In this document: positions 1 through 64,000 of the stretch, in pieces
Numbering within the stretch: position 1 is the stretch's first letter
Layout of the letters: each line of letters opens with the position of its first letter
Assembly (NCBI RefSeq): GCF_022865125.1
Contig: NZ_CP094828.1
Location: 248,001 to 312,000 of the forward strand
Source of the DNA: Acuticoccus sp. I52.16.1
GTDB lineage: Bacteria > Pseudomonadota > Alphaproteobacteria > Rhizobiales > Amorphaceae
Direction of reading: 5' to 3'
DNA: 64,000 bases
Notes under the pieces: model-generated
The model's input: the letters and a program-made list of their open reading frames with translations, nothing else
Told to the model about the DNA's origin: nothing
Databases searched by the model: none
Position numbers and translations under genes: made by a program

Positions 1-841
1 CGATGTAGGGCGGAAGCGCGAAAGCGGCGCGGTGAACGGCCGGCGTCCAGTAGCGCATGGCGAGGTCGAGCGAGAGCGCCCGCTCCTCCAACGCCTGCTG
101 CTTGACCGCCTTCAGCGCCGGGTCGGAGGTTGCGAAGGCGTGCGCCATCGGCCCGCCGGTATAGCTGGGCACGGTGGACAGGAAGAAGCTCACGTCGTCG
201 AACACATGGCGCAGGGTGGCGGCATGGCCGCGAAGCCAGTCGCCGGCCAGGAACGGCATGCCGGACTGGCACACCATCACTCCGCCGGGCCGCAGGACAC
301 GACGGCAGCGGGTGTAGAACACGTCGGTGAAGAGAGCGGCGCCAGGTCCGATCGGGTCCGGCGCGTCGACGACGATGATATCGTAGGTGGCCTTCGTGTC
401 GCGCACGAACGCGGCTCCGTCCTCGATCACCAGGGACAGACGCGGGTCATCGAACGCGCCGGCCGACACCGACGGCACCTCGGCGACCATGAGGTCGACC
501 ACCGCGCGGTCGATCTCCACCAAGGTCAGGCTGGCGACGGGATGGCGCAGCACCTCGCGGGCCACGCCGCCGTCGCCACCGCCCAGGATCAGCACGTCGC
601 GCGCCCCGCCATGAGCGAAGAGCGCCACGTGCGACATCATCTCATGATAGACGAACTCGTCGCCGGTGGTGACCTGGATGGTGCCGTCGAGCGTCAGGAC
701 ACGGCCGAAGCTGGGGTTGTCGAACACCGCCAGGGCCTGCTCGCCGTCGACCGTGCGCACCGGCTTGTCGACACGCAACGACGTGCGGAAGCCCGCCTCG
801 TCGTTGACCGTCTCGGTGACCCAGTTTGCCCAGTCGGGCAA
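1..841 (-). CDS. speE: Spermidine synthase (C-terminal end beyond window)
   Basis: Polyamine aminopropyltransferase, which moves the aminopropyl group of decarboxylated SAM onto putrescine in the cytoplasm. The minus-strand reading is open from a TTG start at 841 to the window edge (280 codons seen). It shows the SAM-binding glycine motif ILGGGDGGVAREVLRH, the acidic residue in LVEIDRAVVDL, and the catalytic-region motif IIVVDAPDPIGPG, all hallmarks of the SpeE family. The C-terminal stretch MRYWTPAVHRAAFALP is typical of the family, so only a few residues should be missing. Only 2 bp separate it from the speD stop, so the two are almost certainly co-transcribed. The TTG start is inferred from the family N-terminus (residues LPDWANWVTE) and this spacing; no upstream ATG in frame lies outside speD. 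Confidence 0.93.
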   Translation of the reverse strand, partial: MPDWANWVTETVNDEAGFRTSLRVDKPVRTVDGEQALAVFDNPSFGRVLTLDGTIQVTTGDEFVYHEMMSHVALFAHGGARDVLILGGGDGGVAREVLRHPVASLTLVEIDRAVVDLMVAEVPSVSAGAFDDPRLSLVIEDGAAFVRDTKATYDIIVVDAPDPIGPGAALFTDVFYTRCRRVLRPGGVMVCQSGMPFLAGDWLRGHAATLRHVFDDVSFFLSTVPSYTGGPMAHAFATSDPALKAVKQQALEERALSLDLAMRYWTPAVHRAAFALPPYI

Positions 842-843
842 TG

Positions 844-1305
844 TCAAAGCCCGCGGCCGCGCAGGAACTCGCTCACCGCGATATTCTTCGGGGTGAAGGC
901 CTTGCGCAGCACGTCGATGCAGGCGTCGGGCTGGGTCTCGCCGCACATGAAGATGTCCAGCGCGGCATACTTGTGCTCGGGCCAGGAGTGGATGGAGATG
1001 TGGCTTTCGGCCAGCACGGCGACGCCCGACACACCGCCATTCTCGTCAAAGTGGTGCAAATGCACGTGCAAGAGCGTGGCCCCTGCGACGTCGACGCACT
1101 CCTTCAGCGTCTCTTCGATGTGCTGCAGATCGTCGAGACGCTCCCCGCCATAGACGTCGACAATGATGTGGGCGCCGGCACAGCGAACGCCGTCCCGCAG
1201 CATCATGTGTTCGTCGCCGGACGCTTCCGCCTCCGGCAGGTCAGCGATGAAGTCCTCGTCGACGACGCCGTCAATCGTTCGGGTCAGGGGGCGGTGTTGA
1301 GCCAT
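844..1305 (-). CDS. speD: S-adenosylmethionine decarboxylase proenzyme
   Basis: Pyruvoyl-dependent SAM decarboxylase of the short prokaryotic class; it makes the aminopropyl donor used by the adjacent speE product. The 153-residue protein carries the self-processing segment AESHISIHSWPE: the chain is cleaved between Glu and Ser and the Ser becomes the pyruvoyl group. The following His and the Cys in FMCGETQPD match catalytic positions of the family. Gene order speD-speE with a 2-bp gap gives a two-gene spermidine operon on the minus strand. It is divergent from the PadR gene, with about 200 bp between. Confidence 0.95.
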   Translation of the reverse strand: MAQHRPLTRTIDGVVDEDFIADLPEAEASGDEHMMLRDGVRCAGAHIIVDVYGGERLDDLQHIEETLKECVDVAGATLLHVHLHHFDENGGVSGVAVLAESHISIHSWPEHKYAALDIFMCGETQPDACIDVLRKAFTPKNIAVSEFLRGRGL

Positions 1306-1458
1306 CCGCGGGTCGCACCTCGTAGTCTCTCGGGGTTATGTCCGGCCGGGAACGTAGGCTGAGCGGGCGAGACAATCAAGTCACGAAGCGCACTGAGCGC
1401 GCATATCACAAGCCCCTCAACAAACGCGATTTTTGATTGCATCAACCTATCGCAAAAC

Positions 1459-1479
1459 TATATCCCGTTACGAGATATA
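1459..1479. promoter_or_regulatory. Candidate PadR operator (inverted repeat)
   Basis: A perfect inverted repeat, TATATC-N9-GATATA, lies 32 bp upstream of the proposed PadR start. The AT-rich dyad contrasts with the surrounding high-GC DNA. Related half-sites (ATATCAC) occur at about 1403 and 1490. PadR-family repressors usually bind AT-rich dyads at their own promoter, so this is a plausible autoregulatory operator controlling padR and the co-directional RND genes. The repeat is seen; the function is inferred. Confidence 0.5.
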
Positions 1480-1510
1480 TCGGGCCGACATATCACGAAC
1501 CGAGGACACT

Positions 1511-2089
1511 TTGAGCGCCGACACTCTAAGCCCCGTCGCCATGCTGTGCCTTGCCATTCTCTTCAACGGCGAGCGCACGGGCTATGAGATCAAGAAAGAG
1601 TCGCTCGAAGGGCGCCACCGCTGGTTCGTCGACGCCAGCTACGGCTCCATCTACCCCGCCCTCGCCCGCCTCGCCCACGGAGAACTCGTGACCGTGCGCG
1701 AGGAGGTCCAGTCGGGCCGCCCCTCGCGCAAGGTCTATTCCATCACCGCCACCGGGCGCGCCACGCTGCTCGATTCGCTGGCGCAACCGGCCGGACCGGA
1801 CGTCTACCGCTCGCGCTTCCTGCTGCTCTCCACCTTCGCCCCGCGCCTGCCGCGCCACGTGATCGAGGAGGCGATCAACGAGCGCAAGGCCGGGCTGCGC
1901 TATGAGATCGCCTCCATCCGGGCCGCCATGGCCGACGCCGACCGGGACGGCGACCCGCACTGCGAGGCGCTCGAATGGGCGGCCGCGTACGGGGAGAACT
2001 GTCTCGGCGCGCATCTTGAATTCCTCGAGACGCATGGGGATCGCCTGATCGCCATGGCCCAGACCGATATCGCGGACGCCGCGGAGTAA
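1511..2089 (+). CDS. PadR-family transcriptional regulator
   Basis: Winged-helix repressor, about 192 residues from a TTG start at 1511 (an ATG at 1541 is the alternative; an upstream ATG-type start at 1433 would run through the operator-like dyad). The N-terminal PadR domain is clear: LCLAILFNGERTGYEIKKE, then a recognition region with DASYGSIYPALARLAHGELV and the wing SGRPSRKVYSITATGR. A C-terminal effector/dimerisation domain of about 100 residues (Vir_C-like helices, EAINERKAGLRYEI) follows. The stop is 7 bp before the membrane-fusion-protein gene, so it heads an efflux operon and probably represses it in the absence of an inducing ligand. Confidence 0.88.
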   Translation: MSADTLSPVAMLCLAILFNGERTGYEIKKESLEGRHRWFVDASYGSIYPALARLAHGELVTVREEVQSGRPSRKVYSITATGRATLLDSLAQPAGPDVYRSRFLLLSTFAPRLPRHVIEEAINERKAGLRYEIASIRAAMADADRDGDPHCEALEWAAAYGENCLGAHLEFLETHGDRLIAMAQTDIADAAE

Positions 2090-2096
2090 GATTGCC

Positions 2097-3182
2097 ATGA
2101 ACGCGAAGTACATTCTGGCCGGACTGATGACCGCGGGGATCGCGGCATGGATGGCGAGCGGATCGGTCATCGTCGCGGGGAGCGCCCAGGAGGCGACCCC
2201 CCGCCCACCCGCCGAGCGTGCCGACGCCAACGCGGCGGCCTTCCGCGTGCGCACCCGCAAGATCTCCGCCGAGGATCGCGGCCGAACCCTCACCATGCGC
2301 GGCCGAACCCGTGCCGACGCGCTCGTCAACGTCGCCGCCGAGACCACCGCGCGGATCGCCGAGCGCCCCGTCGAGCGCGGCTGGGAGGTCGCGGCGGGCG
2401 ACGTCCTGTGCGAGCTCGACAAGGGCGTGCGCGCCGCCCAGCTCGCCCGCGCCAACGCCGAGATGGAGAAGGCGCAGCTGGAGTTCGACGCCGCCACCAA
2501 GCTGCGCGGCCGCGGCTTCGAATCGCAGACCCGCGTCGCCACCACCAAGGCCGCCCTCGACGCCGCCCAAGCCTCCGTCGCCGAGGCGAAGGAGGAGCTG
2601 GCGCGCACCACCATCCTCGCCCCGATCTCCGGCGTCGTGCAGGAGCCCCTCGGCGAGATCGGCGCCACCTTGGGCGTCGGCGGCATCTGCGCCACCATTC
2701 TCGACGCGGATCCGATCATCGTCACCGGTCAGGTCTCCGAACGGGACATCGCCGCGATCGACTTCGGCGCGAGCGCCCCGGTCGACCTCGTCACCGGCGA
2801 GAGCGTCACCGGTACGATCAACTACGTCTCCGCCACCGCCGACGCCGACACGCGCACCTTCACGGTGGAGCTTTCGGTCCCCAACCCCGACCATGCACTG
2901 CGCGACGGCGTCACCGCCGAAGCGCACATCCCCCTCGCCACGGTGCGCGCCCATCGCCTCTCGCCCGGCGTACTGACGCTGGACGACCGGGGCCGGATCG
3001 GCGTGCGCACGGTCGACGAAGAGAACCGGGTGGCCTTCATGCCGGTGAAGATCGCGATGCAGGATACCGCCGGCTTCTGGGTCACGGGGCTGCCGGACAC
3101 CGTCACCATCATCACCGTCGGCCAGGAGTACGTGATCGAAGGCCAGACGGTGGATCCCGTCGCGGAGTCCGACGACGTATGA
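2097..3182 (+). CDS. RND efflux periplasmic adaptor (membrane fusion protein)
   Basis: Periplasmic adaptor of a tripartite RND pump, 361 residues. An N-terminal hydrophobic stretch (about residues 5-28) acts as signal or anchor. A biotinyl-lipoyl-like half domain (VAAGDVLCELDKGVRAAQ), a short coiled-coil hairpin rich in Ala/Glu (about 110-170), a second lipoyl half (LAPISGVVQEPLGEIGATL), then beta-barrel and membrane-proximal segments (DADTRTFTVELSVPNPDHALRDG) follow the MdtA/MexA order. It overlaps the permease gene by 4 bp (ATGA), indicating translational coupling. No outer-membrane channel gene is present nearby, so a shared TolC-type protein is presumably used. Confidence 0.92.
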   Translation: MNAKYILAGLMTAGIAAWMASGSVIVAGSAQEATPRPPAERADANAAAFRVRTRKISAEDRGRTLTMRGRTRADALVNVAAETTARIAERPVERGWEVAAGDVLCELDKGVRAAQLARANAEMEKAQLEFDAATKLRGRGFESQTRVATTKAALDAAQASVAEAKEELARTTILAPISGVVQEPLGEIGATLGVGGICATILDADPIIVTGQVSERDIAAIDFGASAPVDLVTGESVTGTINYVSATADADTRTFTVELSVPNPDHALRDGVTAEAHIPLATVRAHRLSPGVLTLDDRGRIGVRTVDEENRVAFMPVKIAMQDTAGFWVTGLPDTVTIITVGQEYVIEGQTVDPVAESDDV

Positions 3183-6100
3183 TCAGCATCCTCGACGGCC
3201 TGCTCAATCGGCCGCGCACGATCCTCACCCTCCTGATCTTCCTGCTGGGCGCGGGCGCGTTCATCTACGCCACGATCCCGAAGGAGGCGAACCCGGACAT
3301 CGACGTTCCGATCTTCTACGTCTCGGTCGTCCAGCAGGGGATCTCGCCGGAGGACGCCAACCGCCTCCTGGTGAAGCCCATGGAGACCGAGCTGCGCGGG
3401 CTCGACGGGCTGAAGGAGATCAAGGCGACCGCCTCCGAGGGGCACGCCGGCATCATCCTCGAGTTCAACGCCGACTTCGACAAGGACGAGGCGCTGGCGG
3501 ACGTGCGCGACAAGGTCGACCGCGCGCAGGCCGAGCTGCCGGACGACGCCGAAGAGCCGACCATCACCGAGACCAACTTCTCACTGGTGCCGACGATCAT
3601 CGTCGCGCTCTCGGGCGACGTGCCGGAGCGCACGCTCTACCAGCACGCGCGCCGGCTGAAGGACGCGGTGGAGGCGATCCCGACCGTCCTGTCGGCCAGT
3701 CTCTCCGGCTCGCGCGAAGAGCAGCTCGAGGTGCTGATCGACCGCACCGCGATGGAATCCTACCAGGTCCAGCCGGTGGAGCTGCTGCAGGCGTTGCAGA
3801 ACAACAACGCGCTGGTCCCCGCCGGCTTCCTCGACACCGGCGAGGGCCGCTTCTCGGTCAAGGTGCCGGGCCTGATCGAGGACGCCGAGGACGTCTACAA
3901 CATGGTGATCAAGTCCCAGGCGGGCGGGATCGTCACCGTCGGCGACATCGCCGAGGTGCGCCGCTCGTTCAAGGATCCGACCACCTTCACCCGCGTCAAC
4001 GGGCGCCCGGCGATCACCATCGACGTGGTCAAGCGCCTGGGCGAGAACATTATCGAGAACAACCAGGCGGTTAAGGACGTCGTCGAAAAGGCGACCGCGA
4101 GCTGGCCGGGGGCGATCAAGGTCGACTATCTCCTCGACCAGTCGTCCTTCATCTACGAGGTGCTGGGCGGGCTGGAGGCCTCGATCTCGACCGCCATCGT
4201 GCTCGTCATGATCGTGATCGTCGCCGCACTCGGCTTCCGTTCGGCGCTGCTCGTCGGTATCGCCATCCCGACCTCGATCCTGCTCGGCTTCGCGGTGCTG
4301 GCCGGCCTCGGCATGACCGTCAACATGATGGTGATGTTCGGCCTGGTCCTGTGCGTCGGCCTCCTCGTCGACGGCGCGATCGTGGTCGTGGAGTACGCCG
4401 ACCGGCGCATCGCGGAAGGCGCGGACCGGCCGCAGGCGTTCCGCGAGGCGGCGCACCTGATGGTGTGGCCGCTGATCTCGTCCACCGCGACGACGCTCAT
4501 CGCCTTCCTGCCGATGCTGCTGTGGCCGGGCGTTGCGGGCGAGTTCATGAGCTATCTGCCGGTGATGGTCATCATCGTGCTGACCGTCGCGCTCGTCACG
4601 GCGATGGTGTTCCTGCCGGTGGTCGGCGCGATCCTCTCGAACGCGCTCATCGTCGGCCTCTTCGCCGGCATCGTCGTCGCGGCGGTGGCGATGATGGCGC
4701 TGGCGGCCGCGCCGATGCCGCTGGCGGTGCTCGCCGCGCTCGCCGGCTTCGTCCTGGCGACGACAATCGCGACACGGCTCGCCGGTCGCTGGGGCCGCGG
4801 CCGCGCCAAGCCGCCGGTCGCCAGCGCGCACGGCCCGTTCGACATCACCAAGCTCACCGGCGCCGGGCGGCTTTATGTAAGCGGCCTGCGGCTCCTCGCG
4901 GGCAACACGCTCGGCATCATCCTCACCGTCGTCGTCGTCAGCGGCATGGCGTTCGCCGTGATGCAGGTGTTCGCAGCCAATTCCAACGGCGTCGAGTTCT
5001 TCGTCGAGGAGGAGCCGGACGTCGCGGTGGCGATGATCTCGGCGCGCGGCAACATGAGCGCGCGCGAGGCGCTGGGGCTGGTGCGCGAGGTGGAGAAGGT
5101 CGTCCTCGGTGTCGACGGCGTGGACAACGTCGTCACCAACGCCTTCCCCTCCGGCGGCGATACCGGCGGCGGCGCCAAGATCGACGGCGTGCAGGACAAG
5201 CCGGCCGACATCATCGGCCAGTTGCAGATCGAGCTGGTGGACTATTGCTGCCGCCGGCCGGCCGCCGCGATCTTCGAGGACATCCGCAACCAGACCGACT
5301 TCGCCGGCATCAAGGTGGAGGTCCGCAAGATCGAGGGCGGCCCCCCGACCGGCAAGGACATCCAGCTCCAGATCACCTCCGAGCTCTACGACGACGTCGT
5401 CGCCGCCACCGCGCGCGTGCGCGACCACGTCGAGACGGTCGAGGGGCTGCGCGACGTGGAGGACGACCGGCCGCTGCCGGGCATCGAGTGGCAACTCGAC
5501 GTCGACCGCGAGGAGGCCGGACGCTTCGGCGCAGACGTCACCACCGTCGGGCAGATCATCCAGCTCGTCACCAACGGCGTGCTGTTGACGCAGTATCAGC
5601 CGGACGATTCGGAGGACCAGATCGACATTCGCGTGCGTTACCCGGAGGCGGAGCGCACCCTGCAGCAGTTCGGCGATCTGCGCCTGAAGACCGACAACGG
5701 CCAGGTGCCGATCATCAACTTCATCGACGTCAACCCGCAGCAGCGCGTCTCGTCCATCCAGCGCGTCGACGGGCAGTTCGCGATGACGGTGAAAGCGGAC
5801 GTGCTCGACCAGCTCGGCTACGACCTCAACGCCAAGATCGCCGAGATCGACCAGTGGGTGAAGAGCGAGAGCTGGCCCCAGGGCGTGACCTTCAGCTTCC
5901 GCGGCGCCAACGAGGATCAGGCCGAGGCGATGTCGTTCCTGATGCAGGCGATGATCGCCTCGCTGGTGATGATGTTCCTGGTGCTGGTGACGCAGTTCAA
6001 CTCGTTCTACCAGACGGCGCTGACGCTCCTGACCATCGTCCTGTCGGCGTTCGGCGTGCTTCTGGGCATGGCGATCACGGGGCAGAAGTTCTCCGTCATC

Positions 6101-6907
6101 ATGACGGGAACGGGCATCATCGCGCTGGCGGGCATCGTGGTGAACAACGCAATCGTGCTGATCGACACGTTCAACCGCGAGCGGCTGGAGCAGCCGGATC
6201 TGCTGACGGCGACGCTTGCGACCGCGGCGCAGCGCGTGCGGCCGATCCTGCTGACGACGATCACCACCATCGCCGGCCTCATTCCGATGGCGACGCAGGT
6301 CAATCTCGACTTCTTCACCCGGACCATCGCGGTGGGTGGCATCACGTCGATCTGGTGGGTGCAGCTGTCGACCGCGATCATCGCCGGCCTCGCCTTCTCC
6401 ACTATCCTGACGCTGGTGGTGATCCCGGTGATGCTGGCCATGCCGGAGACCGTGTCGCGTACGGCAGCGCGCCTGCGGGGCCGCGGCGTGGCGCCGATGC
6501 CTGCCGGCGGCGCGCCCCTGGCCGAAGTGGAGCCGGCCGAGCCGCAGGTCTACCGCCTCCCCGCCGCCCCGCCGGAACCGCGCCCGGCGCCGGGGACGCC
6601 CGACGAGGCTCTGCCGCCGGACGTCTACGCCCCGGTCGTTGCCCGCGCGCGCTCAGGTTCGCGCGATGTGGCCGCCGAGACGCCGTCCGCCGAGCCCGCC
6701 ACCGCCGCGCCCCCCGAAACCGGCGGCAGGACCGGCACCGACGATGGGCGCGACACCGAAGATGGCCACACGAGCGGCACGGCCGAAGCGGCGGACACGC
6801 CCGCCCCGGACGTCTACGCCCCCGTGCTGGCGCGTCAGCACCGCCGCGGCGAGGAGCGGGACGGCACCACGACCTCGCCGCGCCACTCCTCAGAGGCCGC
6901 CGAGTAG
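3179..6907 (+). CDS. RND efflux inner-membrane permease
   Basis: Proton-driven RND transporter, 1242 residues, longer than the usual 1020-1060. The start is ATG 3179, overlapping the adaptor stop; a longer in-frame reading from 2147 is spurious. The N-terminal PKEANPDIDVPIFYVSV and VKPMETELRGLDGLKEI segments are typical of HAE-type RND proteins. TM4 contains GLLVDGAIVVVEYADRR, with one Asp where AcrB has two. The second half repeats the fold (GIVVNNAIVLIDTFNRERLE). Between halves there is extra hydrophobic sequence around residues 480-540. After the last TM there is a 150-residue Pro/Ala/Glu-rich cytoplasmic tail containing two copies of PDVYAPV(V/L)AR. Substrate unknown; control by the upstream PadR protein is likely. 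Confidence 0.93.
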   Translation: MISILDGLLNRPRTILTLLIFLLGAGAFIYATIPKEANPDIDVPIFYVSVVQQGISPEDANRLLVKPMETELRGLDGLKEIKATASEGHAGIILEFNADFDKDEALADVRDKVDRAQAELPDDAEEPTITETNFSLVPTIIVALSGDVPERTLYQHARRLKDAVEAIPTVLSASLSGSREEQLEVLIDRTAMESYQVQPVELLQALQNNNALVPAGFLDTGEGRFSVKVPGLIEDAEDVYNMVIKSQAGGIVTVGDIAEVRRSFKDPTTFTRVNGRPAITIDVVKRLGENIIENNQAVKDVVEKATASWPGAIKVDYLLDQSSFIYEVLGGLEASISTAIVLVMIVIVAALGFRSALLVGIAIPTSILLGFAVLAGLGMTVNMMVMFGLVLCVGLLVDGAIVVVEYADRRIAEGADRPQAFREAAHLMVWPLISSTATTLIAFLPMLLWPGVAGEFMSYLPVMVIIVLTVALVTAMVFLPVVGAILSNALIVGLFAGIVVAAVAMMALAAAPMPLAVLAALAGFVLATTIATRLAGRWGRGRAKPPVASAHGPFDITKLTGAGRLYVSGLRLLAGNTLGIILTVVVVSGMAFAVMQVFAANSNGVEFFVEEEPDVAVAMISARGNMSAREALGLVREVEKVVLGVDGVDNVVTNAFPSGGDTGGGAKIDGVQDKPADIIGQLQIELVDYCCRRPAAAIFEDIRNQTDFAGIKVEVRKIEGGPPTGKDIQLQITSELYDDVVAATARVRDHVETVEGLRDVEDDRPLPGIEWQLDVDREEAGRFGADVTTVGQIIQLVTNGVLLTQYQPDDSEDQIDIRVRYPEAERTLQQFGDLRLKTDNGQVPIINFIDVNPQQRVSSIQRVDGQFAMTVKADVLDQLGYDLNAKIAEIDQWVKSESWPQGVTFSFRGANEDQAEAMSFLMQAMIASLVMMFLVLVTQFNSFYQTALTLLTIVLSAFGVLLGMAITGQKFSVIMTGTGIIALAGIVVNNAIVLIDTFNRERLEQPDLLTATLATAAQRVRPILLTTITTIAGLIPMATQVNLDFFTRTIAVGGITSIWWVQLSTAIIAGLAFSTILTLVVIPVMLAMPETVSRTAARLRGRGVAPMPAGGAPLAEVEPAEPQVYRLPAAPPEPRPAPGTPDEALPPDVYAPVVARARSGSRDVAAETPSAEPATAAPPETGGRTGTDDGRDTEDGHTSGTAEAADTPAPDVYAPVLARQHRRGEERDGTTTSPRHSSEAAE

Positions 6908-6936
6908 TCGGCGCCCCGCGCCCCCCGGCGCCGCAG

Positions 6937-7806
6937 TCATTGCTCGAAGTGGACGGTCACCGCCGGATCGCCTGGTAGGCCCTGGTAGGTGACCGTCGCC
7001 ATCCCTTTCGCCTTGGCCGGCGGCAGCAGCGGGCCGATCGATCCGACGCTGATCACCTGCCCCGGCTCGAAGGTCACGCCCTTCTCCATCAACCAGAGCG
7101 CGCTGTTGAGCGGGTTGCCGAGCACCGAGGCGCCCGGCGCCTCCGCCAGCACCTCGCCGTCCGCGGCCGTGACCCGGACCGTCATCGCCTGGAGCGCCTC
7201 GATGAGCGAGGGGTCGGCGGGGATCGCCTCGCCGACGACGCCCATCCGCGCGCCGACGTTCATGGCCGTGATCGTCGCCCCCGTCATCGGCTGACCCTCG
7301 GCCAACATCAGGTCCGGCAACTCGATGAAGGGGTGCACGGCGCTGATGTGGGCCAGCACCTCCTCCGGCGTCGTGGCGTCGTTGATCCCGGCGTCGCCCA
7401 CCACCAGAAGCAGGTCCGCCTCGAAGAGCGGGCGGGCCCCGAAGGCGGCCGGAACGGTGGCGCCGTCGTCCAGCATCATCTTTTCGAGGAGCGTGCCCAT
7501 CACCGGCTCGTCGACGCCGAAGTGCTGCTGCGCGCCGGCGCTGGTGAGGCCCGCCTTGTAGCCGATCACCGGGCCGAGCGTCTCCGTCAGCTCGCCCACC
7601 AGCGCGTCCTGCACGCAGCGTGCATCCGCCGGACTCGCGTCGACGCCGAGCGCCTGGGTGGGTGTCCTGGAATGGAAGTCGCCGACGAAGGCGTCGATCG
7701 CCGCATCCTGGACGCACGCCGCCATCGCGCGGTCGGCCACGAAGGGCTGCGCGATGATGAGCTGCGCGGTCAGCAGTGCGCCGCAGACAGTCGCAAGTCG
7801 CCGCAT
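6937..7806 (-). CDS. Exported 2-keto-4-pentenoate hydratase-like protein
   Basis: Member of the fumarylacetoacetase/MhpD-type hydratase fold, 289 residues from ATG 7806 (an ATG at 7812 lies too close to the AGGGGG ribosome site). Family motifs are IGYKAGLTS, a LEADLLLVVGDAGI segment with metal-binding acidic residues, HISAVHPFIELPD, and the C-terminal GDPAVTVHFEQ. Unusually for this cytosolic family it begins with a cleavable signal peptide (MRRLATVCGALLTAQLIIA, cleavage near RAMAA), so the product should be periplasmic. The mature N-terminus also has Cys residues in AACVQDAAIDA and RCVQDALVGE. The substrate cannot be stated. It is convergent with the RND operon. Confidence 0.85.
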   Translation of the reverse strand: MRRLATVCGALLTAQLIIAQPFVADRAMAACVQDAAIDAFVGDFHSRTPTQALGVDASPADARCVQDALVGELTETLGPVIGYKAGLTSAGAQQHFGVDEPVMGTLLEKMMLDDGATVPAAFGARPLFEADLLLVVGDAGINDATTPEEVLAHISAVHPFIELPDLMLAEGQPMTGATITAMNVGARMGVVGEAIPADPSLIEALQAMTVRVTAADGEVLAEAPGASVLGNPLNSALWLMEKGVTFEPGQVISVGSIGPLLPPAKAKGMATVTYQGLPGDPAVTVHFEQ

Positions 7807-8089
7807 GGTCATCCCCCTGGATTATCCCGCCTTGTCGCCGGCGGGCGGCGCCAGATTAGCAGCATCGCGTCCGGCGCAAAGGGCCCGGCGGCGGGCGCGG
7901 CCCCCCGCGCCCGCCGGCCTCCGCCGGAACGGCGACATCAATTGTTCGCCGCTGCGCCGGATCGACTTGGAAAGAGGCGCTCCCCGGTCTTACCCTTGCG
8001 CGGCCTGGTCTTCGCCCGCCGGCGTGGACCGCCAGAGCGAACGCCGCCCGCGGCCGTCGTCCGGCCCGCCGCGCGGCAGGAGGACAGCT

Positions 8090-8446
8090 ATGATTCGCTT
8101 CGGAACTCCGAACGGTAACGAATTCTTCTTCGACGATTCGCGGCGCGAGACGATCTTCGGCCTGGGCGGCGACGACACGTTCGCCGGTATCGGCGCCAAC
8201 GACCGGGCCTACGGTGGCCCCGGCGACGACGACTTCACCCTGTCGGAGGCCATCACCGACGGCAGCACCAGCTTCCGCCCGCTGTCGGCCTATATCTTCG
8301 GCGGGCCGGGCGAGGACACCGTCACCTACGACACCCCGCCCGACACGATCGACATCTTCTTCGGCCTGACGACGCTCTATTGGGGATCCAGCGACACCAC
8401 GGTCTATCTGCTGGGGGTGGAGCTGTTCGGCGCCAGCGAAGGCTGA
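8090..8446 (+). CDS. Small RTX-like calcium-binding protein
   Basis: A 118-residue acidic protein starting at ATG 8090 behind a strong AGGAGG site. It has degenerate hemolysin-type nonapeptide repeats: GGDDTFAGIG, YGGPGDDDF and FGGPGEDTVTYD. Such repeats usually bind calcium in a beta-roll, often in type I secreted proteins. Here there are only a few repeats and no adjoining catalytic domain or dedicated secretion genes. The nearest ABC transporter (8454-10358) is Atm1-like rather than an HlyB-type exporter. There is no signal peptide. Function unknown. Confidence 0.7.
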   Translation: MIRFGTPNGNEFFFDDSRRETIFGLGGDDTFAGIGANDRAYGGPGDDDFTLSEAITDGSTSFRPLSAYIFGGPGEDTVTYDTPPDTIDIFFGLTTLYWGSSDTTVYLLGVELFGASEG

Positions 8447-8453
8447 GGGCGGG

Positions 8454-10358
8454 CTACTCGAAGGTCTCCTCGCGCTCGCGCACGGAGGGCTCGCGCGCCT
8501 GCTGCAGGTCCTCCTCGGGCGGGATCTCGGCCTGTTGGCTCTGGCGCGTCCACATCTCGGCATAAAGGCCGTCGAGGGCCATCAGCTCGGCGTGGGTACC
8601 GCGCTCGACGATCGCGCCGGCATCCACCACGATGATCTGGTCGGCCTGCACCACGGTGGACAGGCGGTGCGCGATCATCAAGGTCGTGCGGCCGGCCGAC
8701 ACCTTGTCCAGCGCGGACTGGATGTCCTCCTCGGTGCGGGTGTCGAGCGCGGAGGTCGCCTCGTCGAGGATCAGCACCGGGGGCGCCTTCAGGATCGTGC
8801 GGGCGATGGCGACACGCTGCTTCTCGCCGCCCGACAGCTTCAGTCCCCGCTCGCCGACCTCGGTATCGAACCCCTGCGGCAGGCTGCGGATGAAGTCGCC
8901 GATCTGGGCCATCTCGGCGGCCCGTTCCACGTCCTCGCGGCCGGCTGCCGGCCGGCCGTAGGCGATGTTGTAGGCGATCGTGTCGTTGAAGAGCACCGTG
9001 TCCTGCGGGACGATGCCGATCTGCCGGCGCAGCGAATCCTGCGTCACGTCCCGGATGTCCTGGCCGTCGACGGTGATGGCGCCGCTGGAGATGTCGTAGA
9101 AGCGGTAGAGGAGCCGCGAGATGGTCGACTTGCCGGCGCCCGACGGACCGACGATGGCGAGCGTCGTCCCCGCCGGCACCTCGAACGAGATGCCGCGCAG
9201 GATCGGCCGCTCCGGGTCGTAATGGAAGCGGACGTCGTCGAACCGCACGGTGCCGCCTGAGACGGCGATGGGCGTGGCGCCCGGCCGGTCGACCACCTCC
9301 TGCGGGATATTGAGGACGGCGAACATGTCCTCCACGTCGGCCAGCGCCAGCTTGATCTCGCGGTAGACGAAGCCTATGAAATTCAATGGGATGGAGAGCT
9401 GCATCAGCAGTGCGTTGACCATCACGAAGTCGCCCAGCGTCTGCTCGCCGGCCATCACCGCGCGCGCGGACATGATCATCAGGGCCGTCATGCCGATAGT
9501 GAAGATCACCGTCTGGCCCATGTTGAGCCAGGCGAGCGAGGTCCAGGTGCGCACCGCCGCGTCCTCGTAGCTCGCCATCGAGCGGTCGAAGCGGTCGGTC
9601 TCCATCGTCTCGTTGTTGAAGTATTTGACCGTCTCGTAGTTGATCAGACTGTCGATCGCCTTGGAGTTGGCGTCGGTGTCGGAATCGTTCATCTCGCGCC
9701 GGATCGAGATGCGCCATTGCGAGGCGATCACCGTGAACCACACGTAGGCGATGACCATCACCACGATCACGCCGAGGTAGGAGAGCGAGAACTGGTAGGC
9801 GATGACCGCCGCCATCAGCGCGAATTCCAGGATGGTGGGGATCGCGTTGAGGATGGTGAAGCGCACCAGGGTCTCGATGCCCTTGATGCCGCGCTCGATG
9901 ACGCGCGACAGGCCGCCGGTGCGCCGCTGCAGGTGGTAGCGCAGCGACAGGGCGTGCAGGTGCATGAACGTGCGCCGGGCGAGCTGGCGAACCGCATGCT
10001 GGCCGACACGGGCGAACAGCGCATCGCGCAGCTGGTTGAAACCCATGCTGAGCAAGCGCCCCACCCCGTAGGCGACCACCAGCATGATCGGCCCGACGAG
10101 GAAGGCGGGGAGGTTCCAGCCCGGCGTGTCGGTGATCCGCTCGGCGGCGGCGGGGCCGAACTCGCCGGCGGTCAGCGCGTCGGTCGCCCACTTGTAGGTG
10201 TAGGGAATGAGGACGGTGACGACCTTGGCCGCGACGAGGGCGAGGATCGCGACGGCGACGCGCAGCTTCAGGTCGGCGCGGTCGCTGGGCCACATGTAGG
10301 GCCACAGGCCGCGCAAGGCGCCGAACATCTCGCCGCGATCGGCACTTACGGGTTTCAC
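8454..10358 (-). CDS. Atm1/HMT-type ABC exporter (fused permease-ATPase)
   Basis: Homodimeric ABC half-transporter of 634 residues. Residues 1-330 form the six-helix permease (PYTYKWATDALT at the start, then SRVIERGIKGIETLVRFTILNAIPT and NFIGFVYREIKLALADVEDMF, all characteristic of Atm1/HMT1-like exporters). Residues 350-590 are the nucleotide-binding domain: Walker A GPSGAGKST, signature LSGGEKQR, Walker B LILDEATSALD and H-loop IAHRLSTV. Bacterial members export glutathione-linked metal or sulfur species and confer metal tolerance. It is monocistronic, convergent with the small RTX-like gene. Substrate is inferred from family only. Confidence 0.9.
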   Translation of the reverse strand: MKPVSADRGEMFGALRGLWPYMWPSDRADLKLRVAVAILALVAAKVVTVLIPYTYKWATDALTAGEFGPAAAERITDTPGWNLPAFLVGPIMLVVAYGVGRLLSMGFNQLRDALFARVGQHAVRQLARRTFMHLHALSLRYHLQRRTGGLSRVIERGIKGIETLVRFTILNAIPTILEFALMAAVIAYQFSLSYLGVIVVMVIAYVWFTVIASQWRISIRREMNDSDTDANSKAIDSLINYETVKYFNNETMETDRFDRSMASYEDAAVRTWTSLAWLNMGQTVIFTIGMTALMIMSARAVMAGEQTLGDFVMVNALLMQLSIPLNFIGFVYREIKLALADVEDMFAVLNIPQEVVDRPGATPIAVSGGTVRFDDVRFHYDPERPILRGISFEVPAGTTLAIVGPSGAGKSTISRLLYRFYDISSGAITVDGQDIRDVTQDSLRRQIGIVPQDTVLFNDTIAYNIAYGRPAAGREDVERAAEMAQIGDFIRSLPQGFDTEVGERGLKLSGGEKQRVAIARTILKAPPVLILDEATSALDTRTEEDIQSALDKVSAGRTTLMIAHRLSTVVQADQIIVVDAGAIVERGTHAELMALDGLYAEMWTRQSQQAEIPPEEDLQQAREPSVREREETFE

Positions 10359-10585
10359 GGGCGTCTCGTTCGGCGGGTGGTGTCGGAAGCGCGGCGGGCG
10401 CGCAGTTCGGAATTCATCTCACTCTAGATAGTGCGGTTGGCGCGCGAGCGTGAGACGTGGCGACCGATTCGGGTGAGTGGCAGCTATGGCGCCTCGGCGG
10501 TGCGGGCGCGGCTCGCCGCACTTTGCGCATGTTGAGCGGGCCGCTTCACCAAGCCTGCGCCGGCGCGGGAGGGGCCGCCGCGCGC

Positions 10586-10663
10586 GGCGGACGCCGCCGC
10601 TTCGTGGCGTCCGCCGGGCGCCGGCCGGGGGCGGGCGGGCGGCGTCGTCGTGACGACGCCGCC
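10586..10663. terminator. Two strong hairpins between prfC and the ABC exporter gene
   Basis: The 307-bp gap between prfC and the exporter contains no gene. Immediately after the prfC stop (minus strand) is a near-perfect 12-bp dyad at 10638-10663 (GGCGGCGTCGTC and its complement, 2-bp centre). A second 10-bp perfect dyad is at 10586-10615 (GGCGGACGCC, 10-nt loop). Neither is followed by a T-run on the minus strand, so they are non-canonical terminators or 3'-end stabilisers for prfC mRNA. Confidence 0.5.
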
Positions 10664-10665
10664 GG

Positions 10666-12276
<1,611 letters not shown>

Positions 12277-12400
12277 GGCGCTTGCATGTAGCAATCCGGC
12301 CCGCGTCTCGCCAGCGGCTTGCGCGACCGGCGGGCAACTCTCGCACGTGCAAGGGCACAGACGGCGCTCGCCCGGGCCGTTGCCATGGGCCGTTCCTCAC

Positions 12401-13354
12401 TCAGGGGCGCGCTCGGACGACCGTCAGCAGGAGGGCCTGGGCGGTGGCGATGCCGGAATGGAACGCGTCCTCGGCGTCGGGACCGAGGCACCAGTCGCCG
12501 GCGATGCCGAGGGCCGCGTCCGGATCGTAGTCCGGCCCCCGCGCCGCGACGCGGGCGAGACGGGCGAAGCGCCAGCGATGCGCGCTCGACGCCGCGAACG
12601 GGGCGGTCAGGCCGAGATGGCGCGCGACGAGGGCGCCGAGATCGGCGCCGACCGCCTCGGCGGTGTCCTCCAGCCGCGCGCTCGACCAGGTGGGTGCGGC
12701 GTGGGCGACGAGGGTGTCCGCGGTCCGGCCGGGCTTGGCGGCGTTGTGGACCAGGGCCGCGATCCCTTCCCCGGCGAGCGCATCTTCCGCCACCGAGGCC
12801 ATCGCCGCGTCGATCCCCTCGCCCGCCAACATCAAGGTCCAGCACGGCGTGTAGCGCGCGTCGGCCGCGGCGGTGGCGAAGGTCTCGTGCACCGGCGCCA
12901 GAAGGCGGCCGGCCTGCGGGGCCGGCAGCGTCAGGACGACCGCGTCGAAGCCTTCGGCGCGCGTGCCGGCGGTGGATGTCAGCGTCCAGCCGTCGGCCCG
13001 GCGCTCCAGGGCAGCGACCTCGAACCCGGTGCGCACCTCCGATCCGACGAGCGCGGCATGGACGAGGCCGCTCATGCCCGGCAGTCCAACGGTGCGCGCT
13101 TCCACGCCCCGGTCGCCCCAGGTCGTGGCGGTCCCGTTCTGAATGCACTCGTGGAGGAAGCGGGCGAAGGTGCCGCCGGACGCGGTGACGAAGGGAGCGC
13201 CATGGTCGAACGCGCGGCCTTCGCTGCGACGCGTGGCCAGCCGTCCGCCGGCGCCGCGGCCCTTGTCGAACAGCACCGCATCCAGCCCGTGCTGGACGAG
13301 GTGGCGCGCGGCCGCGGCCCCGGCGATGCCGGCGCCGATGATGGCGATCGTCAT
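12401..13354 (-). CDS. Renalase-like FAD-dependent oxidoreductase
   Basis: A 317-residue flavoprotein with an N-terminal dinucleotide-binding motif IIGAGIAGAAAARHL (residues 4-18), then LFDKGRGAGGRLATRR, the pattern of renalase-type and related NAD(P)-binding amine-oxidase-like proteins. A C-terminal FAD motif, DWCLGPDAEDAFHSGIATAQAL, matches the family. Bacterial renalases oxidise isomeric dihydro-NAD(P) forms; whether this homolog does so cannot be judged here. It lies downstream of olsB on the same strand with a 52-bp gap, so weak co-transcription is possible. Confidence 0.85.
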   Translation of the reverse strand: MTIAIIGAGIAGAAAARHLVQHGLDAVLFDKGRGAGGRLATRRSEGRAFDHGAPFVTASGGTFARFLHECIQNGTATTWGDRGVEARTVGLPGMSGLVHAALVGSEVRTGFEVAALERRADGWTLTSTAGTRAEGFDAVVLTLPAPQAGRLLAPVHETFATAAADARYTPCWTLMLAGEGIDAAMASVAEDALAGEGIAALVHNAAKPGRTADTLVAHAAPTWSSARLEDTAEAVGADLGALVARHLGLTAPFAASSAHRWRFARLARVAARGPDYDPDAALGIAGDWCLGPDAEDAFHSGIATAQALLLTVVRARP

Positions 13355-13406
13355 GGGACCTCCCGACGCAACCCGACGCGCCCGATGCAGAGGGCGCGCC
13401 AGCCGC

Positions 13407-14417
13407 TCAGGCGTGCCGCGTGGCGTTGGCGCCGTAGTAGTTGATGTAGCGATGCGAGATGCCGGACACGGGCAGCACGATCATCACGTCGGTCGTCCCG
13501 AACTGGTGGTCGACGACGGCGCCGTCGGCCACGTAGGCCCCCAGGCGCAGGTAGCCCTTGATGAGCGGCGGCAGGGCACGCAGTGCGGTCTTGATGTCGA
13601 TATCGGAGGCCGGCAGGCGGTTCATATCAACGTGACGCTTGTCGAGCGCGCGCGCCCGCCATTCCTCGGGCGCGAGGTGGTTGTGATAGAGGTAGGAGAG
13701 CGCGACGGCGAGCTCGTCCGGATTGGTGCCGGTGAGCGAGGCGCAGCCGAACAGCACGTCGATGTTGTGGCGCAGCGTGTAGGACCAGGCGCCGTGCCAC
13801 AGAAGCTCCACCGTGCGCTTGTCGCGGTAGGGCTTCAGGACGCAGGAGCGGCCCAGCTCGAGGAAATTCAGCTCCGGATGGCGCTTCAGAACGGGCGCGA
13901 TGTCGAACTCGGAGGTCGAGTAGAAGCCGCCGTTGTGCTCGGCGATCTCCTGACGCAGCAGGCGGTAGGTTCCGACGATGCGCGGCCGAGCCTTGCGGAA
14001 GCGGCGCGCGGCGACATTATGGTCGAGCACCAGGAGGTGGTCGCACAGGCCGTCGAACTGGTCGCGGTCGCGGCGGGTGGCCATGGTGAACGGATCGGCC
14101 TGGGCGGCCATTTCCTCGTAGAACACCTCGTAGCGGACCTGCTGGGCGCGGCGCACCTCGCTCATCGTGCGCGCCAGACGCACTTCGAGCGTGCCGAGCT
14201 GCCCGAAGGTGGGCGTCTTGCGGTCGAGCGGTGAGATGCGGGTGCCGGGAATGCGCGGTTTTCCCCCGGTCGTCGCCGGGTAGACGACGCGGCCCTTGGG
14301 AACGAAGCGACGTACCACAGGCGGCAGGGATTTCAGCCTGGCGACCCTGCGGCGGCGGCGGCCTTGATAAGGTTCGAGTGTCACGTCACCCGTTCCCCAG
14401 CGGACGCTGAGCGTCAT
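13407..14417 (-). CDS. olsB: OlsB-type ornithine N-acyltransferase (GNAT fold)
   Basis: Acyl-ACP-dependent N-acyltransferase making lyso-ornithine lipid, the first step of phosphate-free ornithine lipid synthesis, at the inner membrane. The 336-residue protein has an about 75-residue basic N-terminal extension (YQGRRRRRVARLK), then the OlsB core: LEVRLARTMSEVRRAQQVRYEVFYEEM, DQFDGLCDHLLVLD, IVGTYRLLRQE, LELGRSCVLKPYRDKRTVELLW and FGCASLTGTNP. The partner O-acyltransferase gene olsA is not in the window. The start may be internal, because the N-terminal extension is not conserved in shorter homologs of about 290 residues. Confidence 0.8.
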   Translation of the reverse strand: MTLSVRWGTGDVTLEPYQGRRRRRVARLKSLPPVVRRFVPKGRVVYPATTGGKPRIPGTRISPLDRKTPTFGQLGTLEVRLARTMSEVRRAQQVRYEVFYEEMAAQADPFTMATRRDRDQFDGLCDHLLVLDHNVAARRFRKARPRIVGTYRLLRQEIAEHNGGFYSTSEFDIAPVLKRHPELNFLELGRSCVLKPYRDKRTVELLWHGAWSYTLRHNIDVLFGCASLTGTNPDELAVALSYLYHNHLAPEEWRARALDKRHVDMNRLPASDIDIKTALRALPPLIKGYLRLGAYVADGAVVDHQFGTTDVMIVLPVSGISHRYINYYGANATRHA

Positions 14418-14671
14418 TCATCGACTTCGGTTCCCTCCCCGTTCGCCGTGGCCTTCGCCGTGGCGGACGCGGTTGACGTTATTGTCAGCGTTCGGCCGAC
14501 GCAACGGCGCCGGTCGCCGTTCCGGTGTCTGAATGAAACGTGTTGTCGCTTTGACGCAGATTCAACGCGCAAATGGACCCGGATCGCGCCGAGGCGGAAA
14601 ACTTCCCCCTTGGATTGCAGAGACCTCACGCGACATGCTATCCTAGATTGTTATTGCGGATATGCCAAAAC

Positions 14672-16174
14672 GTGCAGGGTCGGGTCACAACCATCGCCTT
14701 CCGCGGCATCGAGGCCGTCCCGGTGACGGTCGAGGTGCAGATCGTCACCGGCTCCGTCGGCTTCATGATCGTCGGGCTGGGGGACAAGGCGGTCGCCGAG
14801 AGCCGTGAGCGGGTGCGCGCGGCGTTGGCGGCGTGCGGCCTGTCACTACCGCCGCGCCGGATCACGGTGAACCTCGCCCCGGCGGACCTGCCCAAGGCGG
14901 GCAGCCACTATGACCTCCCCATCGCCCTGGCGCTGATGGTGGCACTCGGCGCCCTGCCGCAGGAGGCGGTCGAGGATGCGCTGGTGCTGGGCGAATTGGG
15001 GCTCGACGGGCGCATCGTCGGCGTCGCGGGGGTCCTGCCGGCCGCGGTGAGCGCCAACGCCCTCGGCCTGTGGCTGATCTGCCCGTCGTGCGACGGCGGT
15101 GAAGCGGCCTGGGCCTCGGCCGACATGACGATCGTGGCGCCGGCGAGCATCACCGCCTTCATGAACCACGTCGCCGGACGCCAGGCCCTCTCCCGCCCCC
15201 GACCGCAGACCCGGCAGATCGACCCCTTCGTCGCCGACCTCGCCGAGGTGAAGGGACAGGAGAGCGCCAAGCGTGCGTTGGAGATCGCCGCCGCCGGGGG
15301 GCACAACCTCCTCATGGTCGGCCCACCCGGCTCGGGTAAATCGATGCTGGCCGAACGGATGCCCTCGATCCTGCCGCCGATGACGCCGGCGACGTTGCTC
15401 GAGAGCGCGATGATCCGCTCCGTGGCCGGCGATCTGGCCGGCGGGCGACTCGAGCTCAACGCCCCCTACCGCGCGCCGCACCACTCCGCATCGATGGCCG
15501 CGCTCATCGGCGGCGGGCCGCGGGGCCGGCCCGGCGAGGTGTCGCTGTGCCACGGCGGCGTCCTCTTCCTGGACGAGCTGCCGGAGTTCGCGTCCAACGT
15601 GCTCGATGCGCTGCGCGAGCCGTTGGAGACGCGCCGCGCCAACATCGCCCGGGCCAACGCACGCGTCAGCTATCCGGCGAGGTTCCAGCTTCTGGCCGCC
15701 ATGAACCCCTGCCGCTGCGGTCACGCCGGCGACCTCGGCCACACCTGCAAGCGCGGCAAGTCCTGCGCGCAGGACTATCAGGCCCGCGTCTCCGGCCCCT
15801 TCCTCGACCGGATCGACATGACGATCCACCTCGACGCTGTCTCGCCGATGGACCTGCGGGCGCCACGCGGCGAGGCCTCCAGCGCCGTCGCCGAGCGGGT
15901 GCGGGCCGCGCGCGAGCGGCAAGCCGTGCGGCTGACTGGCGAAGCGGGCGAACTCAACGCCGAATGCAGCGGCGACATGATCGAGGCGACGGTGGACGCC
16001 GACGAGGACGCCCGCACCCTGCTGGACCGCGTATCCGGCGAACAGCGCCTCTCCGCGCGCGGCTACCACCGCACGCTGAAGGTCGCGCGCACCATCGCCG
16101 ACCTTGCCGCCAGCGCGGTCGTGCGCCGCGTCCACATGGCCGAGGCGCTGGCCTACCGCCATGCCGCGCTCTGA
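14672..16174 (+). CDS. comM: YifB/ComM family Mg-chelatase-like AAA ATPase
   Basis: AAA+ helicase-like ATPase of the ComM/YifB family, implicated in branch migration during natural transformation. The start is set at GTG 14672 because the family N-terminus (RVTTIAFRGIEAVPVTVEVQ) begins there; the upstream in-frame stretch has no family resemblance. An N-terminal Lon-protease-like domain (residues 1-170) is followed by the ATPase: Walker A VGPPGSGKSM, Walker B LFLDELPEF, sensor segment AAMNPCRCGHAG with its Cys cluster (CRCG, CKRGKSC), and the C-terminal SARGYHRTLKVARTIADL. Divergent from olsB with about 250 bp between; nothing else is seen in that gap. Confidence 0.93.
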   Translation: MQGRVTTIAFRGIEAVPVTVEVQIVTGSVGFMIVGLGDKAVAESRERVRAALAACGLSLPPRRITVNLAPADLPKAGSHYDLPIALALMVALGALPQEAVEDALVLGELGLDGRIVGVAGVLPAAVSANALGLWLICPSCDGGEAAWASADMTIVAPASITAFMNHVAGRQALSRPRPQTRQIDPFVADLAEVKGQESAKRALEIAAAGGHNLLMVGPPGSGKSMLAERMPSILPPMTPATLLESAMIRSVAGDLAGGRLELNAPYRAPHHSASMAALIGGGPRGRPGEVSLCHGGVLFLDELPEFASNVLDALREPLETRRANIARANARVSYPARFQLLAAMNPCRCGHAGDLGHTCKRGKSCAQDYQARVSGPFLDRIDMTIHLDAVSPMDLRAPRGEASSAVAERVRAARERQAVRLTGEAGELNAECSGDMIEATVDADEDARTLLDRVSGEQRLSARGYHRTLKVARTIADLAASAVVRRVHMAEALAYRHAAL

Positions 16175-16305
16175 CCGCCCGCCCGCGGCCGGTTCGTACG
16201 ATCCGGCACGCCGCGGCCCGCTCGAACGCGACTTCGTAACCAAGTTTCGCGGCATACGTGCGAGACGGCTTGTCAATGCCCCGCCGAGGGAGGCACCTTC
16301 CCCGC

Positions 16306-17085
16306 ATGGTCCACGCGATTTTCGACAATGCCGAGAAAGCCCGGAACGCCCTCGCCGAGGCGTTCGCGCAAGCAACGCGGGCCGTCGTCTTCACCGGCGC
16401 GGGCATCTCCACCGAATCCGGCATCCCCGACTTCCGTTCCGCCGGCGGGATCTGGAGCCGGATGGAGCCGATCCTCTACGACACCTTCGTCACGTCCGAG
16501 GAGGCGCGCCTGGAAGACTGGCGCCGCCGCTTCGACATGGCCGAGCGCTTCGCCGCCGCCCGGCCCAACGGCGCGCACGAGGCGATCGCCCACCTCGCCA
16601 CGGCCGGCCCCGTGTCCCTGGTGGTCACGCAGAACATCGACGGACTGCATTCCCGCGCCGGGGTCCCACCCGAAAAACTGGTCGAACTGCATGGCGCGGG
16701 CGACCACGCGACCTGCCTGGAATGCGGCACGCGCCACGAAATCAGCTTTGCGCAAGATCAGATTGCGAAAACAGGCATGTCGCCACGTTGCACCGTGTGC
16801 GGCGGGCTCCTCAAGGCGGCGATCATCTCGTTCGGCCAGGCCATGCCCGAAGACGACCTGGAGCGCGCGATGAAGGAATCGGTGATGGCGGATCTGTTCG
16901 TGGCGGCGGGAACGTCGCTGGTGGTCTACCCGGCGGCCGCGCTGCCGCAGATGGCGAAAGAGGCCGGCGCACGGCTGATCATCTGCTCACGCGACCCCAC
17001 GGATCAGGATCAGGAGGCCGATCTCCTCGTGCGCACGCCGCTCGCGGAAACGATGGGTCCACTCAAACAGATGAAATTTGCTTAA
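16306..17085 (+). CDS. cobB: NAD-dependent protein deacylase (sirtuin)
   Basis: Sir2-family deacylase, 259 residues from ATG 16306; GTG 16258 and ATG 16276 are in-frame alternatives, but GAGGGAGG at 16286-16293 favours 16306. NAD-binding motif GAGISTESGIPDFRS, TQNIDGLH, catalytic His in ELHGAG, and two CxxC zinc pairs (CLEC, CTVC) are all present. ISFGQAMPEDDL and AAGTSLVVYPAAALP complete the Rossmann fold. It removes acyl groups from lysines, for example on acetyl-CoA synthetase, as known for the family. About 130 bp separate it from the cold-shock gene, with no clear terminator. Confidence 0.94.
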   Translation: MVHAIFDNAEKARNALAEAFAQATRAVVFTGAGISTESGIPDFRSAGGIWSRMEPILYDTFVTSEEARLEDWRRRFDMAERFAAARPNGAHEAIAHLATAGPVSLVVTQNIDGLHSRAGVPPEKLVELHGAGDHATCLECGTRHEISFAQDQIAKTGMSPRCTVCGGLLKAAIISFGQAMPEDDLERAMKESVMADLFVAAGTSLVVYPAAALPQMAKEAGARLIICSRDPTDQDQEADLLVRTPLAETMGPLKQMKFA

Positions 17086-17215
17086 AATCGTGTGTCTTAG
17101 GCGCAACACGGTCTCGCGAAGATGCGAAAACCTGTCGCCTAATCGGTGAATGAATGGTAACGTCCGATTCACGGATGCGCAAAGTGGCTACGGTAGTAGG
17201 TAACCGACGGGTATA

Positions 17216-17815
17216 GTGGTGAGCGACAACAAGCTGGTGCGATTTATCGAACAATACTCTGTCGAGGACCGCGTCGAGAAGCCATTCGATGGCCTCAACG
17301 ACCTCACGGAAGTCTCCGGCAGCATCAAGTGGTTCGACGTTGGTAAGGGTTACGGTTTCATCGTCCCGGATGACGGTGGAGCGGACGTTCTGTTGCACGT
17401 CACCTGCTTACGCCGAGATGGTTACCAGAGTGCTTACGAAGGCGCTCGTGTCGTGTGCGAAGTTGTCACAGGTTCGAAAGGCCTTCAGGCCTTCCGTATC
17501 CTGTCGATGGACGAGTCGCAGGCCGCCCACCCCTCGCAGCTCCCCCCGTCGCGGACCAACATCCAGGTCTCGCCCGAGGGCCCGGCCGAGCTGGCGCGCG
17601 TCAAGTGGTTCAACCGCTCCAAGGGCTACGGCTTCCTCACCCGCGGAGACGGTACGCCCGACATCTTCGTCCACATGGAGACGCTGCGTCGCTTCGGCGT
17701 GACGGAACTGCGGCCCAACCAGGTCGTGAAGGTGCGCTTCGGCAACGGTCCCAAGGGACTGATGGCGGCGGAGATCCTGCCGGAAAGCGGCCACAACGTT
17801 CCGCAGTCGCATTAA
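17216..17815 (+). CDS. Cold-shock protein with two CSD domains
   Basis: A 199-residue RNA/ssDNA-binding protein with two cold-shock domains. Domain 1 (residues about 33-95) has [19 protein letters not shown] and DVLLHV; domain 2 (about 124-190) has [19 protein letters not shown] and DIFVHM. RNP1 (KGYGF) and RNP2 are intact in both. Single-domain Csp proteins are about 68 residues; tandem-domain versions are common in alphaproteobacteria. The start is GTG 17216 (GTG 17219 also possible). The DUF192 gene begins 1 bp after the stop, so the two are probably one transcript. Confidence 0.93.
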
Positions 17816-17816
17816 G

Positions 17817-18329
17817 GTGCGCGCCCCCAAGGGGGCGGCCGGCGTCCTCCTCGCGCTCCTCGTCGGCGTCGCCAGCGCGGCGCCGGTCGCGGCCGAGACC
17901 GGCGCGCCCGCTGCCAACGCGTCGACCGCTGCTGCAACGCCGGCCGTCGCCGCCAACATGCTCGTCGCCGAGACCGGCAGCGGCGCGCACACCTTCACCA
18001 TCGAGATCGCCGACGACCCGATCGAGCGCGCGCGCGGGCTGATGTTTCGCCAACAGATGGCGCACGATGCCGGCATGCTCTTCATCTTCGCCGACGAGAG
18101 CGAGCGGGCCTTCTGGATGAAGAACACCATCCTCCCGCTCGACATCGTCTACGCCGATGCGTCCGGCACCGTCGTCTCGATCGCCAAGGCCACCACACCC
18201 TTCTCGACCGAGAGCATCCCCTCGGACGGACCGGCGCAATTCGTGCTGGAGCTCAACGCCGGCGTCGCCGACCAGATCGGCCTGAAGCCGGGCGACCGCC
18301 TGGTCCACCGCCGGATCGTCGCGCCTTGA
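17817..18329 (+). CDS. DUF192 (UPF0127) exported protein
   Basis: A 170-residue protein starting with GTG 17817. It has a signal peptide (about residues 1-27, ending VAAE), an Ala-rich linker, and a DUF192 domain with the defining motifs ERARGLMFRQQMAHDAGMLF and FWMKNTILPLDIVYAD. The family is widespread and usually exported; its function is not established. It is directly downstream of the cold-shock gene. Confidence 0.88.
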   Translation: MRAPKGAAGVLLALLVGVASAAPVAAETGAPAANASTAAATPAVAANMLVAETGSGAHTFTIEIADDPIERARGLMFRQQMAHDAGMLFIFADESERAFWMKNTILPLDIVYADASGTVVSIAKATTPFSTESIPSDGPAQFVLELNAGVADQIGLKPGDRLVHRRIVAP

Positions 18330-18391
18330 CGGTGCGGCGACCGCGGTTCGCGTTGCCGAACGGCGCGTTGTTCGCTAGGAGATGACACAGT

Positions 18392-18468
18392 CGGGGCATA
18401 GCTCAGCCTGGTAGAGCACCGGTTTTGGGAACCGGGGGTCGTAAGTTCGAATCTTGCTGCCCCGACCA
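18392..18468 (+). tRNA. tRNA-Pro (TGG)
   Basis: The 77-nt cloverleaf folds fully: acceptor CGGGGCA/TGCCCCG with C1-G72 as in bacterial tRNA-Pro, D-arm GCTC...GAGC, anticodon stem CCGGT/ACCGG with 7-nt loop TTTGGGA (anticodon TGG), T-arm with TTCGAAT loop, discriminator A and an encoded CCA. Confidence 0.96.
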
Positions 18469-18507
18469 TTGACAGAGCCGGCCGCGGAAGGCCGATCCGA
18501 GGAGCGT

Positions 18508-18813
18508 ATGCGCGCACGTATCTTCAAACCGGCCCGGACCGCCATGCAATCGGGAACGCGGCGCACAAAGCGCTGGCGTATCGAGCTGGAGGATCTGGGC
18601 GAGCCCGAGATCGAGCCCTTGATGGGCTGGACCTCCGGCACCGACACCCGCCGTCAGGTCCGCCTGGATTTCCCGACCCGCGAAGCCGCCGTCGCCTACG
18701 CCGAAAAGCACGGCCTGGACTTCTGGGTGGAAGAAGAGAAGGAACACGAGCGGCGCACGATGGCCTACTCGGACAATTTCCGCACCGACCGCGCCGCCCC
18801 CTGGACACACTGA
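18508..18813 (+). CDS. NADH dehydrogenase accessory subunit, NDUFS4-like (ETC_C1 family)
   Basis: A 101-residue soluble protein matching the alphaproteobacterial NDUFS4-like complex I accessory subunit. The N-terminal MRARIFKPARTAMQSG, then WRIELEDLGEPEIEPLMGWTSGTDT, LDFPTREAAVAYAEKHGL and the C-terminal YSDNFRTDRAAPWTH are the conserved blocks. ATG 18508 has a GAGGAG site. It sits between the two tRNA genes. The mitochondrial homolog stabilises the matrix arm of complex I; the other nuo genes are not in this window. Confidence 0.92.
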   Translation: MRARIFKPARTAMQSGTRRTKRWRIELEDLGEPEIEPLMGWTSGTDTRRQVRLDFPTREAAVAYAEKHGLDFWVEEEKEHERRTMAYSDNFRTDRAAPWTH

Positions 18814-18829
18814 CGCCACCACCCTGCCC

Positions 18830-18906
<77 letters not shown>

Positions 18907-18920
18907 ATATTTTCAACAGG

Positions 18921-19367
18921 TTAGAGGGAAAGTCGGGCGACGGAAAAGCTAAGATTGTGCGCCAGATTGTGCGTAGTGTGTCCGCTACTTTTCGCTGGCA
19001 GCGCCCCTCGCACGCGCCCTTTCCCGCCCCAGCGCTGCACACCGCCGCGAACAGTATTTCGCCTCGCGCTACCCTTGAACGCGGCCTCGCAATTCTCACA
19101 CTGATGGTCGAGCCCGCCCGCGTTCTGACAGGCGTGAGAGCAGAACCGTGCGCGGGCATCCATGCTCGGAGAAACCGGGTCGCCACACCGCTCACAAGGC
19201 GGACGATCCTTTTTCGCCTCTAGGACGGCGTCCTTCTCCAACTGGTGCAGGTACTCCACCTGACATCGCTTTGAGCAGTAGACGCGCTTTACCGCGTGCG
19301 GCTTGGCTCGGTCGATCGCCCCGCCACAGCGAGGGCAATAGTCACGGAAGTCGAGCGGCTGTGTCAT
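18921..19367 (-). CDS. Zinc-finger protein of the satellite, frameshifted in the third finger
   Basis: A 148-residue reading with two intact Cys4 fingers (CPRCGG...YCSKRC and CERCGDP...FCSHAC) and the first half of a third (CENCEAAFKGSAR). After that, the reading loses the pattern; one frame over, the sequence continues as KYCSRRCAALGRER and stops at 18985. A single missing base in the TTT/AAA run at 19057-19059 explains this. The open reading frame therefore ends in unrelated sequence next to the attachment site. It could be a genuine lesion or a sequencing error. It overlaps the upstream gene by 26 bp. Function unknown; DNA or RNA binding is plausible. Confidence 0.7.
   Translation of the reverse strand: MTQPLDFRDYCPRCGGAIDRAKPHAVKRVYCSKRCQVEYLHQLEKDAVLEAKKDRPPCERCGDPVSPSMDARARFCSHACQNAGGLDHQCENCEAAFKGSARRNTVRGGVQRWGGKGRVRGALPAKSSGHTTHNLAHNLSFSVARLSL
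18954..18973 (+). repeat. Left integrase arm-type repeats (ATTGTGCG x2)
   Basis: Two direct copies of ATTGTGCG at 18954-18961 and 18966-18973, about 80 bp inside the left core. Three more copies in the same orientation lie at the right end (29510-29536). Direct repeats flanking both cores at similar distance are typical of tyrosine-integrase arm sites. Confidence 0.6.
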
Positions 19368-19821
19368 AGGCGCGTTGGTCGTTGAACTGGTGAAGGCGTG
19401 CGAGGCGCATGTGATTGGCCGTGGCGCACAGCGTTCCGCAAAACTTGGTATGCTCGCCTGGCAGCGGCTTGTGGCACCTCACGCACCGGGTCCGCTCGAT
19501 ATGCGCACCAGCTCCTAGCTGCACGAAATCGGGTTGGCCTTCCGGCCACGTCGGCCGAACCGCGCCGATCATCGCCAATGCGCGAGATACGACGTCAGCG
19601 GCGATCGCGTCTGCCACGGGCCAGGCTTTCCCTTGAAGGCACAGCCTGGCCCGTAGTGCGTGTCGGATGGGCGCCTCCATCGCGAATTTTGACGGCGCGC
19701 CGCGGTCCATCGCCTCCTTCATGATCTCCGCGACGGACTCGGCCAGCATGCGCCGGCCGCGGTCGTTCAGCCTATGGGGCTTGTCGATCTGCGGAGCCGT
19801 CCATCCGGTGCGGGCAAGCAT
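19342..19821 (-). CDS. Satellite protein with C-terminal zinc finger
   Basis: A 159-residue protein starting 1 bp after the portal stop. The N-terminal 100 residues are helical with no recognised family (RRMLAESVAEIMKEAMDRG). The C-terminal part has a Cys4 finger, CVRCHKPLPGEHTKFCGTLC, followed by basic residues. The position at the end of the packaging operon suggests a role late in the cycle. Not recognised. Confidence 0.7.
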   Translation of the reverse strand: MLARTGWTAPQIDKPHRLNDRGRRMLAESVAEIMKEAMDRGAPSKFAMEAPIRHALRARLCLQGKAWPVADAIAADVVSRALAMIGAVRPTWPEGQPDFVQLGAGAHIERTRCVRCHKPLPGEHTKFCGTLCATANHMRLARLHQFNDQRAYDTAARLP

Positions 19822-19822
19822 C

Positions 19823-20872
19823 TCATGCCCAGTCGATGAACTTGAGGCCGTCCTCTACCGCCTGCGGGTCCAACCCCGCTTCTTTTGCCTGTGCCAATGC
19901 CTGAACCATGGTGGAGAATGCACGCGCCCGTCCGCCCGCGTCAAACGCCTGGAGCGGACGAATCACATCAAGCGTCACCGTCGCGCCCAGCTTGTCGGTC
20001 GCCTCCTCGGCAATGGCCGCGGCGATCGGCTGGAGCACCCATTGCGCAAGGTGCCGTTGCGCCTCCCGGATCAGCGGCCCCTGTGCCGCCGCTCCCCACA
20101 TCGCCGGCAACACGCCGTAGACCGCGCACACGCTCTCACGTGCGGCGGCAAGGCTTTCGGCCGTCATCGCCCGCTGAAGATCCGGGGTTAGGTCGTTCGG
20201 TCGCCAGTCCGCCTGCGGAGCCGGTCCGCCAGCCGCATGGACGTTCACACTCTCCCGCACCATCACCTTGCCCCGGATGCCTCGGAACTCCCGTGCAATG
20301 GCAGTCATGTCGGTTTCGGGCGCCTCGGGAAACGGGACGATCAGCGAGCCCACCGGGGCGTTGCTGTAGGTCTCGGCCAACGCAGATTCGAGCGCGTGCA
20401 ACAGGTCGCTCGTGAGGCTCGCACGCTTCAGCGGCGCGCTACCGAACCAGGGGTTCACCGGGTCAGAACCGATGATGACGTGCAGCACCTCGGACGCCAG
20501 CGCGGTTCGGCTCGTCGCTCCGCCAACGTCGGGGATGCTGACCCGGTAGGCGCGCGGCCGGCCGTTTCGGGTGGACACGTCCCAGTCGGAGACAGGCAAC
20601 AGGCCCTCGGCATCGACGACCATCACAGCCTCCCCCTTCAGCGCGAGGGAACGACCGATGCGAGCGAGGTTGCGGGTAGTGAGGAACGTCGTCCCTTCCA
20701 CATCAGCCAGTGAAAGCCCGTGCTCCCACATGGACACACAGGACTGCACGGTGCCCGTCAGCTCGGCGAGGCCGCGTGTCCCGGAGATGTACGCCTCGCG
20801 CGCCTGGATCACGTGGGCGGTGTAGCCGGTCGCCCGCTTTTCGGTCTCGGGTTTACGCCATGGCCAACGCAT
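19823..20872 (-). CDS. HK97-family portal protein
   Basis: Portal ring subunit at the capsid vertex through which DNA is packaged. 349 residues from ATG 20872 (MRWPWRKPE), shorter than the usual 400-450. Family features: GTVQSCVSMWEHGLSLADV near the N-terminus, LARIGRSLALKGEAVMVVD, the SEVLHVIIGSDPVNPWFGSAPL segment, and GVLPAMWG...REAQRHLAQWVLQPIAAAIAEE in the C-terminal half. The upstream connector gene overlaps it by 20 bp. In most HK97-type phages portal precedes protease and capsid; here it is transcribed after them. Confidence 0.85.
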   Translation of the reverse strand: MRWPWRKPETEKRATGYTAHVIQAREAYISGTRGLAELTGTVQSCVSMWEHGLSLADVEGTTFLTTRNLARIGRSLALKGEAVMVVDAEGLLPVSDWDVSTRNGRPRAYRVSIPDVGGATSRTALASEVLHVIIGSDPVNPWFGSAPLKRASLTSDLLHALESALAETYSNAPVGSLIVPFPEAPETDMTAIAREFRGIRGKVMVRESVNVHAAGGPAPQADWRPNDLTPDLQRAMTAESLAAARESVCAVYGVLPAMWGAAAQGPLIREAQRHLAQWVLQPIAAAIAEEATDKLGATVTLDVIRPLQAFDAGGRARAFSTMVQALAQAKEAGLDPQAVEDGLKFIDWA

Positions 20873-21383
20873 GCTTCGCCCTCCGGTAAGGTCTGAGAAG
20901 GTCAGCCGCGCCGCTGTACTGGAGCGCCTTGGCAACCCACGCTGCCGGCCGGTCATAGGATTCGCGGATAGCCCCGCCGAGGTCGGCGTCGTATCGGGTC
21001 ACGCCCGCGCGGTCCTCTTGATCGGCGAGGTAGGCGACAAGGCGGCTGTGAGCCTGCATGACGGCATCGGGGACAGTGCCGCCGCCGACTTCACAGGTGA
21101 TGCGCCACGTACCGCAGCGAGGCAGGATCAGCCCGCCGAGCCGGCCAGTCGAGACGGACACCGTGTTGTAGGTTGAGCCGTCCCATTCCTCGACGGTCTC
21201 GACCGTGGCGGGGCAAAGACGCGGCACCCATTCGCCGGGCCCCTCGACCACCCACACCACATCACGAGTGGTCCAGCGGTGGGCGACGTAGTGCTCGATC
21301 CGCTGCCAAGCCCAATCCGTTCCATCGGTCGTCGGATAGGTTGCCGGGATCGCCTCGTCCTCGGAGATAGTCATCGCCAGCAT
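20853..21383 (-). CDS. Head-tail connector / neck protein (gp6-like)
   Basis: A 176-residue protein starting at ATG 21383, which overlaps the protease stop (TGATG) and has a GGAGG site; an ATG at 21395 is also open. ISEDEAIPATYPTTDGTDWAWQRIEHYVAHRWTTRDVVWVVEG and the C-terminal DAVMQAHSRLVAYLADQ and AAWVAKALQYSGAADLLRPYRRAK resemble small phage head-tail connectors that dock beneath the portal. The assignment relies on pattern and on position between protease and portal; no catalytic motif exists to test. Confidence 0.65.
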   Translation of the reverse strand: MLAMTISEDEAIPATYPTTDGTDWAWQRIEHYVAHRWTTRDVVWVVEGPGEWVPRLCPATVETVEEWDGSTYNTVSVSTGRLGGLILPRCGTWRITCEVGGGTVPDAVMQAHSRLVAYLADQEDRAGVTRYDADLGGAIRESYDRPAAWVAKALQYSGAADLLRPYRRAKHALAMA

Positions 21384-21925
21384 CACGCCCTCCACCGGTA
21401 GGCGGCTGAAACGCCCTTGGCGGGGGCAGTTGCGTTCCAGGCCCGCGCTTCGATCTGTGCCGCCGGGTAGGCCGGGCGGGTGACGGCGCTGATCTCGAAC
21501 AGTGCCGCTCGGGTGATCGTCCGCAGCACGTCCGAACCGCGCCGCTCGATCCGCTCCCCGTCCCGCGCGACACGGAAGCCGGGCGACAGGCCCCGAATGA
21601 GGCCGGAGCGATGAGCAGCGAGGAAGTCACGCGCCCAGCTCGTGCCATCGTCCAGCGTCGCTTCGATCCGCAACGCGTCGTCGCCGTCTGTCAGGTGAAG
21701 CGTGCCCGCTGACCGTGAGGCCAGCGGATGCGAATAGTCATGCTGCGAGAGAAGGTGAACGTCCTCACCCGCCTCAATCCGTTCCGCGAAGGCCCGCGAG
21801 GCGACAACTTCATGCCGCCCCGGTGCCAGCTCGGTTTGCGTGTCATAGGGGAACGTCGCCCGAAGCCGGGTTGCCCCGCCCTCGCTGCGCAGTTCCAGCG
21901 CGCCGAGAGACGCCCCCCAAAGCAT
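21383..21925 (-). CDS. Prohead maturation protease (HK97 U35-like)
   Basis: Serine protease that trims the scaffold and capsid during head maturation; 180 residues from ATG 21925, 1 bp after the capsid stop. The family His is in LLSQHDYSHPLASRSAGTL and the nucleophile in SGLIRGLSPGF. ALFEISAVTRPAYPAAQIEAR at the C-terminal end is a conserved closing segment. It is placed after the capsid gene, the reverse of the usual HK97 order. Confidence 0.85.
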   Translation of the reverse strand: MLWGASLGALELRSEGGATRLRATFPYDTQTELAPGRHEVVASRAFAERIEAGEDVHLLSQHDYSHPLASRSAGTLHLTDGDDALRIEATLDDGTSWARDFLAAHRSGLIRGLSPGFRVARDGERIERRGSDVLRTITRAALFEISAVTRPAYPAAQIEARAWNATAPAKGVSAAYRWRA

Positions 21926-21926
21926 C

Positions 21927-23141
21927 TTAGGAGCCCGGTTCGAGCACGCGCACCTGCTCCTGGCGCGGCACGGCGAGATCAACCGTGAGCAGGCCGGTGA
22001 GGCGCAGGCCACCGGACGCCGCGTCGCTGTAGGGATCGCGGATCAGGTCCACGCCACCCCACATGCCGAGGTAGGCCGGAGCGAGGCCACCGGCGGTGAC
22101 GGTCAGAACAGCCGTTCCGGCGGTCAGTTGCGTCGCGCGGGCGATGTTGCCTGCCCCAATGTGGCGGGCCAACCGGTCCCACTCGGTAATGCCTGAACCG
22201 GCGTCCCACACGGCATCATCCAGCGCGGACCACATGGCCGGGGTCATCGCCATCCGCACCTGCCCCGGATCGCTGATCGCGTTGGCATCCATGAACTCGA
22301 CGATCTCGGCTTTGACCGTGCTCCAGTAGTCAGCCCACGTTCCGGTATTGAGCGCGGCGGTGACGATGCCGGTCGGCTGGCCGGAGGCGCCGGAACCCAC
22401 CAGAATAGCGCGGTCCAGCTCGGCGCCGATTGCCGCTGCCATGTCCCGGCGGATGGCTGTTTCGAGACCGCCGCCCACCTGTTTCAGCGACTTGCGCGAA
22501 ACCGCCATGCGAGCGCCGAGGGTGTGGTCGGGCGAAAGCGTCGCCTCGGTCGTCTGGAACGCGGTCGGCCCGGTGACGTCTGCGCCTTCCGAAGCCGCCC
22601 AGCCGGCCACGGCCCCCTGCGTGGCGATCGGATACTCGACGGTGCCGTGGTCGATATTCACCGACGACACGCCGAGGCGGGAGGCCACCGAAGTCGGAAA
22701 CAGTCTGTCGAAGATGCCTCGGGTCTGCTTCGGCTCCACAAGGTCGCCGGAGACGGTGTTACGCACCTCCAGGGCTTCCAGCGGGATCGGCATGCCGGTG
22801 TAGGCACCCTGAGCTCGCATCTCCTGGATTACCTCGGCCGTCTGGCCGCTGATCTGATGCCCGTGGTCGAGAGCAGCCACCACCTGGCGCACCTCGAATG
22901 CTCCCACGAGGTCGGCAAACTGTCGGCCCTCGCGGGTCTCCAGCTCGGCGCCGGCCTCACGACGCTCGGTGTCTTCGCTGACGAGCGCCGCGCGATAGCG
23001 CACCTCGTTGTTGCGATATTCGGTGTCCAGCGTTTCCATGGACCGAAGCTCGGCCTCGTTCGTGGTTTCCTTGCCCACAAGCTCGGCGAGGTTCTGACGG
23101 ATCTCGCTCTGACGCCGCGAGATCTTGACGGATTCAAGCAT
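21927..23141 (-). CDS. Major capsid protein (HK97 fold)
   Basis: 404 residues from ATG 23141 with an AAGGGAG site; a longer reading to 23243 overlaps the HNH gene and is spurious. An N-terminal helical delta-domain of about 100 residues (QSEIRQNLAELVGKETTNEAELRSMETLD) precedes the shell domain. The shell has IFDRLFPTSVASRLGVSSVNI, FQTTEATLSPDHTLGARMAVSRKSLKQ, DMAAAIGAELDRAILVGSGASGQPTGIV and the C-terminal SDAASGGLRLTGLLTVDLAV, all typical of HK97-type capsids with a cleavable delta-domain. It overlaps the HNH stop by 8 bp. Confidence 0.92.
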   Translation of the reverse strand: MLESVKISRRQSEIRQNLAELVGKETTNEAELRSMETLDTEYRNNEVRYRAALVSEDTERREAGAELETREGRQFADLVGAFEVRQVVAALDHGHQISGQTAEVIQEMRAQGAYTGMPIPLEALEVRNTVSGDLVEPKQTRGIFDRLFPTSVASRLGVSSVNIDHGTVEYPIATQGAVAGWAASEGADVTGPTAFQTTEATLSPDHTLGARMAVSRKSLKQVGGGLETAIRRDMAAAIGAELDRAILVGSGASGQPTGIVTAALNTGTWADYWSTVKAEIVEFMDANAISDPGQVRMAMTPAMWSALDDAVWDAGSGITEWDRLARHIGAGNIARATQLTAGTAVLTVTAGGLAPAYLGMWGGVDLIRDPYSDAASGGLRLTGLLTVDLAVPRQEQVRVLEPGS

Positions 23142-23448
23142 TGATTGCTCCCTTGGTGAGAAGATCGCGCCATGCCTTGCGTTCGGGCGGCAAGGGCGCG
23201 AATCCCACCTCCCTTGCGGTTTTGCTCGCGTGGCAGCCGCCACAGAGCGATTGAAGGTTGGTCAGGTCGTGGGCGAGGTCGGGACGGTCCCGCACCGGCA
23301 GGATGTGATCCACCTCAAGGCGGCCGCGGTGGCCGCATGCGACGCACTCGAAGCCGTCGCGCCGCAGCGCCTCCAGCCGCAGCGCCGCCCACCGGGCGCC
23401 ACGAGTCACGGCTTTACTGTGTCGCCGATAGTCCGCATCGCGCGTCAT
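23134..23448 (-). CDS. Phage HNH endonuclease
   Basis: A 104-residue nuclease from ATG 23448, overlapping the upstream stop as ATGA. The HNH core is VACGHRGRLEVDHILPVRDRPDLAHDLTNLQSLCGGCHASKTARE: two CxxC zinc pairs, catalytic His in VDHI, and Asn in LTNLQ. HNH proteins encoded beside terminases assist cos-type cleavage in HK97-like phages, and are a regular component of capsid-forming satellites. The arrangement supports cohesive-end packaging, though no cos site could be identified by eye. Confidence 0.9.
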   Translation of the reverse strand: MTRDADYRRHSKAVTRGARWAALRLEALRRDGFECVACGHRGRLEVDHILPVRDRPDLAHDLTNLQSLCGGCHASKTAREVGFAPLPPERKAWRDLLTKGAINA

Positions 23449-23810
23449 CGGCCCACCCGCATGTCGAAGAACAGCGGTTCGCCATCGGTCGCGAGGCGGG
23501 CGACGCTGGTGATGATCCAGTCCTCGCTGCCGATCCACAGCGCGTCGGCGGTGTCAGGTTCGATCGGTAGTCCCTCTGTCGAGATGAGGACGCGAACGTC
23601 GCCCGGCTCAAGCGAACCGGTTTGCTGGTGCGCCAGCACGACGTTCGCGTCGATCACGGCCGCCCTAGCGGGATACGCTGTCGGCTCGCCGGGGATCTCG
23701 TTCCCATAGCCGTCGTCGGTCGGCTCACCGGGGCGCATGATCACCGCATCCTGCCCGAACCTTGCGATCAGACGGCGCGCGATCAGCTCCCATGCCGGGT
23801 TTACGACCAT
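23445..23810 (-). CDS. Head-closure/head-tail adaptor-like protein
   Basis: A 121-residue protein overlapping the terminase end by 10 bp. A beta-rich sequence with DGYGNEIPGEPTAYPARAAVIDANV, EPGDVRVLIS and ALWIGSEDWIITSVARLATDGEPLFFDMRV resembles small stopper or adaptor proteins of siphophage necks. No catalytic motif. The name is a structural guess from pattern and neighbours; such a protein would offer the docking surface for a helper-phage tail. Confidence 0.55.
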   Translation of the reverse strand: MVVNPAWELIARRLIARFGQDAVIMRPGEPTDDGYGNEIPGEPTAYPARAAVIDANVVLAHQQTGSLEPGDVRVLISTEGLPIEPDTADALWIGSEDWIITSVARLATDGEPLFFDMRVGR

Positions 23811-25330
23811 GCGAACCTCCCCTTGGCGTTGGAGTGCCCGGACATTCGCACCCCTTGGGCGACGGCGATGACGGCTGCCGCCGCCGCATCGATGCGGCCG
23901 GTCGATCGGCCCTTGGCCAGTTTGTGATTGCCTGCCGGGTCCACGACGGTGATGGCGTCTGCGAATGCCGAGCGCAGCAGCAGGGAGGGCAGGCAGCGAA
24001 CCTTCCCCTCGAACAGCGCCCGCCGGAACCGCTCCACATCCTCAGAGCCATCCCGCCAACCCATGCCACGCCAGACGCACGGCACACGCTCCAGCCCGGC
24101 CGCCCGTAGCGCCTCCACGAACTCGGCGTGTCGGAACCTGTCACCCACGACCGCGGCCGGCGCCTGCCCGTCGAGACGCGCCACCACGTCCGACAGGAAC
24201 CGGCCCACCGGCACCGTGGTCGCGCCCATCGTCACCAGCTCGCCCCGGTCGGCCATCTCGACGTAGCGCCCGGACACACCATCCGACGCGCCGCGATCCG
24301 AGAGGCCCGGTTGCGTCGGAAACGCGGCGAGGGTTTCGAGCCTGCCCGTCGTCGGCCAGAACAGCGCCGCCGCACTCATGGAACGCGAGCCGCCAAGGTC
24401 CACACCCAGCACCACAGGCCCCTCGCGCTTGGGAAGATCGGCCGGCGCTATTTCGGCAGCGAGCCATTCATCGACCGTGACCAGCACCGATCGGTCATCG
24501 CTTGCGACGCGCTCGTTTCGGTTCAGATTGCGGAATGATGAAAGCGCCGAGCCGCCGCGGGCGATAGCGCGCCACGCCTGTGCCTGGAGCCAGTCGGGTG
24601 TAGAGCCGATGCCTTCGCGGGCGCCGGGGTTCGCCACCAGCAGGCTTTCGAGATCGTCGGGCGGCAGACCCGGCTCGGGGCGGTGTTCTTGAACATATGA
24701 ACCCGGCGGAGGCTCATCCAGCCAGCGGGAAAACGTGTTCGTGTCATCCGGTGCGCTAGTGCTGATGATTAGCGCCCGACCGTCGCGCTTGCCGAGGCCG
24801 GACAGGATCGCGTTTTCGAGATTGTCGCCCTTCTCGCGCTCCCAGGCAGCGCGCTCATCGAGGATTGCCAGCGTCGGAGCACCGCCAAGGATCGACTTGC
24901 CGTCAGCCGCGATGACGCGGGCCAGCCCGCCACCGTTCCCCGCCGTCTCCACCTCCAGCTTGGAGCCGCGGCGGATGGTGAACTGTTCCTGATCCTCCTC
25001 GGGTAGCCCCTCTATGAATCCGACCAGGAAGTTGAATGCGGTCCGCGCCTGATCTCGGTTTCGGGCTGCGAAGATGATTTCACGCTTGGGCTGTGGAGCG
25101 ATCTCGCCGACGAGGTGTCCTAGGGCGAGGCCGGCCGCGAGCGCCGTTTTCGCATTGCCTCGACCGATCGACAGCAGGCCAACCGCCACGTCTTTGGCGA
25201 AGGCGCCCCGCACGAAGTCCTTCTGGTAGCTCGCCAGCTTCAGCCGCTTACCAGCCGCGCGTCCCTCGGGAACCGTGAGCGTCGGCAGGAACTGCAGCGC
25301 CGCCATGGCATCCTTGGAGGCGCGCACCAT
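23801..25330 (-). CDS. Terminase large subunit
   Basis: DNA-packaging motor of 509 residues. The ATPase half has a P-loop-like SIGRGNAKT (about 54-62) and Walker B PTLAILDERAAW (about 152-163, Asp158-Glu159), with the coupling motif IISTSAPDD. The RNase H-like nuclease half has VVLGVDLGGS (Asp311), VVGDRFRH (Asp396) and the closing GRIDAAAAAVIAVAQG (Asp480). Both halves are intact, so the element should package its own DNA. The upstream small reading frame ends in TGATG at this start. No convincing small terminase gene was found. Confidence 0.92.
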   Translation of the reverse strand: MVRASKDAMAALQFLPTLTVPEGRAAGKRLKLASYQKDFVRGAFAKDVAVGLLSIGRGNAKTALAAGLALGHLVGEIAPQPKREIIFAARNRDQARTAFNFLVGFIEGLPEEDQEQFTIRRGSKLEVETAGNGGGLARVIAADGKSILGGAPTLAILDERAAWEREKGDNLENAILSGLGKRDGRALIISTSAPDDTNTFSRWLDEPPPGSYVQEHRPEPGLPPDDLESLLVANPGAREGIGSTPDWLQAQAWRAIARGGSALSSFRNLNRNERVASDDRSVLVTVDEWLAAEIAPADLPKREGPVVLGVDLGGSRSMSAAALFWPTTGRLETLAAFPTQPGLSDRGASDGVSGRYVEMADRGELVTMGATTVPVGRFLSDVVARLDGQAPAAVVGDRFRHAEFVEALRAAGLERVPCVWRGMGWRDGSEDVERFRRALFEGKVRCLPSLLLRSAFADAITVVDPAGNHKLAKGRSTGRIDAAAAAVIAVAQGVRMSGHSNAKGRFAWS

Positions 25331-25560
25331 CAGCCCAGCCCCCGGATTTTTTTCGGGAGCGAGAAAGGAACAGTCCCCCCGCCGGTCCCGCCGTTCAGCG
25401 GAAACGCGAGCATTGGGACCGCTAGTGTGCCTGCGATGACGGGCAATGCGCTGCCTCCGATACGGTATCTAAATACCATTGCCGAAAAGGTATTCCCATA
25501 CCTTGTTGTCGAGTTGTCCCCATCTTGTGGCGAGCCACACAGAAGCGCGTACAGCGCCAT
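25330..25560 (-). CDS. Doubtful small ORF coupled to terminase start
   Basis: A 76-codon reading whose stop overlaps the terminase start (TGATG). It ends in GGTGGGTVPFSLPKKIRGLG. The operator-like dyads at 25464-25502 fall inside it, which argues that its 5' part is really promoter DNA. A run of seven A residues (minus strand, near 25347-25353) lies close to its end. It could be a remnant or minimal small terminase, but nothing in the sequence proves this. Confidence 0.25.
   Translation of the reverse strand: MALYALLCGSPQDGDNSTTRYGNTFSAMVFRYRIGGSALPVIAGTLAVPMLAFPLNGGTGGGTVPFSLPKKIRGLG
25464..25502. promoter_or_regulatory. Paired operator-like dyads GGTAT-N4-ATACC
   Basis: Two identical 5-bp inverted repeats with 4-bp centres, at 25464-25477 and 25489-25502, 25 bp apart centre to centre. 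They lie in the divergent region between the packaging operon (minus) and the HTH gene (plus), in AT-rich DNA unlike the surroundings. Two spaced copies suggest cooperative binding by a regulator that switches the late packaging promoter, perhaps the HTH protein at 25702 or a helper-phage factor. Confidence 0.55.
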
Positions 25561-25672
25561 CGTGAGGGTGGGATGGGCACTGCTGCGCGAGTGGGGGTGC
25601 CGCCACTCAGAGCAAGCCGGAAGGGCGGCAATCGCTACTGTAAGGGAGCTTTCGCTTGTCCCGCAAAATATG

Positions 25673-25684
25673 TATCAATTGATA
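25673..25684. promoter_or_regulatory. Perfect 12-bp palindrome upstream of the HTH gene
   Basis: TATCAATTGATA, ending 17 bp before the start codon at 25702 and just before its GCAGGAGG ribosome site. Its location at the likely promoter suggests an autoregulatory operator. Low-GC composition supports a promoter here. Confidence 0.4.
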
Positions 25685-25701
25685 TTGGTACGCAGGAGGC
25701 G

Positions 25702-26112
25702 ATGATGCAGGACCCACTGGCCGACACACATGTCACGATGCTGTCGCGCCCACCCTCATCGGGGCCGGGTAGCGGCAAAGATGCGTGGCGCGCTTACGCG
25801 GTGGCGATGTCTGACGGCAACGAATACCTGTGGTCGCTGCTAGAGCATCAGTCGGCAGCGATCCGTGAGTTGACGGCTGAAGTTGAGTTGTTGCGGACAC
25901 AGATTGCGACGCGCAAGCCGAAGGGTGGCCGGCCACGGACGCCGGACCAGACGGTGCGTCGCATCGAGGCGTCACTCGCCGAGGGGCTTAGCGTGCGTGA
26001 AGCGGCGGCCCGGCATGGGGTGTCGCCCATGACGGTCGCTCGCATCGGGCAGCGGGCCAAGGCGCGAGCGCAGTCGGGCGAACGTGGGTTGAAAGCATCG
26101 GATGAGGGGTAA
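25702..26112 (+). CDS. Helix-turn-helix DNA-binding protein of the satellite
   Basis: A 136-residue protein starting at ATG 25702 (or 25705) behind GCAGGAGG. Central helical segment (EHQSAAIRELTAEVELLRTQIATRK) could be a short coiled coil for dimerisation. The C-terminal half is a resolvase/Hin-like HTH: GGRPRTPDQTVRRIEASLAEGLSVREAAARHGVSPMTVARIGQR. No recombinase catalytic domain. It is the only plus-strand gene in the island, divergent from the packaging operon, so a switch regulator is a reasonable inference. Confidence 0.8.
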   Translation: MMQDPLADTHVTMLSRPPSSGPGSGKDAWRAYAVAMSDGNEYLWSLLEHQSAAIRELTAEVELLRTQIATRKPKGGRPRTPDQTVRRIEASLAEGLSVREAAARHGVSPMTVARIGQRAKARAQSGERGLKASDEG

Positions 26113-26156
26113 GGGGCGGCACAAGGAGAGGCGTCCCTACGTGGTAAGTTAAGGAT

Positions 26157-26317
26157 GAGCTAGTTTTTATGTCAGGCCGCACACCAAAACGGCCCGATCC
26201 GACATAGTTTCTATGTCAGCCTGAGCTAATTTCTATGTCAGCCGCGGCCAATCCGACATAGTTTCTATGTCAGGGGCGACATAGTTTCTATGTCAGGGGC
26301 GACATAGTTTCTATGTC
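26157..26317. repeat. Six iteron-like palindromes (candidate replication origin)
   Basis: Four perfect copies of GACATAGTTTCTATGTC (7-bp arms around TTT) at 26201-26217, 26255-26271, 26278-26294 and 26301-26317. Two degenerate copies at 26157-26173 and 26223-26239 keep the right half and change the left to GAGCTAG/A. The last three are 23 bp apart, about two helical turns. The final copy overlaps the stop of the replication-like gene. Regular spacing beside a winged-helix gene suggests an iteron origin; a multi-site operator or transcription terminator is possible. Confidence 0.75.
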
Positions 26318-26816
26318 AGGGTTTTTCCTTGGGCTTGAGCTTCACGACGTTGCCGACACGCTTCCGGCCGTTACGCCCCTGCGGGTTGTTGGCGTTTGTC
26401 ACATGCACCGGATAATCGCGGCCTTCTCGCCAGTCGCGGTACAGCTTGCGCCCGTCCTGCTTCTCGCTCGCCGGCATCTTCAGCTCGGTGAGTTCGAATG
26501 CGGGTGAACACGCCACACCCTCTACCCCCAGGCGCGCGTGTTCGGTAACGATAACGAAGCCTTTCGCCTGAAGGTCATGGAAGGCGAGCCGTGCGGTCTG
26601 CTGCGTGACGCCAAGCCGTTCGGCCGCCTGTCGGGTCGATAGCCTGATCTTGCCGTTGTTGTTGTAGTCTTTCCCCCTCCACTCCAGCTTGAGCCACGGG
26701 TAGAGAGCCTGCGCTGTCGTGGAAAGAGCCCGCCAAGCAGGCTCCTCCATCATCGTCCGCACCATCTGGGTCCAGTGCTCACCGCGTTGGTCCTTGCTCC
26801 GCCCCCGCCGCTTCAT
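26316..26816 (-). CDS. Winged-helix replication-initiator-like protein
   Basis: A 166-residue basic protein. The core EPAWRALSTTAQALYPWLKLEWRGKDYNNNGKIRLSTRQAAERLGVTQQTARLAFHDLQAKGFVIV has a clear winged-helix DNA-binding pattern as found in small plasmid or island replication proteins. The C-terminal part is Lys/Arg-rich. It ends within the sixth palindrome, so it may bind those repeats. It overlaps the upstream 52-residue gene by 4 bp (ATGA). There is no primase or helicase domain; host polymerase and helicase would have to be recruited. Confidence 0.65.
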   Translation of the reverse strand: MKRRGRSKDQRGEHWTQMVRTMMEEPAWRALSTTAQALYPWLKLEWRGKDYNNNGKIRLSTRQAAERLGVTQQTARLAFHDLQAKGFVIVTEHARLGVEGVACSPAFELTELKMPASEKQDGRKLYRDWREGRDYPVHVTNANNPQGRNGRKRVGNVVKLKPKEKP

Positions 26817-26971
26817 TTCACGGACCTAGCGTTCATTGCGAGGCGAACCACCTCGCACGCCTCGTTCGCGGTGAGCCCGAAGCGGCGCCGGAGTTCCGGC
26901 ACCGCGGGGCGTGGCTTCGGATCGGCACCGCTGTACCAATCCGCGGCCTCGATGATCTTGGTGTCAGCCAC
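26813..26971 (-). CDS. Small satellite protein, unknown
   Basis: 52 residues from GTG 26971, overlapping the preceding gene's stop and the following start. The sequence TKIIEAADWYSGADPKPRPAVPELRRRFGLTANEACEVVRLAM contains a helix-turn-helix-like C-terminal half. The longer ATG reading to 27109 runs deep into the neighbour and is rejected. Function unknown. Confidence 0.6.
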   Translation of the reverse strand: MADTKIIEAADWYSGADPKPRPAVPELRRRFGLTANEACEVVRLAMNARSVK

Positions 26972-27191
26972 CCGAATGGCCCTCCCAAAGGTCCTCAACG
27001 GTGACGATGGGGAAGTCGTCTCGCCGAAGCTGCGCGGCGGCAGCGTGGGCGCCGGCCAACGCCTCGCGGTGGGAGGCGAACTCGGCGTAGACGAGCGAGC
27101 AATCGTCAATCACTACCCAGGTGCCAGGCTTATTCGAGAGCCGGGCCACGGTGATCACGACGGGGTCGGTGAACCGTTCCGCAGCACTCAT
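26964..27191 (-). CDS. Small satellite protein, unknown
   Basis: 75 residues from ATG 27191, overlapping the upstream stop as ATGA. The pattern WVVIDDCSLVYAEFASHREALAGAHAAAAQL is reminiscent of small DUF2188-like proteins with a beta-beta-alpha arrangement, but the match is weak. It belongs to the tightly overlapped early operon. The longer in-frame reading to 27614 is antisense-type noise across two neighbours. Confidence 0.6.
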   Translation of the reverse strand: MSAAERFTDPVVITVARLSNKPGTWVVIDDCSLVYAEFASHREALAGAHAAAAQLRRDDFPIVTVEDLWEGHSGG

Positions 27192-27433
27192 TTCGCACCC
27201 TCCTTGGAGGCCGCGTGGTAGGCGTCCAGCATTTCCCTGAAACCGAAGATGTAGTCGGCGAGGTCGTCGCCGCCGCGGATCAGCGGATCCAGCTCCACTG
27301 CACTCAGCCCTTCGCCGGCGATTTTTTCCGCAGCCGCGCAGTAGAAGAGCACCCGGCTCTCCAGAGCGCCGAACTCGTCCACGACACTCATCAACGTCGG
27401 CGCCGGTTCGGTGTTGTGCTCGGCGGCCATCAC
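27188..27433 (-). CDS. Small satellite protein, unknown
   Basis: 81 residues, acidic and helical: LMSVVDEFGALESRVLFYCAAAEKIAGEGLSAVELDPLIRGGDDLADYIFGFREML. No recognised domain. Overlaps both neighbours by 4 bp, indicating coupled translation in the early operon. Confidence 0.65.
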   Translation of the reverse strand: MMAAEHNTEPAPTLMSVVDEFGALESRVLFYCAAAEKIAGEGLSAVELDPLIRGGDDLADYIFGFREMLDAYHAASKEGAK

Positions 27434-27705
27434 GCCACCTCGCGATAGTCGGCCACCGCCGAACAGCGGCGCGCCTGCATCCAGGCGTCGAGGGCAGCTT
27501 TTTCGTAGCGGATGGCGCGGGGCGAGAGGCGGAGGTATTCCGGCCCGCCGCCGGTGTGGCGAAGCTTATCGAGGAACTGGCGACTGGTGCGAGTGTAGCG
27601 CCCCGCCTCGTCAACCGTGAAATAGGCCGGCTCTACCTCGCGCGAGCCGTTCGTGTCTTCTGTGTTCTTCATGGTCATCACCTCGTAAAGACGTGATGCC
27701 TTCAT
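27430..27705 (-). CDS. AlpA/MerR-like regulator or excisionase
   Basis: 91 residues (an internal ATG at 27678 is an alternative start). The HTH segment YFTVDEAGRYTRTSRQFLDKLRHTGGGPEYLRLSPRAIRYEKAALDAWMQAR has the layout of AlpA/excisionase-type winged helices that bind attachment-site or promoter DNA. AlpA-like proteins are master regulators in Gram-negative satellites. It lies two genes downstream of integrase in the same operon. Confidence 0.8.
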   Translation of the reverse strand: MKASRLYEVMTMKNTEDTNGSREVEPAYFTVDEAGRYTRTSRQFLDKLRHTGGGPEYLRLSPRAIRYEKAALDAWMQARRCSAVADYREVA

Positions 27706-27744
27706 GCCTTCTCGACTAGCGGAAGGAATGCACAGTTGGCGACT

Positions 27745-28362
27745 TTAATCGTCTGAACTGTGCAGCGCCGCCCAAGCCCGATATGCTGAACGCGGTTTCC
27801 CGCAATCCAATGCGTCCAGAACGTCGGCGAGGAACAGCGCGAACGGCGTTGCCTCGTCTAATTGCTTCGCAGGCAGTGCCTTCCCAGTGCGGCGCTGCCA
27901 GATTGCGCGCGCCTCGCCGACGACGGCCGCCGCTCGTGTGTTGCGGCGCCCCTTTTCTTGAGCCGACTCGATCGCTTCGCGAGCCGCCGGCAGCCCCGCT
28001 TCGACGAGCGCCGCGATACGCGGGATCACCAGTGGCGACGGAATGTTCCGCGTGCCCATGGCAGCGGGGTCCGCCTGACGAGCGCCGTCCCATAGCGCCA
28101 TGCGGACGCCAGAACTCAACGATCGGTAAGCATCACCCATCGCACGCGCTGCACAAAGTAGCTCATTGAGCTTCGCGCGTTCCGCCTCCTTGCTAATCCC
28201 GAAGGTGTCCGCCCCTATGGCCGTGGCTGCAGCATTGCAGAGCGCAAGAGCCTCGAATTTGTTGCTCTGCCGCTCGTCAGATCCGAAAATCGCGCGTGCC
28301 GGCAAATGTTCGCGGATTGCGCGCTCCACACGGTCCAGCCCCGTCTCTTGCGCCTCGCTCAT
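27745..28362 (-). CDS. Satellite protein of unknown function between integrase and AlpA
   Basis: 205 residues, alpha-helical and Ala-rich (KFEALALCNAAATAIGADTFGISKEAERAKLNELLCAARAMGDAYRSLSSG). Start overlaps the integrase stop by 4 bp. No motif recognised. The middle and C-terminal regions (AWQRRTGKALP-type segment, FALFLADVLDALDCG) do not resolve it. Its operon position suggests early regulation, interference or replication support; this is inference only. Confidence 0.7.
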   Translation of the reverse strand: MSEAQETGLDRVERAIREHLPARAIFGSDERQSNKFEALALCNAAATAIGADTFGISKEAERAKLNELLCAARAMGDAYRSLSSGVRMALWDGARQADPAAMGTRNIPSPLVIPRIAALVEAGLPAAREAIESAQEKGRRNTRAAAVVGEARAIWQRRTGKALPAKQLDEATPFALFLADVLDALDCGKPRSAYRAWAALHSSDD

Positions 28363-29450
28363 GGCCGGGTCACGGTTGCGGCGAGGCGCGCCAGCGCGTC
28401 CCGCTTCTCGGCGCGGTAGGTGTGCCGATCATAAACGGCCGTCACAGTCCGGTCGGTGTGACCCAGCACGCGCTCGATGATGAACCGAGGCACGCCGGCC
28501 TCCGACATCATGGTGGCACCCGTCCGCCGAATGTCGTGATAGCGCCAACCCGCTGTTTCGGTCGCAGCCTGAATGCGTTCAACAAGTTTCGAGCCCGGCC
28601 ATATCGACTTGCCGGCATGCGTCGAGAACACGAAGTCGTCGTGGCGGGTAAGATTGTCCAGCAGCGAGGCGACAGGTGCCGGCAACGGCACCTCGTGCTT
28701 CTGCTTCGATTTGTGTCGGCCGGCGGGGATCGTCCAAACGTCGCCGTCAATCTCCGACCAGCGCATTTCGGACACGTCGCTTAGGCGCTGCGCCGTGGCC
28801 ATGAGGGCGAGCACGAACGGCCCCCACGGATACGCCTCCTCCCTCGCCCACTCGGCGAGCGCGTCCCACTCCTTGCGCGTCAGCACGCGGTCGCGCGCCT
28901 CGCTGCCGTCAGGCAGGCTTAGCCCCGCCCATGGATTGCCGGGGATCATGCCGCGCCCGGCCGCGAACGTCAGCATCGGCGAGATGTAGCGGATCACCTT
29001 GCGCGCTCGGTTCGGCGAGCTTTCACGCGCCACGCGCTCAACCAGCCGGGCGCCATGGTGCAAGGTTAGGTCTTCGATGCGGACATTGCCTAGCTGCGGC
29101 TCGGCCCACTGGCGCCAAACCATCTCGACGTCCTTCCATGAGCGCAGGACGTCCTTTCGCTCGGCCGCATAAGCGTCCCATAGGTCAGCCACGCGCCGGC
29201 CGCCCACATGCTCGGTTGGCGCCGCCTTGGCATCGGCTGCGAGCCGGCGCGCCGTAGCGAGACTGGTGTCTGGGAATGTGCCAAGCCGAACGCGGCGACG
29301 CCGCTTGCCCTCGCTGACGACAACCTCGAACACCTTCTTTCCGCGTTGCCCCACGCGGATGACAAGGCCGGGGCAGCCGCCGTCGCGCTCCTCATACGAC
29401 TGTGCGCCCGGCTTCAGCCCCTTCAGAAAGTTGTTCGTGAAAACCGCCAT
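28359..29450 (-). CDS. Tyrosine-family site-specific integrase
   Basis: 363-residue P4-type integrase. An N-terminal DUF4102-like arm-binding segment (LKGLKPGAQSYEERDGGCPGLVIRV), a SAM-like core-binding domain (about 85-175) and a catalytic domain (190-363) are visible. Catalytic residues: Arg222 (TAQRLSDV), Lys in GRHKSKQKHEVPL, His305 and Arg308 (HDIRRTGAT), His331 (LGHTDRT) and nucleophile Tyr340 (TAVYDRH). All are intact. It sits next to the right attachment site, as expected for a tRNA-targeting element. Confidence 0.95.
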   Translation of the reverse strand: MAVFTNNFLKGLKPGAQSYEERDGGCPGLVIRVGQRGKKVFEVVVSEGKRRRRVRLGTFPDTSLATARRLAADAKAAPTEHVGGRRVADLWDAYAAERKDVLRSWKDVEMVWRQWAEPQLGNVRIEDLTLHHGARLVERVARESSPNRARKVIRYISPMLTFAAGRGMIPGNPWAGLSLPDGSEARDRVLTRKEWDALAEWAREEAYPWGPFVLALMATAQRLSDVSEMRWSEIDGDVWTIPAGRHKSKQKHEVPLPAPVASLLDNLTRHDDFVFSTHAGKSIWPGSKLVERIQAATETAGWRYHDIRRTGATMMSEAGVPRFIIERVLGHTDRTVTAVYDRHTYRAEKRDALARLAATVTRP

Positions 29451-29509
29451 CCGTCGCCCTCCGGCGACCAGCGGACTTTATGCACAAGCGCCGCGTCCGC
29501 GGGTCAAAA

Positions 29510-29536
29510 ATTGTGCGCGGATTGTGCGATTGTGCG
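29510..29536 (+). repeat. Right integrase arm-type repeats (ATTGTGCG x3)
   Basis: Three direct copies of ATTGTGCG at 29510-29517, 29521-29528 and 29529-29536, about 95-120 bp inside the right core and in the same orientation as the two left copies. The 179-bp gap between integrase start and core also holds a small dyad AAACGC-TG-GCGTTT at 29584-29597. Confidence 0.6.
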
Positions 29537-29629
29537 TGTACTACCGTTCTGCCGCCGCGTATCCGCCGCTTCTAAGTAGGCAGAAACGCTGGCGTTTGGA
29601 AGACATGGGAAAGCATGGAAATAGACTGT

Positions 29630-29681
29630 CAACGGACTTCTAATCCGTAGGTCGTAGGTTCGAATCCTACCGGGGTCGCCA
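29630..29681 (+). repeat. Right attachment site (attR) with displaced original tRNA-Arg 3' end
   Basis: 29630-29653 repeats the 24-bp core exactly. It continues as a tRNA 3' half with T-stem GTAGG/CCTAC, a TTCGAAT loop, CGGGGTCG and CCA at 29681. It lacks a 5' half, so it is not a functional tRNA. The host terminator follows directly, showing this is the original chromosomal 3' end. Confidence 0.9.
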
Positions 29682-29688
29682 CCCCAAA

Positions 29689-29713
29689 CCCCGCAGGTTC
29701 TGCGGGGTTTTTT
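29689..29713 (+). terminator. Rho-independent terminator of the original tRNA-Arg gene
   Basis: An 8-bp stem CCCCGCAG/CTGCGGGG with a GTT loop, followed by six T residues (29708-29713). It ends the host tRNA-Arg gene and now lies beyond the island; it may also act on the convergent aldehyde dehydrogenase gene. Confidence 0.9.
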
Positions 29714-29740
29714 GTTGCGAGTCGGCGCTCGGGTTGCCGG

Positions 29741-31120
29741 TCAGCGCGTCGTCTTCTTCAGGTGGTAGGACTTCGGGCGGGTGAGGTTGTGGTAGCCGAT
29801 GGCGGAGAGCGAGCCGCCCCGGCCGGTGTCCTTGCACCCGGTCCAGCACAGCGACGGATCGAGATAGTCGGCCCGGTTCATGAACACCGTGCCCGTCTCG
29901 ATCCGGTCGCCGATGCGCGTCGCGCGGTCGATGTCGGCGGTCCAGAGCGACGCCGTCAGGCCATATCGGCTGTCGTTCATCAGGCGGATGGCCTCCTCGT
30001 CGCCCGACACCGGCATGATGCCGACGACGGGGCCGAAGGATTCCTCGCGCATCACCGCCATGTCGTGCGTCACGTCGGTCAGGATCTGCGGCGACAGGTA
30101 CGCGCCGCCGTCGTCGCCGGGAAGCGTTTCGATGTGCGCCGTCGCGCCGGCGGCCACCGCCGCGTCGATCTGCTGACGCACGGTCTGGGCGAAGCGCACG
30201 TGCGCCATCGGCCCGATCGTCGTCTCCGGGTCGAGCGGGTCGCCGAGACGGGTGCCGCGCACAATGGCGACGGCCTTTTCCAGGAAGGCGTCGAACCGGC
30301 TCTCGTGGACGTAGATGCGCTCGATCCCGCAGCAGCACTGGCCGGAGTTGAACATCGCACCGTCGATCAGCGTGTCGGCCGCGGCGTCGAGATCGGCATC
30401 CTCCATCACGTAGCCGGGATCCTTGCCGCCCAGCTCCAGGCCCAGGGCGGTGAACGTGCCCGCCGCCGCGGTCTCGATCGCCTTGCCGCCGCCGACGGAG
30501 CCGGTGAAATTGACGAAGTCGAACGCGCGCTCGCCGATCAGCGTGCCGATCGTGTCGTGTGAGACGAAGACGTTCTGGAACACCGCCTCCGGCACGCCCG
30601 CGGCGTGGAAGGCGGCGGCGAGGCGCTCGCCCACCAGGAGCGTCTGCGTGGCGTGCTTGAGGACCACCGCGTTGCCGGCGATCAGCGCCGGGGCCAGCGC
30701 GTTGATCGCGGTCATATAGGGGTAGTTCCACGGCGCGACGACGAGGACGACACCGTGCGGCACACGCTTGATGATGCGCCGGAAGGAAGCGTCGTCGCCG
30801 ATTTCGATGTCGGCGAGGGCGTCGGCGGCGATGCCGGCCATGTAGCCGGCGCGCTCCTCGAACCCGCGAAACTCGCCGCCGTAGCGCACGGGGCGGCCCA
30901 TCATGCGCGCCAGCTCGGGGACGATCTCGTCGTTCATGGCGCCGATCGCGGCGACGCCGGCCATCACCAGGCGGGCGCGCTCCTGAAGCGGGCGGGCGGC
31001 CCAGGCGGCCTGCGCGGCACGGGTGCGGGCGACCAGGGCGCGCGCCGCGTCGACCGGCAGCGTGTCACGGGTCGCGACGACCGAGCCGTCGATGGGAGAG
31101 ATGCACGTCAGGACAGTCAT
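29741..31120 (-). CDS. NAD(P)-dependent aldehyde dehydrogenase
   Basis: 459-residue ALDH-superfamily enzyme from ATG 31120; the open frame continues to 31570 only as shadow of the neighbour. Nucleotide-binding and catalytic motifs: VVAPWNYPYMTAINALAPALIAGNAVVLKH, FTGSVGGGKAIE, general base Glu in LELGGKDPGYV, catalytic Cys within FNSGQCCCGIERIYV, and FGPVVGIMPV. It is close in pattern to succinate-semialdehyde/betaine-type members. Substrate undetermined. It oxidises an aldehyde to the acid with NAD(P) in the cytoplasm. Confidence 0.92.
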   Translation of the reverse strand: MTVLTCISPIDGSVVATRDTLPVDAARALVARTRAAQAAWAARPLQERARLVMAGVAAIGAMNDEIVPELARMMGRPVRYGGEFRGFEERAGYMAGIAADALADIEIGDDASFRRIIKRVPHGVVLVVAPWNYPYMTAINALAPALIAGNAVVLKHATQTLLVGERLAAAFHAAGVPEAVFQNVFVSHDTIGTLIGERAFDFVNFTGSVGGGKAIETAAAGTFTALGLELGGKDPGYVMEDADLDAAADTLIDGAMFNSGQCCCGIERIYVHESRFDAFLEKAVAIVRGTRLGDPLDPETTIGPMAHVRFAQTVRQQIDAAVAAGATAHIETLPGDDGGAYLSPQILTDVTHDMAVMREESFGPVVGIMPVSGDEEAIRLMNDSRYGLTASLWTADIDRATRIGDRIETGTVFMNRADYLDPSLCWTGCKDTGRGGSLSAIGYHNLTRPKSYHLKKTTR

Positions 31121-31215
31121 GATGGGCGCTCGGGCGTTGGCGCGCTCGGCATCGGCCGAGCGCCGGTGGATGGCATCGCCGGCTCGATGCGGCGCGCGCG
31201 CCCGTTCGTCAAGCG

Positions 31216-31968
31216 TCAGCCGGCGACCTCGGGGGCGGCGCCATGGTGCATCCGGCGCCGCTGCTCCAGCTCGCGGCGCACCACCACGTAGGCCCGCCAT
31301 GAGTTGAAGATCCCGCCCAGCAGGAAGAGCGCGCTGCCGACGAGATATTGCCAGGCGAGGAAACCGTCGATCAGGCGCTGGTCCGCCGCATTCTCGACCT
31401 GCCACAAATAGGGGATCGAGGCGACGGTGAAGAGCACCGAGCCGGTTACGAACGTGACCGCGGTGAGATTCATGAGTTGGAGGGTCACCAGCTCGGTGGC
31501 GCGCGTGATCTGCAATACATTGATGGATGCGCCCAGCACGAAGAGCAGGCTGCCGACCACGAAGCACCACGCCCCGGCGATCTCCCAGTCCACCCAGGAG
31601 AGGAAGAAGATGCTGCCGACGAGGAAGAGCAACGTGCCGACGAGGTAGACGCTCGCCGCCCAGAACTCGAACCGCTCCCAGATGGTGTGCGGGCCGATGT
31701 CGGACCGCCAGTCCTGGACGACCTCGGCGAGGTCGTGCGCGGTGACGACGAGGTAGAGGATGGAGCCGGCGAAGAAGGTCCAGGCGCCGAGGTTGGCCCA
31801 GGCGGCGAGCGCGGGGAAGAAGAGGATGCTGCCGACGATGAAGAGCAGCCCGCCGAGCTTGTAGAGGAAGGCGTTGAGCGCCTCCCAGCGATAGCGCTTG
31901 CGCACCTGCTGCGGTTCGTTCGCCAGGAGATCGTAGACGCGCGGCCGGTTGACGAAGAGATGAGGCAT
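31216..31968 (-). CDS. YrhK-domain membrane protein
   Basis: 250 residues, about six to seven transmembrane helices arranged as three similar blocks, each of the form LGGLLFIVGSILFF, YLVGTLLFLVGSIFFL, and FVVGSLLFVLGASINV. This repeated VGSxLF pattern defines YrhK-like proteins. The repeats probably arose by duplication. Function unknown; the family is membrane-bound and often fused to other domains. About 95 bp upstream of the aldehyde dehydrogenase gene on the same strand. Confidence 0.8.
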   Translation of the reverse strand: MPHLFVNRPRVYDLLANEPQQVRKRYRWEALNAFLYKLGGLLFIVGSILFFPALAAWANLGAWTFFAGSILYLVVTAHDLAEVVQDWRSDIGPHTIWERFEFWAASVYLVGTLLFLVGSIFFLSWVDWEIAGAWCFVVGSLLFVLGASINVLQITRATELVTLQLMNLTAVTFVTGSVLFTVASIPYLWQVENAADQRLIDGFLAWQYLVGSALFLLGGIFNSWRAYVVVRRELEQRRRMHHGAAPEVAG

Positions 31969-32039
31969 CGGCGGGCGACCTCCGGCGGGCTCGGGTCGGG
32001 CTGGGGGAACGCGGCCGCGCGCGGCGGCCGCGCGGCGAG

Positions 32040-33716
32040 CTAGAAGAGCCCTTCGACGTTGCCGTCGGCGTCGAGGCCGATGCGTTCGGCGGCGGGCGAC
32101 GCGGGCAGGCCCGGCATCGTCATGATGTCACCGCAGATCGCGACCACGAAGCCGGCGCCGGCCGAGAGCCGCACCTCGCGCACCGGCAGCGTGTGGCCGG
32201 TCGGCGCACCGCGCAGCGACGGATCGGCACTGAAGGAATATTGGGTCTTGGCGACGCAGATCGGCAGGTCGCCGTAGCCCGCCGCCTCCCACTGGGCGAG
32301 TTGCTCGCGCACGGCGCGCGACGTCGTCACTTCGCCGGCGTGATAGATCTTGTGCGCCGTCGCCTCGATCTTCTCCCACAGCGGCATCGCGTCGGGATAG
32401 AGCGGCTGGAAGTCGGCTGCGCCGGAGGTGGCGAGTTCGGCGACGCGGTGCGCCAGCGGCTCGATCCCGGCGCTCCCCTCGGCCCAGTGGCGGCAGACGA
32501 TCGCCTCCGCCGCCTCACCGGCGACGAAGGCCTTCACCGCCTCGATCTCGCCCGCGGTGTCGCCGGTGAAGTGGTTGATGGCGACCACGACGGGGACGTT
32601 GTAGCGGCGGATATTGTCCATGTGGCGCTTGAGGTTGGCGCAACCGGCCGTCACCGCGGCGACGTTCTCTTCGCCGAGGTCCGCCTTCTCGACGCCGCCG
32701 TTCATCTTCAGCGCGCGCACGGTGGCGACCAGCACCACCGCATCGGGCTTCAGCCCGGCCTTGCGGCACTTGATGTCGAAGAACTTCTGCGCGCCGAGGT
32801 CGGCGCCGAAACCCGCTTCCGTGACCACGAAGTCGGCCATCTTCAGCGCCGTTCGGGTGGCGATGACGGAGTTGCAGCCGTGCGCGATGTTGGCGAACGG
32901 CCCGCCGTGGACGAAGGCGGGGTTGTTCTCCAGCGTCTGCACCAGGTTGGGCAGGATCGCGTCCTTCAGGAGCACCGCCATCGCGCCGTCGGCCTTCAGG
33001 TCGCGGCAGGTGACGGGCGAGCGGTCGCGCCGGTAGGCGACGATCATGTCGCCCAGGCGCCGTTGCAGGTCGCGGATGTCGCCGGCGAGGCACAAGATGG
33101 CCATCACCTCGGAGGCGACGGTGATGTCGAACCCCGCCTCGCGCGGGAAGCCGTTGGCGACGCCGCCCAGGCCCGCGGTCACGGTGCGCAGCGCGCGGTC
33201 GTTCATGTCGACCACACGGCGCCAGGTGATGCGGCGCACGTCGATGCCGAGGTCGTTGCCCCAGTAGACGTGATTGTCGATCATCGCGGCGAGCAGGTTG
33301 TGCGCGGCGCCTATGGCGTGGAAGTCGCCGGTGAAGTGGAGGTTCATGTCCTCCATCGGCACAACCTGGGCGTAACCGCCGCCCGCCGCACCGCCCTTGA
33401 GGCCGAAGTTGGGGCCGAGGGACGCCTCGCGGATGCAGGTGATGGCGCGCTTGCCGATGCGATTGAGACCGTCGCCCAGGCCGACCGTGGTGGTGGTCTT
33501 GCCCTCGCCCGCCGGGGTCGGGTTGATGGCGGTGACGAGGATCAGCTTGCCGTCCGGCCGCCCCTCCAGCGAAGCGATGAAGTCGGCGGCGATCTTGGCC
33601 TTGTCGTGCCCGTAGGGGATCAGCCCGTCGGCCGGAATGCCGAGCGTCTCGCCGATCTCCATGATGGGACGCTTCTTTGCCGCGCGGGCGATCTCGATAT
33701 CACTTTTTGGCGCCAT
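32040..33716 (-). CDS. fhs: Formate-tetrahydrofolate ligase
   Basis: ATP-dependent formyl-THF synthetase, 558 residues from ATG 33716, the usual family size. Motifs: [10 protein letters not shown]-loop [98 protein letters not shown] and the C-terminal [14 protein letters not shown]. It feeds formate into one-carbon metabolism in the cytoplasm. The upstream GntR gene is 111 bp away on the same strand. Confidence 0.97.
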
Positions 33717-33827
33717 TGCGTCCGTCGTCCGTCCCGCGTTGCCGTTGATCGAGGGGGTGTGATGGCACAAATGCGGCCGGGCGTCAGGCCGCGCCGCGCG
33801 TCGAGGTGCGAATAAGAGGGTTGCGCG

Positions 33828-34547
33828 TCATCCGGAGGTGAGTTCGGAGACGTCGTAGATGTCGATCTCGGAGCGACGGTCGTCGGAGAGGTCGAGCGCG
33901 GCGAGGATGTGGTCGAAGTGGTGGGCCAACTCGGCGACCGCCTCCTCCGGCCGGTTGGCGGCGATGGCCGCGACGATGCTGCGATGCTCGTGCGTCAGGC
34001 ACAGCGCCGCCCCGCCTTTGCGTTCGTAGACCGACTGGATCAGCACCCACTGGCGGATGAGGCTGCCGAGCAGCTTCTCGAACACCGGATTGCGCGCCAT
34101 CTCGGCCAGCAGATAGTGGAAGTCGCCGGAGACCTTGTTGAAGTTGGGGTCCTCGTTGCGGAAGGCGGCGTCCTCACGCTGAAGGTGCGTCTCCAGGCGG
34201 GTGACGTCGTCGGGCGTGGCGCGGGCGCAGGCCAGGCGCACGACGGTCAGCTCCGTCTCCCGCCTCGCCTCGTAGACGTGGTGCGCCTCCTCCACCGTGG
34301 GGCGGGAGATGAACGCGCCGCGGTGCAGCTCGAAGGTGACGACGTTCTCGTCGCGCAGCCGCTCCAGCACGCGGCGCACGCGCGAACGCGGGACGCCGTG
34401 CGCCTCGGCGAGCTTGTTCTCGTTGAGGTGCTCGCCGGGGCGCAGGTGCTTCTCGATGATCGCGTCGACGAGCCGGCCGTAGATGATGTCTTCGGTCGGG
34501 TGCTTCCCCCGAAGGGTCGTCGTCCGGCGAGTCCATTGCGATGACAT
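33828..34547 (-). CDS. GntR-family (FadR/FCD) transcriptional regulator
   Basis: 239 residues from ATG 34547. N-terminal winged helix: IYGRLVDAIIEKHLRPGEHLNENKLAEAHGVPRSRVRRVLERLRDENVVTFELHRGAFIS. C-terminal all-helical FCD effector domain (YEARRETELTVVRLACARAT, FHYLLAEMARNPVFEKLLGSLI, EHRSIVAAIAANRPEEAVAELAHHFDHI) with metal-type His/Asp positions. It is next to puuE and allA, so control of the purine/allantoin genes and perhaps the divergent ABC importer is likely. Confidence 0.9.
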   Translation of the reverse strand: MSSQWTRRTTTLRGKHPTEDIIYGRLVDAIIEKHLRPGEHLNENKLAEAHGVPRSRVRRVLERLRDENVVTFELHRGAFISRPTVEEAHHVYEARRETELTVVRLACARATPDDVTRLETHLQREDAAFRNEDPNFNKVSGDFHYLLAEMARNPVFEKLLGSLIRQWVLIQSVYERKGGAALCLTHEHRSIVAAIAANRPEEAVAELAHHFDHILAALDLSDDRRSEIDIYDVSELTSG

Positions 34548-34657
34548 CGAGAGTCCCAGGTGGTGAGTCGTGCGGCCGGCATCGGGGCGCTCCGGCCGCC
34601 CGCGCCGGACAGCGTGTCGCATACCCCGCGCCCGGCGCAAGGATCAATGGCGCCCGG

Positions 34658-35560
34658 TCAGCCCTGGAAGGGGTGCTCGGTCTGCCAGTGACGGGCGATG
34701 TCGAGCCGGCGGGTGATCCACACGTCCTCGAACCCGCTGACATAGTCGATGAAACGCTCCAGGCCGGAGGCCCGCGCGGGATGGCCGACGAGGCGCATGT
34801 GCAGGCCGACCGACATCATCTTCGGCGTCTTCGCCCCCTCCTTGTAGAGCATGTCGAACCCGTCCTTCAGAAACTCGAAGAACTGGCCGCCGGTGGCGAT
34901 GCCGCCGCGCCCGAACTTGCCGTCGTTGTGGGTCAGCGAATATGGCACCACCAGGTGCGGCTTGCCCTCGCGGGTGATCCAGTAGGGCAGCTCGTCGTCG
35001 TAGGCGTCCGAATCGTAGAGGAAGCCGCCCTCCTCCATGACGAGCTTGCGCGTGTTCACGCTCGGGCCGTAGCGGCAGTACCAGCCGAGCGGGCGCTCGC
35101 CGACCGTCTCCTTCAGCGAGGCGACGGCCTTGCGGATGTGCTCGCGCTCCTCCTCCTCGCCGAGATGGTAGTGCGGCACCCAGCGCCAGCCGTGGCAGCA
35201 CACGTCGAACCCGGAGGCCTTGATGGCGGCGGCCGCGCGCGGGTTACGCTCCAGCGCCAGCGCGCAGCCGAAGATGGTCAGCGGCAGGTCGCGCTCCTGG
35301 AAGAGGCGCATCAGCCGCCAGAAGCCGACGCGCGAGCCGTAGGCGAACATGCCTTCACCGGCGAGGTCGCGGCCGTTGACGCCGGGGTCGAGCGGCGCCT
35401 CGGTCAGCGCGGTCTCGGTGTAGCCCTCGCCGTCCTGGACGGAGGGCTCGGACCCCTCCTCGTAGTTCATGACGAAGTTGATCGCGAGGCGCGCGCCATT
35501 CGGCCAGCGCGGATCGGGCGGGGTGTCGGCGTAGCCGATGAGGTCGCGGTCGGTGCTCAC
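34658..35560 (-). CDS. puuE: Allantoinase, PuuE (polysaccharide deacetylase-like) type
   Basis: 300 residues from GTG 35560, which overlaps the allA stop as GTGA. Opens allantoin to allantoate without the amidohydrolase-type metal centre, as known for PuuE. Motifs: INFVMNYEEGSEPSVQDGE, MFAYGSRVGFWRLMRLF, DVCCHGWRWVPHYHL with its His residues, WYCRYGPSVNTRKLV, YDSDAYDDELPYW and LHMRLVGHPARASGLERFIDYV. It is followed by the GntR gene. The pairing with allA gives consecutive purine-degradation steps around allantoate. Confidence 0.93.
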   Translation of the reverse strand: MSTDRDLIGYADTPPDPRWPNGARLAINFVMNYEEGSEPSVQDGEGYTETALTEAPLDPGVNGRDLAGEGMFAYGSRVGFWRLMRLFQERDLPLTIFGCALALERNPRAAAAIKASGFDVCCHGWRWVPHYHLGEEEEREHIRKAVASLKETVGERPLGWYCRYGPSVNTRKLVMEEGGFLYDSDAYDDELPYWITREGKPHLVVPYSLTHNDGKFGRGGIATGGQFFEFLKDGFDMLYKEGAKTPKMMSVGLHMRLVGHPARASGLERFIDYVSGFEDVWITRRLDIARHWQTEHPFQG

Positions 35561-36039
35561 AAGGTCCCTCCGGTGACGAGCATCGGCTCGATGTCGACGA
35601 ATTCTTCGTCTCCCGTGGTTCCGTCGAGCCACATGAAGATGGCGAACCGGCCGGGCGCCTCGAGCAGCGTCAAAGGGTGGTGCCACACGTCCGCGCCGAA
35701 GGTAAAACCGGTCTGCCCCTCGGTGGCGAACGCACGGGCTCGGGCCATGTCCGGCCCGCCGTCGGCCGCGTGCGGCGCGACGACGACGAGGACGGACGTC
35801 GGCTCGGTCGGCACGAAGGTCTGCGAGGAGAACGCGTGCCGCTCCATCTGCCGGATCGTCAGCGGCAGGCTGGCCGCCTCCAGCCGGGCCGACATCGAGA
35901 GGCTGGGGTGCGCGGCAGGGCGCAGGTTCGCCAGCGATCCGTCCACGTAGGTTCGACCGGGGTCCGCCTGCGGGGGGACCACCGTCCCGAACGGCGCGAA
36001 ACCTTCGGCCGTCAAGGGTTCAACGATGATTTCGTTCAC
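35557..36039 (-). CDS. allA: Ureidoglycolate lyase
   Basis: 160 residues from GTG 36039 (VNEIIVEPLTAEGFAPFG); the ATG at 36099 adds an unrelated leader. Cupin-like enzyme splitting ureidoglycolate to glyoxylate and urea. Family motifs: ERHAFSSQTFVPTEPTSVLVVVAP, FTFGADVWHHPLTLL and FMWLDGTTGDEEFVDI. Translationally coupled to puuE. The 250-bp gap to the divergent ABC gene holds a TTGC-GT-GCAA dyad at 36177-36186 that could be a GntR site. Confidence 0.92.
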   Translation of the reverse strand: MNEIIVEPLTAEGFAPFGTVVPPQADPGRTYVDGSLANLRPAAHPSLSMSARLEAASLPLTIRQMERHAFSSQTFVPTEPTSVLVVVAPHAADGGPDMARARAFATEGQTGFTFGADVWHHPLTLLEAPGRFAIFMWLDGTTGDEEFVDIEPMLVTGGTL

Positions 36040-36176
36040 GCTCGTCTCGCTGCTGTCACATGATCGGACGAAGAGATTGCACACAACGGACCCTGTCACG
36101 AGACGAGGTGTCGCACTGCGTCACGGTTTCCCACGCCCAACCGATCATCGCCATGATGTCACGAACGCACGCACGA

Positions 36177-36186
36177 TTGCGTGCAA
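36177..36186. promoter_or_regulatory. Weak candidate regulator site between allA and the ABC operon
   Basis: A short dyad TTGC-GT-GCAA in the only divergent promoter region near the GntR gene. Short palindromes arise by chance, so this is tentative. Confidence 0.2.
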
Positions 36187-36289
36187 AATTTGGGCGACGA
36201 TGACTTAATTTTACCCACGCATTCGTCGGCGACGTCGGTACACTCGGCAGGGTCGGCGGCCCCACCGTCGCCCCGGCTGACGGAGACCC

Positions 36290-37426
36290 ATGAACGCGCA
36301 CGCTCAATCCCACCCGCCGTCCGCGACCGCAGCGCGCCCCACTCCGGGCGGCGTGACGTTGGACGTGGAGCGGGTCAGCCACGACTATGGCGGCTTCCGC
36401 GCCCTCGACGACGTCAGCCTCAATGTCGGCGCGGGCGAAGTGGTGGCGCTGCTCGGACCGTCCGGCTGCGGCAAGACCACGCTTCTGCGCGTCGTCGCCG
36501 GGTTCCTGAACCACACGTCCGGCACCGTGCGGGTGGACGGCAGTCCCGTGGACCGGGTGCCGCCCGGTCGGCGCGGCGTCGGCATCGTGTTCCAGAACTA
36601 CGCCCTCTTCCCGCACATGAGCGTCGCCGAGAACGTCGGCTACGGCCTCGCCGCCCGCGGCCGCTCGCGCCGCCAGATCCGCGATGCGGTCGAGCGGTTC
36701 CTCGGCGTGGTGCAGATGTCGAGCTTTGCGCGGCGCCGCCCGCGCGAGCTTTCCGGCGGGCAGCAGCAGCGCGTGGCGCTGGCCCGCGCGCTCGCCATCG
36801 AGCCCGGCATCCTGCTGCTCGACGAGCCGTTCGCCGCGCTCGACAAGAACCTGCGCCTCGACATGCAGATCGAGGTGAAGCGCCTGCAGCGCGAGTTCGG
36901 CCTCACCGCCATCCTCGTCACCCACGATCAGGAGGAGGCGATGAGCGTCGCCGACCGCGTCGCGGTGATGAACGGCGGCCGGATCGAGCAGCTCGGAACC
37001 CCGGTCGATGTCTACGACCGGCCGGCGTCGCTCTTCGTCAACTCGTTCGTCGGCTCGTCGAACCTCCTGCCGGGGCGCCTCGAGGCGGCGGCGGGCGGGC
37101 TCGTCGCCGCGCTCGACGTCGGCGCGCGGCTGCCGCTGCCGGGTGAGGTCGCCCTCCCCGCCGGCACGCGCATCCTGGCCTCCGTGCGCCCCGAGGAGCT
37201 CGTCATCTCCGGCGAGCCGGACACCGCCCGCTTCCCCGTCCGCTGCCGCATGGACCTGCCCGTCGGCGGCACGACGGTGCTCGATCTCGCCGCCGAGGAC
37301 GGCACGGCGATCAAGCTGGTGCGCATGCGCGCCGGCGCCCCGCCGCTGCCCGTGGGGCCGCTTTTCTGTGGCCTCGGTCCCAACGCGCGCGTTGCGATCT
37401 TCCCGGCCGACACGGCCGCGACCTGA
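36290..37426 (+). CDS. Polyamine/opine-type ABC importer ATP-binding protein
   Basis: 378-residue PotA-like ATPase. Walker A GPSGCGKTT, Q-loop FQNYALFPHMSVAENV, signature LSGGQQQR, Walker B LLLDEPFAALD, H-loop VTHDQEEAM, and a C-terminal TOBE-type domain from about residue 270. It energises import through the two permeases downstream. Its operon (ATPase, 272-bp gap, binding protein, two permeases) starts divergently from allA; the gap at 37427-37698 holds no convincing gene. Substrate may be a purine-derived or polyamine-like compound. Confidence 0.93.
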   Translation: MNAHAQSHPPSATAARPTPGGVTLDVERVSHDYGGFRALDDVSLNVGAGEVVALLGPSGCGKTTLLRVVAGFLNHTSGTVRVDGSPVDRVPPGRRGVGIVFQNYALFPHMSVAENVGYGLAARGRSRRQIRDAVERFLGVVQMSSFARRRPRELSGGQQQRVALARALAIEPGILLLDEPFAALDKNLRLDMQIEVKRLQREFGLTAILVTHDQEEAMSVADRVAVMNGGRIEQLGTPVDVYDRPASLFVNSFVGSSNLLPGRLEAAAGGLVAALDVGARLPLPGEVALPAGTRILASVRPEELVISGEPDTARFPVRCRMDLPVGGTTVLDLAAEDGTAIKLVRMRAGAPPLPVGPLFCGLGPNARVAIFPADTAAT

Positions 37427-37698
37427 CGCGCCGACGGCGCGGCCGCCTCGGCGGCGACACGCGAGACCCGCGCCGACCGCCAGGCCGGCCCGGAGCGCTT
37501 CCCGGTACGCGCGCGCTGCGCCGGCCGGGACGCGCGCCCCACGACCAGCCCGGCACCGGGAATGCGGACACCGCGTCCGCCCGGCTCGCCCCATCCCGTC
37601 GGCCCCCCGGGGTCCCGGCCTGCCCCGCCCGCGGGGCCGGCAACGATGGCGTTCGTCCCCGCGCGCCGCCCCTTCCCTTCCGTCAGCAGGAGACCCCC

Positions 37699-38736
37699 AT
37701 GACGAAATTTACGCTCGACCGACGCGCCTTCCTCGCCGCCTCCGGCGGCGCCGCCGCCACCGCGGCACTGTGGGGCACGCCCGCCTTCGCCGCCGGCTCG
37801 GTGATCGCCGCCGTCTACCCCGGCACCTGGGAAGACGCCTTCCGCGAGATCGTCGCCCCCGCCCTCAAGGAAGCCTCCGACGTCGACGTCGAGTTCGACG
37901 CCTCATACGCGGTCGACCAGATCGCCAAGGTCCGGGCCGCGCGCGGGCTGCCGCCGTTCGACGTCTTCGTGCTCGACCCCGGCCCGGCCGCGACCGGCCA
38001 GGAGATGGGCCTCTACGCGCCGATCGACGTCTCCAAGCTGGAGAACGGCTCGAAGCTGCCGCAGGTCTTCGTCACCGAGACCGGCGTCCCCGTCGCCGCT
38101 CAGGTCGTCGGCATCGCCTACAATCCGAAGAAGTTCGAAACCCCGCCGACCGGCTGGGCCCAGCTCTTCGAGGAGCCCTACGTCTCCAGCCTCGGCCTCA
38201 CCGGCTTCCAGACGACGTTCGGCACCACCTCGCTGATCGAGATCGCCAAGGCGTTCGGCGGCTCGCTGACCGACATCGATCCCGCGATGGCCAAGATCAA
38301 GGAGGCGCTGCCCAAGATCGCCGCCGTGGCGCAGCCCTCGGCGATGGCCGGCCTCTTCCAGCAGGGCGAGATCGACGTGATGTACACCAACACGCAGACG
38401 GTCGCGAACCTGAAGGCCCGCGGCGTCGACATCGAGTTCGCCGTGCCCGACACCGGCGCCATCGCGTTCGTGACGACCATGCACATCGTCAAGGACGCCG
38501 AGAACGTCGACAACGCCTACAAGTACATCGACGCGGTGATCTCCGCGGGCGTCCAGGAGACGTTGATGCAGGCGCCCTACAACTTCATCCCGGTCAACGG
38601 TGACGTGCCGCTGATCGACACGCTGCCGATGGCCTCGCTCGACGAGATGAACGACTTCGTTCGCCACGATTGGACCGAGATCAACCCGCTGCGTCCGGGC
38701 TGGATCGAGCGCTTCAACAAGGAAGTCGCGGCTTGA
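37699..38736 (+). CDS. ABC importer substrate-binding protein (PotD-like, Tat signal)
   Basis: 345 residues. The N-terminus LDRRAFLAASGGAAATAAL is a twin-arginine signal, so the protein is exported folded. The mature domain has GSVIAAVYPGTWEDAFREIVAPAL, FDVFVLDPGPA, AAQVVGIAYNPKKF, and a C-terminal NPLRPGWIERFNKEV, typical of the type 2 periplasmic binding proteins near PotD. It overlaps the next gene by 4 bp (TTGA). Ligand unknown. Confidence 0.92.
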   Translation: MTKFTLDRRAFLAASGGAAATAALWGTPAFAAGSVIAAVYPGTWEDAFREIVAPALKEASDVDVEFDASYAVDQIAKVRAARGLPPFDVFVLDPGPAATGQEMGLYAPIDVSKLENGSKLPQVFVTETGVPVAAQVVGIAYNPKKFETPPTGWAQLFEEPYVSSLGLTGFQTTFGTTSLIEIAKAFGGSLTDIDPAMAKIKEALPKIAAVAQPSAMAGLFQQGEIDVMYTNTQTVANLKARGVDIEFAVPDTGAIAFVTTMHIVKDAENVDNAYKYIDAVISAGVQETLMQAPYNFIPVNGDVPLIDTLPMASLDEMNDFVRHDWTEINPLRPGWIERFNKEVAA

Positions 38737-39614
38737 GCCTGACGGCCGACACGGAAGGCGCCCCGCGGCGCCTTCCCACCCTCCTCGCCCGGCTGACGGG
38801 CGATTGGCCGCTCATCGCGCCGATGGGGCTCCTGTTCGTGGGCTTCTTCCTCGGCCCGCTGGTGCTGCTCGTTTGGGTCTCGCTCCACAACGACCAGGAC
38901 ATGACCGTCCTCGGCACTGCGATGTGGGTGCGCTTCCTCTCCGACCCGTTCTACTGGAACGTCGTCTTCGACACGCTGATGCTCGGCTTCAAGACCGTCG
39001 CGCTGGCGCTGGTCCTCGGCTTCGCGACCGGGCTCATCTACCTGTCCGCCGGACCGCGCGCGCGCTCGGTGCTGACCTTCGTCATCGTCCTGCCGCTCCT
39101 CCTCTCGGTGGTGGTGCGCACGTTCGCGTGGATCGTCATCCTCGGCAACGAGGGGCTCGTCAACTCGGCGATCCTGTCGCTGGGTCTCAGCGCTACGCCG
39201 CTGCGGCTCCTGCAGACCGAACTCGGCCTCGTCATCTCGCTGGCGCAGATCGAGCTGCCGCTGATGCTCCTGCCGCTCCTCTCGGTAATGGGCCGGATCG
39301 ACCCCAACCTGATCGACGCGTCGGTCTCCCTCGGTGCCTCGCGCTGGCGCACCATGGCGCGGGTGATCCTGCCGCTGTCGGTGCCGGGGCTGATCGCCGG
39401 GAGCCTTCTCGTCTTCGCCAGCTCCACCGCGGCGTTCATCTCGCAGAGCGTGATCGGCGGTGGCCGGCTCATCTACATGCCGCTGGTGATCTGGCAGCAG
39501 GCGCTCGTGGTCTACGACTGGCCGTTCGCCGCGGTCGTCTCCCTCGCCCTCCTCATCACCGTGCTCGGCGTGCTGGCGCTCATCAGCGCGCTCGGCCGTC
39601 TCGCCCGCAACTGA
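38733..39614 (+). CDS. ABC importer permease (PotB-like)
   Basis: 293 residues from TTG 38733, which overlaps the binding-protein stop; a GGAAG sequence lies upstream. Six transmembrane helices, and the EAA loop DASVSLGASRWRTMARVILPLSVPGLIAGS that contacts the ATPase. The longer in-frame reading to 38670 lies inside the binding-protein gene and is unlikely. Confidence 0.9.
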   Translation: MSLTADTEGAPRRLPTLLARLTGDWPLIAPMGLLFVGFFLGPLVLLVWVSLHNDQDMTVLGTAMWVRFLSDPFYWNVVFDTLMLGFKTVALALVLGFATGLIYLSAGPRARSVLTFVIVLPLLLSVVVRTFAWIVILGNEGLVNSAILSLGLSATPLRLLQTELGLVISLAQIELPLMLLPLLSVMGRIDPNLIDASVSLGASRWRTMARVILPLSVPGLIAGSLLVFASSTAAFISQSVIGGGRLIYMPLVIWQQALVVYDWPFAAVVSLALLITVLGVLALISALGRLARN

Positions 39615-39629
39615 CACCGGGGACCTTCG

Positions 39630-40448
39630 ATGCGTCGCACCACCCGCTCCCTCGCCGACGTCTCCTACGCTGCCGTGGTGTGGGGCATCGGCGGCCTCGC
39701 CATCGCCATCCTGACCGTGCCGGTGCTGGTGGTGCTGGCGATCTCGCTGACCGCCGAGGCGAGCCTGAAGTTCCCGCCGCAGGGACTGTCGCTGCGCTGG
39801 TACGCGGCGCTGCTGGACCCGGCCGAGTCCGGCCATATCCACGAGGCGGCCTTCAACTCGCTCACCGTCGCCGCCTGGGCGGCCGGACTCGCCATGCTGA
39901 TCGGCACCCTCGCCGCGCTGTGGCTGGACCGGCGCCGGGGCCTCGGCGCGCGTGCGCTCGACACCGCGTTCATGTCGCCGCTGGTGCTGCCGATGCTCTC
40001 CTTCGGCCTCGCGACGCTCATCATCGTCACGATGCTGCGGCAGCGACCGTCGCTCTCGTGGCTCACCGTCGGGCACCTTGTGGTGGTCGTCCCGTTCGTC
40101 TTGCGCACGGTGACGGCGAGCCTCTCCCAGCTGGACCGCGCGCTGATCGACAGTTCGCGCAGCCTCGGCGCCTCGACGTTCATGACCTTCCGGCGGATCG
40201 TCCTGCCGGTGATCGCGCCCGGCATCCTCGCCGGCGGCTTCCTCGCCTTCGTCGCGTCGATGGACAACGTGCCCATCTCGCTTTTCCTCTCCAACGCACG
40301 GACCGACATGCTGCCGATCCGCCTCTGGGGCATGATGGAATCGACGCTCGACGTGCGCGTGGCGGCGGCGTCCGGCCTATTGATCCTTGCCACGTCGTTG
40401 CTGCTTCTCGTCATGAACCGGCTCGTCGGGCTGAACCGGCGGATGTAG
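39630..40448 (+). CDS. ABC importer permease (PotC-like)
   Basis: 272 residues with six transmembrane helices. The segment LKFPPQGLSLRWYAALLD after TM1 and the EAA loop DSSRSLGASTFMTFRRIVLPVIAPGILAGGFLAF are PotC-like. Second permease of the heterodimer; 15 bp after the first permease. Confidence 0.92.
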   Translation: MRRTTRSLADVSYAAVVWGIGGLAIAILTVPVLVVLAISLTAEASLKFPPQGLSLRWYAALLDPAESGHIHEAAFNSLTVAAWAAGLAMLIGTLAALWLDRRRGLGARALDTAFMSPLVLPMLSFGLATLIIVTMLRQRPSLSWLTVGHLVVVVPFVLRTVTASLSQLDRALIDSSRSLGASTFMTFRRIVLPVIAPGILAGGFLAFVASMDNVPISLFLSNARTDMLPIRLWGMMESTLDVRVAAASGLLILATSLLLLVMNRLVGLNRRM

Positions 40449-40479
40449 CGCGCCGGCCCGGCCCCGGGACCGCGGTGCG

Positions 40480-42210
40480 CTACGCCGCGATCCAGGCCGC
40501 CTCGTAGGGGGCGAGCGTGAGCGTCACCGCCGCGCCCTCGCGGGTCGGCGCGGCACCGCCCAGGAGGCTGTGCAGCGGCCCCGGCGCGAGGCCGAGTTCC
40601 GTGGCCGCGGCGCTGATCGTGACCGGCGCATCGCAGACGTTGACGGCCACCCACACACGGTCGCCCTCCCCCTCGCGCACCAGGGTGAAGACGCGCTCGT
40701 CGAGCGACAGGACACGCTGGCGCGCGTTGGGCGCGAACGCCGGCCGCGACGCCCGCAGCACCAACCGCTGGCGAAACGCCTCGAGGACGCGCGCGCGCAG
40801 CGAGGACGGGTCGGCGAGGTCCGCCTCGAGCCTGGCGAGGTCCAGCTTCTCGCGGTTGATGGAGCGGGCGCGGCCGGTCCGCTCCAGCCCCGCCACGTCG
40901 TTGTGCGAGCCGAGCAGGCTGTGGATGTAGATGCCGGGGATGCCGACCACCGACAGGAGGATCGTCTGCGCCGCCATGAATTTGGCGAGCGACGTCGCCT
41001 CGTCTTCGCCCGGCGCCGACAGCGCGTCGAGGTAGGTGATGTTGAGCTCGTACGGCGCCTCGCCGCCGCCCGGCAGGCTGCGCATCGACACGCGGCCGCC
41101 ACGTGCCACCACCGCGTCCGCCATCGCGCCGACCTCTTCGGCGGTGAGAATCCCCTCCGCCGGGCGCACGCCGATCCCGTCGTGCGAGGCGAGGAAGTTG
41201 AAGAACGTCGTCGACGGTGTCGTCGGCTCCAGCGAGGCCGCCCAGCCGGTGAGGCGCGAGGCATCGCCCGTCAGGAAGGCGTGCAAGGTCAGCGGCGGCA
41301 GCGGGAACTGGTAGACGAGCTGCGCCTCGTCGCTCCCGTTGCCGAAGTAGCTGATGTTGTCGGCATGCGGCACGTTCGTCTCGGTGACGATGAGTGTGCC
41401 GGGGACCGCCGCGTCGAGCACCGTGCGCATCGCCTTGATGACGGCGTGCGTCTGCGGCAGGTGCATGCAGGTGGTGCCGACCTCCTTCCACAGGAACCCG
41501 ATCGCGTCGAGCCGGATGAACCGCGCGCCCTTCTTCGCGTAGGTGATCAGGAGGTCCAGGATCTCGACCAGAACGTCGGGATTGGCGTAGTCGAGGTCGA
41601 TCTGGTCGGCGCTGAAGGTCGTCCACACGTGCCGGGTGCCGTGCGCGGTCTCGAACGCGGTCAACACCGGCGTCGCCCGCGGGCGCGTCACCTGGGACAG
41701 GTCCGTCGCCGGGTCCATCACCGTGAAGAAGTCGGCATAGTCCGCGTCGCCGGCCAGGAAGGCCTCGAACCAGGCGCTCTCGGCCGAGATGTGGTTGATC
41801 ACCCCGTCGAACATGAGGCCGACGTCTTCGGCGAGCGCCGCCACGTCGGACCAGTCGCCCAGCGCGGGGTCGATCGCGCGGTAGTCCGTCACCGAGAAGC
41901 CGTCGTCCGACGTCCACGGGTAGAACGGCAGGATATGCACGTTGGTGATGACGTCGGCGGTGTGCGCGGCCAGGAACCGGCGCAGCGTGGCGAGCGGCGC
42001 CTCGCCGGACGCCCGGACCGAATCGCCGTAGGTGATCAGCATCACATCGCGCTCGTCGAGCCATCGTGCGACGCCGTGATCGACCTTTGCGCGCGCCGCG
42101 TCGACCAGCGGGACGATCCTCGCGATCAGTGCAGTCACCGTCTCCGGATCATAAGAAACGGAGAGGTACTGACGCAGCGCGGACTTATAGGTATCGTCTT
42201 GATTTGCCAC
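40480..42210 (-). CDS. GH13_18 glycoside phosphorylase (YcjM/sucrose phosphorylase-like)
   Basis: 576-residue retaining GH13 enzyme. Conserved regions: FDGVINHIS (region I), GARFIRLDAIGFLWKE with nucleophile Asp (II), LIVTETNVPH with acid/base Glu (III) and FLASHDGIGV (IV). IPGIYIHSLLGSHND is characteristic of the subfamily that includes sucrose phosphorylase and glucosylglycerate phosphorylase. It would split a glucoside with phosphate to alpha-glucose-1-phosphate. The divergent sugar ABC importer mirrors the E. coli ycjM-ycjNOP-ycjV arrangement, favouring glucosylglycerate over sucrose, but the acceptor cannot be read from sequence alone. Confidence 0.88.
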   Translation of the reverse strand: MANQDDTYKSALRQYLSVSYDPETVTALIARIVPLVDAARAKVDHGVARWLDERDVMLITYGDSVRASGEAPLATLRRFLAAHTADVITNVHILPFYPWTSDDGFSVTDYRAIDPALGDWSDVAALAEDVGLMFDGVINHISAESAWFEAFLAGDADYADFFTVMDPATDLSQVTRPRATPVLTAFETAHGTRHVWTTFSADQIDLDYANPDVLVEILDLLITYAKKGARFIRLDAIGFLWKEVGTTCMHLPQTHAVIKAMRTVLDAAVPGTLIVTETNVPHADNISYFGNGSDEAQLVYQFPLPPLTLHAFLTGDASRLTGWAASLEPTTPSTTFFNFLASHDGIGVRPAEGILTAEEVGAMADAVVARGGRVSMRSLPGGGEAPYELNITYLDALSAPGEDEATSLAKFMAAQTILLSVVGIPGIYIHSLLGSHNDVAGLERTGRARSINREKLDLARLEADLADPSSLRARVLEAFRQRLVLRASRPAFAPNARQRVLSLDERVFTLVREGEGDRVWVAVNVCDAPVTISAAATELGLAPGPLHSLLGGAAPTREGAAVTLTLAPYEAAWIAA

Positions 42211-42547
42211 GCTGGTCTCCTTCCCGGTCCCACGGGATCTTAGCCGCTAGGGAAAAGGTGTAAAAGTTTCATTGCCGTAGGGGGAGTTAGGCCCTACCAT
42301 TTCCGGAATGAAGAATAGAGCGGGACGTCAGAATGTATCGGGGTCGCCCCCCCCGTATTTTTCGACACCCCCGCGGAGGAGGAAACGTGCGTTCGCCCAT
42401 CCGGCGGAACGCTGGTCCGATCCGCGTTCCGGACCGCGCCGCCTCACCGCATGCCATGGCGCAGCCGAGCCTCTTCACGACCCCGCATTTTGGCGTGGCC
42501 CTGCCCGCATGCGTCCGCGCCGGACGCCTGAGCGCAGAGCCCTGAAC
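42211..42547. other. Divergent promoter region with possible leader ORF
   Basis: 337 bp without an established gene between the phosphorylase and the binding-protein gene. It contains a dyad GTAGGG-N9-CCCTAC at 42277-42297, a candidate operator. A small GTG-start reading at 42387-42545 (52 residues) follows an excellent GGAGGAGGAAAC site and ends 2 bp before the binding-protein start. The latter may be a translated leader or simply an unusual ribosome site. Confidence 0.4.
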
Positions 42548-43897
42548 ATGGAGACCCACGTGAACGCCCTTGCGAAGATCGCCGCGCTAGCGGTTCCCCT
42601 ATCGCTCGCCGCCGCCGGCGCTCAGGCCCAGTCGCTCAGCTTCTGGACCATGGAAGAGCAGCCCGAGCGCCTCGCCCGCCAGGAGGCGATGGCCAAGGCC
42701 TTCACCGACGAGACCGGCATCGAGGTCGAGATCATCCCCGTCAGCGAGAGCGACCTCGGCAAGCGCGCCACCGCCGCCTTCGCCGCCGACGATCTGCCCG
42801 ACGTGATCTACTTCTCGCTGCAATACATGCAGCCGTGGGCCGAGGCCGGCATCCTCGACATCGACGCCAACACCGAGGCGGTCGAGGAGCTGGGGCCCGA
42901 CACGTTCGCCCCCGGCGCGCTGGCGATGGCCGACATCGACGGCGATTATGCCGCCGTCCCGCTCGACGGGTGGACGCAGATGCTGCTCTACCGCAAGGAT
43001 CTCTTCGAGGAGGCCGGCCTCGCCGCGCCGACCACCTACGAGGCGATCGCCGAGGCGGCCGCGGCGCTCAACAACCCGCCGGAGATGTACGGCTTCGTCG
43101 CCGCCACCAAGATCGACGAAGACTTCATGAGCCAGGTGCTGGAGCACGTCCTCCTCGCCAACGGCGCCACGCCGTTCGCCACCGAGGACGGGTTCGACCC
43201 CGCGGCGCTGAAGGAGAGCCTGGAATTCTACAAGACGCTGGCCGACAACTCGCCCAAGGGTGAACTCTACTGGGCCCAGTCGCGCGAACTCTACTTCGCG
43301 GGCAAGGCGGCGATGATCATCTGGTCGCCCTTCATCCTCGACGAGCTGGCGGGCCTGCGCGACAGCGCCCCGCCCACCATCAACGACGACCCGACCTCGA
43401 CCGCGCTCGCCGAGAAGACCGGCATCGTCACCACCCTCGCCGGCCCCTCCAACCCCGACGGCGCGGCGTACGCCAACATCAACTACCTCGGCGTCTCCAC
43501 CTCGGCCGACGATCCGGACGCGGCGATCGACTTCATTAAGTACTCGCTGTCGGATGGCTACGAGGCGACGCTCGCCATCGCGCCGGAGGGCAAGTTCCCC
43601 GTCCGCCGCGGCACCGAGGACGAGCCCGAGGCGTTCAACGAGATGTGGGCGACGCTCCCCATGGGCGTCGACCGCAAGGCGCCGATGTCCGACGTCTACC
43701 CGGCCGAAACGGTCGAGGAGATGGTCACCGGCCTCGACACCGCGCAGCGCTGGGGCAACGAGGAGGGCAAGCTCGCCGAGGCCTCGCGCATCGTCACCAG
43801 CCAGGTGCTGAACCAGATCGTGCGCCGGTACATTGATGGCGAGATCTCCGTGGACGACGCGGTCACGCAGATCAACGAGGGGATCAAGAACCTCTAA
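42548..43897 (+). CDS. Sugar ABC importer substrate-binding protein
   Basis: 449 residues from ATG 42548, with a signal peptide (NALAKIAALAVPLSLAAAGAQA). The mature protein has LSFWTMEEQPERLARQEAMAKAFTDETGIEVEIIPV, DVIYFSLQYMQPWAEAGIL and VPLDGWTQMLLYRKDLFEEAGL, typical of the carbohydrate family 1 binding proteins. Upstream in-frame codons from 42308 lack a signal peptide and are excluded. It begins a four-gene sugar importer operon divergent from the phosphorylase. Confidence 0.94.
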   Translation: METHVNALAKIAALAVPLSLAAAGAQAQSLSFWTMEEQPERLARQEAMAKAFTDETGIEVEIIPVSESDLGKRATAAFAADDLPDVIYFSLQYMQPWAEAGILDIDANTEAVEELGPDTFAPGALAMADIDGDYAAVPLDGWTQMLLYRKDLFEEAGLAAPTTYEAIAEAAAALNNPPEMYGFVAATKIDEDFMSQVLEHVLLANGATPFATEDGFDPAALKESLEFYKTLADNSPKGELYWAQSRELYFAGKAAMIIWSPFILDELAGLRDSAPPTINDDPTSTALAEKTGIVTTLAGPSNPDGAAYANINYLGVSTSADDPDAAIDFIKYSLSDGYEATLAIAPEGKFPVRRGTEDEPEAFNEMWATLPMGVDRKAPMSDVYPAETVEEMVTGLDTAQRWGNEEGKLAEASRIVTSQVLNQIVRRYIDGEISVDDAVTQINEGIKNL

Positions 43898-43954
43898 CTC
43901 CCTCCGGGGCGGGCATATTTCGTCGCCCGTCCCGCCACCGTCCGGAGACCTCCC

Positions 43955-45241
43955 ATGACCGAGCCGACGCAAGGACCGCCGCGCGGGGCGGGTGCGCTGG
44001 AAAAGCGCGAAGCGCGGCTGGCGCTCGTCCTGCTGGCCCCGACCTTCGCCATCGTCGCCCTGGTGGTGGCCCTGCCGCTGATCATGAACTTCTGGATCAG
44101 CGCCAAGCCGGTCATGCTGGCGGACCTGCGCCCGCCGGAGGCCAACATCAACGAGCGCGTGTCCGGCGAGGACGTGGCCGCGGGCGACACGTTCGACATC
44201 ACCTACACGCTGCGCAACACCTCGCCGAACCTGCCGGTCTCCGGAGCCGGCTTCTCCGACGAGATCCCCGCCGGCGCCACCCTCGCCATCGACGACGACC
44301 GCTGCACCATGGACGGCCGGCGCCTCACCTGTAAGGTGGGCGAGCTGGAGCCGCGCGGCCGCGAGCGCTTCAAGATCGTCGCGAGCGCGACCGAGGCGAT
44401 CGCCGACGTGGAGGAGCTCTTCGAGGGCACCGAGCCGACCGCGACGGGCCGCGGCGAAAACGCGCTGCTGAGCCTCAACTTCAGCTTCGAGAACTTCCAG
44501 AAGGTGTTCGACGCGCGCGAGTTCTGGACCGTGCTGTGGACGTCGATCGTCTATGCCGTGTTCGGCACCGGGGGCGCGCTGCTCCTCGGCCTCTTCGCCG
44601 CGCTCCTCCTCAACAACGCGTTCCGCGGGCGGGCGGTGCTGCGCGGGCTCTTCCTCTTCCCCTACGTCGCGCCGGTGATCGCGGTCGCCTACACGTGGGT
44701 GACGCTGCTGGACCCGTCCTCGGGAACGCTCAACGCGATCCTCATGCAGATGGGCGTCACCGACGGGCCGATCAATTTCCTCGGCCAGCGCACGGCCGGG
44801 TCGTTCTCGCTGTTCGGCTACACGATCGAGATCCCGTTGGCGCTGACGACGGTGATCGTCTTCGAGGCGTGGCGCTACTTCCCGCTGTCGTTCCTCTTCA
44901 TCCTGGCGCGCATGCAGTCGATCAACACCGACATGTACGAGGCGGCGGAGATCGACGGCGCCTCCCCGTTCCAGCAGTTCTGGTACCTGTCGCTGCCGCA
45001 GCTGGCGACGATCCTCGCGATCCTCTTCCTGCTGCGCTACATTTGGACGTTCAACAAATTCGACGACATCTTCCTGCTTACCGGCGGCGCCGCGGGCACG
45101 CGCACGCTGACCGTCAACGTCTACGAACAGGCGATCGGGCTCGGCAACATCGGCGCGGGCGCGGCGGTCGCGGTCGTGGTCTTCGTGGCGCTCCTGGCGT
45201 TCGCCCTCGTCTTCTTCCGTTTCGCGCCGAAGGAGAGCTGA
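43955..45241 (+). CDS. Sugar ABC importer permease with periplasmic insert domain
   Basis: 428 residues; MalF/YcjO type. TM1 spans about 24-47. In place of the short first periplasmic loop there is an insert of about 110 residues (58-168) that resembles a DUF11-like beta-sandwich (FDITYTLRNTSPN, GFSDEIPAGATL) with a Cys pair (CTMDGRRLTC) that could form a disulfide. The permease core resumes with FSFENFQKVF and has the EAA loop EAAEIDGASPFQQFWYLSLPQLATILAILF. Start is preceded by a GGAG-type site. Last codon is 1 bp from the next gene. Confidence 0.92.
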   Translation: MTEPTQGPPRGAGALEKREARLALVLLAPTFAIVALVVALPLIMNFWISAKPVMLADLRPPEANINERVSGEDVAAGDTFDITYTLRNTSPNLPVSGAGFSDEIPAGATLAIDDDRCTMDGRRLTCKVGELEPRGRERFKIVASATEAIADVEELFEGTEPTATGRGENALLSLNFSFENFQKVFDAREFWTVLWTSIVYAVFGTGGALLLGLFAALLLNNAFRGRAVLRGLFLFPYVAPVIAVAYTWVTLLDPSSGTLNAILMQMGVTDGPINFLGQRTAGSFSLFGYTIEIPLALTTVIVFEAWRYFPLSFLFILARMQSINTDMYEAAEIDGASPFQQFWYLSLPQLATILAILFLLRYIWTFNKFDDIFLLTGGAAGTRTLTVNVYEQAIGLGNIGAGAAVAVVVFVALLAFALVFFRFAPKES

Positions 45242-45242
45242 G

Positions 45243-46502
45243 ATGACGTCGATGGCAGGCCACTCCGCCCCCCACGGCTTCGCGCTGCGCTCCGGGATGA
45301 CGGCCGCCGTCGTCGCCGGGCCGCTGTTCGGCGCGGTCTACATGATCGTCTTCGGCGTCCTGATCGCGCTGTTCTCCGGCGCGCCGGCGAGCCCCGCCGT
45401 CGGCGCCGCCGCGCTCTCAGGCCTCGTCGCCGCGGCCGCCTTCATGCTGCTGCGCGAGAGGCGCGGCGCGTGGCTGCGGCGGGCCATCTTCGCCGGGGCG
45501 ATGTTCGCGGTGCTGATCCTCGCCAGCCTCGGCGCCCCGTTCGGCCTGCCGCTCGGCACCGCCACGGCGTGGCAGCTGATCGGCCTCGTCGCGGTGATCG
45601 CGATGACGACGCAGACGGTGTGGATGTGCCTCGGCGACGCGCCGGCCGGCGGCGTCCGCCGCTACGACTTCGAGGTCCTGATCATCCGCATCCTGAAGGC
45701 GCTCGGCTTCGTCGTCTTCACCGTCTTCGTCATCCTGCCGTTCTACGTCATGGTGATGACGAGCTTCAAAAGCCAGGCGGATCTCCTCGCCAACCCGCTC
45801 GACTTCTCCGTCGATCTGACGCGTGACGATCTCTTCTCCGCCTATACCCAGCTCTTCACCGAATTCAACTTCGGCACCTACATTCTGAACTCGGCGATCG
45901 TCTCCGTCGCGACGGTGGTCATCACGCTGATCTTCGCGGTTCCGGGCGCCTACACCATCGCGCGGCTGCGCTTCCGCGGGCGCGACACCTTCGCCAACTC
46001 CGTGCTCCTCATCTACATGGTGCCGGCGATCGTCCTGGTGCTGCCGCTCTACACGGTGTTCAGCCAGCTCGGACTGCGAAACTCGATCTTCGGCCTCCTC
46101 ATCGTCTACCCGGCGACGACGATCCCGGTCGCCCTCTACATGCTTCAGGGCTACTTCAAGGGATTGCCGGGCGAGATGGAGGAAGCCGGCCTGATGGACG
46201 GCCTGACGCGTCTCGGCGTGATCGCCAAGATCACGCTGCCGCTCAGCCTGCCGGCCCTCGCCTCGGTGTCGCTCTACGTTTTCATGATCGCGTGGAACGA
46301 GTTCCTGTTCGCGTTCATGTTCCTGGACGACCCCGCCAAGTTCACGCTGCCGCGCGGTGTGGTCTCGCTGAATTCGTCGGAGCTGCCGCGTGAATTGATG
46401 ATGGCCGGCGCCGTCGTCGCGACCGTTCCGATCATGGTGATCTTCCTTTGGCTCGAGCGCTTCATGGTGCGCGGCCTCGCGGCTGGCGCCGTCAAAGGGT
46501 AA
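45243..46502 (+). CDS. Sugar ABC importer permease with extra N-terminal helices
   Basis: 419 residues, against about 280 for MalG-type permeases. The first 150 residues contain about four additional hydrophobic helices (VVAGPLFGAVYMIVFGVLIALF and following). The core has VMVMTSFKSQADLLANPLD and the EAA loop EEAGLMDGLTRLGVIAKITLPLSLPALASVSLYVF. Position directly after the first permease makes it the partner subunit. Confidence 0.93.
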   Translation: MTSMAGHSAPHGFALRSGMTAAVVAGPLFGAVYMIVFGVLIALFSGAPASPAVGAAALSGLVAAAAFMLLRERRGAWLRRAIFAGAMFAVLILASLGAPFGLPLGTATAWQLIGLVAVIAMTTQTVWMCLGDAPAGGVRRYDFEVLIIRILKALGFVVFTVFVILPFYVMVMTSFKSQADLLANPLDFSVDLTRDDLFSAYTQLFTEFNFGTYILNSAIVSVATVVITLIFAVPGAYTIARLRFRGRDTFANSVLLIYMVPAIVLVLPLYTVFSQLGLRNSIFGLLIVYPATTIPVALYMLQGYFKGLPGEMEEAGLMDGLTRLGVIAKITLPLSLPALASVSLYVFMIAWNEFLFAFMFLDDPAKFTLPRGVVSLNSSELPRELMMAGAVVATVPIMVIFLWLERFMVRGLAAGAVKG

Positions 46503-46514
46503 GGAGAGAGTTTC

Positions 46515-47567
46515 ATGGGCGCGATTACGCTCGAAGGGGTCGAAAAGTGGTTCGGCTCCGTGCAGGTCATCAAGGGTGTCGACCTGGAGATCGCGGACGG
46601 TGAGTTCGTCATCTTCGTCGGCCCGTCGGGTTGCGGCAAGTCCACGCTGCTGCGCCTGATCTCGGGGCTGGAGGACATCTCCCGCGGACGCCTCCTGATC
46701 GACGGCCGGGACGTTACCGCCGAGCCGCCCTCCGGACGGGGCCTCGCCATGGTGTTCCAGTCCTACGCGCTCTACCCGCACATGACGGTGCGCGAGAACA
46801 TGGGCTTCGGCCTCAAGACCGCGGGGGCGCCGAAGAAGGAGATCAAGGCCAAGGTCGACGAGGCGGCCCGCGTCCTGCAACTCGAGCCGCTGCTCGACCG
46901 GCGGCCGAAGGACCTCTCCGGCGGGCAGCGCCAGCGCGTCGCCATCGGCCGCTCCATCGTGCGCGACCCGACCGCGTTCCTGTTCGACGAGCCGCTCTCC
47001 AACCTCGATGCGGCGCTGCGCGTGGAGATGCGGTTCGAGATCGCCAAGCTGCACCAGCGCCTCGACGCGACGATGATCTACGTCACCCACGATCAGGTCG
47101 AGGCGATGACGCTGGCCGACAAGATCGTCGTGCTCCAGGCCGGCGTGATCGAGCAGGTCGGCACCCCGCGCGAGCTCTACGAGCGGCCGGCCAACCTCTT
47201 CGTCGCCCAGTTCATCGGCAGCCCGAAGATGAACGTCATGCCCGCGACGGTGGAGGGCGGGCGGCTGACCCTCGCCGACCACGCGGGCGCCGATGCGGCG
47301 GGCGCTCCGGCGGGCACCACCAAGGTCGGCGTGCGGCCGGAGCACATCGTCCTGACGGACCCCGATTCGGGCGACGTCGCCGGCGCGGTGGAGGTGGCCG
47401 AATATCTCGGCGCGGATGTGATGCTCTTCGTCGACTGCGGCGCGCTGGGCGTCATCAACGTGCGCCACGTGGGCGACGTCGGCCTGCGGCCGGGCGAGCG
47501 CGTCGGGCTCACCTTCCCGCCGGAGCGGCGCTACTACTTCGACGAGGCGGGCGAGGCGCTGCGCTGA
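46515..47567 (+). CDS. Sugar ABC importer ATP-binding protein (UgpC/MalK-like)
   Basis: 350 residues. Walker [11 protein letters not shown]-loop [15 protein letters not shown], signature LSGGQRQR, Walker [17 protein letters not shown]-loop [10 protein letters not shown], and a C-terminal regulatory TOBE domain from about 240 ([21 protein letters not shown]). It is the ATPase for the upstream permeases. Confidence 0.95.
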
Positions 47568-47573
47568 GCCCGC

Positions 47574-48530
47574 TCAGAACTGCAGCACGCCCTTGACCCA
47601 GAAATAGTCGCCGGCGATGCGGTTCTCCGTGTCGATCTCGGGCAGCCACTTCGCCTCGATCGCACCGGTGACGTTGTCCAGCGGCAGCACGTAGGTCAGC
47701 ACCGGACCGATGCCGATGGATCGGCCGCGGAAGCCGCCCAGCAGTGCGCCCGGCCCGCTATCGTCGCTGATCTGTTGCAGGTAGAAGGCCTCCGCGCCGA
47801 TCCCGAGGTAGCCCGGCCCCACAGGAAAGAGCTGCTGCGCGCTCGCCTCGAGGTGGAAGAGCGAGCCGCTCTGGTACTGCGTCGCGGTGTTCTTGGTGTT
47901 CAGCGTGAGGCCCATGAAGCCGGACGCGCTGAACCCGGTCGCCGGGTTGGTGTAGGACAGCGACACGGTGGGGTCGACGGTCAGATAGTTCTTGCCGACG
48001 TTGGCGAGCCGGCCGACTTCGTATCCGCCGGTGGGCAGGTACACCGGCACCGACACCCCGAACTGCATGTTCCCGCGCTGCCACGCCAGCATCGCCGGGA
48101 TGATCGCGATATCGCCGATGCCGCTGTCGGTATGGGTCACCGGCACGTTGCCGAGCGGCGTCGCGACATTGGCCGACACCTCGAGGTCGATGAACGGCAC
48201 CACGAGGCCGACGGAGAAGAACGCGTTCGCGATCCGTTCGTCAAACGTGTAGGCGGCCCCCAGCGTCACGGCACCCAGGTCCGCCTCCATGTCGTTCGGC
48301 GTGAAGGGGCCGAGGACCTGCACCGGTCCCTTCGATCCGCCGTCGAAGTAGAGGCCGTCGACGTGGCCGGCCCAGCCGGGCTCGGTCGACGGACGGTCGA
48401 CCAGAGTGCCCGAAATTCCAGGGACGTAGTGCCCGTAACCGCCTTCTTCGCCCCAAGCGACCGAGTGCGCGGCCAAAACGGCAGCGATACCAAGCCAAAT
48501 TCGCAGCACAACCGTCTCCGCCCCCGTCAC
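47574..48530 (-). CDS. SphA-type outer-membrane protein (phenol MetA-degradation family)
   Basis: 318 residues with a signal peptide ending near VAWGE. Beta-barrel-like alternating sequence with GYGHYVPGISGTLVD, DMEADLGAVTLGAAYTF, FGVSVPVYLPTGGYEVGRLANVGKNYLTVDPTVSLSYTNP and the terminal WVKGVLQF ending in Phe, typical of outer-membrane barrels. Members sit in clusters for hydrophobic or aromatic compound use. Convergent with the sugar importer operon, whose substrate it might admit, though that is speculative. Confidence 0.85.
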   Translation of the reverse strand: MTGAETVVLRIWLGIAAVLAAHSVAWGEEGGYGHYVPGISGTLVDRPSTEPGWAGHVDGLYFDGGSKGPVQVLGPFTPNDMEADLGAVTLGAAYTFDERIANAFFSVGLVVPFIDLEVSANVATPLGNVPVTHTDSGIGDIAIIPAMLAWQRGNMQFGVSVPVYLPTGGYEVGRLANVGKNYLTVDPTVSLSYTNPATGFSASGFMGLTLNTKNTATQYQSGSLFHLEASAQQLFPVGPGYLGIGAEAFYLQQISDDSGPGALLGGFRGRSIGIGPVLTYVLPLDNVTGAIEAKWLPEIDTENRIAGDYFWVKGVLQF

Positions 48531-48806
48531 GCGACGACCCTAGCAGAGGCTCAAAAACGCGGCGAGCATCTTTCCGGCCAGATTTGAGGCTCCGTAATGA
48601 TGCGTGCCACTTATACAACATATTTGTTCTATTTTTGATCTTTGGCATGCATGATTTCTGCAGTTTTCCTGTCGTCTCGGGCGATGACGTTTCGCGCGGC
48701 GCGATGTGCTAGGCCTCGCCATACCCGCAAGCGCCGCCGGCAATGGAACCGCTATGGCCGAGAACGCCCCCCGCACCGTGAGCCTTCCTGCCCGTCGGAG
48801 GCCGGC

Positions 48807-50018
48807 ATGAACGCCGGCGCCCCACCCATCGAGATCAGCGCGTTCATCGCACTCAATCTCGGCATCGTCGTCTTCTTCCTCGGGCAGCGGCTGACGCAGG
48901 CGGTCTCTGTCCTGCGCGAATACTCCATCCCCGAGCCGGTGAGCGGCGGGCTGCTGGTGGCGATCGCCACGTTGGCGGTCCACCTCGCCACCGGGCGGCC
49001 GGTGACGTTCGACCTCGCCGCCCGCGACGCGTTGCTGATCTACTTCTTCACCATCGTCGGCCTCAACGCGCGGCTGAGCGACCTCGTCGCCGGCGGACGA
49101 CCGCTGGCGCTGCTGTTGGTGATGACGGTGGCGTTCATGGTCGTGCAGAACGTCGTCGGTATCGGTGCGGCGGTCGTCGGCGGATTGCCGCCGCAGGCCG
49201 GCGTCCTCCTCGGAACGGCCTCCTTCATCGGCGGGCACGGCACGGCGATCGCCTGGGGACCGGTCGTGGACGCGGAGTTTGCGGTCGCCGGCGGCACCGA
49301 GCTCGGAATCGCGGCGGCGACCATCGGCCTCATCCTCGCCAGCCTCGTCGGCGGGCCCATCGCCAAGCGGCTGATCGAGCGCAACCGGCTGACGCCGGAC
49401 GCCCCGCCGCGCGACGTCTTCGTGCTGCCGCAGGAGCCGCGCGCGCTGCGGTTCGACCATGTCGACCTGATGCGTTCGCTGCTGGCGGTCCACCTCGCCA
49501 TCGTCATCGGCATCGCCGCATACGAGCTGTTGGAAGAGCTGGGCGTGATGCTGCCACGGTTCGTGCCGTGCCTCCTGTCGGCGATCGTCCTGTCCAACAC
49601 CGTGCCGCGGATCGCGCCGCGGCTGTCGTGGCCCGCCCGCACGCCGGCCACCACCGTCCTGTCCGATTTCAGCCTCTCGGTCTTCCTCGCCATGTCGCTG
49701 ATGAGTATGGACCTTTGGACCCTTTCGCAGGCCGCCGGCGTCCTGGCGCTGACGGCCGTGGCGCAGACCGCCGCGGCGGTCGCCTTCATCCTCCTGGTGT
49801 TTTTCCGCGTCATGGGGCGGGACTACTTCGCCGCGGTGCTGGCGGCCGGCTTTGCCGGCTTCACGCTGGGCGCGACGCCGACGGCGGTCGCCAACATGGG
49901 CGCGGTCACAAAGCGATACGGCGCCTGCTCGCTGGCCTTCATCGTCCTGCCGCTGGTCTCGGCCTTCTTCGTCGACATCACCAACGCGCTGATGATCCAG
50001 GCGATCCTGTCGTTCTGA
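48807..50018 (+). CDS. gltS: Sodium/glutamate symporter
   Basis: 403 residues from ATG 48807. GltS family: FFLGQRLTQAVSVLREYSIPEPVSGGLLVA, the conserved loop ASFIGGHGTAIAWGPVV and the second-repeat loop AGFTLGATPTAVANMGAVTKRYG are the two pore-loop signatures. About ten transmembrane helices. Couples sodium entry to glutamate uptake. Divergent from sphA with 276 bp between; an AT-rich stretch at 48600-48660 there likely contains promoters. Confidence 0.94.
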   Translation: MNAGAPPIEISAFIALNLGIVVFFLGQRLTQAVSVLREYSIPEPVSGGLLVAIATLAVHLATGRPVTFDLAARDALLIYFFTIVGLNARLSDLVAGGRPLALLLVMTVAFMVVQNVVGIGAAVVGGLPPQAGVLLGTASFIGGHGTAIAWGPVVDAEFAVAGGTELGIAAATIGLILASLVGGPIAKRLIERNRLTPDAPPRDVFVLPQEPRALRFDHVDLMRSLLAVHLAIVIGIAAYELLEELGVMLPRFVPCLLSAIVLSNTVPRIAPRLSWPARTPATTVLSDFSLSVFLAMSLMSMDLWTLSQAAGVLALTAVAQTAAAVAFILLVFFRVMGRDYFAAVLAAGFAGFTLGATPTAVANMGAVTKRYGACSLAFIVLPLVSAFFVDITNALMIQAILSF

Positions 50019-50029
50019 GGGCAGGCCGC

Positions 50030-51115
50030 TCAGGTGTCGACGGTCGCCCGCGCGGGCCGGGAGGGATCGGCGAGCGCGTCCGGCGCCTCGGTCGGCGTCG
50101 CCTCCGGGATGTCGCCGTTGGCCGAGACGAGCACCGCGATCCAGCGCAGTTGCGGCACCTTGGAGCAGATGATGATCGCGACCGTCAGCACCGGCACGGC
50201 GATGAGCGCGCCGACGACCCCCCACAGCGCCCCGCCCGCGAAGACCGCGATCAGCACCACCAGCGAGCTGAGATTGAGCGAGCGGCTCATGAGGTGGGGC
50301 ATCAGCACGTTGGTACCGAGGATCTGCACGATCCCTACCGGTACCAGCACCGCGATCACCGGCCAGAAGGCAAGATATTGCAAGAGCGTCATCAACGTCG
50401 GCAGGACGATGCCGAAGAGCGAGCCGATCGTCGGGATGAAGCTGAAGAAGAAGACCAGCACCGCCCAGAAGACGGCCGCGTCCACCCCCACCAGCAGGAG
50501 CACGATGAACGTCGGCACCGCCTGCACCAGACCCACCAGCACCTGCACGGAGAGGACGTCGTCGATCGCGGTCTTGATCTCTCCGGCCATGCGGCGCAGC
50601 CGAATTTCCTCGGCCGGCCGACCGGCGATGGCCGACAGCTTGGAATCGAACGCCTGCGCCTCGACGAAGATGAAGGCGACGTAGAGGAAGACGACGAAGA
50701 TCGCCGAGGTGTAGGCCGCCGTCGACCCGGCGAGGTTGATGAGCAGCGAGCGCACGTCGATCTGTTGCAGCAGGTCGAGGACGCTGAGCTTCTCGTCGGA
50801 GCCGACATAGTCCTGCACCTCCGCCAGCAAGAGGTCGACGTTCTGCTGATAGAGCGGCAGGTTGGCGCGGAACTCGGCGACCGCGCCCACCATCATGATC
50901 GAGATGAGGGCGACGATGCCGGTGATGCCGAAGATGCTGACGAGGTGCGCCGTGGCTCGGCGGTGGCGCCAGCGCAGCGGCACCAGGCGCACCAGCGTGC
51001 TCGAGGTGGCGCTGAGCACCAGCCAGATGAGCAGACCCGTCGCGAGCGGTCGAAGCACGCTCTCGGCGACCATCAGGATCCAGATCGTCGCCGCGATCAT
51101 TACTGCGATGCGCAA
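50030..51115 (-). CDS. AI-2E family transporter (PerM/TqsA-like)
   Basis: 361 residues from TTG 51115, preceded by GGAGGG 6 bp upstream; the reading is open to 51205 but that stretch is Pro/Arg-rich and unlikely. Around eight transmembrane helices with a soluble loop: VLVGLVQAVPTFIVLLLVGVDAAVFWAVLVFFFSFIPTIGSLFGIVLP and GTNVLMPHLMSRSLNLSSLVVLIAVFAGGALWGVVGALIAVPVL are the family signatures. Family members transport AI-2 or sodium; the substrate is unassigned here. Confidence 0.9.
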   Translation of the reverse strand: MRIAVMIAATIWILMVAESVLRPLATGLLIWLVLSATSSTLVRLVPLRWRHRRATAHLVSIFGITGIVALISIMMVGAVAEFRANLPLYQQNVDLLLAEVQDYVGSDEKLSVLDLLQQIDVRSLLINLAGSTAAYTSAIFVVFLYVAFIFVEAQAFDSKLSAIAGRPAEEIRLRRMAGEIKTAIDDVLSVQVLVGLVQAVPTFIVLLLVGVDAAVFWAVLVFFFSFIPTIGSLFGIVLPTLMTLLQYLAFWPVIAVLVPVGIVQILGTNVLMPHLMSRSLNLSSLVVLIAVFAGGALWGVVGALIAVPVLTVAIIICSKVPQLRWIAVLVSANGDIPEATPTEAPDALADPSRPARATVDT

Positions 51116-51286
51116 TTCAACCCTCCGCGCGCGGCGCGTCGGCGGCGCCGCCCCTCGGCCTGCGCCACCGCGACCGGGCGATGGACGAAGCAAGAGGCGC
51201 ACCACCGTGCCAACGGAGGCGAACTTATCCCAATTGCGTGACGTGTCGACGCCCCGCCGGCGATATGCCTCGCTCTTCCCCGGCGG

Positions 51287-53671
51287 TCAGACCATCGAGA
51301 GGCCCATCGCCTCGCCCTGCCGGGCGATGAAGGGGTGCCGCGCGGGCGGCCGGGCGCAGCGGCGGCGCAGCGCGGCGAACGCGGCCGGGTCGATCGCGAG
51401 CAGCGAGGGGGTGGCGGGGCGCGCCCGCCGCAACGCGGCGTAGCCGATCCCGGCGAGGCCCGTCATCAGCCCCGGCGCGCCCGGGCCGTCCGCCGTCGGC
51501 CACCGCGCCGGCGGGCCGTGCCGGTGCAGCGCAGCGGCGAAGGCCGAGCCCGCCAACTCGCCGTCGGCGGGGTGGTCGTCGAGGTCGGCGAGCGTCTCCA
51601 GCGCGCCGGCGAGCCCGTGGCACAGCGAGAGGTCGGGGAAGCCGGCGGCCGCCTGGCGGTCGACCTCGTGGCGCACGGCGTGGGCGGCGGCGGCACGGTC
51701 GGCGGCGTTGGCGTCCGGCGCGTCGAGCCGCGCCGCGAACAGCCGCGCGAGGCCGATCCCCGCCGCGCCGTTGCACCAGCCGCACAGCACCGGCTCGCCC
51801 CGCTCCGGCGCCGACGCGGCCTCCGGCGAGCGCAGGTCCGGCCACAAGCCGTGGCGCGCATCGAAGCGCTGGCGCTCGTAGGCGTGGGCCGCGCGGGCGG
51901 CGTGCAGGAAGCGGCTCACCCCGGTCGCCTCGTAGACCGCGAAGAGCGCGTGCGCCGCGCCGGCCGCACCGTGGCTGTAACCCAGCAGGTCGCCCACCGC
52001 GCCGTCGCCGCCGCAGCAACCGGCCCCCGGCGCGGACCACGACCAGATCGCCTTCCCGCCGTCCTCGCGCCGGCGCGCGGTCGCCAGCAGCGTGTCGGCA
52101 TCGGCGACCGCCTGGGCGAGGAGGTCTCGCGCACCGAGGAGCGCCGCCGCGGCGAGACGGCCGAGCGCGCGGCCCGCCGTCCCGGACAGCACGTCGAAGC
52201 CGGCCGGCGGCGCCGCATCGGCCAACTCCAGCAGACGGCGCGCGTCGGCGTCGAGCGCGTCGGTGGCGAGGTGGCGGCCGGCCGTCGCAAGCGCCAGCGC
52301 GATCCCGGTGAGGCCGGTGTAGAGGCCGCCGTCGCCCGGCGCCGGATGCCGCATGGCGACGGCGACGGCCTGACGCAGCGCGGCCAGCGCGGTGGCGGCG
52401 GCACGCCGGTCCCCGGTCGCCGCGGCATAAGTCGCGAGGAAGAGCCCGACGCCCGCCTGACCCGCGTAGAGGTTGGGCCCGAGGGTGCCGAACGCGCTTC
52501 CCTCGTCGCCGACGCCGAAGTCGCCCGAGCCGGGGCTGGTCGTCAGCCAGGTGCAGCGCTCGCCGTCGTGGATGGCGCTGGTCATCAGATGCTCGGCGAC
52601 GCGGCCCGCGGTGGCGAGCGGCGGCTCGGCCGATGTCTCGCGCGCGGCCGCGGCCCCGCCGCCGACGGTCACCGCGCTACGGCGCGCCAGCGGCATCGTC
52701 CAGGCGGCCAGCGGGTCGGGCGATCCGGCGAGGCGATGCGGCACGTCGAGGCAGATGCCCGCGCCCACGAACGCCAGCTCGGCCAGCGCCAGCCGCTCGC
52801 GCGGTTTTTTCACCTCTCCGTCGGCGGCCGCGAGGACGGCGTCGGCCAGCAGGCCGCAGCGATGCTCGCCGAAGCTCTGCCCGCCGCGCGGGCTCTCCGC
52901 GTAGGCGAGGCCCGGACCGATGCGGCGCGTCATCGCCGGCGTCCCGCTGGCGAGGTGCCGCTTGGCCAATTCGGCCACGGTGCGGATGGCGCGCGCGGCA
53001 CCGCCCAGCGCGGCGTGCGGCAGATAGAGGACGGCCCCGTCGCAGCGCCACGCGGGGTCCGGGCGCGTCAGCACCTTGAAGTGGAACGCGATTCCCGCCT
53101 CGTCCAGCCGGCGCGCCAGCTCGCCCGCCAGCCACGGCGCCCCGGCGGCCGTGACGTTCCAGTAGAGGCGCCACACGCGGCCGTGCGTGTCGAACGGGGC
53201 ACGGCCGATGACGAGATGGTGCCCCGGCGAGAACGCCGGGCGCGCGGTCGGCATCGCCACCGCGACGCCGCTCGCCGCATCCTCGCCGGGGCCCGCGCCG
53301 CGCACGCTCGCGCGATCGGCACACAGGGTGATGCCGCCGCGGGTGACGACGACGCCGCGCGCCGTCTCGCCCAGAGGCTGCCAACCGTTCTCCCAGCGCA
53401 TCGCGGGGACGGCGGCGCCGAGGGCGGCGGAGATCTCCCCGCCGGCTTCCTCGCGGTGCACGCGGCGGACCGCCCGTGGCCAGCCGCAGCAGTAGAAGTC
53501 GGTATAGAGGCGATGCGTGATCGCGGCCTCGAGGGCGGCGCGGCGCGCCTCGTGCGAAAGGCGCGCCGCGGTCGCCTCGTCGGCGATGCTGAAACTGCGG
53601 CCCAGCCACGTGAAGGCGACGTCCGATGTCACGGTGATGGCGGCCAGCGCCGCCTCGACAGGCTGCGTCAT
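51287..53671 (-). CDS. HopA1-LanC fusion: putative lanthipeptide lyase-cyclase
   Basis: 794 residues, starting at ATG 53671 with an AGGAG site. Residues 1-330 match the HopA1 family (YTDFYCCGWPRAV; RVWRLYWNVTAAGAPWLAGELARRL; FHFKVLTRPDPAWRCDGAVLYLP; IGPGLAYAESPRGGQSFGEHRC). HopA1-like proteins act as phospho-Ser/Thr lyases in class V lanthipeptide pathways. Residues 400-750 are a LanC-type alpha-toroid: YSHGAAG (His567), GWCNGAAGIG (Cys633) and LCHGLAG (Cys684, His685) give the zinc and catalytic ligands. The fusion would make dehydroamino acids, then close thioether rings. No kinase domain is present; the separate kinase is 15 bp upstream. Annotated as a synthetase because of the precursor and exporter in the same operon. 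Confidence 0.85.
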   Translation of the reverse strand: MTQPVEAALAAITVTSDVAFTWLGRSFSIADEATAARLSHEARRAALEAAITHRLYTDFYCCGWPRAVRRVHREEAGGEISAALGAAVPAMRWENGWQPLGETARGVVVTRGGITLCADRASVRGAGPGEDAASGVAVAMPTARPAFSPGHHLVIGRAPFDTHGRVWRLYWNVTAAGAPWLAGELARRLDEAGIAFHFKVLTRPDPAWRCDGAVLYLPHAALGGAARAIRTVAELAKRHLASGTPAMTRRIGPGLAYAESPRGGQSFGEHRCGLLADAVLAAADGEVKKPRERLALAELAFVGAGICLDVPHRLAGSPDPLAAWTMPLARRSAVTVGGGAAAARETSAEPPLATAGRVAEHLMTSAIHDGERCTWLTTSPGSGDFGVGDEGSAFGTLGPNLYAGQAGVGLFLATYAAATGDRRAAATALAALRQAVAVAMRHPAPGDGGLYTGLTGIALALATAGRHLATDALDADARRLLELADAAPPAGFDVLSGTAGRALGRLAAAALLGARDLLAQAVADADTLLATARRREDGGKAIWSWSAPGAGCCGGDGAVGDLLGYSHGAAGAAHALFAVYEATGVSRFLHAARAAHAYERQRFDARHGLWPDLRSPEAASAPERGEPVLCGWCNGAAGIGLARLFAARLDAPDANAADRAAAAHAVRHEVDRQAAAGFPDLSLCHGLAGALETLADLDDHPADGELAGSAFAAALHRHGPPARWPTADGPGAPGLMTGLAGIGYAALRRARPATPSLLAIDPAAFAALRRRCARPPARHPFIARQGEAMGLSMV

Positions 53672-53686
53672 CGTCGGCTCAGCTCC

Positions 53687-54793
53687 TCATTGCGAGAGCG
53701 GTTGATCGGAAAGGCCGAGGCGCGCCGCGGCGGCCTCTGCCGGGTGTTCCAGGAATTCGGCCCCCATCGCCGCCAAGGTGGCGACGCGGGCGTTGGGTTC
53801 GCCCAGCCCGGCGGCATGCTCGTAGGCTGCCTGGATGAGCCGCGCGCCCACGTACGGGGCGACCTGCGCCACCGCGAAACGCGGCGCGCCCGGGGCGGCG
53901 GCGTAGGCCCCCCAGGCGGATTGGATGGCCGCGCAGGCCGCCGGCTCGGTGAACCGCGCCCGATCGAGGTGCCGCTCGAACCCGGCCGGATCGCCGAGCG
54001 GCGCGGACATGAGCCACGTCTCGACGAAGGCGGCGAGCAGGCCGGCGAGGTCCCACCGCGGATCGCCTATCCCGAGGTACTCGAAGTCGATCAGCGTCAG
54101 TTCGTCGGCGACCACCAGCGCGTTGGCGAGGCGAATGTCGAAATGGACGACGCGGTCGGCACGCCAGTCGGCGGCCATGGCGACGAGCGGCGCGATGATC
54201 GTGCGGTGGGCCTGCAACGTGGCGATCAGCTCGATCTGCCCACGGCTGAGCCGGCAGAAGGTCTCCACCGAGGGCGCGTCGAGATGGAAGATCGTCGTGC
54301 CGCGATGGACAGGAAGACCGCGCGCCGGAGCGGCCTGCGGATCGAGCGCGTGCAGCGCCCCGAGGGCCGCGCCGAGGCGGGCCGGATACGCGCCCAGCGG
54401 CTCGCCGGCGAGCGCCACGTCGGCGAGCCGGCGCGCGCCCGGCACCAGCGTCAAGGCGAGGAGGTCGTCGGCCGTATCGTAGGCGATGGCGCGCGGGGTG
54501 GTGAGCGGCGCGCCGGCCGGTATCAGCGCGGCGAGCGTCTCGTAGGCGGCCGCCTCGTGGGCGACGGTGCCGAACCCCGTGTCACCGTCCCCCCGCTTGA
54601 GGAAGACCCCGCCGCCGTCCCGATCGACGAGGCGGGTGTTGGCGTGGCGGCTGGCGCTCGACTGCAATCGTGCCCCGCGCCGCACCAGTCCGGCGACGTC
54701 CACGACGCCCATCGCCATCGCCTGGCGCAGCAGCACCTCGGCGGGGCCGGTATCGGCCGAAGCGGGCATTGCGGGTTCGAAGAGGTCCGTCAT
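53687..54793 (-). CDS. APH-fold kinase of the lanthipeptide operon (LanK-like)
   Basis: 368 residues from ATG 54793; the open reading to 54898 overlaps a hairpin and lacks family sequence. Aminoglycoside-phosphotransferase fold: nucleotide Lys66 in GGVFLKRGDGD, Glu80, catalytic loop VVHFDIRLANALV (His217, Asp219, Asn224), and metal-binding LIDFEYLGIGDPRWDLAG (Asp236). In class V pathways such a kinase phosphorylates precursor Ser/Thr before elimination by a HopA1-type lyase. Here it stands directly between the precursor gene and the HopA1-LanC gene. A small-molecule kinase is the alternative, but the context argues against it. Confidence 0.85.
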   Translation of the reverse strand: MTDLFEPAMPASADTGPAEVLLRQAMAMGVVDVAGLVRRGARLQSSASRHANTRLVDRDGGGVFLKRGDGDTGFGTVAHEAAAYETLAALIPAGAPLTTPRAIAYDTADDLLALTLVPGARRLADVALAGEPLGAYPARLGAALGALHALDPQAAPARGLPVHRGTTIFHLDAPSVETFCRLSRGQIELIATLQAHRTIIAPLVAMAADWRADRVVHFDIRLANALVVADELTLIDFEYLGIGDPRWDLAGLLAAFVETWLMSAPLGDPAGFERHLDRARFTEPAACAAIQSAWGAYAAAPGAPRFAVAQVAPYVGARLIQAAYEHAAGLGEPNARVATLAAMGAEFLEHPAEAAAARLGLSDQPLSQ

Positions 54794-54857
54794 GCGATGT
54801 CGCCTCGTTGGCCCCGAGCGGCGCGCGGGTGGCGGCGCACGTCGAGGGCGGGGGAAA

Positions 54858-54895
54858 CGGGCCGCCCACCGGGACCGGGGTCCAGGGGCGACCCG
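54858..54895 (-). terminator. Attenuator-type hairpin between precursor and modification genes
   Basis: A nested dyad (CGGG, GCCC and GGACC paired with GGTCC, GGGC and CCCG) starting about 14 nt after the precursor stop. No T-run follows. RiPP operons often place a partial terminator or mRNA-stabilising hairpin here so that the precursor is made in excess of its enzymes. Confidence 0.5.
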
Positions 54896-54908
54896 CACGG
54901 AATGCGTG

Positions 54909-55109
54909 TCAGGTCGTGACTTTGCAGAACGGCGTCTTGGAGACGACCGAGCACTTGGGGTCGTCGCTGAGGTCGGCGGTCTTGATCGCGGACAGGCCGC
55001 CGCCGCCGACCGTCATCAGGCCTCTGCGATTGAGGCTGGAATACAGCGCCCCGCCGGTGACCTGGCGGGTCTCGTCGGCGGTCAGAGTCTTGATGATTTT
55101 TTTGGTCAT
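54909..55109 (-). CDS. Putative lanthipeptide precursor peptide
   Basis: 66 residues. Leader MTKKIIKTLTADETRQVTGG ends in a double-glycine motif (Gly19-Gly20), the cut site for the C39 peptidase encoded by the adjacent exporter; a second glycine run (35-38) is an alternative. The core from residue 21 contains Ser24, Ser25, Thr33, Ser40, Thr44, Ser48, Ser54, Ser57, Thr59, Thr65 and Thr66, plus only two Cys (53 and 62) within KCSVVSKTPFCKVTT. This supports up to two thioether rings or a disulfide. The gene has an AAGGAAC site and is divided by hairpins from both neighbours. It resembles no sequence I recognise. Confidence 0.8.
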   Translation of the reverse strand: MTKKIIKTLTADETRQVTGGALYSSLNRRGLMTVGGGGLSAIKTADLSDDPKCSVVSKTPFCKVTT

Positions 55110-55130
55110 AGTCTTTGTTCCTTGAAATAA

Positions 55131-55200
55131 ATCCGGTCCAATCCGGATGATCTGTATCTAAAATCCATGGCAACTTCTGGGTGTGACTCGCGTCACGCCC
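55131..55200 (-). promoter_or_regulatory. Two dyads in the leader of the precursor gene
   Basis: Within the 117-bp gap between the exporter stop and the precursor start are a perfect ATCCGG-N6-CCGGAT (55131-55148) and a nearly perfect 9-bp dyad around TCGC (55179-55200, one mismatch). The AT-rich stretch between them (55150-55170) could be a promoter. They could form a separate controlled promoter for the precursor, or an mRNA structure. Confidence 0.4.
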
Positions 55201-55226
55201 AGGCGTTCGGTAAGTATTTCTTGTGG

Positions 55227-57359
55227 TTACGCAGAGTTGATCGCGTGTGAGCCGGCCGCGATGGTGCCCGGACACGGCGCGGGCTCCGCCGCCGGCGTCA
55301 GCTCGCGCAGCACGCCGTCGCGCATTTCCAGGACCCGGTCGGCGCGGCGCACCAGCTCGGGCCGGTGCGCCACGACGATCCGCGTGATCGGCATCGCCGC
55401 GATGACGTCCGCGATCGCCCGCTCGGTCTCCTCGTCGAGGTTGGCGGTGCCCTCGTCGAGGAACAGCACCTGCGGGTCGCGGTAGAGCGCACGGGCGAGG
55501 ACGATGCGCTGACGCTGTCCGCCGGAGAGCGCGGCTCCCATGTCGCCCACCAGGCTGAGATACTGCATCGGCATGCGCATGATGCTGTCGTGCACCGCCG
55601 CGGCGTGGGCGCAGAGGAAGACGCGCTCCATGTCCACCTCCGGGTCGAAGAAGGCGATGTTGTCGGCGATCGTGCCGGACAGGAGCTGGTCGTCCTGCGC
55701 GACCACGCCGGTCTGCGCACGCCAACTGTCGAGTCCGAATTGCGCCAGCGGCTCGCCGTCGACCCGCACCTCCCCGCCGCTCGGCGTCAGCAGGCCGAGC
55801 ATCACCTTCAACAGGCTGGACTTGCCCCCGCCCGACGGGCCGACGATCGCCACCATCTCCCCCGGCGCGATCGCCAGATCGAGGTCTTCGAACAGGAGCG
55901 GCTCCTGCGGGGCGTAGCGGAAGGAGACCCCCTCCAGCGCGACCGCCCCCCGAAGACGCTTGGTCATCGCCTGGGTCGGCCGCGCGCCCGCCTCCCGCTC
56001 GGTGAGCACGATGTCGCCGAGGCGTTCCAGGTGCAGGCCCAGCATGCGGAATTCGATGTAGCGGTGCACCAGGGTGGCGGCGCGGTCGCCCATCTGCTGG
56101 CGGTAGCTCATGAAGGCGAACAGCATGCCGATGGAAAAGCCGCTCGCCTCGATCACCAGGCGCGACCCGAGATAGACGATCACCACCGTCTGCATGCCGA
56201 AGATCACCGTCTTGGCGAGGGCGACGAGGATGTCGAGCCGTCCGCGCCGGATCCCGGCGTTGACGACCTTGGCATAGGCGTTGCGCCACGCGGTCTCGCG
56301 CTGCGCCTCCCGGCCGAAGAGCTTGATCGTGCGCGAGGCGCGGATGCTCTCCATCATGTGCGACTGCTCGCCCGCCCGCGCGACGATCTCCTCTTCCTCA
56401 CGCGCCCGCAGGAACGGGAAAGCGATCAGCGAGACAGAGACGTAGAGCGCCAACGTCGCGATCACGACGAGGGCGAGCGTCGGCGCATAGGCCAGCATCG
56501 CCAACGTCAACAGCACCAGCATCGCCCCGTCGAGGAAGGCCGCGACCACGGCTTCGGTCAACGCCCGCTCGATGGGCTGCGTCGAGCCCATGCGCGAGAC
56601 GATGTCGCCGACGTGCCGCTTCTCGAAGAAGTCGGCCGGCAGGCGCATCAGGTGGCGGAAGATGTTGCCGACCATCTGAAAGGTCAGCGACTGGCCGAGC
56701 GAGAGGATCACCCACGCCCGCAGCGCCTCGGTCGCGGCGTTGACGACGTGCAGCGCCGCGAACCCCACCGCCAGCACCACGAGGAACTGGTGGTCGAGCC
56801 GGGTGACCGCCTCGTCGACCGCCAGCTGCAGGTAGAAGGGGAAGAGCAGCGCCACCAGCTGCAACACCAGCGACAGGACGACGAGCTGCACCGCCGCGCG
56901 GCGCCATCCGGCGATCCGGCCCCAGAGATCGGTGAGCCGCATGCGCCCGCCCATCGCCGGCGGGTCGAACGCCGCGGCCGGCTCCAACTCCAGCGCGACG
57001 CCGGTGAAGCGGGCGTCCATCTCCGCCGCCGACAGGCTTCGCTCGCCGCGGGCGGGGTCGAGGATGACGAAGGCGCGCCGGCGCACCCGCGTCAGCACCA
57101 CGAAATGATCGAGGTCGACGTGCAGGATCGCGGGCAGCTTCAGGCGGCCCAGCTCCTCCAGCTCCAGCCGCACCGCGCGCGTCGCCAGGCACAGCTTGTC
57201 GGCGACCTGCATCATGTCGCGCAGGCTCGCACCGTTCAGCGACAGGCCGAACCGCACGCGCAGGCCGTTGAGGTCGACCGCGGCGCCGTGCGCCCGCGCG
57301 ACCATCGCCAGGCACGCGAGACCGCATTCGGCGGCCTCGGCTTGGTGGATCATCTTCAT
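55227..57359 (-). CDS. Peptidase-containing ABC exporter (C39-TM-NBD)
   Basis: 710 residues from ATG 57359, overlapping the HlyD stop as ATGA. The N-terminal C39 cysteine-peptidase domain has Cys12 (QAEAAECGLAC), His85 (DLDHFVVLTRV) and Asp101 (ILDPARGE), all intact, so it should remove the GG leader. Six transmembrane helices (about 150-430) with the EKRHVGDIVSRMGS coupling segment. NBD: Walker A VGPSGGGKSS, signature LSGGQRQR, Walker B VLFLDEGTANLD, H-loop VVAHRPE. Cleaves and exports the adjacent peptide through the inner membrane together with the HlyD-type adaptor. Confidence 0.93.
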   Translation of the reverse strand: MKMIHQAEAAECGLACLAMVARAHGAAVDLNGLRVRFGLSLNGASLRDMMQVADKLCLATRAVRLELEELGRLKLPAILHVDLDHFVVLTRVRRRAFVILDPARGERSLSAAEMDARFTGVALELEPAAAFDPPAMGGRMRLTDLWGRIAGWRRAAVQLVVLSLVLQLVALLFPFYLQLAVDEAVTRLDHQFLVVLAVGFAALHVVNAATEALRAWVILSLGQSLTFQMVGNIFRHLMRLPADFFEKRHVGDIVSRMGSTQPIERALTEAVVAAFLDGAMLVLLTLAMLAYAPTLALVVIATLALYVSVSLIAFPFLRAREEEEIVARAGEQSHMMESIRASRTIKLFGREAQRETAWRNAYAKVVNAGIRRGRLDILVALAKTVIFGMQTVVIVYLGSRLVIEASGFSIGMLFAFMSYRQQMGDRAATLVHRYIEFRMLGLHLERLGDIVLTEREAGARPTQAMTKRLRGAVALEGVSFRYAPQEPLLFEDLDLAIAPGEMVAIVGPSGGGKSSLLKVMLGLLTPSGGEVRVDGEPLAQFGLDSWRAQTGVVAQDDQLLSGTIADNIAFFDPEVDMERVFLCAHAAAVHDSIMRMPMQYLSLVGDMGAALSGGQRQRIVLARALYRDPQVLFLDEGTANLDEETERAIADVIAAMPITRIVVAHRPELVRRADRVLEMRDGVLRELTPAAEPAPCPGTIAAGSHAINSA

Positions 57360-58612
57360 CGCTGCACCGCCGCGAGTATGGGTCGGAAGACCACCTCCCA
57401 CAGCCGGCGCTCCTCGAGCACGATATCGGCCCGGAGCGTCATGCCGGCCTGGAGGGGGATGTCGGCGCCGCCGGCTGCCACACGATCGGCGTGGAGGGTG
57501 GCGACGACGCGGAAGAAGGGCTCGCCGAGGCTGGGCGGGCCGTCGGGCAAGTCGCGCGGGGTGAGGATGGTGCGCGAGACGATCTTCACCGTCGCCTCGC
57601 CGACCCCGAACGTCTGATAGGGGAAGGCATCGTAGCGCAGGCGGACCCGCTGGCCGGGCGCCAGGAATCCCGCTGCGCGGGACGGGACGAAGAGTTCGGC
57701 CTCCAGCGTTCCCCCGTCCGGCAGGATCGAGACCACCATCTCCTGCGCCTCGACCGATTGGCCCGGCCGCGCCATCACCGCCGCGACGCGCCCCGCCACC
57801 GGCGCACGCAGGCCGACCGTGCCGCGCCGCGCCGCCTCGGTCGCCCGCTGGTCCAGCGCGGCGAGGCGCTCGCGCAGCTGCGCCCGCTCGATGGCGGCCT
57901 TGGTCGGCAGCGCCGCGAGGCGGGCGTCCAGCTCGGCGGTGCGGTGGGCGGCGGCGGAGACCTGCGCGGCCAGCCGCTCCGCCTCGGCGCGCTTGGCGAG
58001 GAGGTTCTCCTCGCGCCGCTGCCGCTCGATCCGGGTGACGGTGCCCCGCTCGACGAGACCCTCGATCTGGTCCACCAGCGCCTCGGCCAGCGCCGTGCGC
58101 TCGACGTGGACGGCAAGCTCGCGCTCCAGGTGCTCGCGCTCTGCGAGGAGCCCGCGGCGCTCGGCGTCCATCCGCCGCCGCTCGCCGGCGAAGTCGTCCG
58201 CGACCAGCGCCAGACGTCGCTCCACCTCGCCGCGCTCGCTGGCGAGCTGGCGCGCCATCCGTTGCGACGCATCGCCCAGCGCCGGGAGCGCCACGTCGTG
58301 CGAGACGGTGAGCAGCGAGGCGCCCTTGGCGACCCGGTCCCCCTCCCCGACGGCCACCGCGGCCACCGTCCCCGCCGCCCCGACCGTGACGCGCACGATC
58401 CCGGTGTCTGGCGTCAGCCAGCCGACGACGGGCTCGCTGCGCGCATAGGAGCCGAAGACGAGGACGGCGGCGACACCGGCCGCGACGAGGAGGATCAGCC
58501 CCGTCAGCGCCCATGCCGGCAGCGGCACGTCGAGCCGCACATCGCCGTGCAGACGCTGGCGTTTGCGCTCGAGCGCGGCGTCGCGGAACAGGGTCGGCGG
58601 TGCGTGCTGCAT
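57356..58612 (-). CDS. HlyD-family periplasmic adaptor of the peptide exporter
   Basis: 418 residues. One transmembrane helix (about 33-56), a lipoyl-like half (VAVGEGDRVAKGASLLTVSHD), a long Arg/Glu/Ala coiled coil (about 115-265), the second lipoyl half (LRAPVAGRVAAVMARPGQSVEAQEMVVSILP), then the barrel domain. RND- and type I-type adaptors of this kind bridge to an outer-membrane channel. The start overlaps a small ORF stop (TGATG) with GGAGGG upstream. First gene of the RiPP operon; 4-bp overlap with the exporter. Confidence 0.9.
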   Translation of the reverse strand: MQHAPPTLFRDAALERKRQRLHGDVRLDVPLPAWALTGLILLVAAGVAAVLVFGSYARSEPVVGWLTPDTGIVRVTVGAAGTVAAVAVGEGDRVAKGASLLTVSHDVALPALGDASQRMARQLASERGEVERRLALVADDFAGERRRMDAERRGLLAEREHLERELAVHVERTALAEALVDQIEGLVERGTVTRIERQRREENLLAKRAEAERLAAQVSAAAHRTAELDARLAALPTKAAIERAQLRERLAALDQRATEAARRGTVGLRAPVAGRVAAVMARPGQSVEAQEMVVSILPDGGTLEAELFVPSRAAGFLAPGQRVRLRYDAFPYQTFGVGEATVKIVSRTILTPRDLPDGPPSLGEPFFRVVATLHADRVAAGGADIPLQAGMTLRADIVLEERRLWEVVFRPILAAVQR

Positions 58613-58754
58613 CAGTCGTGCCCTCCGCCGCCTGGGGGGAAGTGGTCGCGCGGCCCGTCGCCGGTCATCACGAAAAGTTCAGGAGGTGCGGGCCACCGTC
58701 GACCGCCGCCACCATCAGCGCGGCGCTCGGAAGTGTCGTGTCGACCGTGAACAT
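58612..58754 (-). other. Two chained micro-ORFs upstream of the HlyD gene
   Basis: 58754-58668 (28 residues, MFTVDTTLPSAALM at the N-terminus) stops in TGATG at the start of 58668-58612 (18 residues, ending PPGGGGHD), which itself stops in TGATG at the HlyD start. Two successive coupled junctions are unlikely to be random in a leader, but neither ORF has a strong ribosome site of its own. They may be translated leader peptides; coding status is uncertain. Confidence 0.3.
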
Positions 58755-59036
58755 GGCGTGCGGCGGCGCGCGGCGCTGTGATCGGGGTCACGCCGGTGCC
58801 GCCCCGGCCACCTCCGCCGCCGCGATCTGCCCGATGGACCGTGCGCACCGATGCGTCAGGCTGGGGATTAAGGTGGTTTAGAGCCGTTTCATCTTACGAA
58901 AGCCAAAAGTTCCCATGGACTGTGGCATCGCGAATGTGGTTCCGATGATCCGGGACGCTGCCACGCGTCTATTCAATAATGTTGATATCGAAGGCCGGCC
59001 CGGCCCTCTACTTTCGAGCCCAACGACAAGAGAAGC
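58755..59036. other. Divergent intergenic region before the Cys-rich gene
   Basis: About 280 bp, with the AT-richer part near 58900-59000. It should contain the promoter of the RiPP operon (minus) and of the 59037 gene (plus). A dyad is not evident to the eye. No gene recognised. Confidence 0.4.
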
Positions 59037-59468
59037 ATGATGAAGAGTGGAATGCGCACAATCCTCTTGAGCCTGGTGCTAGGTCTTCTAGCCGCCAGCG
59101 GTGCCGCGAATGCCCAGACGATCGGCTACGCGGACGCCATCGCCATCCTGACGAAGCAATGCGGCAGCGACGTCGCCAAGTATTGCAGCAAGGCGTCCCT
59201 GGCGAACGACGGCATCACCAACTGTCTGGCCCAGAACCAGGACAAGATCTCCAACGCGTGCGCGACCACGGTCGTGCAGGTCGTCCAGTCGCTCGACGCG
59301 CGCGAGGCGGCCGAGGCCGCGGCGCCGAAGGTCTGCGCCACCGACGCGCGGCGTCTGTGCAAGCTGACCAAGGGCGGCCAGGGCCACCTCCTGCAGTGCC
59401 TCCTGAAGGCCGAGCCGAGCGTCAGCGCCCAGTGCAACGCCGCCATCACCAACGCCGGCTGGCGCTGA
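59037..59468 (+). CDS. Secreted cysteine-rich repeat protein
   Basis: 143 residues with a signal peptide (about 1-26, ending ANAQ) and an AGAGAAGC site. Two Cys-rich repeats of the form C-x3-VAKYC...TNCLAQN...ISNAC and KVCATDARRLC...LLQCLLKAEPSVSAQC. The four-Cys pattern per repeat fits the small 'cysteine-rich repeat' family of bacterial secreted proteins, which also occurs in Golgi-type proteins. Function unknown. 20 bp before the OmpA gene. Confidence 0.8.
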   Translation: MMKSGMRTILLSLVLGLLAASGAANAQTIGYADAIAILTKQCGSDVAKYCSKASLANDGITNCLAQNQDKISNACATTVVQVVQSLDAREAAEAAAPKVCATDARRLCKLTKGGQGHLLQCLLKAEPSVSAQCNAAITNAGWR

Positions 59469-59488
59469 GCGCGAAGGAAACGACCGAG

Positions 59489-60067
59489 ATGACCATGAAG
59501 ACCCTCGCGCTCTGCGCCACTGTCGCCGCCGGCCTCGTCGCCAGCCACACCGCCGGTCACGCCCAGAACCAGCTGACCCGCAACCAGATCGTCACCAGTC
59601 TCTACGAGACCGAGGCGACGGTCGCCGCGTTCGATCCGATCGCGCTGGAGCAGGCCGCCGCCCGCGCCGCCGCCAGCGGTGGCGACAACGCCCCCGGCCC
59701 GCTGTCGGACAAGCTCGCCGGGCTGCCGCAGATCAGCGTGCAGATCAACTTCACCCGCGGCTCGGCCCGCATCGAGCCGTCGAGCTACTACTCGGTCGGC
59801 CTTATCGCGGACGCGCTGCACACGCCCTACCTGATGGGCCAGAAGATCGTCGTCATCGGCCACACCGATGCGACCGGCGGGCGTGAGCTGAACTTCCGTC
59901 TCAGCCAGCAGCGTGCCAAGTCGGTGATGGAGGCGCTGGTGACGACGTTCCACGTCCCCGCGAACCAGCTCGTCGGCATCGGCCTGGGCGAAGAGCAGCT
60001 CCAGGACCCGTCCAACCCCGATTCCGGGGTGAACCGCCGGGTGCAGTTCATCAACATCGGCGGCTGA
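59489..60067 (+). CDS. OmpA-domain periplasmic/outer-membrane protein
   Basis: 192 residues from ATG 59489 with a signal peptide ending near GHAQ. The C-terminal OmpA domain is clear: ISVQINFTRGSARIEPSSYYSVGLIADAL, VVIGHTDATGGRELNFRLSQQRAKSVMEAL and LVGIGLGEEQLQDPSNPDSGVNRRVQF. This domain binds peptidoglycan non-covalently. It lacks the beta-barrel. Likely co-transcribed with the Cys-rich gene. Confidence 0.9.
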   Translation: MTMKTLALCATVAAGLVASHTAGHAQNQLTRNQIVTSLYETEATVAAFDPIALEQAAARAAASGGDNAPGPLSDKLAGLPQISVQINFTRGSARIEPSSYYSVGLIADALHTPYLMGQKIVVIGHTDATGGRELNFRLSQQRAKSVMEALVTTFHVPANQLVGIGLGEEQLQDPSNPDSGVNRRVQFINIGG

Positions 60068-60296
60068 CCGCCGAGCCGATCGACGACAGGGCTCCGCCCG
60101 GCCCCGACGCCGGCCGGCGCCCCTTCGCGCCGTGTCCGACCCGCGGCGCGTGACGGCCGGCCCGCGCCCGGCAGTACATGCCGCGCCACCGTGCCGGGCC
60201 ATCGTGCGACCCGGCGCCCCCGCCGCGCCGACGATGCTTGGCGCCGGGCCGCGCCCGCGATAAGCATGACTTCGAATAATGAGTGGACGTACCACC

Positions 60297-62810
60297 ATGC
60301 GAAAGACGATCGCCGCCCTTCTGGCCACGGTGATGGCGGTCACGCCAGCCCTCGCCACCCCCGCGACCACCACCGCCAACGTCAACATGCGCTCCGGGCC
60401 GGGAACCGACTACGGGGTCCTCTCGACGATCCCCGACGGCACCAGCGTCGACCTCGGCGACTGCGACGCCGGCGGCACCTGGTGCGCCGTCACCGTCGAC
60501 GGAACCCAGGGCTACATGTCCGGCCAGTACCTGAAGGATACGGCCGATCCCAACGGCTGGCCCCGCTCCTACGAAGTCGCCGACGGCGGCAAGATCGTCC
60601 TCTACCAGCCGCAGGTCACCCGGTGGGACGACTTCAAGACGATCGACGCGATCATCGCCGCCGAGTACGCCCCCACCGCCGACACCGCCGCGGTCTACGG
60701 CGTGATCGGCGTCAGTGGGTCCACCCAGGCGGACAACAGCACCGGCGAGGTGGTGATCTCGAACATCACCGTCACCGAGCTGAACTTCTCCGCTCTCGGG
60801 CGTGACGCCCTCGCCTCCCTCGACACCGACGTCGGCCGGGTGCTCCCCACCGGGCCGATCACGGTGTCGCAGCAGACGCTGGTCTCCAGCCTCGCCGGGC
60901 AGAAGCGGGTGGAGGACGTGTCGGGCCTCAAATCCGACCCGCCGCCGATCTTCCACTCCGAGACCCCCGCGATCCTCCTCCAGACCGACGGCAAGGCGAC
61001 CTTCGCCCCGGTGCAGGATGCCAAGGACCTCGATTTCGTCGTCAACACCAACTGGGACGTGTTGCAGACCACCGGCGACAAAGCACTCTACCTGCGCGAC
61101 GAGAGTTCGTGGATGACCGCATCCGCCCTCGACGGCACCTGGAGCGCCGTCACCACGCTGCCGGACGCCCTCTCCGGCCTGCCGGACGACGACAACTGGA
61201 AGGACGCGCGCGCCGCGATGCCGCCGCAGCCCTTCAAGGACGGGGCGCCGAAGGTCTTCTATTCCGACACGCCGGCCGAGCTGATCCTGTTCGACGGCCC
61301 GCCCCGGAAGGAGGCGGTCCCGAACACCAACCTCGAGTGGATCTCCAACACGCAGTCCGACGTCTTCTTCGATACCGCCAATTCGACCTGGTACGTGCTG
61401 ATGTCCGGCCGGTGGTTCAGCGCCGCCTCGCTCGACGGGCCGTGGACCTTCGCGACGCCCGACCTGCCGGACGACTTCTCCAAGCTCCCGTCCGACACGC
61501 CCTACTACAGCGTCCGCTACGCGGTGCCCGGCACCTCCGAGAGCGAGGAGGCTCGGCTGAAGGCGAGCATCCCCAACACCGCGCGCGTCGAGACCGACAA
61601 GGTCAAGGCGGACGTCGACTACGACGGCGACCCGCAGTTCGCCACCATCGAGGGCACATCGATGTCGTACGCGACCAACACCAACACCGAGGTGATCGAG
61701 GTCGAGGGCAAGTACTTCGTGCTGCAGGACGGCGTCTGGTTCGTGGGCGACACGCCGAACGGGCCGTGGGTGGTCGCGACCGCGGTGCCCGAGGTGATCT
61801 ACACCATCCCGCCCTCCTCGCCGGTCTACCGCGCGACCTACGTGCGCGTCTACGACACCGAACCCGGCGCCGTCTGGTTCGGATACACGATGGGCTACCT
61901 CACCGGCTATCTCGCCTGGGGCACCTATGTGTACGGCACCGGCTGGTACTACCCGCCTTATTGGTACGGCGGCGGGCGGCCCTATCCGGGCTATTTCCCG
62001 CGCCCGGTGACCTACGGCATCGGCGCCTACTACAACCCGGCCCGCGGCACCTACGGGCGCTACGGCTACGCCTACGGCCCCTATCGCGGCATCGCCTACG
62101 GGGCGGCCTACAACCCGCGCACCGGGACCTATGTGCGCGGCGGCGGCGTCTCCGGCCCCTGGGGCGAGCGCGGCTTCGTCTCCGCCTACAACCCGCGGAC
62201 CGACACCGGCGCCTTCGCGCGCGGGGGGCATGACGTCTACGGCTCCTGGGGTTCCGCGGGCGTGCGGCGCGGGACGTCCTGGGCGCACGTCTCCGGGGCG
62301 GAGAACGGCAACGCCGGTGGGCTGCGGTGGAACACCTCGGCCGGCAACCAGGGGTTCGTCGGCGGGCGCGACGGCAACCTCTTCGCCGGGCGCGACGGAA
62401 ACGTCTACCACCACGGCGACGACGGCTGGCAGAAGGTGACACGCCCCGGCGGCGACGGCGCGCTCGCCAACCGGCCCGCAGGCGACGGGGCGCTGGCCAA
62501 CCGGCCCGCCGGCGACCGCCCGGCCAACCGGCCCGCAGCGGAACGGCCGCGCGCCGGCAACGCGCCGTCGCGCCAGCCCCAGGCCGCGCGGCCGCGCGCC
62601 GAGGTCCCCAGCCACCTCTCCAACGACCGCATCGGCCGCGAGATGGGCAACATGGACGCCATGCGCCAACGCAACTTCACGCGGGCCGGCGGTGGCTTCG
62701 GCGGCGGCGGCGGCGAGTTCCGCGGGGGCGGCGGCTTCCGCGGCGGCGGCGGTGGTGGCTTCCACGGCGGCGGCGGCTTCCGGGAGGGCGGCGGCGGCTT
62801 CCGCCGCTGA
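60297..62810 (+). CDS. Large secreted protein: SH3, triple repeat, Gly-rich tail
   Basis: 837 residues from ATG 60297 (an ATG at 60279 adds six residues before the signal peptide). Signal peptide 1-21; bacterial SH3 domain (TTANVNMRSGPGTDYGVLSTIPDG, about 24-75) with a Cys pair. Three tandem repeats follow (about 200-520), each with a 'NTN...V...YVL..GxWFxAxSLDGPW..AT.LP' pattern. Then a Tyr/Gly-rich region (YYPPYWYGGGRPYPGYF; GAYYNPARGTYGRYGYAYGPYRG) and repeats of AYNPRTG/D. Finally PAGDGALANR repeats and a long Gly-Phe tail. It may bind cell-wall polymers; the function is unknown. Confidence 0.75.
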   Translation: MRKTIAALLATVMAVTPALATPATTTANVNMRSGPGTDYGVLSTIPDGTSVDLGDCDAGGTWCAVTVDGTQGYMSGQYLKDTADPNGWPRSYEVADGGKIVLYQPQVTRWDDFKTIDAIIAAEYAPTADTAAVYGVIGVSGSTQADNSTGEVVISNITVTELNFSALGRDALASLDTDVGRVLPTGPITVSQQTLVSSLAGQKRVEDVSGLKSDPPPIFHSETPAILLQTDGKATFAPVQDAKDLDFVVNTNWDVLQTTGDKALYLRDESSWMTASALDGTWSAVTTLPDALSGLPDDDNWKDARAAMPPQPFKDGAPKVFYSDTPAELILFDGPPRKEAVPNTNLEWISNTQSDVFFDTANSTWYVLMSGRWFSAASLDGPWTFATPDLPDDFSKLPSDTPYYSVRYAVPGTSESEEARLKASIPNTARVETDKVKADVDYDGDPQFATIEGTSMSYATNTNTEVIEVEGKYFVLQDGVWFVGDTPNGPWVVATAVPEVIYTIPPSSPVYRATYVRVYDTEPGAVWFGYTMGYLTGYLAWGTYVYGTGWYYPPYWYGGGRPYPGYFPRPVTYGIGAYYNPARGTYGRYGYAYGPYRGIAYGAAYNPRTGTYVRGGGVSGPWGERGFVSAYNPRTDTGAFARGGHDVYGSWGSAGVRRGTSWAHVSGAENGNAGGLRWNTSAGNQGFVGGRDGNLFAGRDGNVYHHGDDGWQKVTRPGGDGALANRPAGDGALANRPAGDRPANRPAAERPRAGNAPSRQPQAARPRAEVPSHLSNDRIGREMGNMDAMRQRNFTRAGGGFGGGGGEFRGGGGFRGGGGGGFHGGGGFREGGGGFRR

Positions 62811-62955
62811 CACCGCCACACCGGATCAAAAGTGCGACCCCATGGCGGGGCCGCACGGGCGGGGGGAAGTTCGCAGCCCTCAGTATGCGCTTCGTCAGCA
62901 GTGCCGCGCGGGACGGAGCGGCGCCGTCAGAGCCGGGCGCGCCGTCGCCCGTCGG

Positions 62956-63894
62956 TCAGAGAACGGCCTTCGGCATCATCATGTGGCAGCCCTTCTCGCC
63001 GTCGACCGTCTGCGTCACGCGCAGGTCGCCCTGGAGCGAGCACAGCATGTAGGCCTGCTCGCGCGTCAGCGTGGTGCGGGCGCACACGTGCCGGATCATC
63101 TGGCGCAGCGCGATGCGGGCCGCCTCGTCGAGGTCCTCGTGCATGCCGATCGAGATGAGGTGGGTGGCATTCTCGGCGAACGGGTAGTCGTAGCCGAGAT
63201 CCTTGCGCACAGTGAGCCGGAAGGTGCCCTTCAGCCCCGTCTCCAGCGCCGTGATGCAGACCTCGCCGTCGCCCTGCACGCCGTGCCCGTCGCCGGCGGA
63301 GAACAACGCCCCCTCGGTGAAGACCGGCAGGTAGAGCGTCGTGCCCGCGCCGAGTTCCTTGTTGTCCATGTTGCCGCCGAACTTGCGCGGCTGCATGGAG
63401 GGGATGCGCCCCCAGTGCGGCGGCGGCGCCACGGCCATGATGCCGAAGAATGGCGCCAGGTCGATGTCGGTCCCCCACGGAAGTCGTGCCGTCCCGGCCG
63501 CGATGTCGATCTCGGGATGGATGCGGGTGAGCGCGTCGAATTCGTCGGGCAGCGTTCCCTTCAGCGGCACGATCTGCACGAAGCCCCAGCGCTCGTTCAA
63601 CGAAACGTCGACGATCTCGATCTCCAAGACGTCGCCGGGCATCGCGCCGTCGACGTGGACCGGACCGGTCAGCATGTGGCTGGTGCCTTCGCGCTGGCAG
63701 CGTGCGATGGCGTCGAGATGGCCCGGCTGCACCAGGGAGCGGTCGGCGGGGAGCGCCTCGGGACCGCCGGCGGCCCAGGCCGTGAGCGTCACCGTGTCGC
63801 CGGATGCGATGTGAAGCACGGGCGGGAGGGCGGCATCGTGATGCCCCCAGTGGATATTCTGCGGCAGCGCGGGCAGCTCGTGGTGGCGGGGCAT
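62956..63894 (-). CDS. Acetamidase/formamidase family enzyme
   Basis: 312 residues. FmdA/AmdA family: NIHWGHHDAALPPVLHIASGDTVTL at the N-terminus, HMLTGPVHVDGAMPGDVLEIEIVDV, GIMAVAPP, RKFGGNMDNKELGAGTTLYLPVFTEGALFSAGDGHGVQGDGEVCITALE. This is the metal-dependent amidase that releases ammonia from formamide or acetamide. Nitrogen scavenging fits the nearby purine genes. Operator not identified. Confidence 0.93.
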   Translation of the reverse strand: MPRHHELPALPQNIHWGHHDAALPPVLHIASGDTVTLTAWAAGGPEALPADRSLVQPGHLDAIARCQREGTSHMLTGPVHVDGAMPGDVLEIEIVDVSLNERWGFVQIVPLKGTLPDEFDALTRIHPEIDIAAGTARLPWGTDIDLAPFFGIMAVAPPPHWGRIPSMQPRKFGGNMDNKELGAGTTLYLPVFTEGALFSAGDGHGVQGDGEVCITALETGLKGTFRLTVRKDLGYDYPFAENATHLISIGMHEDLDEAARIALRQMIRHVCARTTLTREQAYMLCSLQGDLRVTQTVDGEKGCHMMMPKAVL

Positions 63895-63944
63895 CGCCTC
63901 TCCTCTCCGGTCGATCCCCTCGTCCCTACACGAAATCGCCGCCG

Positions 63945-64000
63945 CTACATCAGATCTTCGCGCGCACGCAGCACCTGGCCGTGGATCCAGTTGGCCTTTT
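63945..64000 (-). CDS. C-terminal end of an unidentified gene
   Basis: Only 17 codons before a TAG at 63945-63947 are visible (KANWIHGQVLRAREDLM). This is a plausible protein C-terminus and it is co-directional with the amidase gene, 50 bp upstream of it. Family cannot be named. Confidence 0.4.
   Translation of the reverse strand, partial: KANWIHGQVLRAREDLM

What the first reader, a model, noticed from the sequence alone, without database searches (positions are those of the whole stretch)
51287..58612. Lanthipeptide-like operon with separate kinase and HopA1-LanC fusion in an alphaproteobacterium
Seen: five co-directional genes: HlyD adaptor, C39-ABC exporter, 66-residue GG-leader peptide with Cys/Ser/Thr core, APH-fold kinase with intact catalytic residues, and a fusion of a HopA1-like domain to a LanC cyclase with all zinc ligands. 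Known: class V lanthipeptides use a kinase plus a HopA1-type lyase without LanC; class III/IV use kinase-lyase-LanC fusions; class VI uses HopA1-like lyase, kinase and cyclase in one protein. Inferred: here the kinase is separate while lyase and cyclase are fused, an intermediate arrangement, in a Gram-negative cluster coupled to a peptidase exporter. I cannot tell whether this exact layout has been described.
Basis: partly seen in the sequence, partly recalled or inferred. Interest (0 to 1): 0.92.

Follow-up and report, generated by a model that had tools for sequence, protein, structure and literature searches.

The report
Lanthipeptide operon with fused lyase-cyclase
This is a gene set from an alphaproteobacterium that very probably makes, cross-links and exports a small lanthionine-bridged peptide, using a separate kinase and a lyase joined to a cyclase; it looks like a rearranged Gram-negative relative of the known class V lanthipeptide machinery.

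Summary
On the minus strand, 58612-51287, lie a HlyD adaptor, a C39-ABC exporter, a 66-residue GG-leader peptide, an APH-type kinase and a HopA1-LanC fusion. Pfam finds HopA1 (100.5 bits, cut-off 22.7) and LANC_like (140.4, cut-off 23.2) in one 794-residue protein. The nearest solved structure of both kinase and HopA1 half is the class V lexapeptide dehydratase LxmKY. Lyase residues tested in CaoY and the cyclase zinc ligands are present. Best filing: a new variant of class V, subgroup Vb, with LanY fused to LanC. An 'intermediate' is not shown; class Vb already uses LanC. The layout is not unique: kinase plus HopA1-LanC fusion occurs in 8 of 27 loci classified, beside three-gene and kinase-HopA1 forms. 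Unexpectedly, most three-gene and kinase-HopA1 relatives sit beside repetitive Ser/Thr-rich proteins of 3 to 27 units. Two of 21 cyclases have lost their zinc ligands, one beside a precursor without cysteine in its likely coding part. The chemistry is inferred, not shown.

The parts
57356..58612 (-). HlyD-type periplasmic adaptor (418 aa)
   Evidence: Pfam HlyD_3 E 6.7e-17; TIGR01843 type_I_hlyD 114 bits, under its cut-off 208.65
55227..57359 (-). Peptidase-containing ABC exporter (710 aa), C39 + ABC_membrane + ABC_tran
   Evidence: Pfam C39 E 5.7e-34, ABC_membrane E 1.6e-41, ABC_tran E 8.1e-30; best NCBIfam NHLM_micro_ABC1 479 bits, under cut-off 853
56976..57356 (-). C39 double-glycine peptidase domain of the exporter
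   Evidence: Pfam match (converted from the 712-residue query to the 710-aa numbering); Cys, His and Asp motifs present (roles recalled)
54909..55109 (-). Precursor peptide (66 aa), predicted GG leader and core
   Evidence: Only GG-leader-pattern ORF in the window; between exporter and kinase, same strand; 6 Ser, 5 Thr, 2 Cys in the core
55050..55109 (-). Predicted leader MTKKIIKTLTADETRQVTGG
   Evidence: Sequence; E at -8, V at -4, GG at -2/-1 relative to the predicted cut (consensus recalled); NCBIfam TIGR01847 weak, 12.6 bits under cut-off 15.7
54912..55049 (-). Predicted core ALYSSLNRRGLMTVGGGGLSAIKTADLSDDPKCSVVSKTPFCKVTT (46 aa)
   Evidence: Sequence; monoisotopic mass 4743.44 unmodified; 11 Ser/Thr and 2 Cys, so at most 11 dehydrations and 2 thioethers
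53687..54793 (-). APH-fold LanK-like kinase (368 aa from ATG; GTG at 54898 is an alternative start)
   Evidence: Pfam APH E 2.3e-15; NF038156 LxmK 88.3 bits, E 5.1e-25, under cut-off 315; nearest PDB entry 9dk1_A (LxmK) by profile E 2.4e-25 and by fold
51287..53671 (-). LanY-LanC fusion (794 aa): HopA1-type phospho-Ser/Thr lyase joined to a zinc LanC cyclase
   Evidence: Both Pfam domains in one uninterrupted frame; same fusion in 7 other loci
52733..53245 (-). HopA1 Pfam region (residues 143-313) with R168, K199, R209, Y216
   Evidence: residues match CaoY R187, K219, R229, Y236 (PMC9486802) by spacing, and are shared with a Streptomyces LanY beside an annotated lxmK
51410..52483 (-). LANC_like Pfam region (residues 397-754) with His567 and zinc ligands C633, C684, H685
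   Evidence: (ligand roles recalled)

Best explanation
A lanthipeptide pathway of class V (Vb) type. The separate APH-fold kinase (LanK) phosphorylates Ser/Thr in the core of the 66-residue precursor. The HopA1 half of the fusion (LanY) eliminates the phosphates to give Dha/Dhb. The zinc LanC half adds one or both core cysteines (core positions 33 and 42) to dehydroamino acids, giving lanthionine or methyllanthionine rings. The C39 domain of the ABC exporter cuts after GG and exports the product with HlyD and a TolC-like channel encoded elsewhere (not searched for). Fusing lyase to cyclase would hand the reactive intermediate directly to the ring-closing site. Shown here: gene layout, domain and residue conservation, predicted folds, recurrence in other phyla. 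Inferred: kinase-fusion complex formation, substrate identity, chemistry, ring number, export and any bioactivity.
For: Five adjacent co-directional genes. Domain hits far above cut-offs. Best solved match of both kinase and lyase is the LxmKY complex: kinase profile E 2.4e-25 against 2.5e-7 for the next entry; lyase profile E 7.5e-26, next HopA1 at 3.2e-5; Foldseek ranks LxmKY chains first for both models. Lyase residues equivalent to CaoY R187, K219, R229 and Y236 are conserved. Zinc ligands intact. The cyclase half resembles CuvL, LicM2, LanCL1/2, MadC and NisC. Kinase, HopA1 and LanC are found together in 20 of 27 loci classified, plus one with the kinase and one with LanC beyond a contig end. 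The GG leader suits the C39 exporter, and only one such ORF exists in the 64 kb.
Against: No product data. The kinase scores 88 bits against the LxmK equivalog cut-off of 315. The GG leader is unlike class V actinobacterial leaders (recalled) and misses the bacteriocin-signal cut-off. CaoY His57, whose change to Asn gives partial dehydration, seems not to be kept: at the column where the Streptomyces LanY has His, the window has Tyr60 (CaoY itself was not aligned). The congener G005 keeps kinase and fusion between the same flanks, but in its 19-kb stretch no C39 or HlyD match and no GG-leader peptide was recognised, and its zinc ligands are lost; so the enzymes persist in another setting. Models are of moderate confidence (fusion mean pLDDT 73.2, pTM 0.55; kinase 77.3, pTM 0.79). 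No immunity or regulatory gene was recognised inside the operon.
Confidence: 0.8

Rival explanations
1. The operon makes a dehydrated RiPP but the LanC half does not form (Me)Lan rings as such; it acts as scaffold or substrate holder, and rings, if any, form spontaneously or the product is linear with Dha/Dhb.
For: Two of 21 cyclase domains in the family have lost zinc ligands while the lyase residues stay; one (G808) sits beside a repeat-protein ORF with no Cys after its likely start. In class Va no LanC is known, and the rosin A1 Lan ring forms without an enzyme.
Against: In the window all zinc ligands and the catalytic His are present, and the core has two Cys; 19 of 21 cyclase domains keep the ligands.
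Confidence: 0.1
2. Related to classes III/IV: a split descendant of a LanKC/LanL synthetase, that is, a true intermediate.
For: The fold search also lists CuvL (class IV) and ThurKC (class III); NF038150 LanL gives 120 bits over residues 318-754, the cyclase part. The lyase fold of ThurKC is described as reminiscent of HopA1 (passage of PMC10604976), and PMC9486802 sees catalytic similarity of LanY with the LanKC/LanL lyase.
Against: The kinase is PF01636 APH type with LxmK as nearest solved relative, not PF00069. The lyase matches HopA1/LanY at sequence level, and HopA1-like RiPP lyases were reported to show no significant sequence similarity to LanKC/LanL. LanL and LanKC cut-offs are not met. 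No rooted tree with LanL/LanKC was made here.
Confidence: 0.06
3. The kinase-fusion pair is a stand-alone Ser/Thr-modifying enzyme acting on another protein; the GG peptide is an unmodified bacteriocin-like passenger of the exporter.
For: G005 keeps kinase and fusion without a recognised peptide or C39 exporter nearby. Several relatives sit beside long repeat proteins instead of short peptides.
Against: In the window the peptide lies directly between exporter and kinase on the same strand and its core carries 2 Cys and 11 Ser/Thr, which suits the enzymes.
Confidence: 0.06

Closest known systems
Class Vb lanthipeptide synthesis (LanK + LanY + LanC; SmoC system of Pei et al. 2022, seen only through passages of PMC12291118 and PMC12328550)
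   Same: Same three activities: APH kinase, HopA1 lyase, LanC
   Different: Class V is worded there as using stand-alone LanK and LanY; here LanY and LanC are one protein, in an alphaproteobacterium, with a GG leader and C39/HlyD export
Lexapeptide dehydratase LxmKY (PDB 9dk1-9dk3), class Va
   Same: Nearest solved relative of both kinase and lyase by sequence and fold
   Different: Class Va BGCs have no LanC. The AviMeCys-forming flavoprotein and LanX of class Va were not among the five operon genes here (not searched genome-wide)
Cacaoidin CaoK/CaoY
   Same: Lyase residues R187, K219, R229, Y236 correspond by spacing to R168, K199, R209, Y216 here
   Different: Separate LanY; His57 seems not kept here
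Class III/IV synthetases (LanKC, LanL; CuvL, ThurKC)
   Same: Kinase, phospho-lyase and cyclase chemistry; LanC-fold cyclase on the same chain as the lyase
   Different: One polypeptide with a PF00069-type kinase; lyase related to SpvC/OspF
Class II LanM of Gram-negative clusters with C39/HlyD exporters (recalled)
   Same: GG leader and C39 exporter (recalled); LanC part gives 199 bits to the LanM model
   Different: No LanM dehydratase domain; cut-off 304 not met
Kinase plus HopA1-LanC fusion loci in Rhizobium johnstonii, R. beringeri, Deinococcus sp. QL22, Pseudonocardia sp. EC080625-04, Luteitalea MAG, Acidobacteria MAG
   Same: Same fusion and separate kinase
   Different: Different precursor candidates; no C39 match in the fetched stretches (flanks differ in length)

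Membership tests
Class V lanthipeptide synthetases (LanK/LanY) | APH-family kinase PF01636 as LanK | tested here: met
   57.5 bits, cut-off 23.2; nearest solved relative LxmK
Class V lanthipeptide synthetases (LanK/LanY) | HopA1-family lyase PF17914 as LanY with the CaoY residues | tested here: met
   100.5 bits; R168, K199, R209, Y216; His57 seems not kept
Class V lanthipeptide synthetases (LanK/LanY) | Stand-alone LanK and LanY proteins, as worded in PMC12291118 | tested here: not met
   Kinase stands alone; LanY is fused to LanC. So a variant, not a plain member
LxmK equivalog NF038156 | Score over the curated cut-off 315 | tested here: not met
   88.3 bits, E 5.1e-25
Class Vb | LanC cyclase in the same cluster | tested here: met
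   LANC_like 140.4 bits; C633, C684, H685
Class V / Vb | Product carries (Me)Lan made through phosphorylation and elimination | not testable with these tools
   Needs mass spectrometry
Class III / IV (LanKC, LanL) | Lyase, kinase and cyclase in one polypeptide; model cut-offs | tested here: not met
   Kinase separate; LanL 120 of 650 bits, LanKC 59 of 575
Class II (LanM) | LanM model TIGR03897 cut-off | tested here: not met
   199 of 304 bits, residues 343-751 only
Class I | LanB dehydratase in the genome | tested here: inconclusive
   PF04738 gave 0 of 1, but rang in none of the 14 control genomes either
Class VI (streptococcal) | One protein with a kinase and truncated lyase and cyclase domains | tested here: not met
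   Separate kinase; HopA1 match over profile 2-170 of 170 and LANC_like over 3-342 of 350; definition from a review passage

The most novel reading that the evidence does not exclude
Outside the actinobacterial class V pathways there is a broad kinase-HopA1-LanC ('LanKYC') family, seen here in Pseudomonadota, Acidobacteriota, Bacteroidota, Deinococcota and Actinomycetota, whose three modules have been joined in different ways (K with Y-C; K-Y with C; three genes). Part of it does not make short leader-core peptides but dehydrates and cross-links long, repetitive, apparently leaderless Ser/Thr-rich and often Cys-rich proteins with 3 to 27 repeat units. Where the substrate has lost cysteine, the cyclase can lose its zinc and the product may be a poly-dehydrated repeat protein. 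The window is the short-peptide, C39-exported branch of this family.
Probability: 0.45. Interest if true: 0.82.

Novelty: new variant of a known kind. Interest (0 to 1): 0.62.

Why it matters
A 2025 review says class V lanthipeptides have been found only in actinobacteria (PMC12328550, passage), though distant homologues of the gene pair had been noted in Proteobacteria, Cyanobacteria and Planctomycetes and orthologues in Firmicutes (PMC7794033, section 9). A compact Gram-negative version with a lyase-cyclase fusion, a likely cognate leader peptidase and a likely single substrate could be rebuilt in E. coli, and it would test directly whether fusion channels the dehydrated intermediate. The relatives beside repeat proteins, and those with zinc-less cyclases, would allow a test of whether substrate cysteine and cyclase zinc are lost together.

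Tried and rejected
Rejected: chance reading (domain scores; recurrence of the fusion in 7 other loci). Rejected: assembly artefact joining two genes (one open frame here and in other genomes). Rejected: unique layout. Considered but not adopted: evolutionary intermediate between classes.

Single fusion origin: in the LanC tree the eight fusions fall on one side of a weak branch (42/95); in the lyase tree one clade is not in the best tree but is not rejected (p-AU 0.337). So a single fusion event is possible but not shown; long branches (Pseudonocardia, Acidobacteria, Actinomycetota, and the Streptomyces or G808 row) limit both trees.

Led nowhere: single-protein scans of genome contigs and viral contigs found no confirmed relatives. 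The terminator scan gave 2 sites against 2.0 in shuffles; the promoter scan gave one site, on the other strand. Flank comparison: of 8 congeners including this genome, only G005 keeps both flanks next to the locus; in the six others the homologues lay on different contigs, far apart, or only weakly matching (some assemblies are fragmented). LanB search uninformative. Not used in the trees: L051 (cut by contig end), L017/G184 and L052/G817 (weak HopA1 only). Plasmid records not fetched: H5 (second Pseudonocardia), four further Aliiroseovarius, Nostoc HK-01 (H12), and the LanC-only matches H14-H19.
Full report
WHAT IS THERE. The five minus-strand genes are real and at the stated place. HlyD and the exporter overlap by four bases; the peptide follows after 117 bases of lower GC (0.47); the kinase ATG lies 115 bases further, or 10 if the GTG at 54898 is used; the fusion starts 15 bases after the kinase. 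The domain calls named here pass Pfam cut-offs. The fusion is a single open frame holding HopA1 (143-313) and LANC_like (397-754). In the whole genome there is one LANC_like and one HopA1 match, both here. The host is an alphaproteobacterium by 16S but is not named by the tools.

THE DEHYDRATASE IS CLASS V TYPE. The kinase matches the class V LxmK model at E 5.1e-25, though well under its equivalog cut-off (88 of 315 bits). A profile of the kinase and five relatives hits 9dk1_A at E 2.4e-25, with the next PDB sequence at 2.5e-7. A profile of seven lyase regions hits 9dk1_B at E 7.5e-26. The fold search names these entries as the lexapeptide dehydratase complex LxmKY and ranks them first for both predicted models. 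In cacaoidin biosynthesis, CaoY K219A lost lyase activity, R187A nearly lost it and R229Q was inefficient (PMC9486802, section 6 read). The window has R168, K199, R209 and Y216 at matching spacing. In the 24-row lyase alignment R168 is kept in 23, K199 in 24, R209 in 24 and Y216 in 22 rows, including a Streptomyces LanY next to an annotated lxmK. Against this, CaoY His57 (partial effect) seems to have no counterpart: the Streptomyces row has His where the window has Tyr60 (CaoY itself not aligned).

THE CYCLASE. The LanC half has His567 and zinc ligands C633, C684, H685. Its nearest solved folds are CuvL, LicM2, GCR2, LanCL proteins, MadC and NisC. The models are of moderate confidence, so they support fold assignment only.

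THE SUBSTRATE AND EXPORT. The 66-residue peptide has a GG leader and a 46-residue core with 6 Ser, 5 Thr and 2 Cys. It is the only ORF of its size class with the GG-leader pattern in the window. The exporter has the C39 peptidase domain. A C39 match was found in 2 of 25 loci tested: the window and L024, a cyanobacterium (flanks differ in length). A further cyanobacterial locus, L054, is annotated with a peptidase-domain ABC transporter that runs off the stretch.

HOW WIDESPREAD. I classified 27 loci including the window (with annotation). Kinase plus HopA1-LanC fusion: 8 (window, congener G005, Rhizobium johnstonii, R. beringeri, Deinococcus QL22, Pseudonocardia EC080625-04, Luteitalea MAG, an Acidobacteria MAG). 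Three separate genes: 6 (Aliiroseovarius, G277, G175, Hymenobacter, an Actinomycetota MAG, G808), and one (Undibacterium) with the kinase off the contig. Kinase and HopA1 without LanC seen: 3 (a Streptomyces class V locus, two cyanobacteria). Weak HopA1 only: 2. Thus the layout in the window is one of several arrangements of the same three modules. The sample is not random: it came from Pfam searches in genome samples, tblastn on plasmids and one pattern scan.

TREES. The window and G005 group strongly in both trees (98/97 lyase, 99/99 cyclase). Whether all fusions share one origin is unresolved.

A CONGENER THAT HAS LOST PARTS. G005 carries kinase and fusion between the same flanking genes, with an unrelated transporter-like gene also present. 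In its 19-kb stretch there is no C39 or HlyD match and I recognised no GG peptide. Its cyclase reads WASG and ASG where the window reads WCNG and CHG. Lyase and kinase residues stay. Either the enzymes now act elsewhere or they are decaying; I cannot tell.

THE UNEXPECTED PART. Upstream of kinase genes in several relatives lie repeat proteins on the same strand: G277, 13 units such as CKDVMWTAGCTF; G175, 14 units such as GCPSTSTC (with an N-masked stretch); Hymenobacter, a 458-residue open frame with 32 Cys; the G602 genus, 14 to 27 [QG]TIS units in the five loci where the frame is not cut by a contig end, with NPWVTQTTYCPPA at the end in 7 of 7; Aliiroseovarius, three units in an annotated 80-residue protein. 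Frames were read stop to stop, so starts are not fixed and counts refer to those frames. For the Undibacterium and Actinomycetota three-gene loci no such protein was identified. G808 has a Thr/Pro repeat protein whose 4 Cys all lie before its likely start, and its cyclase has lost the zinc ligands (WVHG, ASG). That is the single informative case for linked loss. That these repeat proteins are substrates is inferred from position and conservation only.

WHAT IT MOST LIKELY IS. A class V (Vb-like) lanthipeptide pathway in a Gram-negative host, with LanY and LanC fused and C39/HlyD export. It fails the literal 'stand-alone LanY' criterion and the LxmK equivalog cut-off, so I file it as a new variant rather than a plain member. 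It works like class Vb.

LITERATURE SEEN. Sections read: PMC9486802 section 6, PMC7794033 section 9. Passages only: PMC12291118, PMC10604976, PMC12328550, PMC10676316, PMC9415263, PMC10880069. Not held: He et al. 2023 (class VI) and Pei et al. 2022 (SmoC). Ten library searches, judged from their listings and these passages, gave no description of a LanY-LanC fusion or of repeat-protein substrates for such enzymes; PF17914 and PF05147 occur together in no held paper. PMC12291118 mentions LanD-LanX fusions, so fusion of class V parts has a precedent.

CHANGE AFTER CHECKING. Confidence in the main explanation was lowered from 0.82 to 0.80 because the His57 difference had been left out.

Noticed in passing
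L014 7370-8050; L046 7853-8533 (-); L047 3306-4160; L048 2730-3320; L051 3988-4740; L049, L050 at contig ends: Repeat proteins of up to 27 [QG]TIS units with a shared C-terminus NPWVTQTTYCPPA (7 of 7) beside a kinase-HopA1 fusion, in one unnamed genus.
   Followed up: partly
L015 5588-6943; L016 11701-13104 (-); L021 4841-6217; L012 7230-7472: Multi-unit Cys/Ser/Thr-rich proteins upstream of separate kinase, HopA1 and LanC genes.
   Followed up: partly
L045 3131-8618: Thr/Pro repeat protein without Cys after its likely start, beside kinase, HopA1 and a LanC that has lost its zinc ligands.
   Followed up: partly
L013 8221-12040: Congener G005 keeps kinase and fusion in the same place without a recognised GG peptide, C39 exporter or HlyD, with zinc ligands replaced (WASG, ASG).
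   Followed up: partly
L009 13692-16886: A lantibiotic dehydratase (LanB-like) gene lies about 2.4 kb beyond the HopA1-LanC fusion on the Rhizobium plasmid, with a cupin-like and a hypothetical gene between.
   Followed up: no
L054 3942-12708: Cyanobacterial plasmid with kinase and HopA1 but no LanC annotated in the stretch, followed by aldo/keto reductase, two peptidylprolyl isomerases, HlyD and a peptidase-domain ABC transporter.
   Followed up: no
L012 12177-19868: Type II secretion-like pseudopilin and GspE/F genes near the Aliiroseovarius kinase/HopA1/LanC genes.
   Followed up: no
window 55148-55131 (-): A stem-loop followed by T-rich sequence lies just before the peptide gene; terminator-like hits are no more frequent than in shuffles.
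   Followed up: no
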